A stretch of DNA of 38,958 nt from the IMG/VR virus record IMGVR_UViG_3300046000_005057, positions 1-38,958 of that record, one strand, 5' to 3'. The DNA comes from a virus. Positions 1 through 38,958 of the stretch are shown here, one piece after another. The notes below the pieces were generated by a model. That model searched no databases and was not told the origin of the DNA. It saw nothing but the letters and a program-made list of their open reading frames with translations. The first letter of the stretch is position 1, and each line of letters opens with the position of its first letter. The position numbers and the translations under genes were made by a program.

Positions 1-2
1 AA

Positions 3-497
3 ATCAAAGACTTTCCTGAGATGCTTGAAAAACGACCGCTTGTTTGCTTTACTGATACAGATAAGAAGTTGGTTGTACTTGGTGGCAATATGAGATTAAA
101 GGCAGCAAATGAACTCGGATTGAAGAAGCTCCCTGTAATTCTTGCAGACGATTGGACTGAAGAACAGAAAGCTCAATTCCTGATTAAAGATAATGTTGGA
201 TTTGGTGAGTGGGATTTTGAATCACTTGCCAATGAATGGGATGTTGAGCAGTTGGAGGATTGGGGGTTGAATATTCCTCAGTTTTCAACCGATGTTGATT
301 ACTCCATACTTGACGATGAAGATGTTTCAAAGCAACTTGAAGAAATGACTGATGGTGTTAAGAAAGCTATACAGATTGAATTTGAAGCAGAGCATTATGA
401 AGATGCTTATGCACTGGTTAAGTTTTGGAGAGAACGTGAAGCATACGTCGGAGGTATGATTATGGAATACTTGAAAGCTGAAAAGGAAAAGATATGA
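3..497 (+). CDS. ParB-like nuclease-domain protein (3' part; 5' part at the right end)
   Basis: This is the downstream part of a gene whose start (38745) is at the other end of the window; joined across the repeat it encodes 194 residues. The sequence GGNMRLKAANELG is the ParB/sulfiredoxin-fold nucleotide-binding motif. The following segment, with WDFESLANEWDVEQLEDWGL, is typical of the ParB-like domains that phages and mobile elements carry next to, or fused to, DNA methyltransferases. The C-terminal third is acidic and not recognised. The stop overlaps the start of the FkbM-like gene by four bases, so the two are probably co-translated. I infer a role in DNA modification or targeting rather than plasmid partition, because no ParA is present. 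The family call is fairly safe; the role is a guess. Confidence 0.85.
   Translation: MKDFPEMLEKRPLVCFTDTDKKLVVLGGNMRLKAANELGLKKLPVILADDWTEEQKAQFLIKDNVGFGEWDFESLANEWDVEQLEDWGLNIPQFSTDVDYSILDDEDVSKQLEEMTDGVKKAIQIEFEAEHYEDAYALVKFWREREAYVGGMIMEYLKAEKEKI
4..123. repeat. Terminal direct repeat, left copy
   Basis: These 120 bases recur exactly at 38836-38955. Only the outermost three bases of each window end (1-3 and 38956-38958) disagree with the continuation of the other copy, which looks like assembly edge noise. The repeat lies inside the ParB-like gene and both copies are in the same frame, so this is the overlap of a circular or circularly permuted molecule rather than a gene duplication. Confidence 0.93.
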
Positions 498-1192
498 AGT
501 TGAACAAAGCTGAAATTAATGGTATTCAATTTTACCATCGTAAAGGGATGTCTGACCTTAAAACATTTGAGGAGGTTTTGGGTAACGAAGTTTATTTTAA
601 AAAAGGGATGACTATTATAAGCGGCGAAAGTTGGATGGACTGCGGAGGTAATGTAGGAGCTTTTACTTTATTAGCTTGCTCAAAAGGTGCAAAGGTTACA
701 GTTTATGAACCCGATCCTTTTAACTGCGAAATGGTAAAAAAGAATTTAGAATTAAATGGATTTACTGCAACCATAAAACAGGCTGCATTAGTCCATAACG
801 ACACGAAAGAAATTATTTTATTTATTGGCAATAATGGCAATGTCTGGAGAAACTCAATAGTTAAGAAATGGAACAACAAAGGAATTAAAGTACCTTGTTT
901 AAATTTCGATGTTGAAGCTAAAAACTTTGATTGTTGCAAAATGGATATTGAGGGAGCAGAAATGTTAATACTTGAAAATACAAAAAAAGTATTTAAAAAG
1001 TTGGTTTATGAATGGAGCTTTGATATTGACGATAGTCTGCAAAGGTTTTGGAATATAATCGAAAAACAAAAAAACCAATATTCAGATTTGAAAGACGTGG
1101 GGAATACTGGAAAATTTAAAAGCAGAGATTATGACACATGGCAAAAATCTTGGTTTCCTGCATGTACAAATGTTTTTGCATTTAATAAATAA
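494..1192 (+). CDS. FkbM-family SAM-dependent methyltransferase
   Basis: The 232-residue protein has a class I methyltransferase core: SAM-binding loop DCGGNVG at residues 49-55, acidic residue E72 after the next strand (VTVYEPDP), and KMDIEGAE at 149-156, the signature of the FkbM family. Known members methylate sugar hydroxyls and other small groups. The gene overlaps the ParB-like gene by an ATGA and is followed four bases later by a dioxygenase gene, so the three look like one transcription unit. In phages such enzymes may decorate a modified base, a glycan or a virion protein; the sequence does not say which. The fold and family call is strong, the substrate unknown. Confidence 0.85.
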   Translation: MKLNKAEINGIQFYHRKGMSDLKTFEEVLGNEVYFKKGMTIISGESWMDCGGNVGAFTLLACSKGAKVTVYEPDPFNCEMVKKNLELNGFTATIKQAALVHNDTKEIILFIGNNGNVWRNSIVKKWNNKGIKVPCLNFDVEAKNFDCCKMDIEGAEMLILENTKKVFKKLVYEWSFDIDDSLQRFWNIIEKQKNQYSDLKDVGNTGKFKSRDYDTWQKSWFPACTNVFAFNK

Positions 1193-1195
1193 TGT

Positions 1196-1987
1196 ATGAA
1201 ACGTATAGATTTAATCGAGGTAAAGCATAACCGCAAAATTGGCGAAGCCTGTGAATACATTGAACCAAATGTAAAGGAAGACTGTATTTTATATTCAGAT
1301 GGCGAACCTATCGGCTTTTACCTTACTAAGATGCCTGAGAAGATGTGTAAACTTGCGGATTTAGCAAATGCAGAGTTTAGAAGCAAAAATGTAAATAAGA
1401 CAATATTGACCAGAAGAACAGGGGATGGCATTAATGAAAAAACGGGCAAATTTAAATATAAAAATGAGGTTGAACAGTTAAGTGCTATTATTGGTAGTAT
1501 TCCACCAAAGCCTCATATGTCAAGACCATATCCATCAATTTCAAGCGTTCACTTAAATAAAAAATCAGAAACTTTTATCAAAGCAATGTTGCTACTTGCA
1601 AAGGAAAGTGAGCAGTTAATAAAAGAATTGTTGCCAAAGCAATATGAGCGACAAATAGAATTGTTTAAAGATGTTCCAGATAAATGGCGGTTTGGAAACT
1701 TATTTACAAGTTCAATTTCAAACTTTAATATTTCAGCACCTTTTCATAGAGATACAAAAAATATAGTTGGAGCAGTTAATGTAATCATCTGCAAAAAGTT
1801 TAATTCAAAAGGCGGTGATTTGCATATTCCAGACTACGGAGCAACAATAGGGCAGCAAGACAATTCAATATTAGTTTACCCGGCATGGAGAAATGTTCAT
1901 GGAGTTACTCCAATTATCCCAACTTTTGAAGGCGGTTATCGTAACAGTTTAATATTTTATCCACTAAAAGCATTTAAAGGAATTTAA
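1196..1987 (+). CDS. TET/JBP-like 2-oxoglutarate/Fe(II) dioxygenase
   Basis: The last 90 of 263 residues form a double-stranded beta-helix dioxygenase core. HRD (H184, D186) and H235 supply the iron ligands, and R249 in GGYRNSLIFY is the expected 2-oxoglutarate-binding arginine. The spacing and the connecting text (HRDTKNIVGAVNV, GGDLHIPDYG, NVHGVTPI) resemble the TET/JBP superfamily, which oxidises 5-methyl pyrimidines in DNA, more than AlkB or prolyl hydroxylases. The N-terminal 170 residues are not recognised. It sits between the FkbM methyltransferase and the terminase genes. A DNA-base target is inferred from family resemblance and the ParB-like neighbour; oxidation of a protein or sugar is possible. 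The dioxygenase call is firm, the TET/JBP placement moderate. Confidence 0.75.
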   Translation: MKRIDLIEVKHNRKIGEACEYIEPNVKEDCILYSDGEPIGFYLTKMPEKMCKLADLANAEFRSKNVNKTILTRRTGDGINEKTGKFKYKNEVEQLSAIIGSIPPKPHMSRPYPSISSVHLNKKSETFIKAMLLLAKESEQLIKELLPKQYERQIELFKDVPDKWRFGNLFTSSISNFNISAPFHRDTKNIVGAVNVIICKKFNSKGGDLHIPDYGATIGQQDNSILVYPAWRNVHGVTPIIPTFEGGYRNSLIFYPLKAFKGI

Positions 1988-1989
1988 TC

Positions 1990-2316
1990 ATGCCATTTAA
2001 AAAAGGAGAAACACCGAAAGGAGCGATCCCATTTGTCAAGGGCAAAAGTGGGAATCCAAGAGGCGCACCAAGAAAGATTCCTAATCTTGATCTGATGCTA
2101 GCTGATGTATTGGGCGAGGATAAGGATGGGATTGAAGCTGCAAAGGCTATTCTTATGGCAATGAGAAGTAAAGCGATTAAAGGCGATGTTAGAGCGGCTG
2201 AGTTGCTATTGGATCGGGCTTATGGTAAGGCAAAGCAATATGTCGAGATGCAGAATAATGTTTACATGCCTGACTATCACGAGTTTTTAAAACACCTCAA
2301 AGATCCGAATGTTTAG
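1990..2316 (+). CDS. Probable terminase small subunit (DUF5681-like)
   Basis: The 108-residue basic protein begins with the pattern FVKGKSGNPRGAPRK, typical of the DUF5681 family found immediately before phage terminase large subunits. The rest is helical, with a segment (AIKGDVRAAELLLDRAYGKAK) like the helical middle of small terminases. Its end overlaps the start of the large terminase by eight bases. The expected role is recognition of phage DNA for packaging and handing it to the motor. The assignment rests mainly on position and the SGNP.G motif. Confidence 0.65.
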   Translation: MPFKKGETPKGAIPFVKGKSGNPRGAPRKIPNLDLMLADVLGEDKDGIEAAKAILMAMRSKAIKGDVRAAELLLDRAYGKAKQYVEMQNNVYMPDYHEFLKHLKDPNV

Positions 2317-3589
2317 CCCACGTCAATGGGAAGCGATTGAATTACTTGAATACGATCCAAATGTTACCGATGTACTTTATGGCGGTGGAGCTGGTGGAGG
2401 CAAAACATTCTTAGGTTGTGGTTGGCAGATTATGCGAAGGTTGTTCTATCCCGGTACACGTGGATTGATCGGGCGCGATACATTGACTAATTTAAAGACC
2501 TCAACGCTTGAAACCTTTAACATCGTTTGGCAAAAGTATTTTTCAGCTAATCCGCAAGGCATCACAGTAAAGATAAACGGGCAAACGAATGTAATTCACT
2601 TTAGCAATGGCAGTCAGATCTATTTGAAACCATTGGAGCATAACTCAAGTGATCCTGATGGGTATCAGTTCGGATCATTGGAGATTACCGATGCTTTCTT
2701 TGATGAGGTTAATGGTTGCTCGAAAAAGTACGTTGAAATCGTTACGAGCCGAATTAGGTATAACCTGATTAATAATAAGCAGCCTGTTCTAATGGCAGCG
2801 AATCCGGGTTATGATTGGGTTCGTACTCGATTCGTTAAAGACAAAGCGAACAACGATATAATTTTGAAACCACATGAGGCAGTAGTTCGGGCATTGCTTA
2901 CCGATAATCCTGATCCAGTCTTTCAAGAAAACTATAAAAGGCAGTTGGAAAAGCTATCACCATACGATAGGGATAGATTACTATTTGGAGATTGGAACGC
3001 TGTTAAATCGGCTGACAATCCATTCCTGCATTCATTTGACGAACTTAAACATGTGGCTCAGATTGATTATAATCCAAATTTACCGATCATTGTCAGTATT
3101 GACTTTAACATAAATCCGTTCTGTGCTATTTTCGGTCAGGTGTCTGGTCGCTCATCTTGGATCTATGACGAGGTTTCGATTCAGAAAGGCGATTTATTCA
3201 AGATGGCTGATGCTATAAAGGCAAGAATACCTGAGGGCAAAAAAGGATTGATTAAGATCACAGGCGATAAGTTGGGCGGTAATGGGCAAATAGCTTTACG
3301 AGATCATTTCAGCAATTACAAACAACTTCAACAGCTAATCGGGTTGAGCGAATCGCAGTTTTATCTTCCTGCTAATCCTACGCATGAATCAAGCCGAACC
3401 GATTGCAACATGGCACTAATTCAGAAAGACGTTAAAATTTCAAACCGTTGCATCAACCTAATTGCGGATTGCAAACTTGTTGAGGTAAACAATGAAGGAT
3501 CAATCGTTAAAAAGAACCGTGATAAAATGGAACAGCGATCGGATTTTCTTGATTGTTTTCGATATTTTATTAATACGTTTGTGAAATGA
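2309..3589 (+). CDS. terL: Terminase large subunit (packaging ATPase/nuclease)
   Basis: The 426-residue protein pumps DNA into the prohead and cuts it. The Walker A motif GGAGGGKT is at residues 26-33 and the Walker B region ITDAFFDE at 126-133 with the catalytic glutamate. The C-terminal RNase H-like nuclease shows D265 (IVSIDF), D320 (ITGD) and the terminal acidic pair in SDFLDCFRYF (D412, D415). Length and motif order match a complete enzyme. It is translationally linked to the small subunit upstream and to a 54-residue gene downstream. I cannot tell from sequence whether it cuts at pac, cos or repeats; the circular assembly would fit headful packaging. Confidence 0.95.
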   Translation: MFSPRQWEAIELLEYDPNVTDVLYGGGAGGGKTFLGCGWQIMRRLFYPGTRGLIGRDTLTNLKTSTLETFNIVWQKYFSANPQGITVKINGQTNVIHFSNGSQIYLKPLEHNSSDPDGYQFGSLEITDAFFDEVNGCSKKYVEIVTSRIRYNLINNKQPVLMAANPGYDWVRTRFVKDKANNDIILKPHEAVVRALLTDNPDPVFQENYKRQLEKLSPYDRDRLLFGDWNAVKSADNPFLHSFDELKHVAQIDYNPNLPIIVSIDFNINPFCAIFGQVSGRSSWIYDEVSIQKGDLFKMADAIKARIPEGKKGLIKITGDKLGGNGQIALRDHFSNYKQLQQLIGLSESQFYLPANPTHESSRTDCNMALIQKDVKISNRCINLIADCKLVEVNNEGSIVKKNRDKMEQRSDFLDCFRYFINTFVK

Positions 3590-3750
3590 AAACCAAAATA
3601 AACCTATCACAGCGCGACCTAGGCGATTTGCAGAAAGAATACAAACTAATCGCAGAAAAAAAATCGAACCTATCTGCTAAAAATCGCCAAAAGGTTTTAC
3701 ATTTGGTCAATCATTTATTCAAAACTAATCAAATACACGTTGAACAATGA
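3586..3750 (+). CDS. Small basic hypothetical protein (54 aa)
   Basis: This short frame starts in the ATGA that ends terL and stops in the ATGA that starts the next gene, so both ends are translationally coupled and little non-coding DNA would remain without it. The product is lysine-rich and helical (begins MKTKINLSQRD), with no membrane segment and no motif I recognise. The coupling is the main reason to believe it. Function unknown. Confidence 0.7.
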   Translation: MKTKINLSQRDLGDLQKEYKLIAEKKSNLSAKNRQKVLHLVNHLFKTNQIHVEQ

Positions 3751-4139
3751 GCATCTGCACCGCCTGTTTTGATGGCGAAACAATCCCGAAATGCGCTGAA
3801 CAGTTGATAATCGGCGATACTGAACTTGCAGAAGGAACAGAGTTGAGGTTGTACTTCAAGATACTTTCAACCGGGTTCACCGGTTATGTTACGGCTGAGG
3901 TAAACGATGCAGGGCAAATCGTAACAGGTCGAACGGTTGACGATGAGTTTGTTTACGATCCGCTTGAATTGCCAACTGGAACGTATGTTGAGTTATGGGT
4001 TGTTGCTGAAGCTGAGAACGTTAATATATCCGATCGCGTAACATTCCAGATTGATGCTATTGACCAAACCTGCATCGAAGTTAAGGTGCAATCAATCGGC
4101 GGTGAGTATGTAACTTATGATTTATCTGCAACGGTATGA
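3747..4139 (+). CDS. Hypothetical beta-rich structural protein
   Basis: The product has 130 residues and is acidic. Alternating hydrophobic strands (LRLYFKIL, YVTAEV, YVELWVVAEA, VTFQIDAI) suggest an immunoglobulin-like or small beta-sandwich fold. Cysteines lie at the N terminus (ICTACFDG) and near the C terminus. It lies in the packaging-to-tail operon, four-base coupled to its neighbours on both sides. A virion accessory or tail component is plausible from position. No family was recognised. Confidence 0.75.
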   Translation: MSICTACFDGETIPKCAEQLIIGDTELAEGTELRLYFKILSTGFTGYVTAEVNDAGQIVTGRTVDDEFVYDPLELPTGTYVELWVVAEAENVNISDRVTFQIDAIDQTCIEVKVQSIGGEYVTYDLSATV

Positions 4140-4336
4140 CCTTAGTTGAGAAAGTAATTAAAGGCGCATGGTACTCAATAACCGATAACAAGGCAACACG
4201 CGACATGGCAAAGAATCGGCTAATCGTTTGTGAGTTCTGCCCGGAAAGAACAGGAATCACTTGCGGCTTATGTGGTTGCGTACTAAAATTTAAAACACGG
4301 CTAACTGAAGAAGAATGCCCGGCAAAGAAATGGTGA
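4136..4336 (+). CDS. Small zinc-ribbon-like protein
   Basis: In 66 residues there are six cysteines arranged as CEFC, CGLCGC and a final EECP, the pattern of a treble-clef or rubredoxin-like zinc site. The N-terminal third is basic. Small Cys-cluster proteins of this type are common in Bacteroidota phages between terminase and tail genes, but their role is not known to me. It overlaps the previous gene by ATGA and its last seven bases overlap the start of the tail chaperone gene. Metal binding is inferred from the Cys spacing only. Confidence 0.75.
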   Translation: MTLVEKVIKGAWYSITDNKATRDMAKNRLIVCEFCPERTGITCGLCGCVLKFKTRLTEEECPAKKW

Positions 4337-4935
4337 ACTTTAAAAACATCTTCAAACGCAACAAAAACTTTGACAATCTAGTTAAGGTATTCAGCAAGTC
4401 AAGCCATACATACTACAAATTCCCAAAAGAACTTAATCTGCCTATTGAGCGGTTTTCGATGGTAATGGCTTTAATGGAACGATTGAGTTCCGGATTAAGC
4501 GGAAGCGAAATGGATTTGATATTGGAGAAGATGGAACTTGCTTTATCTGCCGGGCTGTCGAATCCAAAGAATGCAGCACTTATAGCGACTTACATTCACA
4601 TTATCAGGGAACGTAACGACACGGTTATTCACAGAGATATTCTTATCAACCTTGCTGCGACTTGGTTAGTTCGTGATGATGAGAACCCGAATGTCATCAA
4701 TGCTGACATTCACAAAGAAAAAGTAACTGTGTTCGATGCGATGTGCAAGGAGGGATCGCATGATTTTTTTACCCGAATTGGTATCGAACCTCTCGTACCA
4801 CTATTAACCATGTCAGCAAGCGACTTTCAGACATTGTGGGATCACAACGTAATTCAGCAGGAAACGCTAATCAAGGCTCTGACCCAACTAGATTCTCGCC
4901 GAGAGCAAAGGCAGCAAAAGTCCAGTCAGAATTGA
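4330..4935 (+). CDS. Probable tail assembly chaperone (zero-frame product)
   Basis: A 201-residue, mostly helical protein directly before the tape measure gene, the usual place for the lambda gpG-type chaperone that coats the tape measure during tail assembly. I chose ATG 4330 because it overlaps the preceding stop by only seven bases; an in-frame ATG at 4315 is possible. Its 3' part overlaps a second open frame in the -1 register (4764-5072), the arrangement known for gpG/gpGT. A run of seven T at 4764-4770, read as T TTT TTT, is a perfect slippery heptamer. No sequence similarity to gpG is claimed; the call rests on position, size and the frameshift layout. Confidence 0.65.
   Translation: MVNFKNIFKRNKNFDNLVKVFSKSSHTYYKFPKELNLPIERFSMVMALMERLSSGLSGSEMDLILEKMELALSAGLSNPKNAALIATYIHIIRERNDTVIHRDILINLAATWLVRDDENPNVINADIHKEKVTVFDAMCKEGSHDFFTRIGIEPLVPLLTMSASDFQTLWDHNVIQQETLIKALTQLDSRREQRQQKSSQN
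4764..4770 (+). promoter_or_regulatory. Candidate -1 slippery heptamer in the chaperone gene
   Basis: Seven consecutive T in the zero-frame phase T TTT TTT fit the X XXY YYZ rule. The next -1 frame stop is 300 bases away, and a seven-pair hairpin with one bulged base lies nine bases downstream. Confidence 0.55.
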
Positions 4936-5072
4936 AAGATCAACTCATGGCACTGGCTGAAGGTGATGTTTCGAATTACAATGAATTAAGGCAGGGCGAT
5001 ATTGAACTATTTTTAATTAAATTTGAGCAGTTTATAAAATCGCACAATGGCAGAGGTTCTAATAACGTATAA
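4764..5072 (+). CDS. -1 frame extension of the tail assembly chaperone (gpGT-like)
   Basis: The -1 frame relative to the chaperone is open from just after a stop at 4761-4763 to 5072. Slipping at 4764-4770 would join the first 152 chaperone residues to 100 new ones. A hairpin follows nine bases later: GGTA-t-CGA (4780-4787) with TCG-TACC (4793-4799). The conserved-looking part is the C-terminal helix region (VQSELKDQLMALAEG onward), which ends 26 bases inside the tape measure gene. A later slip near 4914-4920 (GCAAAAG) would give a smoother helix but is a poor heptamer. An independent 41-residue product from ATG 4947 is the alternative. Confidence 0.55.
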   Translation, partial: FFYPNWYRTSRTTINHVSKRLSDIVGSQRNSAGNANQGSDPTRFSPRAKAAKVQSELKDQLMALAEGDVSNYNELRQGDIELFLIKFEQFIKSHNGRGSNNV

Positions 5073-7497
5073 GGCAGAAGCAGATTCGCTCGAAGCGGTT
5101 GTAAAAGAAGCGGTAAAAGGTAATGTTGCCATTGCAGAATCAGCGACTAAAGCCGGGCAGGTAGCATCGAAAGCCTACAAAGACACTGCTAATTCTGCTA
5201 AGGCTGCATTCGGATCTCAGGAAGTCAAGAAGTCTTTGGATAGTCAGGTTCAAAGCATTGATAAATTAAAGGCAGGAGTTGAATTACTTTACAAAGAGCA
5301 AGTAAAAATTATTCAGCAGTCCGGCAAACAATCGGAAGCGTTCAAAAATAACATTAAAGCGGCGGCAGACTTACGGGCTCAAATTGACACGCTAACAAAA
5401 GAGCAAAACGGTTATTCAGTTGCAACAGGTAAGGCGGCTGAAAAGTCGGTAAGCCTTAAAACGCAACTTAAAAATTTAAAGGCTGAATTGTCGGCATTGG
5501 ATGCTGCCGGGAAGTCGGGATCTAAACAGTTCAACGATTTAGCTATTTCTGCTGCACGATTAGAGGATCAGATTTCAGACACTCAACAACGAGTTAAGGT
5601 TTTGGCATCAGATACATTTGCTTTTGATGCTGCAATAGGTGCTGTAAAAGGTTTAGCTGCTGGATTTGCAGTTGCTCAGGGTGCTGTTGGATTATTCGCT
5701 AAGGATAATGAGGAGTTACAAATGGCAATTGCAAAGACCAATTCAGCTATTGCGATATTAACCGGGCTTCAAGAGATTGCTAATATCGTTACAGGGCAAG
5801 GTGCTGAAAAGATTGGAATTTTAACACTTGCTCAATCCGCTTATGGGTTAGTTGTTGGAAAATCAACAGGGGCAATGAAGTTATTTAGAATTGCGTTGGC
5901 AGGAACAGGAGTTGGTTTGTTGGTTATTGGGTTAATGGAGTTGATTGAAAACTTTGATAAAGTTAAAAGTGCTATATCAAATGCTATTCCCGGATTTGAT
6001 TCATTGGCTGAAGGTATTGGAAAAGCTATTGATAAAACAAAAGAATTTCTAGGAATTGATGCCGGTGGAGAAAATGCAAAAAAGGCACTTGATAATTTAA
6101 TTGGAGTTGAAAAAAGAAAAACAGATTTTCAAGTTAAAGCCTTAGAAAGAAGGATAAACTTATTGGATGCTGGCAATAAAAAAACAACCGATCTTGAGAT
6201 TAAGAAAGAGCAAATTCAAATTGAAAGTTTAAAAAGAATAATTAATGCAATAAGAAAAAACGGGGATGAGTTAGTAAAGTTAGATGAGGATGCAAGGATT
6301 GAAATAAATAACAAGGCTCGTGAGATGAATGCAGAAATCTTAGATCGTGAAAATGCAATTCAAGTACTACGCATTAAAGGCTCTCAAAATGTAAAAAAGA
6401 TAAAAAAGGAAGAAGGCATGGAGTTATTAAAGATGCAAGCTGATATTGAGGCTGCTTCTTTAGAACAATATAAAAAGTATCAAGATAATTTACTTGAAAT
6501 CGCAACTCTGAATAAAAAATCACTATTAAAACTTGATCAGACAACAAACGAGGAACTTCAAAATCAAAGGTCAACGTTTTTAAAAGCTGAAATTGCGGAA
6601 GGCGATAATTCTTTAGCAACTAAAAGGGCATTGATTAATTCTGAAACAGATGCTAAGATTGCCGGAATAAGAGAAACTTTAGGATTCACAAGGGATGCGG
6701 AGAATCTAATTAGAATTTTAAACGCTCAAAGAGCAAAACAATTGACAGAAGTTAATACAAAGGCAATTGATGAGATTTTAATGTATGCCCAAGTAGTTGG
6801 ACAAACCTTAACTGCAATCAATGACCTTCAAAAACAATTATCTGAAAATCGAATTGCGGATATTACAGCCGAAAAGGATGTTCAATTAGCAGCTATCAAC
6901 GAATCATTTGATACTGAACGAAGCAAGATAAGACAACGTGCAGCACTTGAATTAAGGACTAACCGAGCAATTGCGGCAGAGAAAACAAAACAAGCAAAAG
7001 CGGATAAGGCATTGGCTTTGTTTAACGCAATTATTGGAACGGCTGCTGCTGTTGCTACTGCCAAAACATTACCATTAAAGATAATAGCTGGTTTTATTGG
7101 TGCTGCACAAATCGCTATTATCCTCGCCAAACCCATCCCTAAATTCGCTCAGGGTGGTGTAGTAGGTGGTCAGTTACATGCACAAGGGGGAACACAAATT
7201 GAAGCTGAGAAAGACGAGTACATTGTTAAGAGATCGCAATCGGTTAAGCATCGCAAAGAATTGGATGCAATCAATACCTCAACACAAGCATTCAGAAACA
7301 TGATCAATGAAAGATATGTTCGTCCTGCTATTATGAATTATGTTTTAAATAGTCAGCAGGAGCGAGGCGTAACGGTTAACGCATCACTCAACAGTAAGTC
7401 AATGGAAGCCGAACTAAAGGGCTTACGTAAAGACATTCGCAACAGCCGAACACGATCAATCAATTCACAGCTTGATTCCCGTTATTCATGGCAGTAG
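5047..7497 (+). CDS. Tail tape measure protein
   Basis: At 816 residues this is one of the longest genes, rich in Ala, Lys and Glu with long heptad-like helices. Hydrophobic stretches lie around residues 190-225 (AIGAVKGLAAGFAVAQGAV), 275-300 (IALAGTGVGLLVIGL) and 655-690 (NAIIGTAAAVATA and following). The late segment PKFAQGGVVGGQLHAQGG and the following EKDEYIVKRSQS are typical of the C-terminal part of siphovirus tape measures. The protein sets tail length, and its hydrophobic parts are thought to help DNA enter the cell. At about 1.5 angstrom per residue the tail would be near 120 nm. It follows the chaperone pair as expected. Confidence 0.92.
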   Translation: MAEVLITYKAEADSLEAVVKEAVKGNVAIAESATKAGQVASKAYKDTANSAKAAFGSQEVKKSLDSQVQSIDKLKAGVELLYKEQVKIIQQSGKQSEAFKNNIKAAADLRAQIDTLTKEQNGYSVATGKAAEKSVSLKTQLKNLKAELSALDAAGKSGSKQFNDLAISAARLEDQISDTQQRVKVLASDTFAFDAAIGAVKGLAAGFAVAQGAVGLFAKDNEELQMAIAKTNSAIAILTGLQEIANIVTGQGAEKIGILTLAQSAYGLVVGKSTGAMKLFRIALAGTGVGLLVIGLMELIENFDKVKSAISNAIPGFDSLAEGIGKAIDKTKEFLGIDAGGENAKKALDNLIGVEKRKTDFQVKALERRINLLDAGNKKTTDLEIKKEQIQIESLKRIINAIRKNGDELVKLDEDARIEINNKAREMNAEILDRENAIQVLRIKGSQNVKKIKKEEGMELLKMQADIEAASLEQYKKYQDNLLEIATLNKKSLLKLDQTTNEELQNQRSTFLKAEIAEGDNSLATKRALINSETDAKIAGIRETLGFTRDAENLIRILNAQRAKQLTEVNTKAIDEILMYAQVVGQTLTAINDLQKQLSENRIADITAEKDVQLAAINESFDTERSKIRQRAALELRTNRAIAAEKTKQAKADKALALFNAIIGTAAAVATAKTLPLKIIAGFIGAAQIAIILAKPIPKFAQGGVVGGQLHAQGGTQIEAEKDEYIVKRSQSVKHRKELDAINTSTQAFRNMINERYVRPAIMNYVLNSQQERGVTVNASLNSKSMEAELKGLRKDIRNSRTRSINSQLDSRYSWQ

Positions 7498-9506
7498 ATA
7501 TTCAATTCATCATTGACGGTCAGGATAGAGGGCAACCACTGAACGCAAAAGAGTTCGGAGTATCAATTACCGAAGTGGTTGAGATTAATGCTCGTATCGT
7601 TTCCTTTGACAATGACCTGATCTTTGGCAATGACATGTATGCTTATTTATTCGATAAGCTGGCAACGTCAGGCTTTTGTAACTTGGTTGAGGTTGAAGTT
7701 AATTACGAATGTTCGGACGATTGGGTAAGGCTTACGAATGGTTATATCGTTGTTAGTGAATGCAATTTTGATTTGGATAAATGTCAAGTAACTACAAAGG
7801 TTTACGATGATACATTTTCAACCAAGATCAATAACAACAAGTCGATTCCTTTTTCATTGGCATTGACTACGACTAAGAATGGATTAACAATTCCGTCTTC
7901 ACCAATTTATGGGGGCAATTTCTTTACTCCTGCAACAGGTCTTTATGATTATGAATCAGTAGGTGTTACACCCGTTTATTGGGCGTTCAAACATTTGATT
8001 GCGTGTATGAGTGATGACATGGTTGATTTTGAAAGTAGCCTATTTTATTGGGATGTCAATACAAGTTATGATTCAACATTGATTATAACTAACGGCACTG
8101 CATTACGCAACCGAGATAATTCAGAAACAGTTATTTCTTTTGAAACGCTTTATATTGCACTAAAAAAGAAACTGAATCTAGGAATGGCATTCGAACGTCA
8201 ATCAAATGGTAGACCATTACTAAGGATTGAACTTGAATCATATTTTTATCAGTCGGGTGTAAATATCAACCTTTACGATCAACCTTCAATTAATCTTAAT
8301 TTCGATAAAGAACGATTATATCAGGCTGTGAATTTTGGATCAGACCCCTATCTTGAAAAAGAAAGCTGCGATTCAGGGAACACACCTTGCACATTTTTAC
8401 AAACTCCATTTAGAGGATTTAGGGATGAAACATTTGGATTTACCGGAGAATGTAATACGTCTGCAATTCTTGATTTAAAGTCAGATGATGTGATTTTTGA
8501 CACAAATGTGATTGAAGATATATTTGAATTTAATGTCGATTCATACGCAACTAATCCAATCATTGTTGATGCTCATTATTTTCATACCTCATTAAGTTAC
8601 GAGATGAATAAGTTTGACCCTTATTCGATTGGGCAAACAGTTTACAACGGTGATTTTAGAAATATTTACGTATCATCAAATTGGCTTAACGGTTATCCAA
8701 ATAGCCTTTATTCCTTCTTAACATCACCAACATTTCCAACATCTCCATCAGTAAATGTGAGGGCTAATTATTCTCCTTTACCTACGTTTGATATTCAATT
8801 TACTACGTACAATTCATACTTAACAGAAACTGGATTATACGTAATTTTTCCAACTAACATAATTAATCCTTATGGATATTACGCTACCGACTCTTACACT
8901 GTTCCATACACCGGAGTTTATACAGCTGCGGCAGTTGTTTGTTTAGCAGGATTAGGAGGTGGATCAGCAGGTGAACATGAAGGATTTGTTACTATTCGGC
9001 ATGAAAATGGATCAGAGGTGTTGATTGAAAAATTTGATGGAACACCTATTTCAAGAATTTCACCTGATGGGCTTGTATTAAGCCATGCAGCTAACTTTTT
9101 ATGTAATGCAGGAGATTTGATAAGAATTGACGTTAGCGCGCGGTCAGTATTTTTTAATAATGGAATACCTCAACCAATTGCAAATTCATTATTTAGTCCG
9201 GGACCAGGAACGACCTCATTCACGCATCTCGAAGTAGTTGGAGCACCATTAAATCCTGAAAATCCTGATGAGGTTTTAGATCCAGTTAACATCGACGATG
9301 TTCGTGCATATCTTTACAACTTCGAAAGACCGCTAACAATGGGCGAAATTCAAGCAATGTTGGATAATACTTCAAAGCCGATTGCATTCGGGAGGCATGA
9401 TGATCCATTGAGAGTGATTGAAGGATTCATCAAGAAAGTAAACATTCAGTCAATTGTCAGACAAAAGGCGGCAATCGAATTAAAATCAAACAGACTACTC
9501 AGATGA
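7488..9506 (+). CDS. Large tail protein, probably distal tail/baseplate
   Basis: This 672-residue, beta-rich protein follows the tape measure, where distal tail and tail-tip proteins are normally encoded. The N terminus (IQFIIDGQDRG) and the first 230 residues look like a compact tail-tube-like domain. A later part (about residues 460-600, including VPYTGVYTAAAVV and HEGFVTIRHENGSEV) reads like a jelly-roll carbohydrate-binding sandwich. It overlaps the tape measure by ten bases and the next gene by ATGA. The role as baseplate and possible glycan contact is inferred from place and fold impression only. Confidence 0.65.
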   Translation: MAVDIQFIIDGQDRGQPLNAKEFGVSITEVVEINARIVSFDNDLIFGNDMYAYLFDKLATSGFCNLVEVEVNYECSDDWVRLTNGYIVVSECNFDLDKCQVTTKVYDDTFSTKINNNKSIPFSLALTTTKNGLTIPSSPIYGGNFFTPATGLYDYESVGVTPVYWAFKHLIACMSDDMVDFESSLFYWDVNTSYDSTLIITNGTALRNRDNSETVISFETLYIALKKKLNLGMAFERQSNGRPLLRIELESYFYQSGVNINLYDQPSINLNFDKERLYQAVNFGSDPYLEKESCDSGNTPCTFLQTPFRGFRDETFGFTGECNTSAILDLKSDDVIFDTNVIEDIFEFNVDSYATNPIIVDAHYFHTSLSYEMNKFDPYSIGQTVYNGDFRNIYVSSNWLNGYPNSLYSFLTSPTFPTSPSVNVRANYSPLPTFDIQFTTYNSYLTETGLYVIFPTNIINPYGYYATDSYTVPYTGVYTAAAVVCLAGLGGGSAGEHEGFVTIRHENGSEVLIEKFDGTPISRISPDGLVLSHAANFLCNAGDLIRIDVSARSVFFNNGIPQPIANSLFSPGPGTTSFTHLEVVGAPLNPENPDEVLDPVNIDDVRAYLYNFERPLTMGEIQAMLDNTSKPIAFGRHDDPLRVIEGFIKKVNIQSIVRQKAAIELKSNRLLR

Positions 9507-11158
9507 GTTATACATCCGTTCCCAATCAGCCGATATTATTTGAAACGCTCGAAGATATTAATTCGAACTGTTTTTGCGATCCATCCGAGTACAAACAGAT
9601 AGTTGATTTCAATGATGATATTTACTTTCAAGTTCAAGCTCCTGTATGTGGCGTTGAATTAGATGGTACAGGTTCATTAGGTGATGATCAGCATTGGACT
9701 TATGTAGACGGTGAAATTTGCTCAACTTATGAATCTGATCCCGATTTGCAAGAAGGTACATTCGTTTGGAATTTTGATCCGCGAACTGCATCAAATATCG
9801 GATTTATTACTTTCAAAGTTGTTGTCGTTGTTACATCAATGACGCAAGGTTCGATTACTGTATTCTTATCCGGTGGTACATTTTACACCATTTACACAGC
9901 AGGAACTTACGAGTTTTATCTTTCAACTAATTTCTTTGTAAACGGGAATTTAAGTATTGACCTTTTCTTCACTTCGATTTCATTTGTCGGATGTTTCAAT
10001 GAACCACAAGTGTACGCAGCCGGAACAGGTCTTTCAATGGCTTGGGTGGATGAACAAGGTGAGTATGTTTCGGATGTTACCATAACAGATTCATCCGTAA
10101 TTAGCGACAAGGTTACGGTACACCTAGCAGTTCAGAATCAGGAAATCGGAACAGGTTGTTATCGGTTAGCAATAGCTGATCCATGTAATAATGATTGCGG
10201 TCAATTCGGATTGGTTTATCCGGGCTTTGAAAATGCTTATGGTTGGGATATTTCAGAGGGTCAATGGGTAATCGCAACTTCACAGGCAACATGGACTTAT
10301 GCAGGTGATGCGAGTTCGACAATGTTTAACAGAACAGGTTTAGAACTTTGCGAGGGCGTATCTTATAACGTAACAGTTGACATTGCTTCGATTGCTGATT
10401 GTGCGATATCTGTCGTTGCCGGGACTGGTTCAAGTTGTTCACCTGCATTCGTAACGACAACGGGCACGCATGTATTTGTTCTTACAGTTGGAACAGGTGA
10501 TACCACATTCGGAGTTAAGGCTTCGGCTACTTCTATTATTTCCGCTTCTGCCGTTCTTAATTCGGTTCAAGCCTTACCGAATCCTGCCGATGTTGAATAT
10601 GATCTGTTTTCGCCGATTTTATCAGTTGGCAATTACGATGACGGTTGCACGTACTTAAAATTATCAGCCTGCAATACTTATAATCAATTCGGGTTCGCAT
10701 TTGGTGAATCAGGATTTGCACCTGAATTAAGAGTTGAAGGAATTATCTCACAGCCTCAATACAAGACCGATGTTGATTTATTTCGTTACGCATCAGGAAA
10801 AACTATAACATCTTATGCTGATCGTGTTAAATCTTGGTCATTTCATTTTGGTAGGCTTCCTGAATACCTACTTGATTTCCTTTCGATTGCTTTTTTCTTT
10901 GATAATGTGAATATCAATGGTACGAAATACGCACCTGCCGATAATGAGTTTCCAGCTATTCAATGGAACGAGGCAGATAATAAGTTAGGCAGGTTGGATA
11001 TAACTCTGATTGAAAAAACTACCAAAGTTCAAAAGGTTCAATGTGCTGCTGAATCTGCTGATTGTACACCTGTTCCTGAGCCTGTGATTGAAGATAAGAT
11101 TTTTCAGGACACTAACCCGTTTATTTTTCAGGACGGTGAATATTTTGGATTTAATTAA
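9503..11158 (+). CDS. Tail protein with carbohydrate-binding-like domain
   Basis: The protein has 551 residues and is cysteine- and beta-rich. Residues about 235-355 (YPGFENAYGWDISEGQW, ATWTYAGDAS, then LCEGVSYNVTVDI) resemble a CBM4/9-type galactose-binding sandwich, suggesting a glycan-contacting tail tip. The C terminus ends in two copies of an FQD-type motif (KIFQDTNPFIFQDGEYFGFN), and a related motif appears in the -1 frame extension of the major capsid gene. Translationally coupled to the preceding tail gene. A promoter and structured leader follow, so this is probably the last gene of the first structural operon. Confidence 0.65.
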   Translation: MSYTSVPNQPILFETLEDINSNCFCDPSEYKQIVDFNDDIYFQVQAPVCGVELDGTGSLGDDQHWTYVDGEICSTYESDPDLQEGTFVWNFDPRTASNIGFITFKVVVVVTSMTQGSITVFLSGGTFYTIYTAGTYEFYLSTNFFVNGNLSIDLFFTSISFVGCFNEPQVYAAGTGLSMAWVDEQGEYVSDVTITDSSVISDKVTVHLAVQNQEIGTGCYRLAIADPCNNDCGQFGLVYPGFENAYGWDISEGQWVIATSQATWTYAGDASSTMFNRTGLELCEGVSYNVTVDIASIADCAISVVAGTGSSCSPAFVTTTGTHVFVLTVGTGDTTFGVKASATSIISASAVLNSVQALPNPADVEYDLFSPILSVGNYDDGCTYLKLSACNTYNQFGFAFGESGFAPELRVEGIISQPQYKTDVDLFRYASGKTITSYADRVKSWSFHFGRLPEYLLDFLSIAFFFDNVNINGTKYAPADNEFPAIQWNEADNKLGRLDITLIEKTTKVQKVQCAAESADCTPVPEPVIEDKIFQDTNPFIFQDGEYFGFN

Positions 11159-11171
11159 ATTAGTATATTAG
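11144..11171 (+). promoter_or_regulatory. Bacteroidota-type promoter before the major tail protein gene
   Basis: TATATTAG at 11164-11171 is one base off the TAnnTTTG -7 consensus. A TTTG at 11144-11147 could serve as the -33 element, although the 16-base gap is shorter than usual. It would start the pseudoknot-capable leader that follows. Confidence 0.5.
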
Positions 11172-11175
11172 CATC

Positions 11176-11250
11176 GTCTTAATGCAACCCGTAGGTGATT
11201 GGTTCGACCTGCATAACATGAACCAATAAATTACCTAATTCATTTTTAAA
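11176..11250 (+). ncRNA. Pseudoknot-capable 5' leader of the major tail protein gene
   Basis: A hairpin forms between ATGC (11182-11185) plus AGGT (11193-11196) and ACCT (11207-11210) plus GCAT (11211-11214), with seven bases bulged. Its ten-base loop contains ATTGGTTC (11198-11205), exactly complementary to GAACCAAT at 11220-11227, so an H-type pseudoknot is possible. About 25 A/T-rich bases then lead to the start codon. It may stabilise the mRNA or control translation. No known riboswitch was recognised. Confidence 0.5.
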
Positions 11251-11790
11251 ATGGGATGCGTTTCTTATTGCGATGAAGCACTACTTGAACACGACCTCGT
11301 CAATTGCGGCGAGTATAAACTCGGAGGTTCGCCAAGTGTAATAATCGGAAGCTGCGGAACTACTTTAGCTGATCCATCAAATGCCGAAGAAATTCAAGCG
11401 TTACTTGACGCTGGAACTGCTCGGTTAATTTCTGATATTCGTTTTGGTATGCCTGCTGGTTCTCCTGTCTTAGTTGATTCACCTGTTGGCTGCGGCTCAC
11501 AGATCAGAATTAATGAGGACAGAACTGCAACGCTCTATGATGGTAATGTAACGGATGGAAATAATGACTTTTGGAATGATTTGAATAACCGTAAAATTGC
11601 TTGGGTACTTGCTTACTCTTGTGATTCAGGTAAGGTTATTTTTATTAATCCTCCGGGAGCAATTACAACATCTGCGAACTTTATCTTCCCTGAGCAAAAC
11701 AACGAATTGCAACGGTACGAGGCTACGTTATCGTGGAGGGATAAAAACATCCCTACTCAATATACTGCACCTGCCGGAATTTTCTCGTAA
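11251..11790 (+). CDS. Probable major tail (tube) protein
   Basis: A 179-residue protein of mixed beta content with an N-terminal cysteine cluster. It has its own promoter and structured leader, as does the major capsid gene at 19 kb. Size, position among tail genes and this private expression signal fit the abundant tail tube subunit. I recognise no sequence signature (an example of visible text is YEATLSWRDKNIPTQY near the C terminus). The next gene, a glycosyltransferase, starts in the last base of the stop codon. An alternative is a head decoration protein. Confidence 0.55.
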   Translation: MGCVSYCDEALLEHDLVNCGEYKLGGSPSVIIGSCGTTLADPSNAEEIQALLDAGTARLISDIRFGMPAGSPVLVDSPVGCGSQIRINEDRTATLYDGNVTDGNNDFWNDLNNRKIAWVLAYSCDSGKVIFINPPGAITTSANFIFPEQNNELQRYEATLSWRDKNIPTQYTAPAGIFS

Positions 11791-12743
11791 TGGCTGAGAA
11801 AAAGCAAATCAAACAGAAGGCTACATCTGAGGTGCAAACTTCGGGTGTAGTCCTTTTTGCGTTCGGTAAGACAGCTTACTATTGGGCAACATTCAACCTT
11901 GCGTTTTCAATTAAATATCACAACCCGAATATTAAGATTGCAGTATTCACGGATGATATTGATGCCTTACGAGGATCTGTTTACAACTCTGATTACTTCG
12001 ATTCAGTTAATCAAATTGACATTAACGACCTTTCAACAGACAAGCGTTTTGATCCTGCTAAGTTGAAATTAAGTTTATACAAATATCTTCCTTTCGATTA
12101 CAATCTTTACTTGGATGTGGATGCAATCGCATTAAAAGACTTGCAGCCAATGATTGATGAATTGATCGGAGCGAATAAATATTACGTTACCCACACGGTC
12201 GGTTATCACACCATTAAACAAGGGCGAAACATTCCAACAATGCAATGGGCGTGGGCTGACGATATCTGGAAGCAATACAACTTATCCGATAAGGCAATAC
12301 TTCCGGCAATCAATAGCAGTATGCAATTCATTGTTAAATCTGATGAGGCAAAGAAACTTTACGACACCGCATTTGAGTTATTTCAAAATCCAATCCCGGT
12401 TAATAAGCTGCGGATGAAATGGGGCAACGGTCAGCCTGATGAATTATACATGAACATCGCATTGGCTAAACTCGAACACGATCCCAGCTTTAAAAACGAG
12501 GGGCGTGTTGGTAAATCTGAATCAGGTTTTATTCACTTTGCAATGCGGAGATCATTAACATACGAGGAAGTTATCGAAAACTTTTATCTTCAATCCTATT
12601 ACGGCGGCGTTCGGTTTACTCCCTTGTTTTACACAGAATGGATTGATAGGATTTTAAGACGGGATTTGAGCAGGGTAGGAATCACACACGAGTTTTTTAT
12701 TGAGAAAATAACTAAGTACAAACACGCCGATAATAAGAAATGA
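11790..12743 (+). CDS. GT-A-fold glycosyltransferase
   Basis: The 317-residue protein starts with a short lysine-rich lead and then a Rossmann-like nucleotide-sugar fold: VVLFAFG at residues 20-26, IKIAVFTDD around 48-56, and YLDVDAI (DVD at 109-111), the metal-binding DxD of GT-A enzymes. KLSLYKYLPFDYNLYLD is typical of family 8-like transferases and of the glycogenin-like fold. It opens a run of four coupled genes for glycosyl- and methyltransferases between the major tail and portal genes. Acceptors could be virion proteins, host glycans or modified bases. Fold call strong, substrate unknown. Confidence 0.8.
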   Translation: MAEKKQIKQKATSEVQTSGVVLFAFGKTAYYWATFNLAFSIKYHNPNIKIAVFTDDIDALRGSVYNSDYFDSVNQIDINDLSTDKRFDPAKLKLSLYKYLPFDYNLYLDVDAIALKDLQPMIDELIGANKYYVTHTVGYHTIKQGRNIPTMQWAWADDIWKQYNLSDKAILPAINSSMQFIVKSDEAKKLYDTAFELFQNPIPVNKLRMKWGNGQPDELYMNIALAKLEHDPSFKNEGRVGKSESGFIHFAMRRSLTYEEVIENFYLQSYYGGVRFTPLFYTEWIDRILRRDLSRVGITHEFFIEKITKYKHADNKK

Positions 12744-13948
12744 AAGTAAGTATAATTATACCGTGCAAAGGACGATTAGAGCAGTTAAAACAATGCTTGC
12801 CAACGGTATTAAATCAGACGTATGAAAATATTGAGGTGGTGGTTGTTGATTATAATTGCCCGGAGAACACGAGCGGTTACTGTGATTCGATTGGCGTTAA
12901 TTACGTGAAGGCGAATGTTCCTGCTGACTATTGGAATCTTTGCAAGGCACGGAACTTTGGTGCGAGAAATTCAACAGGAGATGTTCTTTTATTTCTTGAT
13001 GCTGACACTATCTTGATGCCGCAATTCATTGAATCAGAGTTGGCTAAATTGGAGTTAGGTTCTTTTTTAACTGGATTAGTTCAACCGCCGTGGAATGGTT
13101 GCGGTTGTTTGTTCGTGTATCGTAACGACTTTGAAAATGTGCGAGGTTACAATGAACTATTTGAAGGTTGGGGATATGATGACTTCAATATGTACGAACG
13201 ATTGTCGCATTCTGATTTAACTCATTATAAGTTCTCACCTAACCTGATCGAAAATCTTTCACACGAAGATTCTGGACGTAATGAGTTTCACGGCAATGAA
13301 GATAAATACAAATCGAAAGACCGAAACTTCAAAATACATTTAAGCGGTAAATTCACCTCATCCATAAATATGACAAGAACAGATATTATAAATCACTTGA
13401 TTAAAAAGAACGGGTATAAATCTTATCTTGAAATTGGAGTTCGAAACCCGAATGATAACTTCAATTTGATCGAATGCGAATTAAAGACGGGTGTTGATCC
13501 TGATCCAAATGCAAAGGCAACACATACGATGACTTCTGATCTGTTCTTTGCCGCCAATCAATGGAATTATGACATCATCTTTATTGACGGCTTACATCAT
13601 GCCGATCAGGTATTAAAAGACTTGTTCAACTCAATTCGAATATTAAGCAAAGGTGGTACTATTGTTTGCCATGATATGAATCCACCAAAGGAATCAAATC
13701 AGATTATACCTTTTGAAGCTGCAGGAGAAATGAATTGGACTGGCGATTGTTGGAAGGCATGGGTTGAACTTCGGCAATTAGGTGGATATTCAATGAAAGT
13801 ACTTAATACTGATTGGGGCGTAGGTGTAATTCAAGTTGACGAATCGGTAAAGGCTTTGAAGATAAGCGAAGAAATAACTTACGCAAACCTAGACAAGAAC
13901 CGTGTTAAATGGTTGAATCTTGTTAATCCTGAATTTGAATATTTATGA
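12740..13948 (+). CDS. Family 2 glycosyltransferase fused to a SAM methyltransferase-like domain
   Basis: Residues 1 to about 200 are a family 2 glycosyltransferase: VSIIIPCKGR at 3-12, VVVVDYN, the ARNFGARNSTGD segment and DADTI (DAD at 87-89), followed by the acceptor-side GWGYDDFNMYERL. From about residue 212 the chain continues as a class I methyltransferase-like domain: SYLEIGV (SAM loop region 228-234), DIIFIDGLHH at 278-287 and VCHDMNPP near 309-315, the pattern of the Methyltransf_24 group. No stop or frameshift separates the halves, so this is one 402-residue protein. It could add a sugar and then methylate it. It overlaps both neighbours by ATGA. Confidence 0.82.
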   Translation: MKVSIIIPCKGRLEQLKQCLPTVLNQTYENIEVVVVDYNCPENTSGYCDSIGVNYVKANVPADYWNLCKARNFGARNSTGDVLLFLDADTILMPQFIESELAKLELGSFLTGLVQPPWNGCGCLFVYRNDFENVRGYNELFEGWGYDDFNMYERLSHSDLTHYKFSPNLIENLSHEDSGRNEFHGNEDKYKSKDRNFKIHLSGKFTSSINMTRTDIINHLIKKNGYKSYLEIGVRNPNDNFNLIECELKTGVDPDPNAKATHTMTSDLFFAANQWNYDIIFIDGLHHADQVLKDLFNSIRILSKGGTIVCHDMNPPKESNQIIPFEAAGEMNWTGDCWKAWVELRQLGGYSMKVLNTDWGVGVIQVDESVKALKISEEITYANLDKNRVKWLNLVNPEFEYL

Positions 13949-14529
13949 GTAACACCGTTCACATATCTTTTCACAACGGGAATCTTGATCCAAGAATTGC
14001 ACGGCATCAAATCGCTGTGTTCAATAAGTTCAGTATTGACTTGAATCAAATCGAAACGGTATTACAACACGGTGAGGCAATTGATAATTTTCTGCAGACT
14101 TCACCATTTGAAACGATTTACATTTGGGATATTGATTGCATTCCAACGGTTAAGAATCTGCCAACATCACACGCTGATTTATTCGGATGCGCTCAACAGG
14201 CAAATCATATTGAGGGTAAACCAATGTACGTTTCACCTTTCTTTATGCGAATCAAGGCAAGTGAATGGAGAGCGTGCGGTCAACCTAGTTTTATGCCCAA
14301 TGAATTTAATGATGTTGCAGGAAGTGTTACCCGTGCATTTGAATTAAACGAAAGACCGATTGAGATGCTATTTCCGGTTGAATGTGAGGTACCAAAATGG
14401 GATCTCGGTACTAACTCAACTTTCGGACTAGGAACGACTTATCAAGGCGGTATTTATCATGCCTTCGAATCTCGGATGAATAACGGGGAGATGTTTATTA
14501 ATAAATGTAAACAGGTATTAAATGGCTGA
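13945..14529 (+). CDS. Putative glycosyltransferase-like protein
   Basis: The 194-residue product carries YIWDIDCIPT (DID at 62-64), which looks like the DxD strand of a GT-A fold, and a late GGIYHAFESR segment that could be an acceptor loop. It is shorter than most stand-alone transferases and lacks a clear nucleotide-binding start, so it may be a reduced or divergent enzyme. It lies between a glycosyltransferase/methyltransferase fusion and a methyltransferase, overlapping both. The call depends on the DxD-like motif and neighbours. Confidence 0.55.
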   Translation: MSNTVHISFHNGNLDPRIARHQIAVFNKFSIDLNQIETVLQHGEAIDNFLQTSPFETIYIWDIDCIPTVKNLPTSHADLFGCAQQANHIEGKPMYVSPFFMRIKASEWRACGQPSFMPNEFNDVAGSVTRAFELNERPIEMLFPVECEVPKWDLGTNSTFGLGTTYQGGIYHAFESRMNNGEMFINKCKQVLNG

Positions 14530-15040
14530 AGATTTATCAGGTTGGAATAGTGAAATTGAAGTAGGTGAAACGCTTGCTTCATTGATTCGATTAACTAAAG
14601 CACGAACTGTTTTGGAAGTTGGTGTGTTTCAAGGTGCGACAAGTAAACAACTCATCCAATCTTTACCTCAGGGGGGCTACTTTGTCGGAATTGACATTGA
14701 AGATTACCGAACGATTGAGGCTGAAAAGGCATTTGATAATGCGAATAAAAAGGGCAAGGTTGCTGATTTTGTTAAGGAAAGTTCATTATCCGCATTAAAG
14801 AAATTACCAGCTAAACACTTCGATTTAATCTTTGTTGATTCGATGCACCATTGGGAACATATCCTGCCTGAATTTAAACTGATTGAACCTTTGCTTGCCG
14901 ATGGTGGATTGCTTTGTTACCATGATTCAATACATATTGCAGACGTTAAAGATTTAATGACTTACGCATTCTCTTACGGGTATAATTTAATTAACCTCAA
15001 CACTCCTTATGACAGAGGGTTGGCAATCTTAAAAAGATGA
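14522..15040 (+). CDS. Class I SAM methyltransferase (O-methyltransferase-like)
   Basis: A compact 172-residue enzyme. TVLEVGVFQGATS at 29-41 is the SAM-binding loop, GIDIE at 56-60 the acidic strand, and FVDSMHHWEH around 104-113 with CYHDSIH at 132-138 match the Methyltransf_24 / catechol-type O-methyltransferases. It resembles the C-terminal half of the fusion protein two genes upstream, so one may be a duplicate of the other. It ends the sugar-modification run. A sugar hydroxyl is the likeliest target given its neighbours, but this is not shown by the sequence. Confidence 0.8.
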   Translation: MAEDLSGWNSEIEVGETLASLIRLTKARTVLEVGVFQGATSKQLIQSLPQGGYFVGIDIEDYRTIEAEKAFDNANKKGKVADFVKESSLSALKKLPAKHFDLIFVDSMHHWEHILPEFKLIEPLLADGGLLCYHDSIHIADVKDLMTYAFSYGYNLINLNTPYDRGLAILKR

Positions 15041-15150
15041 AAACGATAAAACTCATTCCAAATAATTGCGGTGGTAAGAAATGCGGCTCAAATTGGGCAG
15101 GGGCAACTATCATGCGCCCATTGAATTTACCTGTAAAACTAGCTGCATAA
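15037..15150 (+). CDS. Small cysteine-containing peptide (37 aa)
   Basis: Begins in the ATGA that ends the methyltransferase gene and ends in a TAATG that starts the portal gene, so it is tightly coupled on both sides. The product has a CGGKKCG motif and no membrane segment. Its existence also argues for the later portal start at 15150. Function unknown. Confidence 0.6.
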   Translation: MKTIKLIPNNCGGKKCGSNWAGATIMRPLNLPVKLAA

Positions 15151-17054
15151 TGGCACTTGATATAAACGACATTAACCGTATCGTTGCAAAGTTCGTAACC
15201 AAGCGAAAGACTTGGGAATCAGAACGGGCAAAGAGTTCGTATAACCCGATTGAAAAGAAGTATAACACGGCTTATCAATATCCCGAATATTGGGACGGGT
15301 ACAACTACGCCGCTATGATGTACGAGGCCATACTACCTCATGCACGGGCTGATGTATTTCCAGAAAAGGTTTTATCAGTTCGTGCACCTAATCAAACCAA
15401 AGAACAAGCAGAGTACATTCGGGCGAATTACAAGCCGAACACTCTAAATGTATTTGAAGATTTCAGAGCGACTATTTCACGGGCGTTTGCTGATCAGAAT
15501 TGGTCGGTAAAATATAACGAGGAAACAGACGGACGTTTTGAAGATGAAACATTCCAGAACTACGTAAATAAAGAGATTCGTTTATTCGGCTCGTTGGAAT
15601 CATTTACTAAGTCTTTGCTTCCAACTCTGAAGCTGACCGATCCGAATGGGATTATTGCGATTAAACCCGATGACATTGAAACGGAAACAGACGGCGAAGA
15701 AATCAGGTTGACGAATAACCTAGTTGATCCGATGCCTTATTACTATCCGTGTGTTAGTATCGTAGGGATGAAAATTGATGAGTACTTTCTTGTTATTTCG
15801 GATGAGAAAAGTTACGTGCAATCGGGCAATTCAAAAAGAGAAGAAGGATTGATTCTTGAATTATACGATGATGAGTACATTTATCGCATTGAACAAACCG
15901 GCAAGAAATCAGATATGAAGTTTGCCGATCCTGTTGTTTACTTTCAGCATGATCTCGGCTATGTTCCGTGCATCCGGTTGATGGGAACGCCTCAGTTTAT
16001 TAATAACGAGTTACTATTTCAAAGTCCGTTTATCACTTCAGTTCCTTTATTGGATCAAATCATTAATGATGAATCCTATCTTTCGTTAACCAAAGCAACA
16101 AGCGCATTTCCGTTTATGGTCGCACTTGGTGAGGTGTGTGAATTTACCGATTCATCTGGAAGCAACTGTTCAAACGGTCAAATCTTCGATGCTGTCAACG
16201 GCGGCTATCGTTCTTGTCCTTCATGCGGTGGTAGTGGTTTAAAATCTAGGTTTTCTCCTAGTGGTATGCTACTAATCAAGCCAAAAACCTCATTAAGTGA
16301 AGGCGATTCGGGGTTGAGTGGTGATTATGTTAAGTTTGTTTCTCCATCAATGGACACGCTGAAATTTTTACGTGAAGAAATAGACGCTAACTTCAAGAAA
16401 TCCCGTGAGATACTTCATTTGCCGTCATCAGATGCAGCCGCTTCAATCGGTGAATCTCAAACTGCAACAGGATCATTAAATAAAATGAGGGCGTTGTATG
16501 CCTTTTTAAAGCCTATTTCAGATCAGTTGTTTACTATCTACGAATTTATGCTCGTTACGATGGGTAAAATGCGTTACGGTGAGTATTTCGGCGGTGTTAC
16601 TTTGGTTTATCCAACGACGTTCGATATCAGTACACCGTCCGACTATCTTTCAATTATTGCTGAAGGTGTAAAAGCAGGAGTACCACCGGCAGTTACTTAT
16701 TCGAATGTGTACAATTACATCAAGGCAATCAACTACACGGATGACGAAAGTTCTGCAATCTTTGAACTTATTATGAATGCGGACGATTTGCTGTTGATGA
16801 ACTCATCCGACATCATTGCAAGAATCGGACTTGGTATGATTGAAAAATGGCAGGACGTATTACATCAATCAGCACCTCAACTGATAATGGAGTTGATACG
16901 TAAATTTGAACCAACGGCAGAATATACAAAGTTTTTAGAACAACCGATTCAAGACCAGATTACGCAACTTAATGAACTTGCAGTTAGTCGGGTTGCTGAA
17001 ACACTTGATCCGATACAGAAAGCACAACAAGCGTTAATTAATGGCATCGTTTGA
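15150..17054 (+). CDS. Portal protein with a zinc-site insertion
   Basis: At 634 residues and placed before the minor head and capsid genes, this fits the portal, the dodecameric ring through which DNA is packaged. I chose ATG 15150 because it overlaps the preceding stop (TAATG); the frame is open back to 15081. The body is alpha/beta, with a helical stretch near DTLKFLREEIDANFKKSRE and a late MRALYAFLKPISDQLFTIYE helix, as in portal stem and wing regions. Unusually, cysteines 330, 340, 356 and 359 (the last pair as CPSCGGSG) form a DnaJ-like zinc-finger pattern inside the protein. The function call rests on size and order plus general resemblance. Confidence 0.78.
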   Translation: MALDINDINRIVAKFVTKRKTWESERAKSSYNPIEKKYNTAYQYPEYWDGYNYAAMMYEAILPHARADVFPEKVLSVRAPNQTKEQAEYIRANYKPNTLNVFEDFRATISRAFADQNWSVKYNEETDGRFEDETFQNYVNKEIRLFGSLESFTKSLLPTLKLTDPNGIIAIKPDDIETETDGEEIRLTNNLVDPMPYYYPCVSIVGMKIDEYFLVISDEKSYVQSGNSKREEGLILELYDDEYIYRIEQTGKKSDMKFADPVVYFQHDLGYVPCIRLMGTPQFINNELLFQSPFITSVPLLDQIINDESYLSLTKATSAFPFMVALGEVCEFTDSSGSNCSNGQIFDAVNGGYRSCPSCGGSGLKSRFSPSGMLLIKPKTSLSEGDSGLSGDYVKFVSPSMDTLKFLREEIDANFKKSREILHLPSSDAAASIGESQTATGSLNKMRALYAFLKPISDQLFTIYEFMLVTMGKMRYGEYFGGVTLVYPTTFDISTPSDYLSIIAEGVKAGVPPAVTYSNVYNYIKAINYTDDESSAIFELIMNADDLLLMNSSDIIARIGLGMIEKWQDVLHQSAPQLIMELIRKFEPTAEYTKFLEQPIQDQITQLNELAVSRVAETLDPIQKAQQALINGIV

Positions 17055-17955
17055 CGAACTCGTAAAGCAAAAGATTAAAACCTTTGAAGATGCTCCCGAT
17101 GAACTTGCTACGGCGGCTCAAAAGGCACAAGCAAAGGCATGGCGTGAACTGTTGCCGTTAATTCAAAAGATGGATGTTGATGCAAATGGTAACATTTCAC
17201 AAACGAATGCGAACATTGAACGAATCGGAATAATTGCAGATAAGTTAAATCAACTGCTAGGTGGTAAAGAATACCAAGATGCAGTTAAAACATTCCTAAG
17301 TTCGATTGATAAGAATGTAGAATTGACTACTGAAATCGCTCAAAAGATTGACAGCAACTTTGAACCAACAACGGCACAGAAGAATCTACTTGCATTAATG
17401 AAAAAAAATGTGATTGATTCTTTGTTCGGTTACGGGTTAAGGGATGTTAATACTCAATTTGTCGAAGCATTGACACTTAACTTAGGTTCAAAATCTTCGT
17501 TATCAGACACGATCAAAGCACTTGAAACGGTTGTTGTTGGTGGTGATGGATTGGATGGAAAATTGGTTAAGCATATTAAAACGGTTGCATTAACAGCATC
17601 AGGGTTAACGGTTGGAGCATATTCAAGAACGGCAAATGATATTATTGGTGCTGAGTTTTTCAAGTATGTGGGCGGTGAGATACCAACAACTAGAGAATTT
17701 TGCCAACATCGTGAAGGCGAGATTTGGCATCGCAAAGAATATGAGTCATGGGGAAATGGCAAGAATGCAGGCGGCTTGGATGACATAGTAGACGGTGAAT
17801 GGGCAGGTCGTGCAGATTGGACAAACGCCTCAACTATCTTTGATCTTCCCGGTGGTTGGAATTGCAGACATGCTGTTGTTCCAGTTCTTACGAGATTAGT
17901 TCCCGAAACGGTAAAAGCAAGGGCAGAAGCCGAGGGGTTTTATAATCCGGAATAA
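17041..17955 (+). CDS. Minor head protein (MuF/SPP1 gp7-like)
   Basis: This 304-residue protein overlaps the portal gene by 14 bases. Its N-terminal two thirds are helical. The C-terminal part has the pattern seen in Mu F / SPP1 gp7 minor head proteins: TTREFCQHREGEIWHRKEY, then WAGRADW, and DLPGGWNCRHAVVPV with the Cys/His pair. Such proteins associate with the portal inside the capsid and can be ejected with DNA. No extra toxin-like domain is present. Position between portal and scaffold supports the call. Confidence 0.78.
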   Translation: MASFDELVKQKIKTFEDAPDELATAAQKAQAKAWRELLPLIQKMDVDANGNISQTNANIERIGIIADKLNQLLGGKEYQDAVKTFLSSIDKNVELTTEIAQKIDSNFEPTTAQKNLLALMKKNVIDSLFGYGLRDVNTQFVEALTLNLGSKSSLSDTIKALETVVVGGDGLDGKLVKHIKTVALTASGLTVGAYSRTANDIIGAEFFKYVGGEIPTTREFCQHREGEIWHRKEYESWGNGKNAGGLDDIVDGEWAGRADWTNASTIFDLPGGWNCRHAVVPVLTRLVPETVKARAEAEGFYNPE

Positions 17956-17959
17956 TTTA

Positions 17960-17967
17960 TAACTTTG
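17960..17967 (+). promoter_or_regulatory. -7 promoter element, head gene operon
   Basis: TAACTTTG matches TAnnTTTG exactly and ends five bases before the GTG at 17972, so transcription would begin at or next to the start codon. No good -33 TTTG is seen at the usual distance. Confidence 0.5.
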
Positions 17968-17971
17968 AACT

Positions 17972-18184
17972 GTGAATCGTATCGTAATGCCTGACGGTCA
18001 AATCAAAGTCAACGTGAGTACATCCGTTGCAGACCTGTTATTTAAGCAAGGCGGTAGAATACTAGAACTGCAACCAATACAACTGATATATTATGCCGAT
18101 CAAACCGGAAGAAGCACTGGAACTAGTGAAATTCCTAAACCTAGACGAAAGCGAAAGCCTAGACCAAGCGAAGGAAAAGTTTAA
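17972..18184 (+). CDS. Small basic hypothetical protein
   Basis: Seventy residues if started at GTG 17972; an ATG at 17987 would give 65. The N-terminal half is beta-like (GQIKVNVSTSVADLL) and the tail is strongly basic (PRRKRKPRPSEGKV). Its last 92 bases overlap the scaffold gene in another frame, unusually long for this genome, so the basic tail may partly reflect the overlapping code. The -7 promoter element just upstream supports expression. Function unknown. Confidence 0.55.
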   Translation: MNRIVMPDGQIKVNVSTSVADLLFKQGGRILELQPIQLIYYADQTGRSTGTSEIPKPRRKRKPRPSEGKV

Positions 18185-18908
18185 TTTATCTTACCTCAAA
18201 TCTGAGGAACTGAACAACAAGATCGGACGGCTAACCGGCTCGGTTGCTGCTGTTGTAAAAAAAGCATACGAACCTTTTGGTGTAACTCTTTCGGATGAAG
18301 ATTTCAAAACTCAAAAGATTGAAGATGTAATTCGTGGAGCATCGGATAAGGCGAAGACATTTTTTGAAACCCAAAAGTCCGAATGGGAAAAACGTGCAGA
18401 GGGTAAAGGTGGCGAAGAACTGGTCAAGCAATGGGAGGATAAATACAAGAAGGTTGAGAAATCACTTTTGGAAGAAAAGCAACTCAAAGCAGATGTGTTG
18501 GCTCAATTCGATGGGTTTAAAACTCAGGTTGAGGTTGAAAAGAAACAAACCAAGCTAAACGGAATCTTCGAAAAGGCACTCGAAGAAATAAAGATTGATC
18601 CAACAACTGACAAATACAAGTTGAAAGGCTTCAAATCTGAGTTTTTTGAGAAGTTTAAAATTGACCTTGAAGAAGATTCACCGATCATTAAAGAAATCAA
18701 AACGGGTGAGAAGTTGAAATCTTCTGCAAAGGCAGGTTCTTACATGACCGTTTCTGATGTGCTATTAAAAGAAGCAACCGAAGCCGGAATACTTCAAAAG
18801 AATCCACATCAGGGCAAACCAGCAAACGGGAAAACAGCACCGGCGGCGAATGAACCTGAGAAAAAAATAATTCGCGGTGTTAATCCACGTTTTCTTGGTG
18901 GTGTTTAA
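18093..18908 (+). CDS. Probable capsid scaffolding protein
   Basis: A 271-residue, highly charged, mainly helical protein directly before the major capsid gene. It has a coiled-coil centre (KSEWEKRAEGKGGEELVKQWEDKY split over two helices), many Lys/Glu and almost no cysteine. The C-terminal end, with KIIRGVNPRFLGGV, is basic, as expected for the capsid-binding end of scaffolds. No protease domain is visible. The assignment is by composition and order, typical of phage scaffolds, which have little sequence conservation. Confidence 0.7.
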   Translation: MPIKPEEALELVKFLNLDESESLDQAKEKFNLSYLKSEELNNKIGRLTGSVAAVVKKAYEPFGVTLSDEDFKTQKIEDVIRGASDKAKTFFETQKSEWEKRAEGKGGEELVKQWEDKYKKVEKSLLEEKQLKADVLAQFDGFKTQVEVEKKQTKLNGIFEKALEEIKIDPTTDKYKLKGFKSEFFEKFKIDLEEDSPIIKEIKTGEKLKSSAKAGSYMTVSDVLLKEATEAGILQKNPHQGKPANGKTAPAANEPEKKIIRGVNPRFLGGV

Positions 18909-18956
18909 AATTTAATTACTTTTACCTCACTTTCATGTTTGGGTTTAAGTTGACAA

Positions 18957-18997
18957 AAAAAAGGATTGTTAGGTCTTGTATCTTTCAATCCTTTTTT
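18957..18997 (+). terminator. Rho-independent terminator after the scaffold gene
   Basis: AAAAGGATTG (18959-18968) pairs with CAATCC plus the start of a T run (18986-18997), leaving a 17-base loop. It closes the head operon just before the capsid promoter and, being A-rich on its 5' side, may act in both directions. Confidence 0.75.
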
Positions 18998-19000
18998 ACG

Positions 19001-19008
19001 TATATTTG
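19001..19008 (+). promoter_or_regulatory. Major capsid gene promoter (-7 element)
   Basis: TATATTTG is a perfect TAnnTTTG and follows the terminator T run. The surrounding text (cg before, AACCG after) is shared with the promoters of the two structured RNAs at 35.0 and 36.05 kb. A CTTG at 18975-18978 is a weak -33 candidate. Confidence 0.65.
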
Positions 19009-19012
19009 AACC

Positions 19013-19113
19013 GCATTAAGACAGCACGTAGTCTGACAAGACTGTAAATTGTAAATCGTAGGCGAAGCATCAGCCTTTTAAATTCGATTGCATACTTACA
19101 AATTCGACTACAA
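19013..19113 (+). ncRNA. Structured 5' leader of the major capsid gene
   Basis: About 100 bases with several self-complementary parts. AGTCT-gaca-AGACT (around 19030-19043) is a small hairpin. GTAGTC at 19028-19033 can instead pair with GACTAC just before the start codon. TTGTAA and TTACAA enclose a GGC..GCC hairpin. The loop-to-3' pairing makes a pseudoknot or a switch possible. The single-sequence evidence is moderate. Confidence 0.42.
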
Positions 19114-20163
19114 ATGTCTATTTCACGAATTTTATCGGAATGCCCGAACATACAGCTACCATTAGGTGAGTTGTTTATTGAGGTTGGTCAACGTGAGCAA
19201 CTTCCTTTTCTTGAATTTCTTAACTCGGCTGAAAATCAATCTGCCATCGTTCAAAGTGTTTCGCCGGGAGGTGGTAAACTTCGGACGGTTGAGGCTCGTT
19301 GGATTCAGCGTTTGCCTGAAACCGAAGTTGAAGCCGGAGCAGATATTAAAGCCTGTTCTGCAACAAACGAATACGGTGATTCAACCACTACTTACACGCT
19401 TGAAACTACGGACACGTTCCAAGCATCTGCCTTAATTGATGCCGAAGCAATTGCACGTCATTGTCAGGACAATTCACGTTACATCCTAGAAACGGTTATG
19501 CGACTGATGGATGTGCTTGATCGTAAGGTTTCTTCTGCTACTGCTACTCAGGCTGTTGCTTTAACAGGAACTTGGGGTACTGAGGTTGAAGCGTTCTATA
19601 CCGTTAACGGATCTGAGCAACTTGTACTTGCAACACGTCAAACAGGCGGACAGGCTCTTAATGAGTTCACCCTTGCCGACATTCAACAAGCAACAAGAAT
19701 GGCAAACTATCCGGGCGCACCTATCGCTTTTGGTGGTGCAGAAATGCAACGCTATGCAAATGCAGTACTTGCCGGATGTTGCACTCAATACGGAATCGAT
19801 CTTGCAGCTATTTCGTCTCAAAACGGTTTCGGATTTGCTTATGACGCTCGTTTGGTTTCTGCTTTAGGCTCAAACCTTGAAGCGATTATCACAACTCCGG
19901 GAGCGATTCAGTTATTGTCTTACAACTTGGCTCAATGGAATCAGGGTGTTACTTTCTCAATGGGTACTGGTTACTCTCGTGTGATCGTTACAACTCCTGC
20001 CGGGCTGTCTGCTGACTTGACGATGAAAGATGACTGCGGTAATTTATCAATCGTTCTGACCTTCACAGGCAAGGTGGTTGCGTTGCCAACGAACATCTAC
20101 GAATCTGCGGATAAGTATTCAGGTGTTAACTACGTGAATCAAGTATTGATCACAAACCCGTAA
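19114..20163 (+). CDS. Major capsid protein
   Basis: The 349-residue product lies after the scaffold gene and has its own strong promoter, a structured leader and a terminator 90 bases after its stop, all expected for the most abundant virion protein. Composition is balanced, with long stretches of small and polar residues (GAPIAFGGAEMQRYANAV) and a C-terminal beta region; I infer the HK97 fold from context. The zero frame ends ITNP-stop, but AAACCCG directly before the stop is a slippery heptamer and a hairpin follows, so part of the protein probably carries 28 more residues from the -1 frame. The capsid call is contextual but well supported. Confidence 0.82.
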   Translation: MSISRILSECPNIQLPLGELFIEVGQREQLPFLEFLNSAENQSAIVQSVSPGGGKLRTVEARWIQRLPETEVEAGADIKACSATNEYGDSTTTYTLETTDTFQASALIDAEAIARHCQDNSRYILETVMRLMDVLDRKVSSATATQAVALTGTWGTEVEAFYTVNGSEQLVLATRQTGGQALNEFTLADIQQATRMANYPGAPIAFGGAEMQRYANAVLAGCCTQYGIDLAAISSQNGFGFAYDARLVSALGSNLEAIITTPGAIQLLSYNLAQWNQGVTFSMGTGYSRVIVTTPAGLSADLTMKDDCGNLSIVLTFTGKVVALPTNIYESADKYSGVNYVNQVLITNP

Positions 20164-20246
20164 ATCCTGATCTGCCAATCTCCAAGCAGTTTCAGGATGG
20201 ATTTGATTTTCAATTCCAATCCGGAGAAGATTATGATTTCCAATAA
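20154..20246 (+). CDS. -1 frameshift extension of the major capsid protein
   Basis: AAACCCG at 20154-20160 is read A AAC CCG in the capsid frame, directly before the TAA stop. A -1 slip continues with GTA and reads 28 residues to a stop at 20244-20246. The new tail includes QFQDGFDFQFQSGEDYDFQ, a repeat of an FQDG-type motif also seen at the end of the 9503-11158 tail protein. The frame has no ATG, GTG or TTG start of its own, so only frameshifting (or readthrough with another shift) could express it. A hairpin lies three bases after the stop's first base: ATCCTGA (20164-20170) with TCAGGAT (20192-20198), and an inner CTGC/GCAG. Confidence 0.65.
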   Translation, partial: KPVNPDLPISKQFQDGFDFQFQSGEDYDFQ

Positions 20247-20249
20247 ACT

Positions 20250-20282
20250 ATCTGCTCGGTGTAATAGCCGGGCAGATTTTTA
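20250..20282 (+). terminator. Rho-independent terminator after the capsid gene
   Basis: ATCTGCTCGG (20250-20259) pairs with CCGGGCAGAT (20268-20277), one U-G pair included, closing an eight-base loop and running into five T. It isolates the capsid transcript from the next genes. Confidence 0.82.
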
Positions 20283-20294
20283 AAAAACTTAAAG

Positions 20295-21308
20295 ATGTGC
20301 TACGAAAGTTTACTAGGTCTTAAAGATTGCACGTTAACCGATCCGATAACCGGACTTTATATTGATACGCTCGGTATCACATCTCCTTTACTTGATCAGT
20401 TTATCACTTCGCAATATCAAACGGGTGTTGAACTATTCGAAGATAAACGATCACTTGCATGGCGTAAAATTTCCTCTGATTTTATTTCTAGGTTATCGCC
20501 AATGATGAAAGCCGACACGATAATTGATTCAATGCGAATCGGGCAAGTGTTGACAAATTCATCGAATGTTGATACTGCTTTAGGTGCAGGAAATTATGGC
20601 GGAATACGTGTAAAGATTGATCCAAATTCAAGTTCATTCCTAGCGTTTAACCTTTCTGATTTCAGTATCGCAATTCCTGCAGGTTCGGTTAATACTTCCG
20701 TTCTTGTGTTCGATATGACAACGGGATTGAAGATTGATACATTCGTTTATGCAGTCGGTTCGGTTGATCAGTACATAAACAAAAACTACTTTGCAAAAAG
20801 GCGTAAAGCTGACCTAGCATTTGTTTATGAATCTTTGGTTGACACTTACCGGTTAACAGTCAAAAAAGGATCTTGCACCGATTGCGGCGGTAATATTAAA
20901 GACGCTCACATTTGCCCGTTTGTTGATGCTAGTGGCATTCAATTAACAACTGATGGAACAACTATACTAAGTTCAAATGTAGCTAAGTACACGCAAGGAA
21001 TGAGTTTGGTTTACAACGTGAACTGCGATCGTGAATCATGGTTGTGTTCCATCGGCGGTTTGCTTGCTTTGGCTTTGGCTTATGGAACTGCTGTTGAGAT
21101 TTATGATTATGCCTTGACAATTTCACCAACTAAACGAGTTAACACGGCGGTATCAGTTACGATTGATCAACTTACACAGGCTCGTTCAATTGCAGCCGAT
21201 AAATATAACATCGAACTTCAAACAGTCTTGCAAAACATGAGATTACCGAACGATGTTCATTGCTTCGATTGCCAAAAGAATATTAAATACGTAACCGCAT
21301 TGCCATGA
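20295..21308 (+). CDS. Hypothetical head-tail or virion protein
   Basis: The 337-residue product follows the capsid terminator. It has a cysteine pair TDCGGN near the middle plus CPF, further cysteines near the C terminus (VHCFDCQKN), and helices around ADKYNIELQTVLQNM. It is not recognised as a known family; its place between capsid and a probable tail-completion gene suggests a head-completion or connector protein. The ATGA overlap with the following gene suggests co-translation. No promoter of its own was identified, so readthrough of the capsid terminator is likely. Confidence 0.6.
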   Translation: MCYESLLGLKDCTLTDPITGLYIDTLGITSPLLDQFITSQYQTGVELFEDKRSLAWRKISSDFISRLSPMMKADTIIDSMRIGQVLTNSSNVDTALGAGNYGGIRVKIDPNSSSFLAFNLSDFSIAIPAGSVNTSVLVFDMTTGLKIDTFVYAVGSVDQYINKNYFAKRRKADLAFVYESLVDTYRLTVKKGSCTDCGGNIKDAHICPFVDASGIQLTTDGTTILSSNVAKYTQGMSLVYNVNCDRESWLCSIGGLLALALAYGTAVEIYDYALTISPTKRVNTAVSVTIDQLTQARSIAADKYNIELQTVLQNMRLPNDVHCFDCQKNIKYVTALP

Positions 21309-21871
21309 TAACGGTTGATCAGGTTGATAAGAATTTAAACTCAATGCTAGAGGGGTGGTTTACTAATTTTGAACCATTGTACAAGGCTGTTTCACAAGAG
21401 AAGTTGGCAATGGATGAAAGAATATTTCCAACGGGTAAAGGTGGCGGAACTAATGTGGCAGGGGATGTACTTCCAACCGATCCTTATTCAACAACTGCAA
21501 TCTATGTTTCACCTAAAGATGTTAGAAATGCCCCTGCAAAGTTTAAGAAAGGTAAACGAGGCAAACCAATTAAATCGCTTTATTTTCCTTTTGGCTATGC
21601 TCAACTTAAAAGCGAAACATCAGCCACTAAACCGCTTCAATTAATCGGGCTTGGTAACGGCGGCTTGTATGCTTCATTTTTAAAAACTCCATTATCAGAA
21701 GATGGTTTAAATTGCTCAATTGAAATCGGAACAGAACAAATCGGAAAGGTTGACGGCTTAGAATCCAAATACGGCATCATATTTAAACCGACCAAAGAAG
21801 AACAAGATGCAATGCTTGAACTACACGCAGAATTAATCATCGAACAAATTAACAAACAATTCAATGGCTGA
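21305..21871 (+). CDS. Probable head-tail connector or tail-completion protein
   Basis: This 188-residue protein starts in the ATGA ending the previous gene and overlaps the fibre gene by eight bases. It has a glycine-rich loop (PTGKGGGTNVAGD), a basic loop (KFKKGKRGKPIKS) and a C-terminal helix ending QINKQFNG. A short alpha/beta protein between capsid and fibre genes is what HK97 gp10-type tail-completion proteins look like. I see no diagnostic motif, so the role is positional. Confidence 0.5.
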   Translation: MITVDQVDKNLNSMLEGWFTNFEPLYKAVSQEKLAMDERIFPTGKGGGTNVAGDVLPTDPYSTTAIYVSPKDVRNAPAKFKKGKRGKPIKSLYFPFGYAQLKSETSATKPLQLIGLGNGGLYASFLKTPLSEDGLNCSIEIGTEQIGKVDGLESKYGIIFKPTKEEQDAMLELHAELIIEQINKQFNG

Positions 21872-23090
21872 AAAACTAACAGATAGAACCGCTAAAACAA
21901 GCAATTTTGCTGACGGTGATTTAGTTCACGTTGTGGATGTTTCCGATACTTCGCAAGATCCAGCAGGGAGTTCATTTAAATCCACGATTGGCAATATTTA
22001 CGGCTCGTATTTAGCACCAAAGATTACATCAGCTCAAATCGTTACAAATGCAGCAGATACTTATTCGCTCACTTTAGCAGACAGTTCAAGCTCGAATCAT
22101 TATCTATTTTTGCAAACTGATTCTGGTGATCCATTTGTTGATGTTACAGTTACGAGTTATGCATCACCTAAAGATGGGGCAATACTCGTAATAAGATTAA
22201 ACAGAGCAGGTACGGACGATCTAAGTATTCCCGGATTTTCGGCAGGAAGCGGATTTTCAGCAGGTATTTATACGGCTAGATATTCAAGTTCTGCGGTTAG
22301 TTGGTTGCCTGTTAATTATTCATCAATTTCAGCAGTTGATTTGCAAACTGCAACAGATAACGGAAACACAACCACTAACAATATTCAGTTCGGAGCAGGA
22401 TCGGGAATAATACTTGACAACGGCTCAATTCTTCGAGAAGGCACAACAGATGCAGGCACAGGAGGGAATAATGGAATCGCTCAAATATGCGGAGTTGGTT
22501 ATGAGTTAAAATGGGAGGCAGGGAGTCAGTATGTAATGGATGGCAATGGCTTGCTTGTTCGTGAGGTAAATCATAAATTTAATACTGCTCCCGGTGTTGG
22601 TAATGATGACTCTGAGGGATTCTATGTTGGCTCACGTTGGGTATTAGACGATGGAACTATTTATACTTGTACGGATGCAAGTACTGGAGCTGCGGATTGG
22701 GTTGTTCAATTTCCTGAGATTAATTTAAAAGTAAGTTTAACAGCAGCTCAAATTAAAACAGCAAATTCAGTTCCGATTGATATTGGACTTCCTGCTAGTG
22801 GAGTTGGTTATTATTGGAGGGTAACCCATTCAGATATTAATTTAACTTATGGATCAGTTCCATTTACAAGTGTTTTATTATTAATTGGTATAAACTCTAC
22901 TGGTGCTCCTTATAAAGAAAGTGATAAAATAAGCTCAGCTGCAAATATTTTTTCTACTTGTGAAACTTCTTATAACATTATAACAAATATTGCCGAAAAC
23001 GATATTATAAGTATTTGGGCTGACGCAGATTCCTTAGTAGGCGATTCAACAATTGACTGTTACATAACCGTTGTTAAAGTTGCTTTGTAA
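21864..23090 (+). CDS. Tail fibre-like protein
   Basis: A 408-residue protein rich in Thr, Ser, Gly and Asp. It begins with an ADGDLVHVVDVSDTS segment often seen at the N terminus of phage fibre or appendage proteins, and continues in irregular beta strands (GSGIILDNGSILREGT, YVMDGNGLLVREVN). The C-terminal 120 residues (ISLTAAQIKT-like start then YYWRVTHSDINL) look like a compact globular tip. It is followed immediately by a longer fibre gene. A host-range role is likely from composition and position. Confidence 0.65.
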   Translation: MAEKLTDRTAKTSNFADGDLVHVVDVSDTSQDPAGSSFKSTIGNIYGSYLAPKITSAQIVTNAADTYSLTLADSSSSNHYLFLQTDSGDPFVDVTVTSYASPKDGAILVIRLNRAGTDDLSIPGFSAGSGFSAGIYTARYSSSAVSWLPVNYSSISAVDLQTATDNGNTTTNNIQFGAGSGIILDNGSILREGTTDAGTGGNNGIAQICGVGYELKWEAGSQYVMDGNGLLVREVNHKFNTAPGVGNDDSEGFYVGSRWVLDDGTIYTCTDASTGAADWVVQFPEINLKVSLTAAQIKTANSVPIDIGLPASGVGYYWRVTHSDINLTYGSVPFTSVLLLIGINSTGAPYKESDKISSAANIFSTCETSYNIITNIAENDIISIWADADSLVGDSTIDCYITVVKVAL

Positions 23091-26045
23091 ATGAACCTAC
23101 TCTCACTCATAATTGACCGACTCAATCAACGGGTTGCAACACATAACCTGTTCGATCAGATTTACGGCTTATCAGAACTCAATCAAAACGGTAATGAAAG
23201 GGCTTGGATAAATTATATCGGTGATGGTCAGGCTCAGGTTGTGAGCGATTATGATGGAGCAAATGGAACAATATTCTGGGCGAAACGTGGTCGTGTTTCA
23301 TTGTCAAAGAATGAGCAGTATAATGCTGTAAGCTGCAAGCAATTATACTTGACTTCAATTCCTTTAACTGCTTATGCAATCGTTCGTAAATCTTCGCTCC
23401 CTTGCGATCTTGCTGATTCGGTTGATTTCGTGGCTAATCAGATCTTCAAGTATGTATCAGGCAAGGATGTTGATTTTAAACTTGCAACCGGGCTGATTCA
23501 ATACGATGTAGTTCCTGCTAGTTATGGCGAGGAAAGCAAAACACTATCTAAGAACTATGAATGGGCTTGCGTAACTGTTGATTTTAATATCGAGATTACC
23601 TCAGATTCAAATGATGGATGTTATGCCCCCTGTGATAATGTTCCGCTTCCTCCTTATAATCCTCCTGCTGGCACTTGCTGTAATATTGCAGTCTATGACG
23701 AAGGAGAAATAATAACAGAATCGGTTACTCAATTTAATTTCACAGGCGAAGGAGTTACGGCTACATCGGTCGGTGGTGCTGTTACAATTACCATCACAGG
23801 AGGTGGCTCGGGTTCTGCCGAATGGGGATCAATTGCTACTGGAACAGGTGTTGCTTCACAGTCTGATTTAGTTTCTTATTTGGCTGCGAACTTTTATCCG
23901 TTAATCGGAAATCCATCAGCGTTTTTGGTTGCTTCTGCCCTTGCACCTTATCTTACTTCAGCAAATGCAGCGATAACTTATTATCAAATTCCAACGGGCA
24001 ACACTTCACAGTATATTCGTGGCGATGGATCAATTGCTAATTTTCCATCTGTTGGTTCGGGAACGGTTACATCAGTTGATCTTTCAATGCCGCCTGCGTT
24101 TACTGTTTCAGGAAATCCAGTTACAGCAGCAGGAACGTTAGCCGTTTCAGCAGCAGGAACAGCATCGCAGTATATCAGAGGCGATGGACAATTAGCCACA
24201 TTGCCAAATAATTCAAGCGGTGGTTCTTCGATAAGTTATTACCTCAACGGTGGAACGGCTGCTAGTGTTGCGACTTATTATCAGATGAGCAAAACGGCAG
24301 TAATCGGAGTTGGTGCTGATTTTTCTCTAGCAGGGAATGGTTTAATTTCTCAATGGTTAACCGATGCTAATGATCCGAACAGGTTAGAAATTGTCGCAGG
24401 GAGTTGGGATTTTCAATTCTACATGTCCGCATCATCATCGGGCGGAACACCTGCATTTTACGTTGAACTTCTAAAATACGATGGAGTTAATTTTACAACG
24501 ATTGCAAACAGTTCTGCCGTACCTGAAAATATAACAGGCGGCACTTCGATTGATTTGTACATCACATCACTTGCAATTCCGCAAACAACGCTACTCGTTA
24601 CAGATCGGTTAGCGATTCGGGTGTACGTCGTTAATTCGGTAATTGGCAGAACAATTACAATGCACACCCAAGATTCACACCTTTGTGAGATTGTAACCAA
24701 TTTTGCAGGAGGAATCAGCGCATTAAATGGATTGACTGAAAACACTCAATATTTTGCCGTTGGAACTAGCGGAACTGATTTTGCAATAAATTCCTTAACA
24801 GACACTCACACATTTAATCTACCAACAGCATCAGCAACTAACAGAGGTGCATTAAGTTCGGCTGATTGGTCAACTTTTGACAGCAAACTTTCATCGATAT
24901 CAGGAATTGCAGCAGGCGGTGATTTAACGGGAACATATCCGAATCCAACAATTAAAACTTCGGTGGCATTAGCAGGAAGTCCAACTACAACTACTCAACT
25001 ACCATCAGACAATTCAACTAAGATAGCTACAACAGCTTATGTTGATTCAGCTTCTTTTATTAATAGAATAGCCCCATCCATCAAACAAACATTTTGGAAT
25101 AGAGTTAATACATCTGGCGCAAGTGCTTGTGTTTACTGCCCTGTAAACGATGTATTGTATGTAACCAATGCAACAACAGGCTCGGTATATTGTTTTAATG
25201 TATCTACGGGTGAACTTAAAGCTACAATAGTAGTAACAAATGCCGCAGGGGTTTTTTACTTGCCATTAAAAGGCGAGATTTATGTATCAACTACAACAAC
25301 GGGTACAATTACTAGAATTTCAACAGCAACATCACCTACATCTTTAGGGACTATTGCAGGAAGTGGAACACTTGGACTGTTTTTAATTGAGTATAGTGCA
25401 ACAAAAGTTTTTATATGCAATCAAATTTCTAATACCGTAACTGTAATTGACCCAACAGCCGCAGCAGGGGCAGGTGCAGTTGTGGCAACAATCTTGGCGA
25501 TTGCATCGCCAAGAGATATGACCTTAAATTCAAATGGAAGTAGTGCGCAAAATAACAGAATTGTAGTTTCAACCGATACAGGTGTTATTATTATAAACCC
25601 ATCAACGAATGCCGTTACTGCAACTGTTACAAATGTTGGAGGCGCAATAGGCTCAGGTAGGGATATAGTCTACATTTCATCACTTGACTTGTATGCGGTG
25701 GCTGATTTAACAAATAACAGAGTAGTTTATTTAGCTCCTGCAACAGCAACTACTTTTACTGCATCTGCTTATACATATTCAATTCTGCAAGCATCGGGAT
25801 TGGTTTATGATTCGGTAAATAATAAATTGTTTTGCGCTGGGCTTCCTTTTGGTTTAGCTACTAATAACCCTATTTCAATATATTTCATAAACCCAACAAC
25901 AAAAGCCTGTGAAAGGGTTTTTCAAACAGTCGTTTATAGCGGTTTTAGTATTTTTAATCCTAAAAAACCAACAATAAAAGCAGGAGGTAGTTTGTTTATA
26001 ACAGCCGGAGGTTCTGAGGCATCATGTGAATTAATTTATGCATAA
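23091..26045 (+). CDS. Long tail fibre / receptor-binding protein with beta-propeller-like tip
   Basis: The longest gene here, 984 residues. Residues 1 to about 190 form an attachment-like domain. The middle has two YIRGDG units (TSQYIRGDGSIANF and ASQYIRGDGQLATL) and fibre phrases such as FNLPTASATNRGALSSADW and GGDLTGTYPNP. From about residue 690 to the end a repeating pattern occurs (VLYVTNATTGSVYCFN, GEIYVSTTTTGTITRI, KVFICNQISNTVTVID, NRIVVSTDTGVIIINP), the YVTN-type seven-bladed propeller signature. The propeller likely contacts the receptor. Starts one base after the previous stop. Confidence 0.78.
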   Translation: MNLLSLIIDRLNQRVATHNLFDQIYGLSELNQNGNERAWINYIGDGQAQVVSDYDGANGTIFWAKRGRVSLSKNEQYNAVSCKQLYLTSIPLTAYAIVRKSSLPCDLADSVDFVANQIFKYVSGKDVDFKLATGLIQYDVVPASYGEESKTLSKNYEWACVTVDFNIEITSDSNDGCYAPCDNVPLPPYNPPAGTCCNIAVYDEGEIITESVTQFNFTGEGVTATSVGGAVTITITGGGSGSAEWGSIATGTGVASQSDLVSYLAANFYPLIGNPSAFLVASALAPYLTSANAAITYYQIPTGNTSQYIRGDGSIANFPSVGSGTVTSVDLSMPPAFTVSGNPVTAAGTLAVSAAGTASQYIRGDGQLATLPNNSSGGSSISYYLNGGTAASVATYYQMSKTAVIGVGADFSLAGNGLISQWLTDANDPNRLEIVAGSWDFQFYMSASSSGGTPAFYVELLKYDGVNFTTIANSSAVPENITGGTSIDLYITSLAIPQTTLLVTDRLAIRVYVVNSVIGRTITMHTQDSHLCEIVTNFAGGISALNGLTENTQYFAVGTSGTDFAINSLTDTHTFNLPTASATNRGALSSADWSTFDSKLSSISGIAAGGDLTGTYPNPTIKTSVALAGSPTTTTQLPSDNSTKIATTAYVDSASFINRIAPSIKQTFWNRVNTSGASACVYCPVNDVLYVTNATTGSVYCFNVSTGELKATIVVTNAAGVFYLPLKGEIYVSTTTTGTITRISTATSPTSLGTIAGSGTLGLFLIEYSATKVFICNQISNTVTVIDPTAAAGAGAVVATILAIASPRDMTLNSNGSSAQNNRIVVSTDTGVIIINPSTNAVTATVTNVGGAIGSGRDIVYISSLDLYAVADLTNNRVVYLAPATATTFTASAYTYSILQASGLVYDSVNNKLFCAGLPFGLATNNPISIYFINPTTKACERVFQTVVYSGFSIFNPKKPTIKAGGSLFITAGGSEASCELIYA

Positions 26046-26048
26046 AAT

Positions 26049-26243
26049 ATGTGGATACAAATTGATACAACGGGTTCAGTAACGGGTGTGATAGGGGCAA
26101 TTCTAGCTTACGGAGAATTTGAAGCACCTGAGAATGTAGATAATATCTTCATTGATGAGAACTCGCATTCATTGGAAACTGAAAACTACACACCAAGCGA
26201 AGATGGCGCTTACAATCCCAATGGCTGGACACCTAAAGAATAA
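26049..26243 (+). CDS. Small acidic hypothetical protein
   Basis: Sixty-four acidic residues starting MWIQIDTTGSVTGVIG and ending PNGWTPKE, four bases after the fibre gene. Small proteins at this place are often fibre-assembly chaperones or tip caps, but nothing in the sequence proves that. A -7 promoter element for the next gene overlaps its 3' flank. Function unknown. Confidence 0.65.
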   Translation: MWIQIDTTGSVTGVIGAILAYGEFEAPENVDNIFIDENSHSLETENYTPSEDGAYNPNGWTPKE

Positions 26244-26244
26244 C

Positions 26245-26252
26245 TATCTTTG
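26245..26252 (+). promoter_or_regulatory. -7 promoter element before the PAS protein gene
   Basis: TATCTTTG matches TAnnTTTG and ends six bases before ATG 26258, so the transcript would start almost at the start codon. No clear -33 element is seen. Confidence 0.5.
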
Positions 26253-26257
26253 TGAGC

Positions 26258-26785
26258 ATGTTAGACAGGTTGGCTTTAGTTTCGGACTCTATTTTGTACT
26301 TTGTTTGTGACCCGAATTTTCGGGTAATTTATTCAAACAACTTCTTTCAAAATACAATCGACATCACAATAGGGGCGAACTTGTTAGATTTCCTGCACGA
26401 AGAAGATACTGCCAATTTTCTCAAGGTTGTCAGCAAGAAGAAAAATAATGTTTCGGTTAAGGTCAAAGTAAAAGGACACCGCTACGAACTTTGCAGATTT
26501 ACTTTCGATACGCTGTTACATACTCACCTTCATTTTATCGGGGTAATTCTTGAAGATACACCTCAGACTAATAGAGATGAAATCAAACGCCAAAAGAAAG
26601 CCTTAGAATCAATCAAGCATTTTATTCATCATGAATTGCTTTCTCATCATTCAAAGGTTGAAGGAGGGCTGCAATTGCTTGGATTGGCTACTAATGAACT
26701 TCAACGTAAAGAAGCGATACTGATAATTGAAAACGCATCGGCTGCATTACGGTTGGCTATTATGAACGCAAATACTAAGATATGA
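26258..26785 (+). CDS. PAS-domain protein with a histidine-kinase dimerisation-like helix, no ATPase domain
   Basis: 175 residues. I chose ATG 26258 over GTG 26252, which lies in the promoter element. Residues about 8-100 read as a PAS sensor fold (ILYFVCDPNFRVIYSN, LLDFLHEED, HRYELCRFTF, FIGVILEDT). After a charged linker, residues 115-170 resemble a HisKA hairpin: FIHHELLSHHSKVEGGLQLL has H125-E126-L127 where kinases have the phosphorylated HEL. The catalytic HATPase domain is absent; the protein ends after the second helix. It could dock on host kinases or response regulators, or be a dimeric sensor unrelated to phosphorylation. Situated between fibre and lysis genes, overlapped four bases by the next gene. 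Confidence 0.7.
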   Translation: MLDRLALVSDSILYFVCDPNFRVIYSNNFFQNTIDITIGANLLDFLHEEDTANFLKVVSKKKNNVSVKVKVKGHRYELCRFTFDTLLHTHLHFIGVILEDTPQTNRDEIKRQKKALESIKHFIHHELLSHHSKVEGGLQLLGLATNELQRKEAILIIENASAALRLAIMNANTKI

Positions 26786-27096
26786 AAACGATTCTGTTTT
26801 TGCTGCTTTCGCTGTCTGCTGTCGGGCAAAAGTATCGAGTTCGTGCCGTCCAAGATTCGGTATTCATTGTTGATACTCTTTGCGCCCAGTGTCAGCTAAA
26901 GGTTTGGAGTCCTTACGTTAAAGACTTTTTGCTCACCTTAACCAATCCAAATGGATACGTAGTTGATGTTTTGCAACCTCATCGCAACGGATGGAAAAGA
27001 GGAACTGAAATGCAAGGTTGGTACACATTCGATTTAGTTTGGTTTGATTTTTCGGGCAGGAGATCAACTAAGTTAGGAAGGGTGTTGGTTTTATGA
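26782..27096 (+). CDS. Secreted/periplasmic hypothetical protein of the lysis region
   Basis: The 104-residue product starts with a clear signal peptide (MKTILFLLLSLSAVGQ), after which the mature part is beta-rich with a CAQC pair. Overlap with both neighbours by ATGA places it in the lysis transcription unit. Export suggests action in the periplasm or outer envelope; an outer spanin-like or superinfection role is possible, but there is no lipobox cysteine at the cleavage region. Not recognised. Confidence 0.65.
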   Translation: MKTILFLLLSLSAVGQKYRVRAVQDSVFIVDTLCAQCQLKVWSPYVKDFLLTLTNPNGYVVDVLQPHRNGWKRGTEMQGWYTFDLVWFDFSGRRSTKLGRVLVL

Positions 27097-27626
27097 ATCG
27101 TTACTTAATCGGCGCAATCTTAGTTCTGTCATTTGCTTTGATCCTGAGCACTCAAAAGGCATGCGATTACAAGACAGAATCCGACCGCCACGAATCAAAC
27201 GAATACGCTTTAATGAATCCAAGTGAGGGTAGAGTTGTGAACTTAACCCGTGAACAGTTTGAAGATAGGTTAGGGTTCAAGATTGATTCGCTTAATCGGC
27301 TGCATGGTGAACGAATGAAGCGAGTACAAGGACTTACTACTATCAAAACAAAGATAGTTCGCCAAAACGTACCAATGGAGGTAATTCGATATGATACAGT
27401 TACACGCATAAGGCAGTTAGCTTATCTTGATTCATGTTTCTCGGTTTCGGTGGTTGATACTACGCTATCCATCTCATTTTCCGACACCATCCAAATCGTA
27501 AACTATCTCGGTAAACGATCTAAGAAGTTTCTATTTATCAGATACGGCAAACGGCACGAACACGTTAAGGCATTTAGCAAATGCGGAACGGTTGAGGTTG
27601 GGAGTTTTAAAATCATTAAAGAATGA
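27093..27626 (+). CDS. Membrane-anchored protein, possible spanin-like
   Basis: The 177-residue protein has one N-terminal membrane segment (LIGAILVLSFALILS at 5-19) and a long periplasmic part with a helical stretch (REQFEDRLGFKIDSLNRLHG) followed by beta strands. Bacteroidota phages commonly have such a gene beside the endolysin. An inner-membrane spanin or lysis accessory protein would fit the topology and neighbours. I see no diagnostic motif. It overlaps the lysozyme gene by ATGA. Confidence 0.6.
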   Translation: MNRYLIGAILVLSFALILSTQKACDYKTESDRHESNEYALMNPSEGRVVNLTREQFEDRLGFKIDSLNRLHGERMKRVQGLTTIKTKIVRQNVPMEVIRYDTVTRIRQLAYLDSCFSVSVVDTTLSISFSDTIQIVNYLGKRSKKFLFIRYGKRHEHVKAFSKCGTVEVGSFKIIKE

Positions 27627-28057
27627 AAGAAGCAATCGAATTAATCAAGAAGTTTGAAGGATGTAAATTAGTTGCGTACCAATGCAGCGCGAAAATTTGG
27701 ACAATTGGGTTCGGTTCGACATTTTACGAGAACGGCAGTAAGGTTCAACCGGGCGATACAATCACTCAGCATCGTGCAGAATCGCTTTTATTAATCACGG
27801 CTAACAAGTTTGCAGTTGAAGTACGAAAGCTCGTTAAATCGAATCTAAACGATAAACAAATGGCTGCGCTTATTTCATTTGCTTTTAATCTTGGAATCGG
27901 TGCATTGAATAAATCAACTCTTTTGAAGTTGGTTAACTCAAATCCTAGCAGTCCTCAGATTAGAAATGAATTTATGAAGTGGATTAATGCCGGAGGTAAA
28001 CCTTTGAACGGATTAATACGTAGACGAAAGGCTGAAGCTGACCTTTACTTTAGTTAA
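27623..28057 (+). CDS. Endolysin, GH24 lysozyme
   Basis: The 144-residue enzyme cleaves the glycan strands of peptidoglycan. The active site runs E12 in KKFEGCKL, C21 in AYQCSA and T27 in WTIGFGST: E-8-C-5-T, the phage P1 Lyz type, where cysteine replaces the T4 aspartate. The later motif QMAALISFAFNLGIGAL and the C-terminal GLIRRRKAEADLY are standard for the family. There is no signal or SAR sequence, so release needs a holin, and a two-TM protein follows one base later. Complete and likely active. Confidence 0.95.
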   Translation: MKEAIELIKKFEGCKLVAYQCSAKIWTIGFGSTFYENGSKVQPGDTITQHRAESLLLITANKFAVEVRKLVKSNLNDKQMAALISFAFNLGIGALNKSTLLKLVNSNPSSPQIRNEFMKWINAGGKPLNGLIRRRKAEADLYFS

Positions 28058-28276
28058 ATGGCAACCCGTAAAAAAAAGACTTGGACTGATTACCTTACAT
28101 GGAGCAATGCCGGACTGCTTATCGTTATGCCTATCCTAGCTTGGTTTGCTTTCGGACTTTTAACGGGCAAGATGAAATCTGAAACCGCAGCAGCAGGAAT
28201 GATTACTTGGTCAGGTGTTGGTACCGGTCTTGCATTAATGATTCAACAGTTTAAAAAGAAACCTGATGCGGAGTGA
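28058..28276 (+). CDS. Probable holin
   Basis: Seventy-two residues with a basic N terminus (MATRKKKTW), two hydrophobic segments (GLLIVMPILAWFAFGLL at about 19-35 and MITWSGVGTGLALMI at 48-62) and a basic end. A small two-TM protein directly after the endolysin fits a class II holin, which forms the membrane lesion that lets lysozyme out. The family is not recognised by sequence. Confidence 0.75.
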   Translation: MATRKKKTWTDYLTWSNAGLLIVMPILAWFAFGLLTGKMKSETAAAGMITWSGVGTGLALMIQQFKKKPDAE

Positions 28277-28676
28277 TTCAATAGATGGACGTTTAATGTT
28301 TGGGAATTTCACTCAACTGTTCTATCAGTACGATATTGATTTGGATAATCTGCCTGTTACGCTTCCAAATGGAATGATTCTGCTGCGTTCTGAGTACAAT
28401 GGTGTTGATAGCTTGAATGTGTTCTACAAATGGAGCAAACTGCCTGATTCAAAGCCTATGTTCAATTCATACACTACTTTTGATTCCCTAACTTCGCATT
28501 ACGTGAAGATGCCTGTTACTGCGCCAAAGTATCACACGGAATTTTACCAACACCCTAGAACACCCGAACTAGAACTTGAATCAGCCGGGCAACTTACTTC
28601 TTATTGCGGTCTTTCGCTGTTTGTTGCGGTTTGGCTCGTTTGTATATCCGCAAAACTGTTTCGCCTATCGGTCTGA
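28266..28676 (+). CDS. Hypothetical membrane protein at the end of the lysis operon
   Basis: This 136-residue frame overlaps the holin gene by 11 bases; a later in-frame ATG at 28296 would avoid the overlap. The C terminus holds a hydrophobic helix (GLSLFVAVWLVCISAKLF), giving a tail-anchored topology. It is the last rightward gene before the attC-type array, whose first core site lies 41 bases after its stop. No function is recognised; an antiholin or lysis regulator is possible. Confidence 0.6.
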   Translation: MRSDSIDGRLMFGNFTQLFYQYDIDLDNLPVTLPNGMILLRSEYNGVDSLNVFYKWSKLPDSKPMFNSYTTFDSLTSHYVKMPVTAPKYHTEFYQHPRTPELELESAGQLTSYCGLSLFVAVWLVCISAKLFRLSV

Positions 28677-28716
28677 ATGGTGGTTTATTAGGTGGGTTTG
28701 TATCGCAAATTAGGGA

Positions 28717-28723
28717 GTTAGGC
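28717..28723 (+). repeat. Left core site of the cassette array
   Basis: GTTAGGC is a canonical GTTRRRY core with no attC-like palindrome to its left, so it looks like an attI-type or secondary site where the array joined phage DNA. Confidence 0.6.
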
Positions 28724-28729
28724 GATATG

Positions 28730-29404
28730 CTAAAACAACCGCACTTGCGACACGAAATCATCGTATCTTTTGCACGATTTGTTAAAATATTCCTCATCAA
28801 TTTCGCAACCTGTAAAATGTAAATTAGCTTTATTAGCTGAAATACGAGAACTGCCTGAACCCAAATGCGTATCTAAAACTTTCATTCCTTCTGTTGCAAA
28901 GTGTTTAAAAATAAAGTCATATAGATAAATAGGTTTTTGCGTTGGATGAAATCTTTGTTCTTGACCTTGAGTTCTTTGTTTACATATTTTAGCAACTTTA
29001 TCAAATGAAGTCCAAGCATACTCTGCCATTGCAAAAGAAATATCTTCTGGTTGTAATTTATCCCAAATAATAAAACATTTGTTTGGTGGTAAATCAAAGT
29101 AATTACCTCCCCAAATAATCTGTTCTTTTGATACTCTAAATAGTTCTATAAAATATTCCATTTCGGGTATTGATAAATCCCAATTACCATTTTCATTATG
29201 GTATCTTTTAAATCTTCCTCCACTATTTACTACACTTTCTCCCAAACCATAAGGTGGGTCAACCACAGCCAAATCGAAGTATTTATCAGGGTAATGTTTC
29301 ATTAATTGAATACAATCCATAAGATAAACTTCCGAAGAAGCACAATCGCCTAACACGTGTTTGGCAATATGCGGGGTTTGGTGTTTAATTATTTGTTCAG
29401 TCAT
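28730..29404 (-). CDS. Cassette-borne DNA methyltransferase (DPPY type, beta class)
   Basis: The 224-residue frame contains AVVDPPYGLG (motif IV) near residues 45-54 and, later, KVLDTHLGSGSSRIS (motif I) and GCEIDEEYFNKS. This order, IV before I, marks beta-class N6-adenine or N4-cytosine methyltransferases. HPTQKP before motif I is typical. The first 17 residues are encoded inside the attC-like site, so the true start may be M29 (29320), just before the usual core start MDCIQLMKHYPD. The stop lies 12 bases from the left cassette boundary. No restriction enzyme partner is nearby, so it probably protects phage DNA from host restriction or marks it. Confidence 0.88.
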   Translation of the reverse strand: MTEQIIKHQTPHIAKHVLGDCASSEVYLMDCIQLMKHYPDKYFDLAVVDPPYGLGESVVNSGGRFKRYHNENGNWDLSIPEMEYFIELFRVSKEQIIWGGNYFDLPPNKCFIIWDKLQPEDISFAMAEYAWTSFDKVAKICKQRTQGQEQRFHPTQKPIYLYDFIFKHFATEGMKVLDTHLGSGSSRISANKANLHFTGCEIDEEYFNKSCKRYDDFVSQVRLF

Positions 29405-29481
29405 TTTTGTTATGTATTGTGATTAATCGAAAGTTTTGCGTATTTTTAACCCGCACATCGCCAAGCACGGGAACGTTAGGT
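29348..29481 (+). repeat. attC-like site 1
   Basis: R'' GCCTAAC (29348-29354), then CGTGTTTGGC (29356-29365) pairing with GCCAAGCACG (29460-29469), TGCGGG (29370-29375) pairing with CCCGCA (29450-29455), and R' GTTAGGT (29475-29481). The centre is A/T-rich. It contains the annotated 5' end of the methyltransferase frame. Confidence 0.75.
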
Positions 29482-29487
29482 GCAATG

Positions 29488-29715
29488 CTATTTCGACCAC
29501 GCACTATCATTTTTCAACATACGAAGGACAGCAGGAAAAATGTGTTGCAAGTCATTGGCTGTCATACCACTTTTTTCAGCGACTACTGCCATTTGATGTG
29601 CTAACATTGCTTCGGCTTCTGTATCTTCTGTGAACAGCCAATTTTGAACCATTGGGTGAGCAGGGAATACTTCTTTAACTCCCTTTCTCCATTTGAAATT
29701 TAAAACATTTTCCAT
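29488..29715 (-). CDS. Cassette-borne small hypothetical protein (75 aa)
   Basis: Started at ATG 29715 (MENVLNFKWRKG); an upstream ATG at 29745 lies in the attC-like site and is less likely. The product has a basic first part and a helical second half (AEAMLAHQMAVVAEKSGMT, DLQHIFPAVLRML). Its stop is 12 bases from the left boundary of its cassette, the same distance as in the methyltransferase cassette. Single small unknown genes are typical integron cassette cargo. Function unknown. Confidence 0.65.
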   Translation of the reverse strand: MENVLNFKWRKGVKEVFPAHPMVQNWLFTEDTEAEAMLAHQMAVVAEKSGMTANDLQHIFPAVLRMLKNDSAWSK

Positions 29716-29743
29716 TTTTATTTGAGTTTGTGAGAAGCACTGC

Positions 29744-29875
29744 ACCTAACAAGGTATTGCCAAAAGCAGGGCATTCTCGGTTAATTAATTATTTGTACTT
29801 CTATTGGGCATTTGTGCAAGGTTGAAACTTTCGTGTTCCAAATCCCTGCCTTCGGCAATACCCGAACCGTTATGC
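29744..29875 (+). repeat. attC-like site 2
   Basis: R'' ACCTAAC (29744-29750), GTATTGCC (29754-29761) pairing with GGCAATAC (29854-29861), GCAGGG (29766-29771) pairing with CCCTGC (29844-29849), and R' GTTATGC (29869-29875). Arms are separated by AAAA on one side and CTTC on the other, as in site 3. Confidence 0.78.
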
Positions 29876-30337
29876 GTCATGCCTCCCTGCTTCGTAGATA
29901 GTTTTGTGCTTACTGAACCGTTTTATTAAAAAGTTTTTCCAACGCTCTTTAATAAGAGTAAATTCAGTTATCCCATTTTTAAGTAATAATTCGTCTCCGA
30001 GCGTTAAATCAAAATAGATATTCTGTAATTGATGTAAATATTCAATTTGTATTCTGGCTTTTATATCCCACCTAAAATAATGCAGCATCTTATCTTCAAG
30101 CGAAAACGAGAATTTAATATGGTCAAAGCCACCTTCGTGACCAATCCGATAAATACCCTTGTCATAAATAAATCCAAGTTTGAATAATATTTTGTCCGTA
30201 ATAATCACAGGAGTAAATATATCCTCTGGAAGTGGCACGAATATTCCCGTCATTATCGCCAAATGTCCTGCCGTAACTTTATTTATTTTACCGTATCGTA
30301 AAATGTAATTTCCAATTCTTAATTCTTGTGGTCTCAT
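29870..30337 (-). CDS. Cassette-borne LRIGN/HQLQN family protein
   Basis: Started at ATG 30337 (MRPQELRIGNYI), giving 155 residues; the frame is open to 30373. The opening LRIGNYI and the late EYLHQLQNIYFDLT are hallmarks of a small protein family that I know from Bacteroidota genomes and their phages, usually annotated as hypothetical. Its TAA stop is formed by the core-site sequence (TTATGC) itself, as in many integron cassettes whose reading frames end in the recombination site. The 101 bases between its start and site 3 hold no other gene. Function unknown. Confidence 0.72.
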   Translation of the reverse strand: MRPQELRIGNYILRYGKINKVTAGHLAIMTGIFVPLPEDIFTPVIITDKILFKLGFIYDKGIYRIGHEGGFDHIKFSFSLEDKMLHYFRWDIKARIQIEYLHQLQNIYFDLTLGDELLLKNGITEFTLIKERWKNFLIKRFSKHKTIYEAGRHDA

Positions 30338-30438
30338 TTTTTTTGTTTTATTTATGATTAAATTAATTGCCAACGCTTTAAAACTTTTTAATAAAACTAC
30401 TTTATCGTTTCATAGCAACTTCCGTGAATGGTACGAAC

Positions 30439-30571
30439 GCATAACAGCACCTACCAAAAAGGCGGGGTTATGTGGTTCATTGGTGTTTTTTTCTTCTATC
30501 ATAATTTTATTTTTAAATTGATAATTTCGTTTTCTAAATCCCGCCCTTCTGGTATGTGCAAAACGTTATGA
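30439..30571 (+). repeat. attC-like site 3, right end of the array
   Basis: R'' GCATAAC (30439-30445), GCACCTACC (30447-30455) pairing with the TGGTATGTGC region (30550-30559, one bulge), GGCGGG (30461-30466) pairing with CCCGCC (30540-30545), and R' GTTATGA (30565-30571). No matching GCTCATAAC was found further right, so the array ends here. With the untranslated part of cassette 3 it fills the 30338-30624 gap. Confidence 0.75.
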
Positions 30572-30624
30572 GCAAGTAACAACCGAGCATTTGAACTAAT
30601 CGGAAATTCCGAACGGTTCGTTTA

Positions 30625-30747
30625 TCATCCTTCATAGAAAGTATCATCTTCGTTATTATCAATCCTTTTTCGTGATCTCTTGGAGGTCAGGATGGAAATC
30701 ATTGCAGCCCAAGTGATAAGAATGCCAAGAACTATGTAGTCTTTCAT
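30625..30747 (-). CDS. Small membrane protein coupled to the repressor gene (40 aa)
   Basis: The ATG overlaps the stop of the repressor gene (ATGA), so the two are co-translated. The product has one membrane helix (IVLGILITWAAMISIL) followed by a basic stretch (KRSRKR) and an acidic tail. A tiny membrane protein made together with a phage repressor could act in superinfection exclusion or immunity, but the function is a guess. Confidence 0.6.
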   Translation of the reverse strand: MKDYIVLGILITWAAMISILTSKRSRKRIDNNEDDTFYEG

Positions 30748-30965
30748 CGTGCTTTTATTTTAAGTTGGTTCTCCTTATGGCAGTCCTTTATTGCCTTTAG
30801 CAGTTCAAAAGCTAATTTAGGTGTTATATTCTCTCTACCTGTTTCTATTTGCGATATAAACGAGGCATTCGCATAGCCCATCGCATCGGCAATCTGTTGC
30901 TGTGTAACTCCTTTAAGTTTTCGCAGCTTCCAGATTTGGAGGGAGAAAGGTTCTTTTGATTTCAT
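30744..30965 (-). CDS. XRE-type helix-turn-helix repressor
   Basis: Seventy-three residues from ATG 30965 (the frame extends to 30983, but MKSKEPF is the natural start). The HTH is clear: LRKLKGVTQQQIADAMGYAN then ASFISQIETGREN, with the usual cro/cI spacing. The lysine-rich C terminus lacks a dimerisation or cleavage domain. It is transcribed away from the recombination and replication genes and faces an inverted repeat at 30998-31019 that may be its operator, so it probably controls the early genes and itself. Without an integrase, it may govern a carrier or delayed state rather than integration. Confidence 0.85.
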   Translation of the reverse strand: MKSKEPFSLQIWKLRKLKGVTQQQIADAMGYANASFISQIETGRENITPKLAFELLKAIKDCHKENQLKIKAR

Positions 30966-30997
30966 GCCGACAAAGTAACGCAAATTAAATTTAACAA

Positions 30998-31019
30998 TTC
31001 CTATTTATTTTATTAGGAA
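30998..31019. promoter_or_regulatory. Candidate repressor operator
   Basis: TTCCTA (30998-31003) and TAGGAA (31014-31019) form a perfect inverted repeat with a ten-base A/T spacer, centred one helical turn and a half apart, between the divergent repressor and early genes. Confidence 0.45.
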
Positions 31020-31066
31020 ATTAAATTCTTTTTTATAACCTTTGCCCCTCACTTAAAAACTAAACG

Positions 31067-31189
31067 ATGAAACCAATTCAACCAACAAATCTTCAAGTCT
31101 TTGCGATGGGCTTGTCTGCTATCATTGCAGGTAGTATGCTTTGCTCCTTTATGTGGGCAGTAATTGATTTAACTTTAAAAAACAACTAA
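31067..31189 (+). CDS. Small membrane protein, first early gene (40 aa)
   Basis: MKPIQPTNLQVFAMG leads into one membrane helix (LSAIIAGSMLCSFMWAVI) and a short polar end. Its stop is two bases before the recT start, so it opens the early operon. It mirrors, on the other side of the repressor, another 40-residue one-TM gene. No family is recognised; it is believed because of the tight spacing and good membrane helix. Confidence 0.6.
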   Translation: MKPIQPTNLQVFAMGLSAIIAGSMLCSFMWAVIDLTLKNN

Positions 31190-31191
31190 TC

Positions 31192-32052
31192 ATGGAAACT
31201 ACACCCATAAAACAAACCAATTCAATCAAATCATTCTTTGAACAAGAATCTGTAAAGAATAGATTTCAAGAAATGCTAGGCAAGAAAGCAACACCGTTTC
31301 TTGCTTCAATCGTTCAAATCACAGCTAACAATTCGATGTTGAAGAATGCCGATCCGATCAGTATTTACAATTCAGCATTGATGGCTGCAACTTTGGATTT
31401 GCCAATCAATCAGAACTTAGGATTCGCATACATTGTACCTTATGGTAAGGTGGCTCAGTTCATGATTGGGTGGCGCGGAATCGTGCAACTTGCTCAAAGG
31501 TCAGGGCAATATTCAGCAATCAACGTAATTGAGGTATACGAGAATCAATTTGAATCGTTCAATACTTTGACCGAAGAAATCAAAGCTGACTTTTCAATAC
31601 CGGGCGATGGTAAGGTGGTTGGATATGTAGCCTACTTTAGATTGATTAACGGATTCGAAAAGACTTCGTTTTGGACAATCGACAAAGTAACCAAGCATGG
31701 CAAGAAATATTCCAAGTCATTCAATGGCAGTTCATCACCATGGCAATCTTCATTTGATGAAATGGCAAAGAAGACCGTTCTAAAGTCTACCTTATCAAAG
31801 TGGGGCATTCTGTCAATCGAAATGCAAACTGCTGTTAGAGTTGATCAGGCGGTCATTAAGGACGAACTAGGGAACGAGGTTGAATACATAGACCACGAGG
31901 AAGTAAAACCTGATCCAAAGATTGACCGCATGAAAGCATTAATCGAATCAGCAACAACAACCGAAGAACTGGACAAGTATTCTGCTGATGTTCCGGCAGA
32001 ACTGCAAGAGATGTTTCAAGAAAAGTACATGACCTTATTAGACGCGAAATGA
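31192..32052 (+). CDS. recT: RecT-family single-strand annealing protein
   Basis: The 286-residue protein promotes annealing of complementary single strands in phage recombination. Recognisable RecT text: KKATPFLASIVQITANN, NSALMAATLDLPINQNLGFAYI, VAQFMIGWRGIVQLAQRSGQ and a late SPWQSSFDEMAKKTVLKSTLSKW. The C-terminal 60 residues are acidic and variable, as usual. The exonuclease partner gene overlaps its end by four bases, the standard pairing. Length is normal. Confidence 0.92.
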   Translation: METTPIKQTNSIKSFFEQESVKNRFQEMLGKKATPFLASIVQITANNSMLKNADPISIYNSALMAATLDLPINQNLGFAYIVPYGKVAQFMIGWRGIVQLAQRSGQYSAINVIEVYENQFESFNTLTEEIKADFSIPGDGKVVGYVAYFRLINGFEKTSFWTIDKVTKHGKKYSKSFNGSSSPWQSSFDEMAKKTVLKSTLSKWGILSIEMQTAVRVDQAVIKDELGNEVEYIDHEEVKPDPKIDRMKALIESATTTEELDKYSADVPAELQEMFQEKYMTLLDAK

Positions 32053-32741
32053 TAGACTTTAGCAAGGTATTGTTCAGATGCAGTTCACTCGGTAAATTAA
32101 TGACAGAGCCTCGGAGTAAATCTGAGGTTCTGTCTTCAACTTGCATTGATGAACTTATAAAGGTGTACGCGAAAGTGAAGTATGGCAGAAGCCGGGATAT
32201 CACTTCCAAGTACTTAGAAAAAGGTATTGCGATGGAAGAGGAGGCAATAACCCTGTATTCAAAGTTCAAACGGGATTATTTTGTGAACAACAAAGCGAGG
32301 ATGTCAAATGCTTTTATAACGGGTGAATGGGATATCTTGAAAAACGAGATAGTAACCGACACGAAATGCAGTTGGGATTTAATCACATTCTTAAAGGCTA
32401 CTAAAGGCGAACTAAACAAAGACTACTTCTATCAATTGCACGGGTACATGAGTTTAACAGGTGCAAAGTCTGCTGTTGTTGCCTATTGTTTGGTGAACAC
32501 TCCTGAGAATCTTGTTCAATCTGAGATCAAATCAACTTGGTATAAGATGGGATGTCCTGATGAATCGTCTGACGAATGGCAAAATGTGGTGCAAGAAATC
32601 CAAATGCTCGGAAAATACGACGATATCCCGGTATCAGAACGTGTATTTGAGTTCGAAATTGAGCGAGATGAGGCTGTAATTGAGAAAATAAACACTCGTG
32701 TAAGTCAATGTAGGCAATGGATGCAGGAAAATTTTAAATAA
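32049..32741 (+). CDS. PD-(D/E)XK exonuclease partner of RecT (YqaJ-like)
   Basis: The 230-residue enzyme has the nuclease pattern of YqaJ/RecE-like exonucleases: an N-terminal glutamate in GIAMEEEAITLY (residues about 58-69), ITGEWDIL with the metal-binding aspartate, DTKCSWD with the DxK, and YFYQLHGYM with the conserved glutamine. It would resect double-strand ends to give substrate for RecT. Overlap with recT supports joint synthesis. The start codon overlap (ATGA) is unambiguous. Confidence 0.88.
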   Translation: MIDFSKVLFRCSSLGKLMTEPRSKSEVLSSTCIDELIKVYAKVKYGRSRDITSKYLEKGIAMEEEAITLYSKFKRDYFVNNKARMSNAFITGEWDILKNEIVTDTKCSWDLITFLKATKGELNKDYFYQLHGYMSLTGAKSAVVAYCLVNTPENLVQSEIKSTWYKMGCPDESSDEWQNVVQEIQMLGKYDDIPVSERVFEFEIERDEAVIEKINTRVSQCRQWMQENFK

Positions 32742-32754
32742 TTCTTTGAAATAG

Positions 32755-32785
32755 TTTGCAGAATAGAAAAGTCTTTCTATATTTG
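32755..32785 (+). promoter_or_regulatory. Complete Bacteroidota promoter, early small-gene operon
   Basis: TTTG at 32755-32758 and TATATTTG at 32778-32785 are separated by 19 bases, a textbook -33/-7 pair. The transcript would start near 32790 and carry a short A-rich leader to the 32817 start. Confidence 0.8.
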
Positions 32786-32816
32786 TCAAACAAAACAACG
32801 ACAAAATTTAAAAGCC

Positions 32817-33074
32817 ATGACAAACAAAAGATTTTACCCAGCAAAAGAAAGAAAAAACGACTTCATTGTAAGTGTTGAATATTTACAATTTGATATTGTA
32901 GCACACACAAGAAGAAAATCAGTTTTGAAAGGTAAAAAAGTTTTAGGAATAAAGGCTTGGGATATTGAAAACCCAAACTACAAAACAGAAGAACAATATA
33001 ATAACCGAATTTGCAAATGTGCAAGTGATAGATTAAAAATAATAACTGTGAGTGAATTTGTTTATGAAGATTAA
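32817..33074 (+). CDS. Early hypothetical protein
   Basis: Eighty-five basic residues, first gene behind the best promoter in the window, so it is likely made early and strongly. It begins MTNKRFYPAKERKND and contains beta-like segments (FIVSVEYLQFDIVAHTRR) then a helix. Early basic phage proteins often bind host targets or DNA, but no motif supports a specific role. Base composition is more A-rich than in the structural genes. After its stop, 63 bases hold a GCCTC/GAGGC hairpin without a T run. Confidence 0.65.
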   Translation: MTNKRFYPAKERKNDFIVSVEYLQFDIVAHTRRKSVLKGKKVLGIKAWDIENPNYKTEEQYNNRICKCASDRLKIITVSEFVYED

Positions 33075-33137
33075 TAACAACCAAACCAAACAAGCCTCTG
33101 CAAATGGTGGAGGCTATACTAATAAAACCTAAAAAAC

Positions 33138-33341
33138 ATGAGCGCAGATATTAAGATCACAGATTTCGTATTCAAGCCAATCGGTTACGGGCATTACAAG
33201 GTAACTTATCAGAGTCCAATAACAGGTAAACAATGGACAGATGCAACTAATGACATGCAGTTGATTGATCTCACGCATGGTTCACCTCATCCAACGAGAA
33301 AGGATTTAATGAAACTTAAAAATGTATGCAAAAACAAATAA
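33138..33341 (+). CDS. Small early hypothetical protein
   Basis: Sixty-seven residues starting MSADIKITDFVFKPIGYGHY, with a short beta hairpin (YKVTYQSPITGKQWT) and a helical basic end. The next gene starts inside its last 16 bases in another frame. I recognise the style of small Bacteroidota phage early proteins but no function. Confidence 0.65.
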   Translation: MSADIKITDFVFKPIGYGHYKVTYQSPITGKQWTDATNDMQLIDLTHGSPHPTRKDLMKLKNVCKNK

Positions 33342-33493
33342 AACCAACCAGAGGAGGCACTCGCAAAGGGGCGGGTGCTAAACCGAAATACAACGAACCA
33401 ACAACAACTATTGCATTCAGAGTTCCTGTCAGCAAAGTTGAAGAAATCAAATCACTTGTAAAATCCAAACTAATTAAATACTTGAAACCATGA
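33326..33493 (+). CDS. RGG..GAG..P small early protein (55 aa)
   Basis: A 55-residue frame starting MQKQIKPTRGGTRKGAGAKP, followed by TTTIAFRVPVSKVEEIKSLV. Both parts are hallmarks of a short protein common in Bacteroidota phages, where the basic RGGxRxGAGxKP lead precedes a ribbon-helix-helix-like core, so DNA binding is likely. It overlaps the previous gene by 16 bases and shares ATGA with the next. Confidence 0.75.
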   Translation: MQKQIKPTRGGTRKGAGAKPKYNEPTTTIAFRVPVSKVEEIKSLVKSKLIKYLKP

Positions 33494-33693
33494 CAATCGA
33501 AGAATTTGAAAAACTAGCAGAACAGCAACTAAGCCTTGAAGAAATTGAAGCCAATAATTATGCAGTTGGAATTGAGAAATTCAAAGGCAAAGAATGTGAA
33601 TACAACTTTTACCTAGTTACAGAAGAAAAGTCAACCACAGGAACTCATATAGAACCACTTAAAGCAATTTTAAAAGCAATTTTTCAATTATGA
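33490..33693 (+). CDS. Small acidic early protein
   Basis: Sixty-seven residues, acidic N terminus (MTIEEFEKLAEQQLSLEEIE), then FKGKECEYNFYLVTEEK, and a helical end. It is coupled by ATGA on both sides in a run of five small genes. Not recognised; no membrane segment or Cys cluster. Confidence 0.65.
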   Translation: MTIEEFEKLAEQQLSLEEIEANNYAVGIEKFKGKECEYNFYLVTEEKSTTGTHIEPLKAILKAIFQL

Positions 33694-33875
33694 GCGCAAT
33701 CCACCAACGAGCGCATGAACAGGCTAGGAAGTTTGTCCATCAGCATCACTACATGTACGCAACAGATGTCGACTATTGGGTGCAGATTATCGCAATTCAA
33801 CTGCTCAATTTCCATCAGGAAGAAACGAGAGAAGAAACAGAAAACATTGAACGAGAAATAGCTAGGTACTTATGA
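33690..33875 (+). CDS. Small helical early protein
   Basis: Sixty-one residues rich in His, Glu and aromatic residues (IHQRAHEQARKFVHQHHYMY, then VDYWVQIIAIQLL), all helical. Sits in the coupled small-gene run. Function unknown. Confidence 0.6.
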   Translation: MSAIHQRAHEQARKFVHQHHYMYATDVDYWVQIIAIQLLNFHQEETREETENIEREIARYL

Positions 33876-34099
33876 AATCAACTCCCAAAAGATACCGCGA
33901 CACGCGATCTGTTCAATTTCAGGGGAATGTCTATGATGTTGAATGTTATATTTATCCGGGCGAAATTGAAACGCGAGATTATCCAGGCAGCGGTGATGAC
34001 ATCGAACTGATCTCAATCTTCTGCAATGATGAGGATATAATGGATTCGCTAACAATTGGAGAAATAACCACACTTGAAAATTTAGCTTTGGGGTTATGA
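33872..34099 (+). CDS. Small early protein
   Basis: Seventy-five residues: a basic start (MKSTPKRYRDT), then a beta-rich middle (VQFQGNVYDVECYIYPGEIE) and an acidic helical end. Position in the ATGA-linked run suggests shared control with recombination genes. Resembles small Bacteroidota phage proteins of unknown role. Confidence 0.65.
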   Translation: MKSTPKRYRDTRSVQFQGNVYDVECYIYPGEIETRDYPGSGDDIELISIFCNDEDIMDSLTIGEITTLENLALGL

Positions 34100-34299
34100 C
34101 CAACCAAACTATCTACAAACGGGCGCATGAATTGACCTTTGCGCAGTTTTGCCGTTGGATGCGGAAACGTAAAAACCGTGATTCCAATAATGCTTCCAAC
34201 GAGCCTTTCTCCGTGATCGAATGTAATGAGGTTGGCACGAAGAAAACAATAGTAACAAAATTAAAAGGCGCATTGCCTATTTACGAAGATCAGAACTAA
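34096..34299 (+). CDS. Small basic early protein
   Basis: Sixty-seven residues with a basic helical segment (AQFCRWMRKRKNRDSNN) and a beta-like end. Possibly nucleic-acid binding from its charge. ATGA overlap with the previous gene. Not recognised. Confidence 0.6.
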   Translation: MTNQTIYKRAHELTFAQFCRWMRKRKNRDSNNASNEPFSVIECNEVGTKKTIVTKLKGALPIYEDQN

Positions 34300-34323
34300 A
34301 ATGTTTAACTAAAACCAAAAACA

Positions 34324-34677
34324 ATGACACTAAAAGAAATATTACATTCCATAGGTAACAGGACAGTTACTTGGAAGCAGCTAACAAAGAAACTAACCGA
34401 TTCAGGATGGGAAGCAGAACCAACGATCAGGCATTTATTAAAGGCAGATAGTCTTTCAAAGATTGACAAAGGTCTGTATGTGGTCGGTGAACGATTCAAA
34501 ATCAATCATGGCATAAGTAAGCCAGAGTATAAATTTGAAGAACCACAAATCAGATCAGTCAATCCGATATCACTTGAGCAGGCAATTGAGATATGCAGAT
34601 CTCATGGAGTTGATTGCAGTAGGGTAACATCGGTAAATCATGGCAATGTTCGGGTAGTAACACGAGTAATCCTATGA
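34324..34677 (+). CDS. Winged-helix-like early protein
   Basis: Of 117 residues, the first 60 (TWKQLTKKLTDSGWEAEPTI then IRHLLKADSLSKIDKGLYVV) read as a winged helix of the kind seen at the N terminus of AbiEi-type antitoxins and related regulators: helix, helix, then a wing ending GLYVV. The C-terminal part (LEQAIEICRSHGVDCSRVTS) is a separate small domain. No toxin partner is adjacent. DNA binding is likely; regulation of early genes is a guess. It overlaps the nuclease gene by ATGA. Confidence 0.65.
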   Translation: MTLKEILHSIGNRTVTWKQLTKKLTDSGWEAEPTIRHLLKADSLSKIDKGLYVVGERFKINHGISKPEYKFEEPQIRSVNPISLEQAIEICRSHGVDCSRVTSVNHGNVRVVTRVIL

Positions 34678-34988
34678 GCAAATCAGATCTTCACTTTCAA
34701 CTGGTCAAATTCTGCCAAGAAAAGAACTACAAGCTAATTCAAGAATACAAGTTCAATTGTGATCGAAGATGGAAAGCTGACTATTTTATTCCTGAGATGA
34801 ACCTACTAATTGAATACGAGGGATTAGGAGGCAACACCCGATCAGGTAATGGAGGTCATCAAACCAAATCAGGCTACACTTCCAACTGCGAAAAATATAA
34901 TTCAGCATGCATTCTTGGATATGACCTTTTGAGGTACACAGCATTGAACACAAATCAAATGATAAATGATTTGGAAAAGTTAAAGTAA
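34674..34988 (+). CDS. Endonuclease-fold protein (Holliday-junction resolvase / VRR-NUC-like)
   Basis: In 104 residues: RRWKADYFIPEMNLLIEYEG (metal-binding Asp and Glu), then GGHQTKSGYTSNCEKYNSA and LRYTALN. This pattern, D..(10-12)..E followed by GxH..GY..D/N..KYN.A, recurs in phage resolvase-like nucleases near replication genes. It could resolve branched DNA before packaging. The expected lysine of D-ExK is not obvious (EYEG), so activity is uncertain. Last gene before the first structured RNA. Confidence 0.7.
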   Translation: MSKSDLHFQLVKFCQEKNYKLIQEYKFNCDRRWKADYFIPEMNLLIEYEGLGGNTRSGNGGHQTKSGYTSNCEKYNSACILGYDLLRYTALNTNQMINDLEKLK

Positions 34989-35002
34989 TTTTTGTATATT
35001 TG
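34970..35002 (+). promoter_or_regulatory. Promoter of structured RNA copy 1
   Basis: TTTG at 34970-34973 and TATATTTG at 34995-35002 with 21 bases between them. GAATC follows, as at the copy 2 promoter. Confidence 0.75.
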
Positions 35003-35006
35003 AATC

Positions 35007-35126
35007 GTCCAAACGGACAATCAAGCAGGCTGGAATCTGATTGATAGAGAAACTTAAACATCCCTGTCAGGGAGCAGAGCCAACAGAAATGTTGATTCCA
35101 ACTGCAAACTGACAGGGATTTTTTAT
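35007..35126 (+). ncRNA. Structured RNA, copy 1 (pseudoknot plus terminator stem)
   Basis: After a small hairpin (GTCC/GGAC), P1 is CAATCA (35018-35023) with TGATTG (35038-35043). Its loop TGGAATC (35031-35037) is exactly complementary to GATTCCA (35094-35100). A conserved AAACTTAAAC linker precedes P2: ATCCCTGTCAG (35060-35070) with CTGACAGGGAT (35109-35119), extended by GCAG/CTGC. P2 encloses a CAACA/TGTTG hairpin. P2 runs into six T, so it doubles as a terminator. A local TCCCT-gtc-AGGGA hairpin (35061-35073) competes with P2. Copy 2 has every element with different bases. Confidence 0.72.
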
Positions 35127-35193
35127 TGCTATGAAAATACTCGAATATCGATCAAATTTTAAATGATTTAAACAAACTAAAAAACAACGAAAA

Positions 35194-35727
35194 ATGAAAG
35201 ATCAAGATTTAAGTAAAGTAATTGAAACAAAATACAATGGCTATAATTTTCGGTCAAGAACTGAAGCAAGATGGGCTGTATTTTTTGATGCTCTTGAAGT
35301 TGACTATCAATATGAACCTAATGGATTCAAGCTGCCAAACGGAGAATATTATTTACCAGACTTTTACCTTCCCGAATTTGGTGGTGGTGGATACTTTGAA
35401 GTAAAGCCGTTGGTTGAAAACGAAAGGCAATGGATGGAAAAATTGGAAATGCTTTCAGATTTAACTAAGCAAAAAGTATTTATTTTGAATGGGCCGCCAG
35501 ACTTTAGGTATTATGGAACTTACGATAGACAAAATAATTGGTGGTATTCAGTAATATTTTGTGGAGGTGATGGAAATTATTTTAACAAAAGCGGATATTA
35601 TGTTGATCCAGATGATACGATTGGAACTAAGTCAGAAGATTTCGGAATTACTTTTTCCGATCCTTATTCTGTTTATTGGCGCAATTATGTTAATGCTGTA
35701 AACAAATCAAGAAGCGAACGATTTTAA
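35194..35727 (+). CDS. PD-(D/E)XK-like endonuclease
   Basis: The 177-residue protein has the common phage nuclease pattern near its N terminus: FRSRTEARWAVFFDALEV, YQYEPNGFKLPNGEYYLPDF and GYFEVKPL, giving the E of the helix and the D-ExK of the core. The rest (NNWWYSVIFCGGDGNYFN and so on) is beta-rich and not recognised. It lies behind structured RNA copy 1, so its expression may depend on readthrough of that RNA's terminator. Separate genes of this kind assist recombination or host DNA breakdown. Confidence 0.72.
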   Translation: MKDQDLSKVIETKYNGYNFRSRTEARWAVFFDALEVDYQYEPNGFKLPNGEYYLPDFYLPEFGGGGYFEVKPLVENERQWMEKLEMLSDLTKQKVFILNGPPDFRYYGTYDRQNNWWYSVIFCGGDGNYFNKSGYYVDPDDTIGTKSEDFGITFSDPYSVYWRNYVNAVNKSRSERF

Positions 35728-35738
35728 TTTAAACAACT

Positions 35739-36047
35739 ATGAAAAGAAAACAAATTACCAAGTTGAAAAAAAGAGAAAGAGAATTGATTTTAACTGCTCT
35801 TTTAATTAGGGATAACGAACTAAGAGTTCAAATTCTTGATACATTCGATATGTATGATGCATACCCTACGGAAAATTGCACGGAAAAAGAAAAGCAATTT
35901 ATTCAAGGTAGGATGCAACACGCATTAGATATTGCTGAATATGCATTTCCAGAGAAACCTGATCTGAATGAATACCCTAATTACTATTCTGATTTTGTTA
36001 ATGAAGTAATTAAAGAATATAATCAAGATAGATTCTTACCATTTTAA
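35739..36047 (+). CDS. Hypothetical helical protein
   Basis: Of 102 residues the first 30 are basic (MKRKQITKLKKRERELILTA), the middle is acidic (YDAYPTENCTEKEKQF) and the rest helical with a tyrosine-rich tail. No motif recognised. It follows the nuclease gene by 11 bases and ends four bases before the second structured-RNA promoter. Confidence 0.6.
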   Translation: MKRKQITKLKKRERELILTALLIRDNELRVQILDTFDMYDAYPTENCTEKEKQFIQGRMQHALDIAEYAFPEKPDLNEYPNYYSDFVNEVIKEYNQDRFLPF

Positions 36048-36051
36048 TTCG

Positions 36052-36059
36052 TATATTTG
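36052..36059 (+). promoter_or_regulatory. Promoter of structured RNA copy 2
   Basis: TATATTTG matches TAnnTTTG and is preceded by cg and followed by AATCCG, as at the capsid promoter; the usual -33 TTTG is missing. Confidence 0.6.
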
Positions 36060-36063
36060 AATC

Positions 36064-36172
36064 CGTTAAGAGGTCGTATCCTTAACGTGTAAAAACTTTA
36101 ACGCCCTATGAGGGCTGCGAGGCTGAGAGAAATCAAAGCCGATACGACCGCAGCTTTTATAGGGCTTTTTAA
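36064..36172 (+). ncRNA. Structured RNA, copy 2 (pseudoknot plus terminator stem)
   Basis: P1 is CGTTAAG (36064-36070) with CTTAACG (36081-36087). Loop GGTCGTATC (36072-36080) matches GATACGACC (36141-36149) over nine bases. An AAACTTTAAC linker precedes P2, 17 pairs with several G-U: 36103-36119 with 36149-36165. P2 encloses a GGCT/AGCC hairpin and is followed by five T. GCCCT-atg-AGGGC (36103-36115) is a local alternative to P2. Same order of elements as copy 1, with different bases in every helix. The next start codon is at 36177, just after the T run. Confidence 0.75.
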
Positions 36173-36176
36173 TTTT

Positions 36177-36392
36177 ATGAAAGTAGTAGCACTTGAATAC
36201 AGCGATGAGCAACAATGTTTCCATTACAATATGGATGGAAGAAATCAAAATTCAAACGGTTATCGAACCATTGCTTACCAAATTGATAATGAAAAAGCAA
36301 ATGAGTTTGTAAATTACATTGACACGGTTTATCCCGGCAGAGAATTAACTGTTGGGCAAATGGAACATGAAGCAGATAAATTCTTTTCATAA
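36177..36392 (+). CDS. Small protein behind structured RNA copy 2
   Basis: Started at ATG 36177, right after the T run; the frame is open upstream (ATG 36108), but that start lies inside the RNA. The 71 residues begin MKVVALEYSDEQQCFHYNMD and include a helical end with a Glu-rich stretch. The following replication gene starts in TAATG. Function unknown; its start position ties its expression to the RNA. Confidence 0.65.
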   Translation: MKVVALEYSDEQQCFHYNMDGRNQNSNGYRTIAYQIDNEKANEFVNYIDTVYPGRELTVGQMEHEADKFFS

Positions 36393-36994
36393 TGGACGAG
36401 CGCACCTCATTTATCTTTTATAAATCATTCTATGAATCTATAAAAGGACTAAAGAAAAACGAACAATCTGAAATTTTCAAAGCAATTTGTGAATTTTCCT
36501 TTAATAAAGTTGAACCTGATTTAAAAGGTTATGCAAAATCTGTTTGGATTTTAATGCGCCCAAACCTAGAAGCCAACTACAAAAAGTACGAAAACGGCAA
36601 GAAGCAAAAGGGAAGCAAAACCGAAGCAAACGATAAGCAAACCGTAAGCAAAAACGAAGCTAATGTAGATGTAAATGTAGATGGTAATGTTGATGAAAAT
36701 GTAAAGATTAATAATGTCGATTATAATTCCGGTAAGTGGTTCAAAAAAGTTGATGCAAATGGATTCATCGAAGCCGTTAATAAATTCTTAACCGATAATG
36801 CAAATCACAATTACCCAAGAATACTAATCGAAGATTTTATAAACCATTATACAACGCCAAATGAAAACGGTGGGATCAGGGTAAATCAATTCAGCAGCTT
36901 TGGGATTCAGAATAAACTTTACGAAATGCGAACCGATGTAAACCGAAAAGACAGGTACATTATTAAACCAACATCCTCAATCAAAACAATATGA
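36392..36994 (+). CDS. Replication initiator / helicase-loader-like protein (DUF6291-type)
   Basis: The 200-residue protein starts MDERTSFIFYKSFYESIKGL and continues KNEQSEIFKAICEFSFNK, the opening seen in DUF6291-type phage proteins that stand before DnaB-type helicase genes. A lysine-rich linker (residues about 65-105, with short acidic/Asn repeats DVNVDGNVDENV) separates a C-terminal domain. Function as origin binding or helicase loading is inferred from this organisation. The helicase start overlaps its end by ATGA. The origin may lie in or near this gene; no iteron cluster was identified by eye. Confidence 0.65.
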   Translation: MDERTSFIFYKSFYESIKGLKKNEQSEIFKAICEFSFNKVEPDLKGYAKSVWILMRPNLEANYKKYENGKKQKGSKTEANDKQTVSKNEANVDVNVDGNVDENVKINNVDYNSGKWFKKVDANGFIEAVNKFLTDNANHNYPRILIEDFINHYTTPNENGGIRVNQFSSFGIQNKLYEMRTDVNRKDRYIIKPTSSIKTI

Positions 36995-38388
36995 CCTCAA
37001 CAGTTGAAGCCCAAAAAATTGTCTTAGGTACGATTCTTATGTACAAAGAGGCACAAGATAAAATAGAATCACAAACCAAACCGCAATACTTCACGGATGA
37101 AAACTGCAAAACGGTTTATCTTGGAATTACTAATTTGCATAATGACAAAAAGCCGATTGACATAATGTCGCTTGGGATGTATTTCAAAAAGAACAAGCCC
37201 GAATTTACATTACACACAATGGCTACGACTACTCAGTCATTTGTCCCGATTGAACGGTTCGATGAATATTGTTTATTGCTTCAGGATGAATACATCCGAA
37301 CCGAAATAATCGAAGCTGCTAAAAGTGTTTTGCTATTCGCAGCCGAAAGCCATTCATCCGGTATTGAGATTGCCGATAAACTGCAAAAGAAAATAGCCGA
37401 AATCTCATCTCTATCTTGGAACAATGAAAAGGTAATTTCAAATGTAGACCTAATTAACCGATCAAGAGAACAGTACCTACTTGAAGCTGAAGCAGCTAAA
37501 AACGGAGTAACACCTGGAATAACAACAGGATCAACAAAGATGGATGAACATACAGGCGGTTGGCATAATGGTGATTTGATAATCTTATCAGGCAGACCGG
37601 GAATGGGTAAATCAAGGGCAGTTATTCAAATGATCAGAGCAGCAGCCAATGCCGGTAAATCACCACTATTCTTTTCACTTGAAATGACCGAAGAAAACGT
37701 GAACGACATAATGATAATTGGTGAATCCTTTGAACGTATAAATCCAAAGGACTTACGTTCACGAACATTGAATGAACGCCAAATGGAGCATAAGGCGATC
37801 GCTGAGGGCTTTTTATTAAAGAAACCTTACTACATATCAGGAGAAAGACAATTAAGCCAAATAAAGGCTATTTCAAGGCGATTTGTGCGAGATAACGGAA
37901 CGGGAATAATCTTCATTGACTTTCTGCAAAAGGTTGAGCCAATCGGAAAACACTTTAGCCCGGTCAATGCAGTTAGTGAAGTAGCTGTTGGATTAAAGAA
38001 CTTAGCAAAGGATTTGAACATTCCTGTGGTTTCGATTGCATCACTATCTCGTAAGGTTGAAGATCGGGGAGGATTAAAGCAACCCGAAAACTCTGATCTT
38101 CGTGAATCAGGAACGATTGAATCCGAAGCAGATATGATACTTCACGCATGGCGACCAGCACATTATGAATTTACAACCGGGAAAGATGGTGAACAGTTTG
38201 TTGGCAATGAGTTCTTTTGGCTTAACGGAAAAGGTAGATTTACTGAAGCTGCAAACATTCTGCTTTATTCGGATAGATACCTAGCCAACTTTTACGATGA
38301 ACCGATCGAGATAACTCAAAAGGCTTTTAACACCTTACAACCAAGCACCAATTTTTACGAACCAACAACAGAACAAACACCTTTTTAA
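36991..38388 (+). CDS. dnaB: DnaB-like replicative helicase
   Basis: The 465-residue enzyme unwinds DNA at the fork. An N-terminal helical domain (EAQKIVLGTILMYKEAQDKI) precedes a RecA-like ATPase: Walker A SGRPGMGKS at 200-208, FFSLEMTEE at 228-236, IIFIDFLQKVEP (Walker B, 306-317), SIASLSRKVE and NSDLRESGTIESEAD, all standard DnaB_C motifs. Length is normal. It follows the loader-like protein, so the phage brings its own helicase; no polymerase or primase is present, so it borrows those from the host. Confidence 0.93.
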   Translation: MTSTVEAQKIVLGTILMYKEAQDKIESQTKPQYFTDENCKTVYLGITNLHNDKKPIDIMSLGMYFKKNKPEFTLHTMATTTQSFVPIERFDEYCLLLQDEYIRTEIIEAAKSVLLFAAESHSSGIEIADKLQKKIAEISSLSWNNEKVISNVDLINRSREQYLLEAEAAKNGVTPGITTGSTKMDEHTGGWHNGDLIILSGRPGMGKSRAVIQMIRAAANAGKSPLFFSLEMTEENVNDIMIIGESFERINPKDLRSRTLNERQMEHKAIAEGFLLKKPYYISGERQLSQIKAISRRFVRDNGTGIIFIDFLQKVEPIGKHFSPVNAVSEVAVGLKNLAKDLNIPVVSIASLSRKVEDRGGLKQPENSDLRESGTIESEADMILHAWRPAHYEFTTGKDGEQFVGNEFFWLNGKGRFTEAANILLYSDRYLANFYDEPIEITQKAFNTLQPSTNFYEPTTEQTPF

Positions 38389-38390
38389 TC

Positions 38391-38720
38391 ATGGGAACAA
38401 TCTCCGTTAATGCATTCCGTCAAAACACACCCGACCGATATGAACGAGTTGGAGCGATGTTAGAAGACTTTATCTGCAATCACACTTCGATAACTGAACT
38501 TTCAGTTACTTACAAGTTATCATCCTACTCGGTTAACTTCTTTATTCAACAGTACTTTGGCAAACCTGATCAGCCGTACATCGTTGAGATCAATCTTAAT
38601 TTACCCAAACGAGAGCCAATACCGATCAAATTAAGGGATCTGCACAAGGAATATTTATCAGCATGTGAAAAGGTTGAATTACTCCGTGAAGCAATTGATA
38701 GATTCGAAAATAACCTTTAA
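38391..38720 (+). CDS. Helix-turn-helix-like hypothetical protein
   Basis: 109 residues starting MGTISVNAFRQNTPDRYERV. The segment ICNHTSITELSVTYKLSSYS followed by VNFFIQQYFG resembles a HTH of the small-terminase or sigma-like kind, and the last 40 residues form a helix with an acidic end. It lies between the helicase and the ParB-like gene, the last gene of the early operon. A regulator of late genes or a packaging factor would fit the place; the sequence does not settle it. Confidence 0.6.
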   Translation: MGTISVNAFRQNTPDRYERVGAMLEDFICNHTSITELSVTYKLSSYSVNFFIQQYFGKPDQPYIVEINLNLPKREPIPIKLRDLHKEYLSACEKVELLREAIDRFENNL

Positions 38721-38732
38721 CGGATTTTTGCG

Positions 38733-38740
38733 TACTTTTG
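38733..38740 (+). promoter_or_regulatory. -7 promoter element of the ParB-like gene
   Basis: TACTTTTG matches TAnnTTTG and ends five bases before ATG 38745, implying a leaderless or nearly leaderless transcript for the modification and packaging genes. No good -33 element is visible. Confidence 0.55.
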
Positions 38741-38744
38741 TTTA

Positions 38745-38958
38745 ATGATTTACAGAAACATATCAGAAATAAAAGCAAACCCAAAAAATCCGAGAGTTAT
38801 TCGGGATGAGAAGTTTGCGAAATTGGTTCAATCGCTCAAAGACTTTCCTGAGATGCTTGAAAAACGACCGCTTGTTTGCTTTACTGATACAGATAAGAAG
38901 TTGGTTGTACTTGGTGGCAATATGAGATTAAAGGCAGCAAATGAACTCGGATTGATCC
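38745..38958 (+). CDS. ParB-like nuclease-domain protein (5' part; continues at position 124)
   Basis: The N-terminal 70 residues begin MIYRNISEIKANPKNPRVI, the N-terminal ParB domain pattern (short strand, then NPRxI), and reach the repeat, after which the frame continues at the left end of the window. From here to 497 via the circle join the gene encodes 194 residues. The last three bases of the window break the frame's identity and are taken as assembly noise. The role is as described for the other part. Confidence 0.88.
   Translation, partial: MIYRNISEIKANPKNPRVIRDEKFAKLVQSLKDFPEMLEKRPLVCFTDTDKKLVVLGGNMRLKAANELGLI
38836..38955. repeat. Terminal direct repeat, right copy
   Basis: Identical to 4-123 over all 120 bases and in the same reading frame, marking the point where the assembly wraps. 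Removing one copy gives a molecule of about 38,832 bp. Confidence 0.93.

Follow-up and report, generated by a model that had tools for sequence, protein, structure and literature searches.

We present a phage-borne array of gene cassettes in which each cassette ends in an attC-like hairpin, and we conclude, with a probability of roughly 0.85, that it is an integron-type cassette array located at a fixed site of the phage genome, with turnover of its cassettes and with inverted gene polarity. The window, that is, the whole analysed stretch of 38,958 nucleotides, is a single viral record whose host is probably a member of the Bacteroidota. Three abutting units fill positions 28718–30565, and the initial annotation had the coordinates of these three consecutive cassettes right to the base. 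It missed that all three genes lie on the minus strand and are thus reversed with respect to the recombination polarity of the sites.

The left phage flank (28600–28717, plus strand) ends at the fixed recombination border ...GGGAG|TT and is 92–96% identical in contigs L006/L143, and the right flank (30566–30650, plus strand), which starts with TTATGAGCAAGTAACAACCGAGC... at the right recombination border, is common to contig L150. Between the flanks, cassette 1 (28718–29475, 758 bp) consists of a reversed DNA methyltransferase gene and attC1 (29345–29481, plus strand; R'' on the left, R' GTTAGGT on the right, the bottom strand being the minus strand), cassette 2 (29476–29869, 394 bp) of a reversed 75-aa gene and attC2 (29741–29875, plus strand; R' GTTATGC), and cassette 3 (29870–30565, 696 bp) of a reversed 155-aa gene and attC3 (30437–30571, plus strand; R' GTTATGA). 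Neither attC2 nor attC3 has an R' box that conforms to GTTRRRY. The first 10, 10 and 9 bases of cassettes 1, 2 and 3, respectively, are perfectly complementary to the cassette's own R'' (GTTAGGCGAT to ATCGCCTAAC in cassette 1; R'' ACGCATAAC in cassette 3); the perfect complementarity claimed earlier therefore holds throughout, and only the lengths given for it (10, 9 and 9) need correction.

The cargo is as the initial annotation described it. Cassette 1 encodes an N6_N4 DNA methyltransferase of 224 aa (28730–29404, minus strand; PF01555, 4.2e-14), the start codon and first ~19 codons of which fall within attC1. The 75-aa protein of cassette 2 (29488–29715, minus strand) has homologues in contigs L121–L126 and no assigned function, with no match in Pfam, NCBIfam or PHROG or among annotated phages or plasmids. 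The 155-aa protein of cassette 3 (29870–30337, minus strand), also of no assigned function, contains LRIGN and HQLQN and matches phrog_10066 (function unknown, 1.9e-8); the stop codon of its gene is formed by the R box. Read by eye, an open frame of ~30 codons (30410–30502, minus strand) runs from the attC3 loop through the arm and R box, upstream of gene 3 and not fused to it. The whole 39-kb record yields no tyrosine recombinase or PF00589 match, in agreement with the earlier statement that no integrase is encoded.

The three sites measure 134, 132 and 133 nt (132–134 had been proposed), and each consists of R'', two paired arm segments and R'. A hand-written descriptor assigns them scores of 20.8–22.6, compared to a best score of 17.5 in 40 dinucleotide shuffles of the window. 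The attC covariance search that had been suggested was run with a model, R1, trained on 17 sites of other phages with the window excluded. It returns exactly three matches in the 39-kb window, namely attC1 (95.8 bits, E 1.1e-18), attC2 (93.6 bits, E 3.5e-18) and attC3 (99.5 bits, E 1.8e-19), and nothing more up to E=10, which puts the scores well clear of background. Pairing holds for 87.8% of cells in the training alignment, and 21 of 28 pairs have changed on both sides; because the structure was set by the analyst from the same sites, the pairing percentage is partly built in, an effect that touches the double changes less. Covariation scores 0.645, compared to 0.186 for shuffled alignments (0/500) and at most 0.18 when partners are slid by 1–3 columns. 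A relative of attC3 in Flavobacterium phage sniff9-1 likewise has paired changes in the L arms. A gathering-threshold Rfam scan of the window gives no match. The attC loops show no enrichment of TAnnTTTG, the promoter motif of Bacteroidota, which gives no support to the idea that attC carries a promoter.

Folding is strand-biased. As single-stranded DNA, the minus strands of attC1, attC2 and attC3 fold with z-scores of -2.5, -2.8 and -3.5 relative to shuffles, whereas the plus strands (-0.9, -0.7 and -0.9) do not go beyond shuffles. Two conserved features exist on the minus strand only: L position 5 forms a non-standard pair in 10/17 training sites, mostly C.A (T.G when read on the plus strand), and 16/17 sites have a G.U pair. 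The R1 scores of the two strands lie far apart (for one site, 107.8 versus 25.6 bits). In classical attC the recombining form is likewise the folded bottom strand, which extrahelical bases and an unpaired spacer set apart (PMC2727003). The phage sites have the bottom-strand marks of canonical cassettes in the form of a conserved non-standard pair, 5/1 spacers and a terminal loop, although at the first mismatch of the L arm they have a C.A pair where classical attC has a bulged G.

Comparison with related phages demonstrates turnover at the locus. Different cassettes occur between the same exact borders, and the same cassettes occur in other phages, both in keeping with the integron-type reading of the initial annotation. 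The left border G|TT is followed by other first cassettes in L141, L143 (=L006), L145 and L150, with L140 (=L008) joining at a point near it, and at the right border L150 has a different last cassette joined at G|TTATAAGCAAGTAAC. The empty junction GGGAG|TTATGAGC that had been anticipated was not found among the relatives, where other cassettes lie between those flanks; the cassette-free relatives L144 and L147 (=L007) show another junction. Cassette 2 recurs in L121/L122 and L123 at 93–95% identity with identical ends and other neighbours, and L158 contains a homologue of cassette 1 with the same ends. The latter (L158 2923–3733) is a mosaic cassette, its attC being 95.6% but its gene body ~68% identical to cassette 1.

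Cultured Flavobacterium phages from the Baltic provide the cleanest case. Around the site sniff9-1 and lillamy9-1 have 99.9% identity, but sniff9-1 carries two additional whole cassettes, joined precisely at G|TT; the empty junction of lillamy9-1 recurs in morran9-1. The body of the lillamy9-1 attC matches the left-hand attC of sniff9-1, a match that assigns the cut to the right-hand R box and establishes the polarity. Phage sniff9-1 has 14 R1 matches, and at least a dozen R1 sites extend over the early region of lillamy9-1 (L129 2251–8960), a large cassette array. The same methyltransferase gene is accompanied by wholly different attC sequences in snork9-1 (L198 910–1085) and sniff9-1 (L128 6960–7130), with the same R boxes around them, as would result from an exchange of the attC only.

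The gene starts at the attC in 29 of 35 non-redundant phage sites, with the opposite arrangement in one and five ambiguous, some low scorers among the 35 being probably false. Junction mapping gives the same polarity. The phage attC therefore lies 5' of its gene, opposite to canonical cassettes, in which it lies 3'. In 12 contigs with P0001-related methyltransferase cassettes, of which L174 and L190 are seemingly duplicates, the ATG falls within the site and an additional leader extends the protein at its N terminus. Homologues outside cassettes mostly start near the core domain, with no leader and no site at the start. The restriction of the ATG and leader in the site to cassette-borne methyltransferases indicates that attC and the 5' end of the gene travel together.

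Two related phage lineages carry an integrase beside the array. In L124/L130 and L131 a 277-aa Xer-like tyrosine recombinase directly adjoins the arrays; L130 and L131 share a common phage backbone and an integrase region that is 99.4% identical, and upstream of the border TAAC|GTGTATATGTA the arrays of L124/L130 and L131 differ entirely. L195 has an integrase 48% identical to these, six sites, the border TAAC|ATGTATATGTA and, beside the integrase, a homologue (58%) of the window's methyltransferase cassette. An attI-like border, TAAC|RTGTATATGTA, is conserved between the two lineages. The best family for these integrases is the XerA type (191–216, cut-off 220), and against the IntI family (TIGR02249) they reach 150–195 bits, below the cut-off of 265. 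In an alignment to the structure of the V. cholerae integron integrase, its residues 180–243 face only about 21 phage residues, so the IntI-specific insertion is missing; at that insertion the phage integrase is about 43 residues shorter than VchIntIA. The locus is consequently not a complete integron of the IntI class, given a window devoid of integrase and relatives whose integrases are insertion-less and score below IntI. An integrase is present in 4 of 24 related records, some of them fragments, and integrase-less arrays are commoner in this sample. A scan of genome contigs with the phage integrase gave only a distant match in Nitrosomonadales. Plasmids of Pontibacter, Rufibacter, Emticicia and C. 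oryzae that encode integrase relatives contain no R1 site, and a Persicobacter plasmid contains one weak R1 site. On the Rufibacter tibetensis plasmid (L139 8400–10760) a 484-aa tyrosine recombinase is followed by small same-strand genes separated by repeats that look like attC by eye (CGGCCGACGGCC hairpins), with no R1 match.

The R1 matches, covariation, strand-biased folding, exact G|TT borders and two-cassette difference together support the integron reading. One could nevertheless suppose that this is an ordinary host-derived array of chromosomal-integron cassettes, brought in passively by a host IntI with nothing phage-specific about it. Such arrays, known as CALINs, have been published for phages, with five of six tested phage attC sites recombining with IntI1 (PMC9892861), and a Chryseobacterium plasmid bears seven sites of the same model. 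On that plasmid, however, the genes have canonical polarity in contrast to the inverted phage arrays, the cassettes recur in different phages and at one fixed locus, and two phage lineages have their own integrase beside the array; we thus regard passive acquisition as rather unlikely. Homologous recombination between phages via short conserved hairpins, with no site-specific step, might draw on the partial conservation of R boxes and arm segments across neighbouring cassettes and on the wholesale replacement of one attC between sniff9-1 and snork9-1. This we consider improbable, as the junctions keep returning to one set of a few bases (G|TT), with only about 5–13 nt of shared sequence there, both ends of each unit are mutually complementary, and the arms covary instead of being conserved. 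That the hairpins are instead mRNA elements (5'-UTR regulators or terminators), as the better folding of the gene-sense strand and the start codons inside the hairpin might suggest, is highly improbable because it leaves the TAAC/GTTA invariance, the complementary unit ends and the G|TT borders unexplained and no Rfam family matches, although such a role could exist in addition to recombination.

In the integron-type mechanism that we propose, a cassette would comprise a gene and its attC-like site, the minus (bottom) strand of which would fold into a hairpin in single-stranded DNA, and a tyrosine recombinase would cut and join this hairpin at the R box (G|TT). Cassettes, often with DNA methyltransferases, would in this way be gained, lost and swapped at the fixed site. 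The attC, being 5' of the gene, would frequently supply a start codon and N-terminal leader, so that a captured gene would bring its own translation start; the leader is presumably translated. Since no recombinase is encoded by the window phage, one has to be supplied in trans. The best candidate for this helper is the Xer-like integrase beside the arrays of related phages, the putative catalyst at the phage sites, with a host integrase as the alternative.

The cargo at the window locus varies, with the N6_N4 methyltransferase in the window, two methyltransferase-like genes in L145 and a C5-methyltransferase-like gene in L150, the latter two contigs being assigned by motif only. Protection of phage DNA from host restriction is a likely function of the cassette methyltransferases, judging from their family and from a correlation with published plating data. 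Among the Baltic Flavobacterium phages, neither lillamy9-1 nor morran9-1 has the cassette-borne methyltransferase; according to PMC7077304, these two were chosen for re-growth on strain LMO6 in a study of the reduced plating of some LMO9 isolates, and all LMO9 phages with reduced plating are reported there to lack one specific methyltransferase. The snusmum6 phages also lack the cassette methyltransferase, yet were isolated on LMO6, and therefore the plating data are consistent with repeated methyltransferase swapping at the locus and with such a protective role, without being proof. Elsewhere in the window, positions 1196–1987 strongly match a phage queuine tRNA-ribosyltransferase (phrog_6059, 4e-53), possibly a DpdA-like DNA 7-deazaguanine modification enzyme and hence a second anti-restriction route, and positions 12740–13948 encode a 402-aa protein with a family 2 glycosyltransferase domain and a Methyltransf_24 domain.

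We lean, if only slightly, towards the broader view that Bacteroidota phages have an integron-like system of their own, with an insertion-less Xer-type integrase, an attI-like site and inverted cassettes with attC-encoded starts and leaders, that trades anti-restriction methyltransferases among other genes, the window being an integrase-less satellite of it. If this is true, integron-style capture is not merely a bacterial tool leaking into phages; the phages run a variant with a different enzyme and a reversed gene layout, in effect a market for anti-restriction genes. The IntI insertion has been described as essential for integron function (PMC8138268), and since the phage system seemingly does without it, the system would be relevant to the evolution of single-strand hairpin recombination from Xer-type recombinases. 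It is also directly testable, with cultured Baltic Flavobacterium phages that are exactly two cassettes apart and for which plating data are published. We found no description in the open-access literature of inverted polarity with attC-borne starts, of an Xer-like integrase beside such phage arrays, or of a cassette locus that exchanges DNA methyltransferases time and again.

Among known systems the closest are the phage CALINs (Qi et al. 2023, PMC9892861), which are, like the window array, integrase-less attC arrays of Bacteroidota and other phages with methyltransferase cargo, and include that of Polaribacter phage P12002L, which carries methyltransferases and a site active with IntI1. The window fits this class in having at least two attC-type sites (three) with an R''/R' core and paired L arms, no integron integrase in the 39-kb record, complementary cassette ends and mobile units bounded at G|TT. 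The R1 E-values (1.8e-19 to 3.5e-18) uphold the CALIN-like array of the initial annotation, but the published arrays mean that on this point it is not new. The P12002L sites have weak R1 scores, on the gene-sense strand as in the window, and two of the three are much shorter than the window sites. The accessible text of PMC9892861 reports no inverted polarity, attC-borne starts, locus turnover or neighbouring Xer-like integrase. Treponema integrons (PMC3607928) share an unusual relative orientation of integrase and cassette genes, but there intI is transcribed toward attI with the cassettes downstream, whereas in the phage arrays the cassette genes read toward the integrase. The Chryseobacterium plasmid NZ_CP041688 has the same attC type (seven sites, R1 83.6 bits) and a short Xer-like integrase 35–41% identical to the phage integrases; it differs in being a plasmid with canonical gene polarity. 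Its array contains two near-identical ~180-bp repeats ending in GTTA (L135 7882–8066 and 9983–10155). With classical integrons the phage arrays share the R''/L''/L'/R' anatomy, complementary ends, G|TT borders, the bottom-strand hairpin and, in two related phage lineages, an array beside an integrase and an attI-like border, and they differ in the reversed gene orientation, in integrases without the IntI insertion, and in the arm mismatch and spacers.
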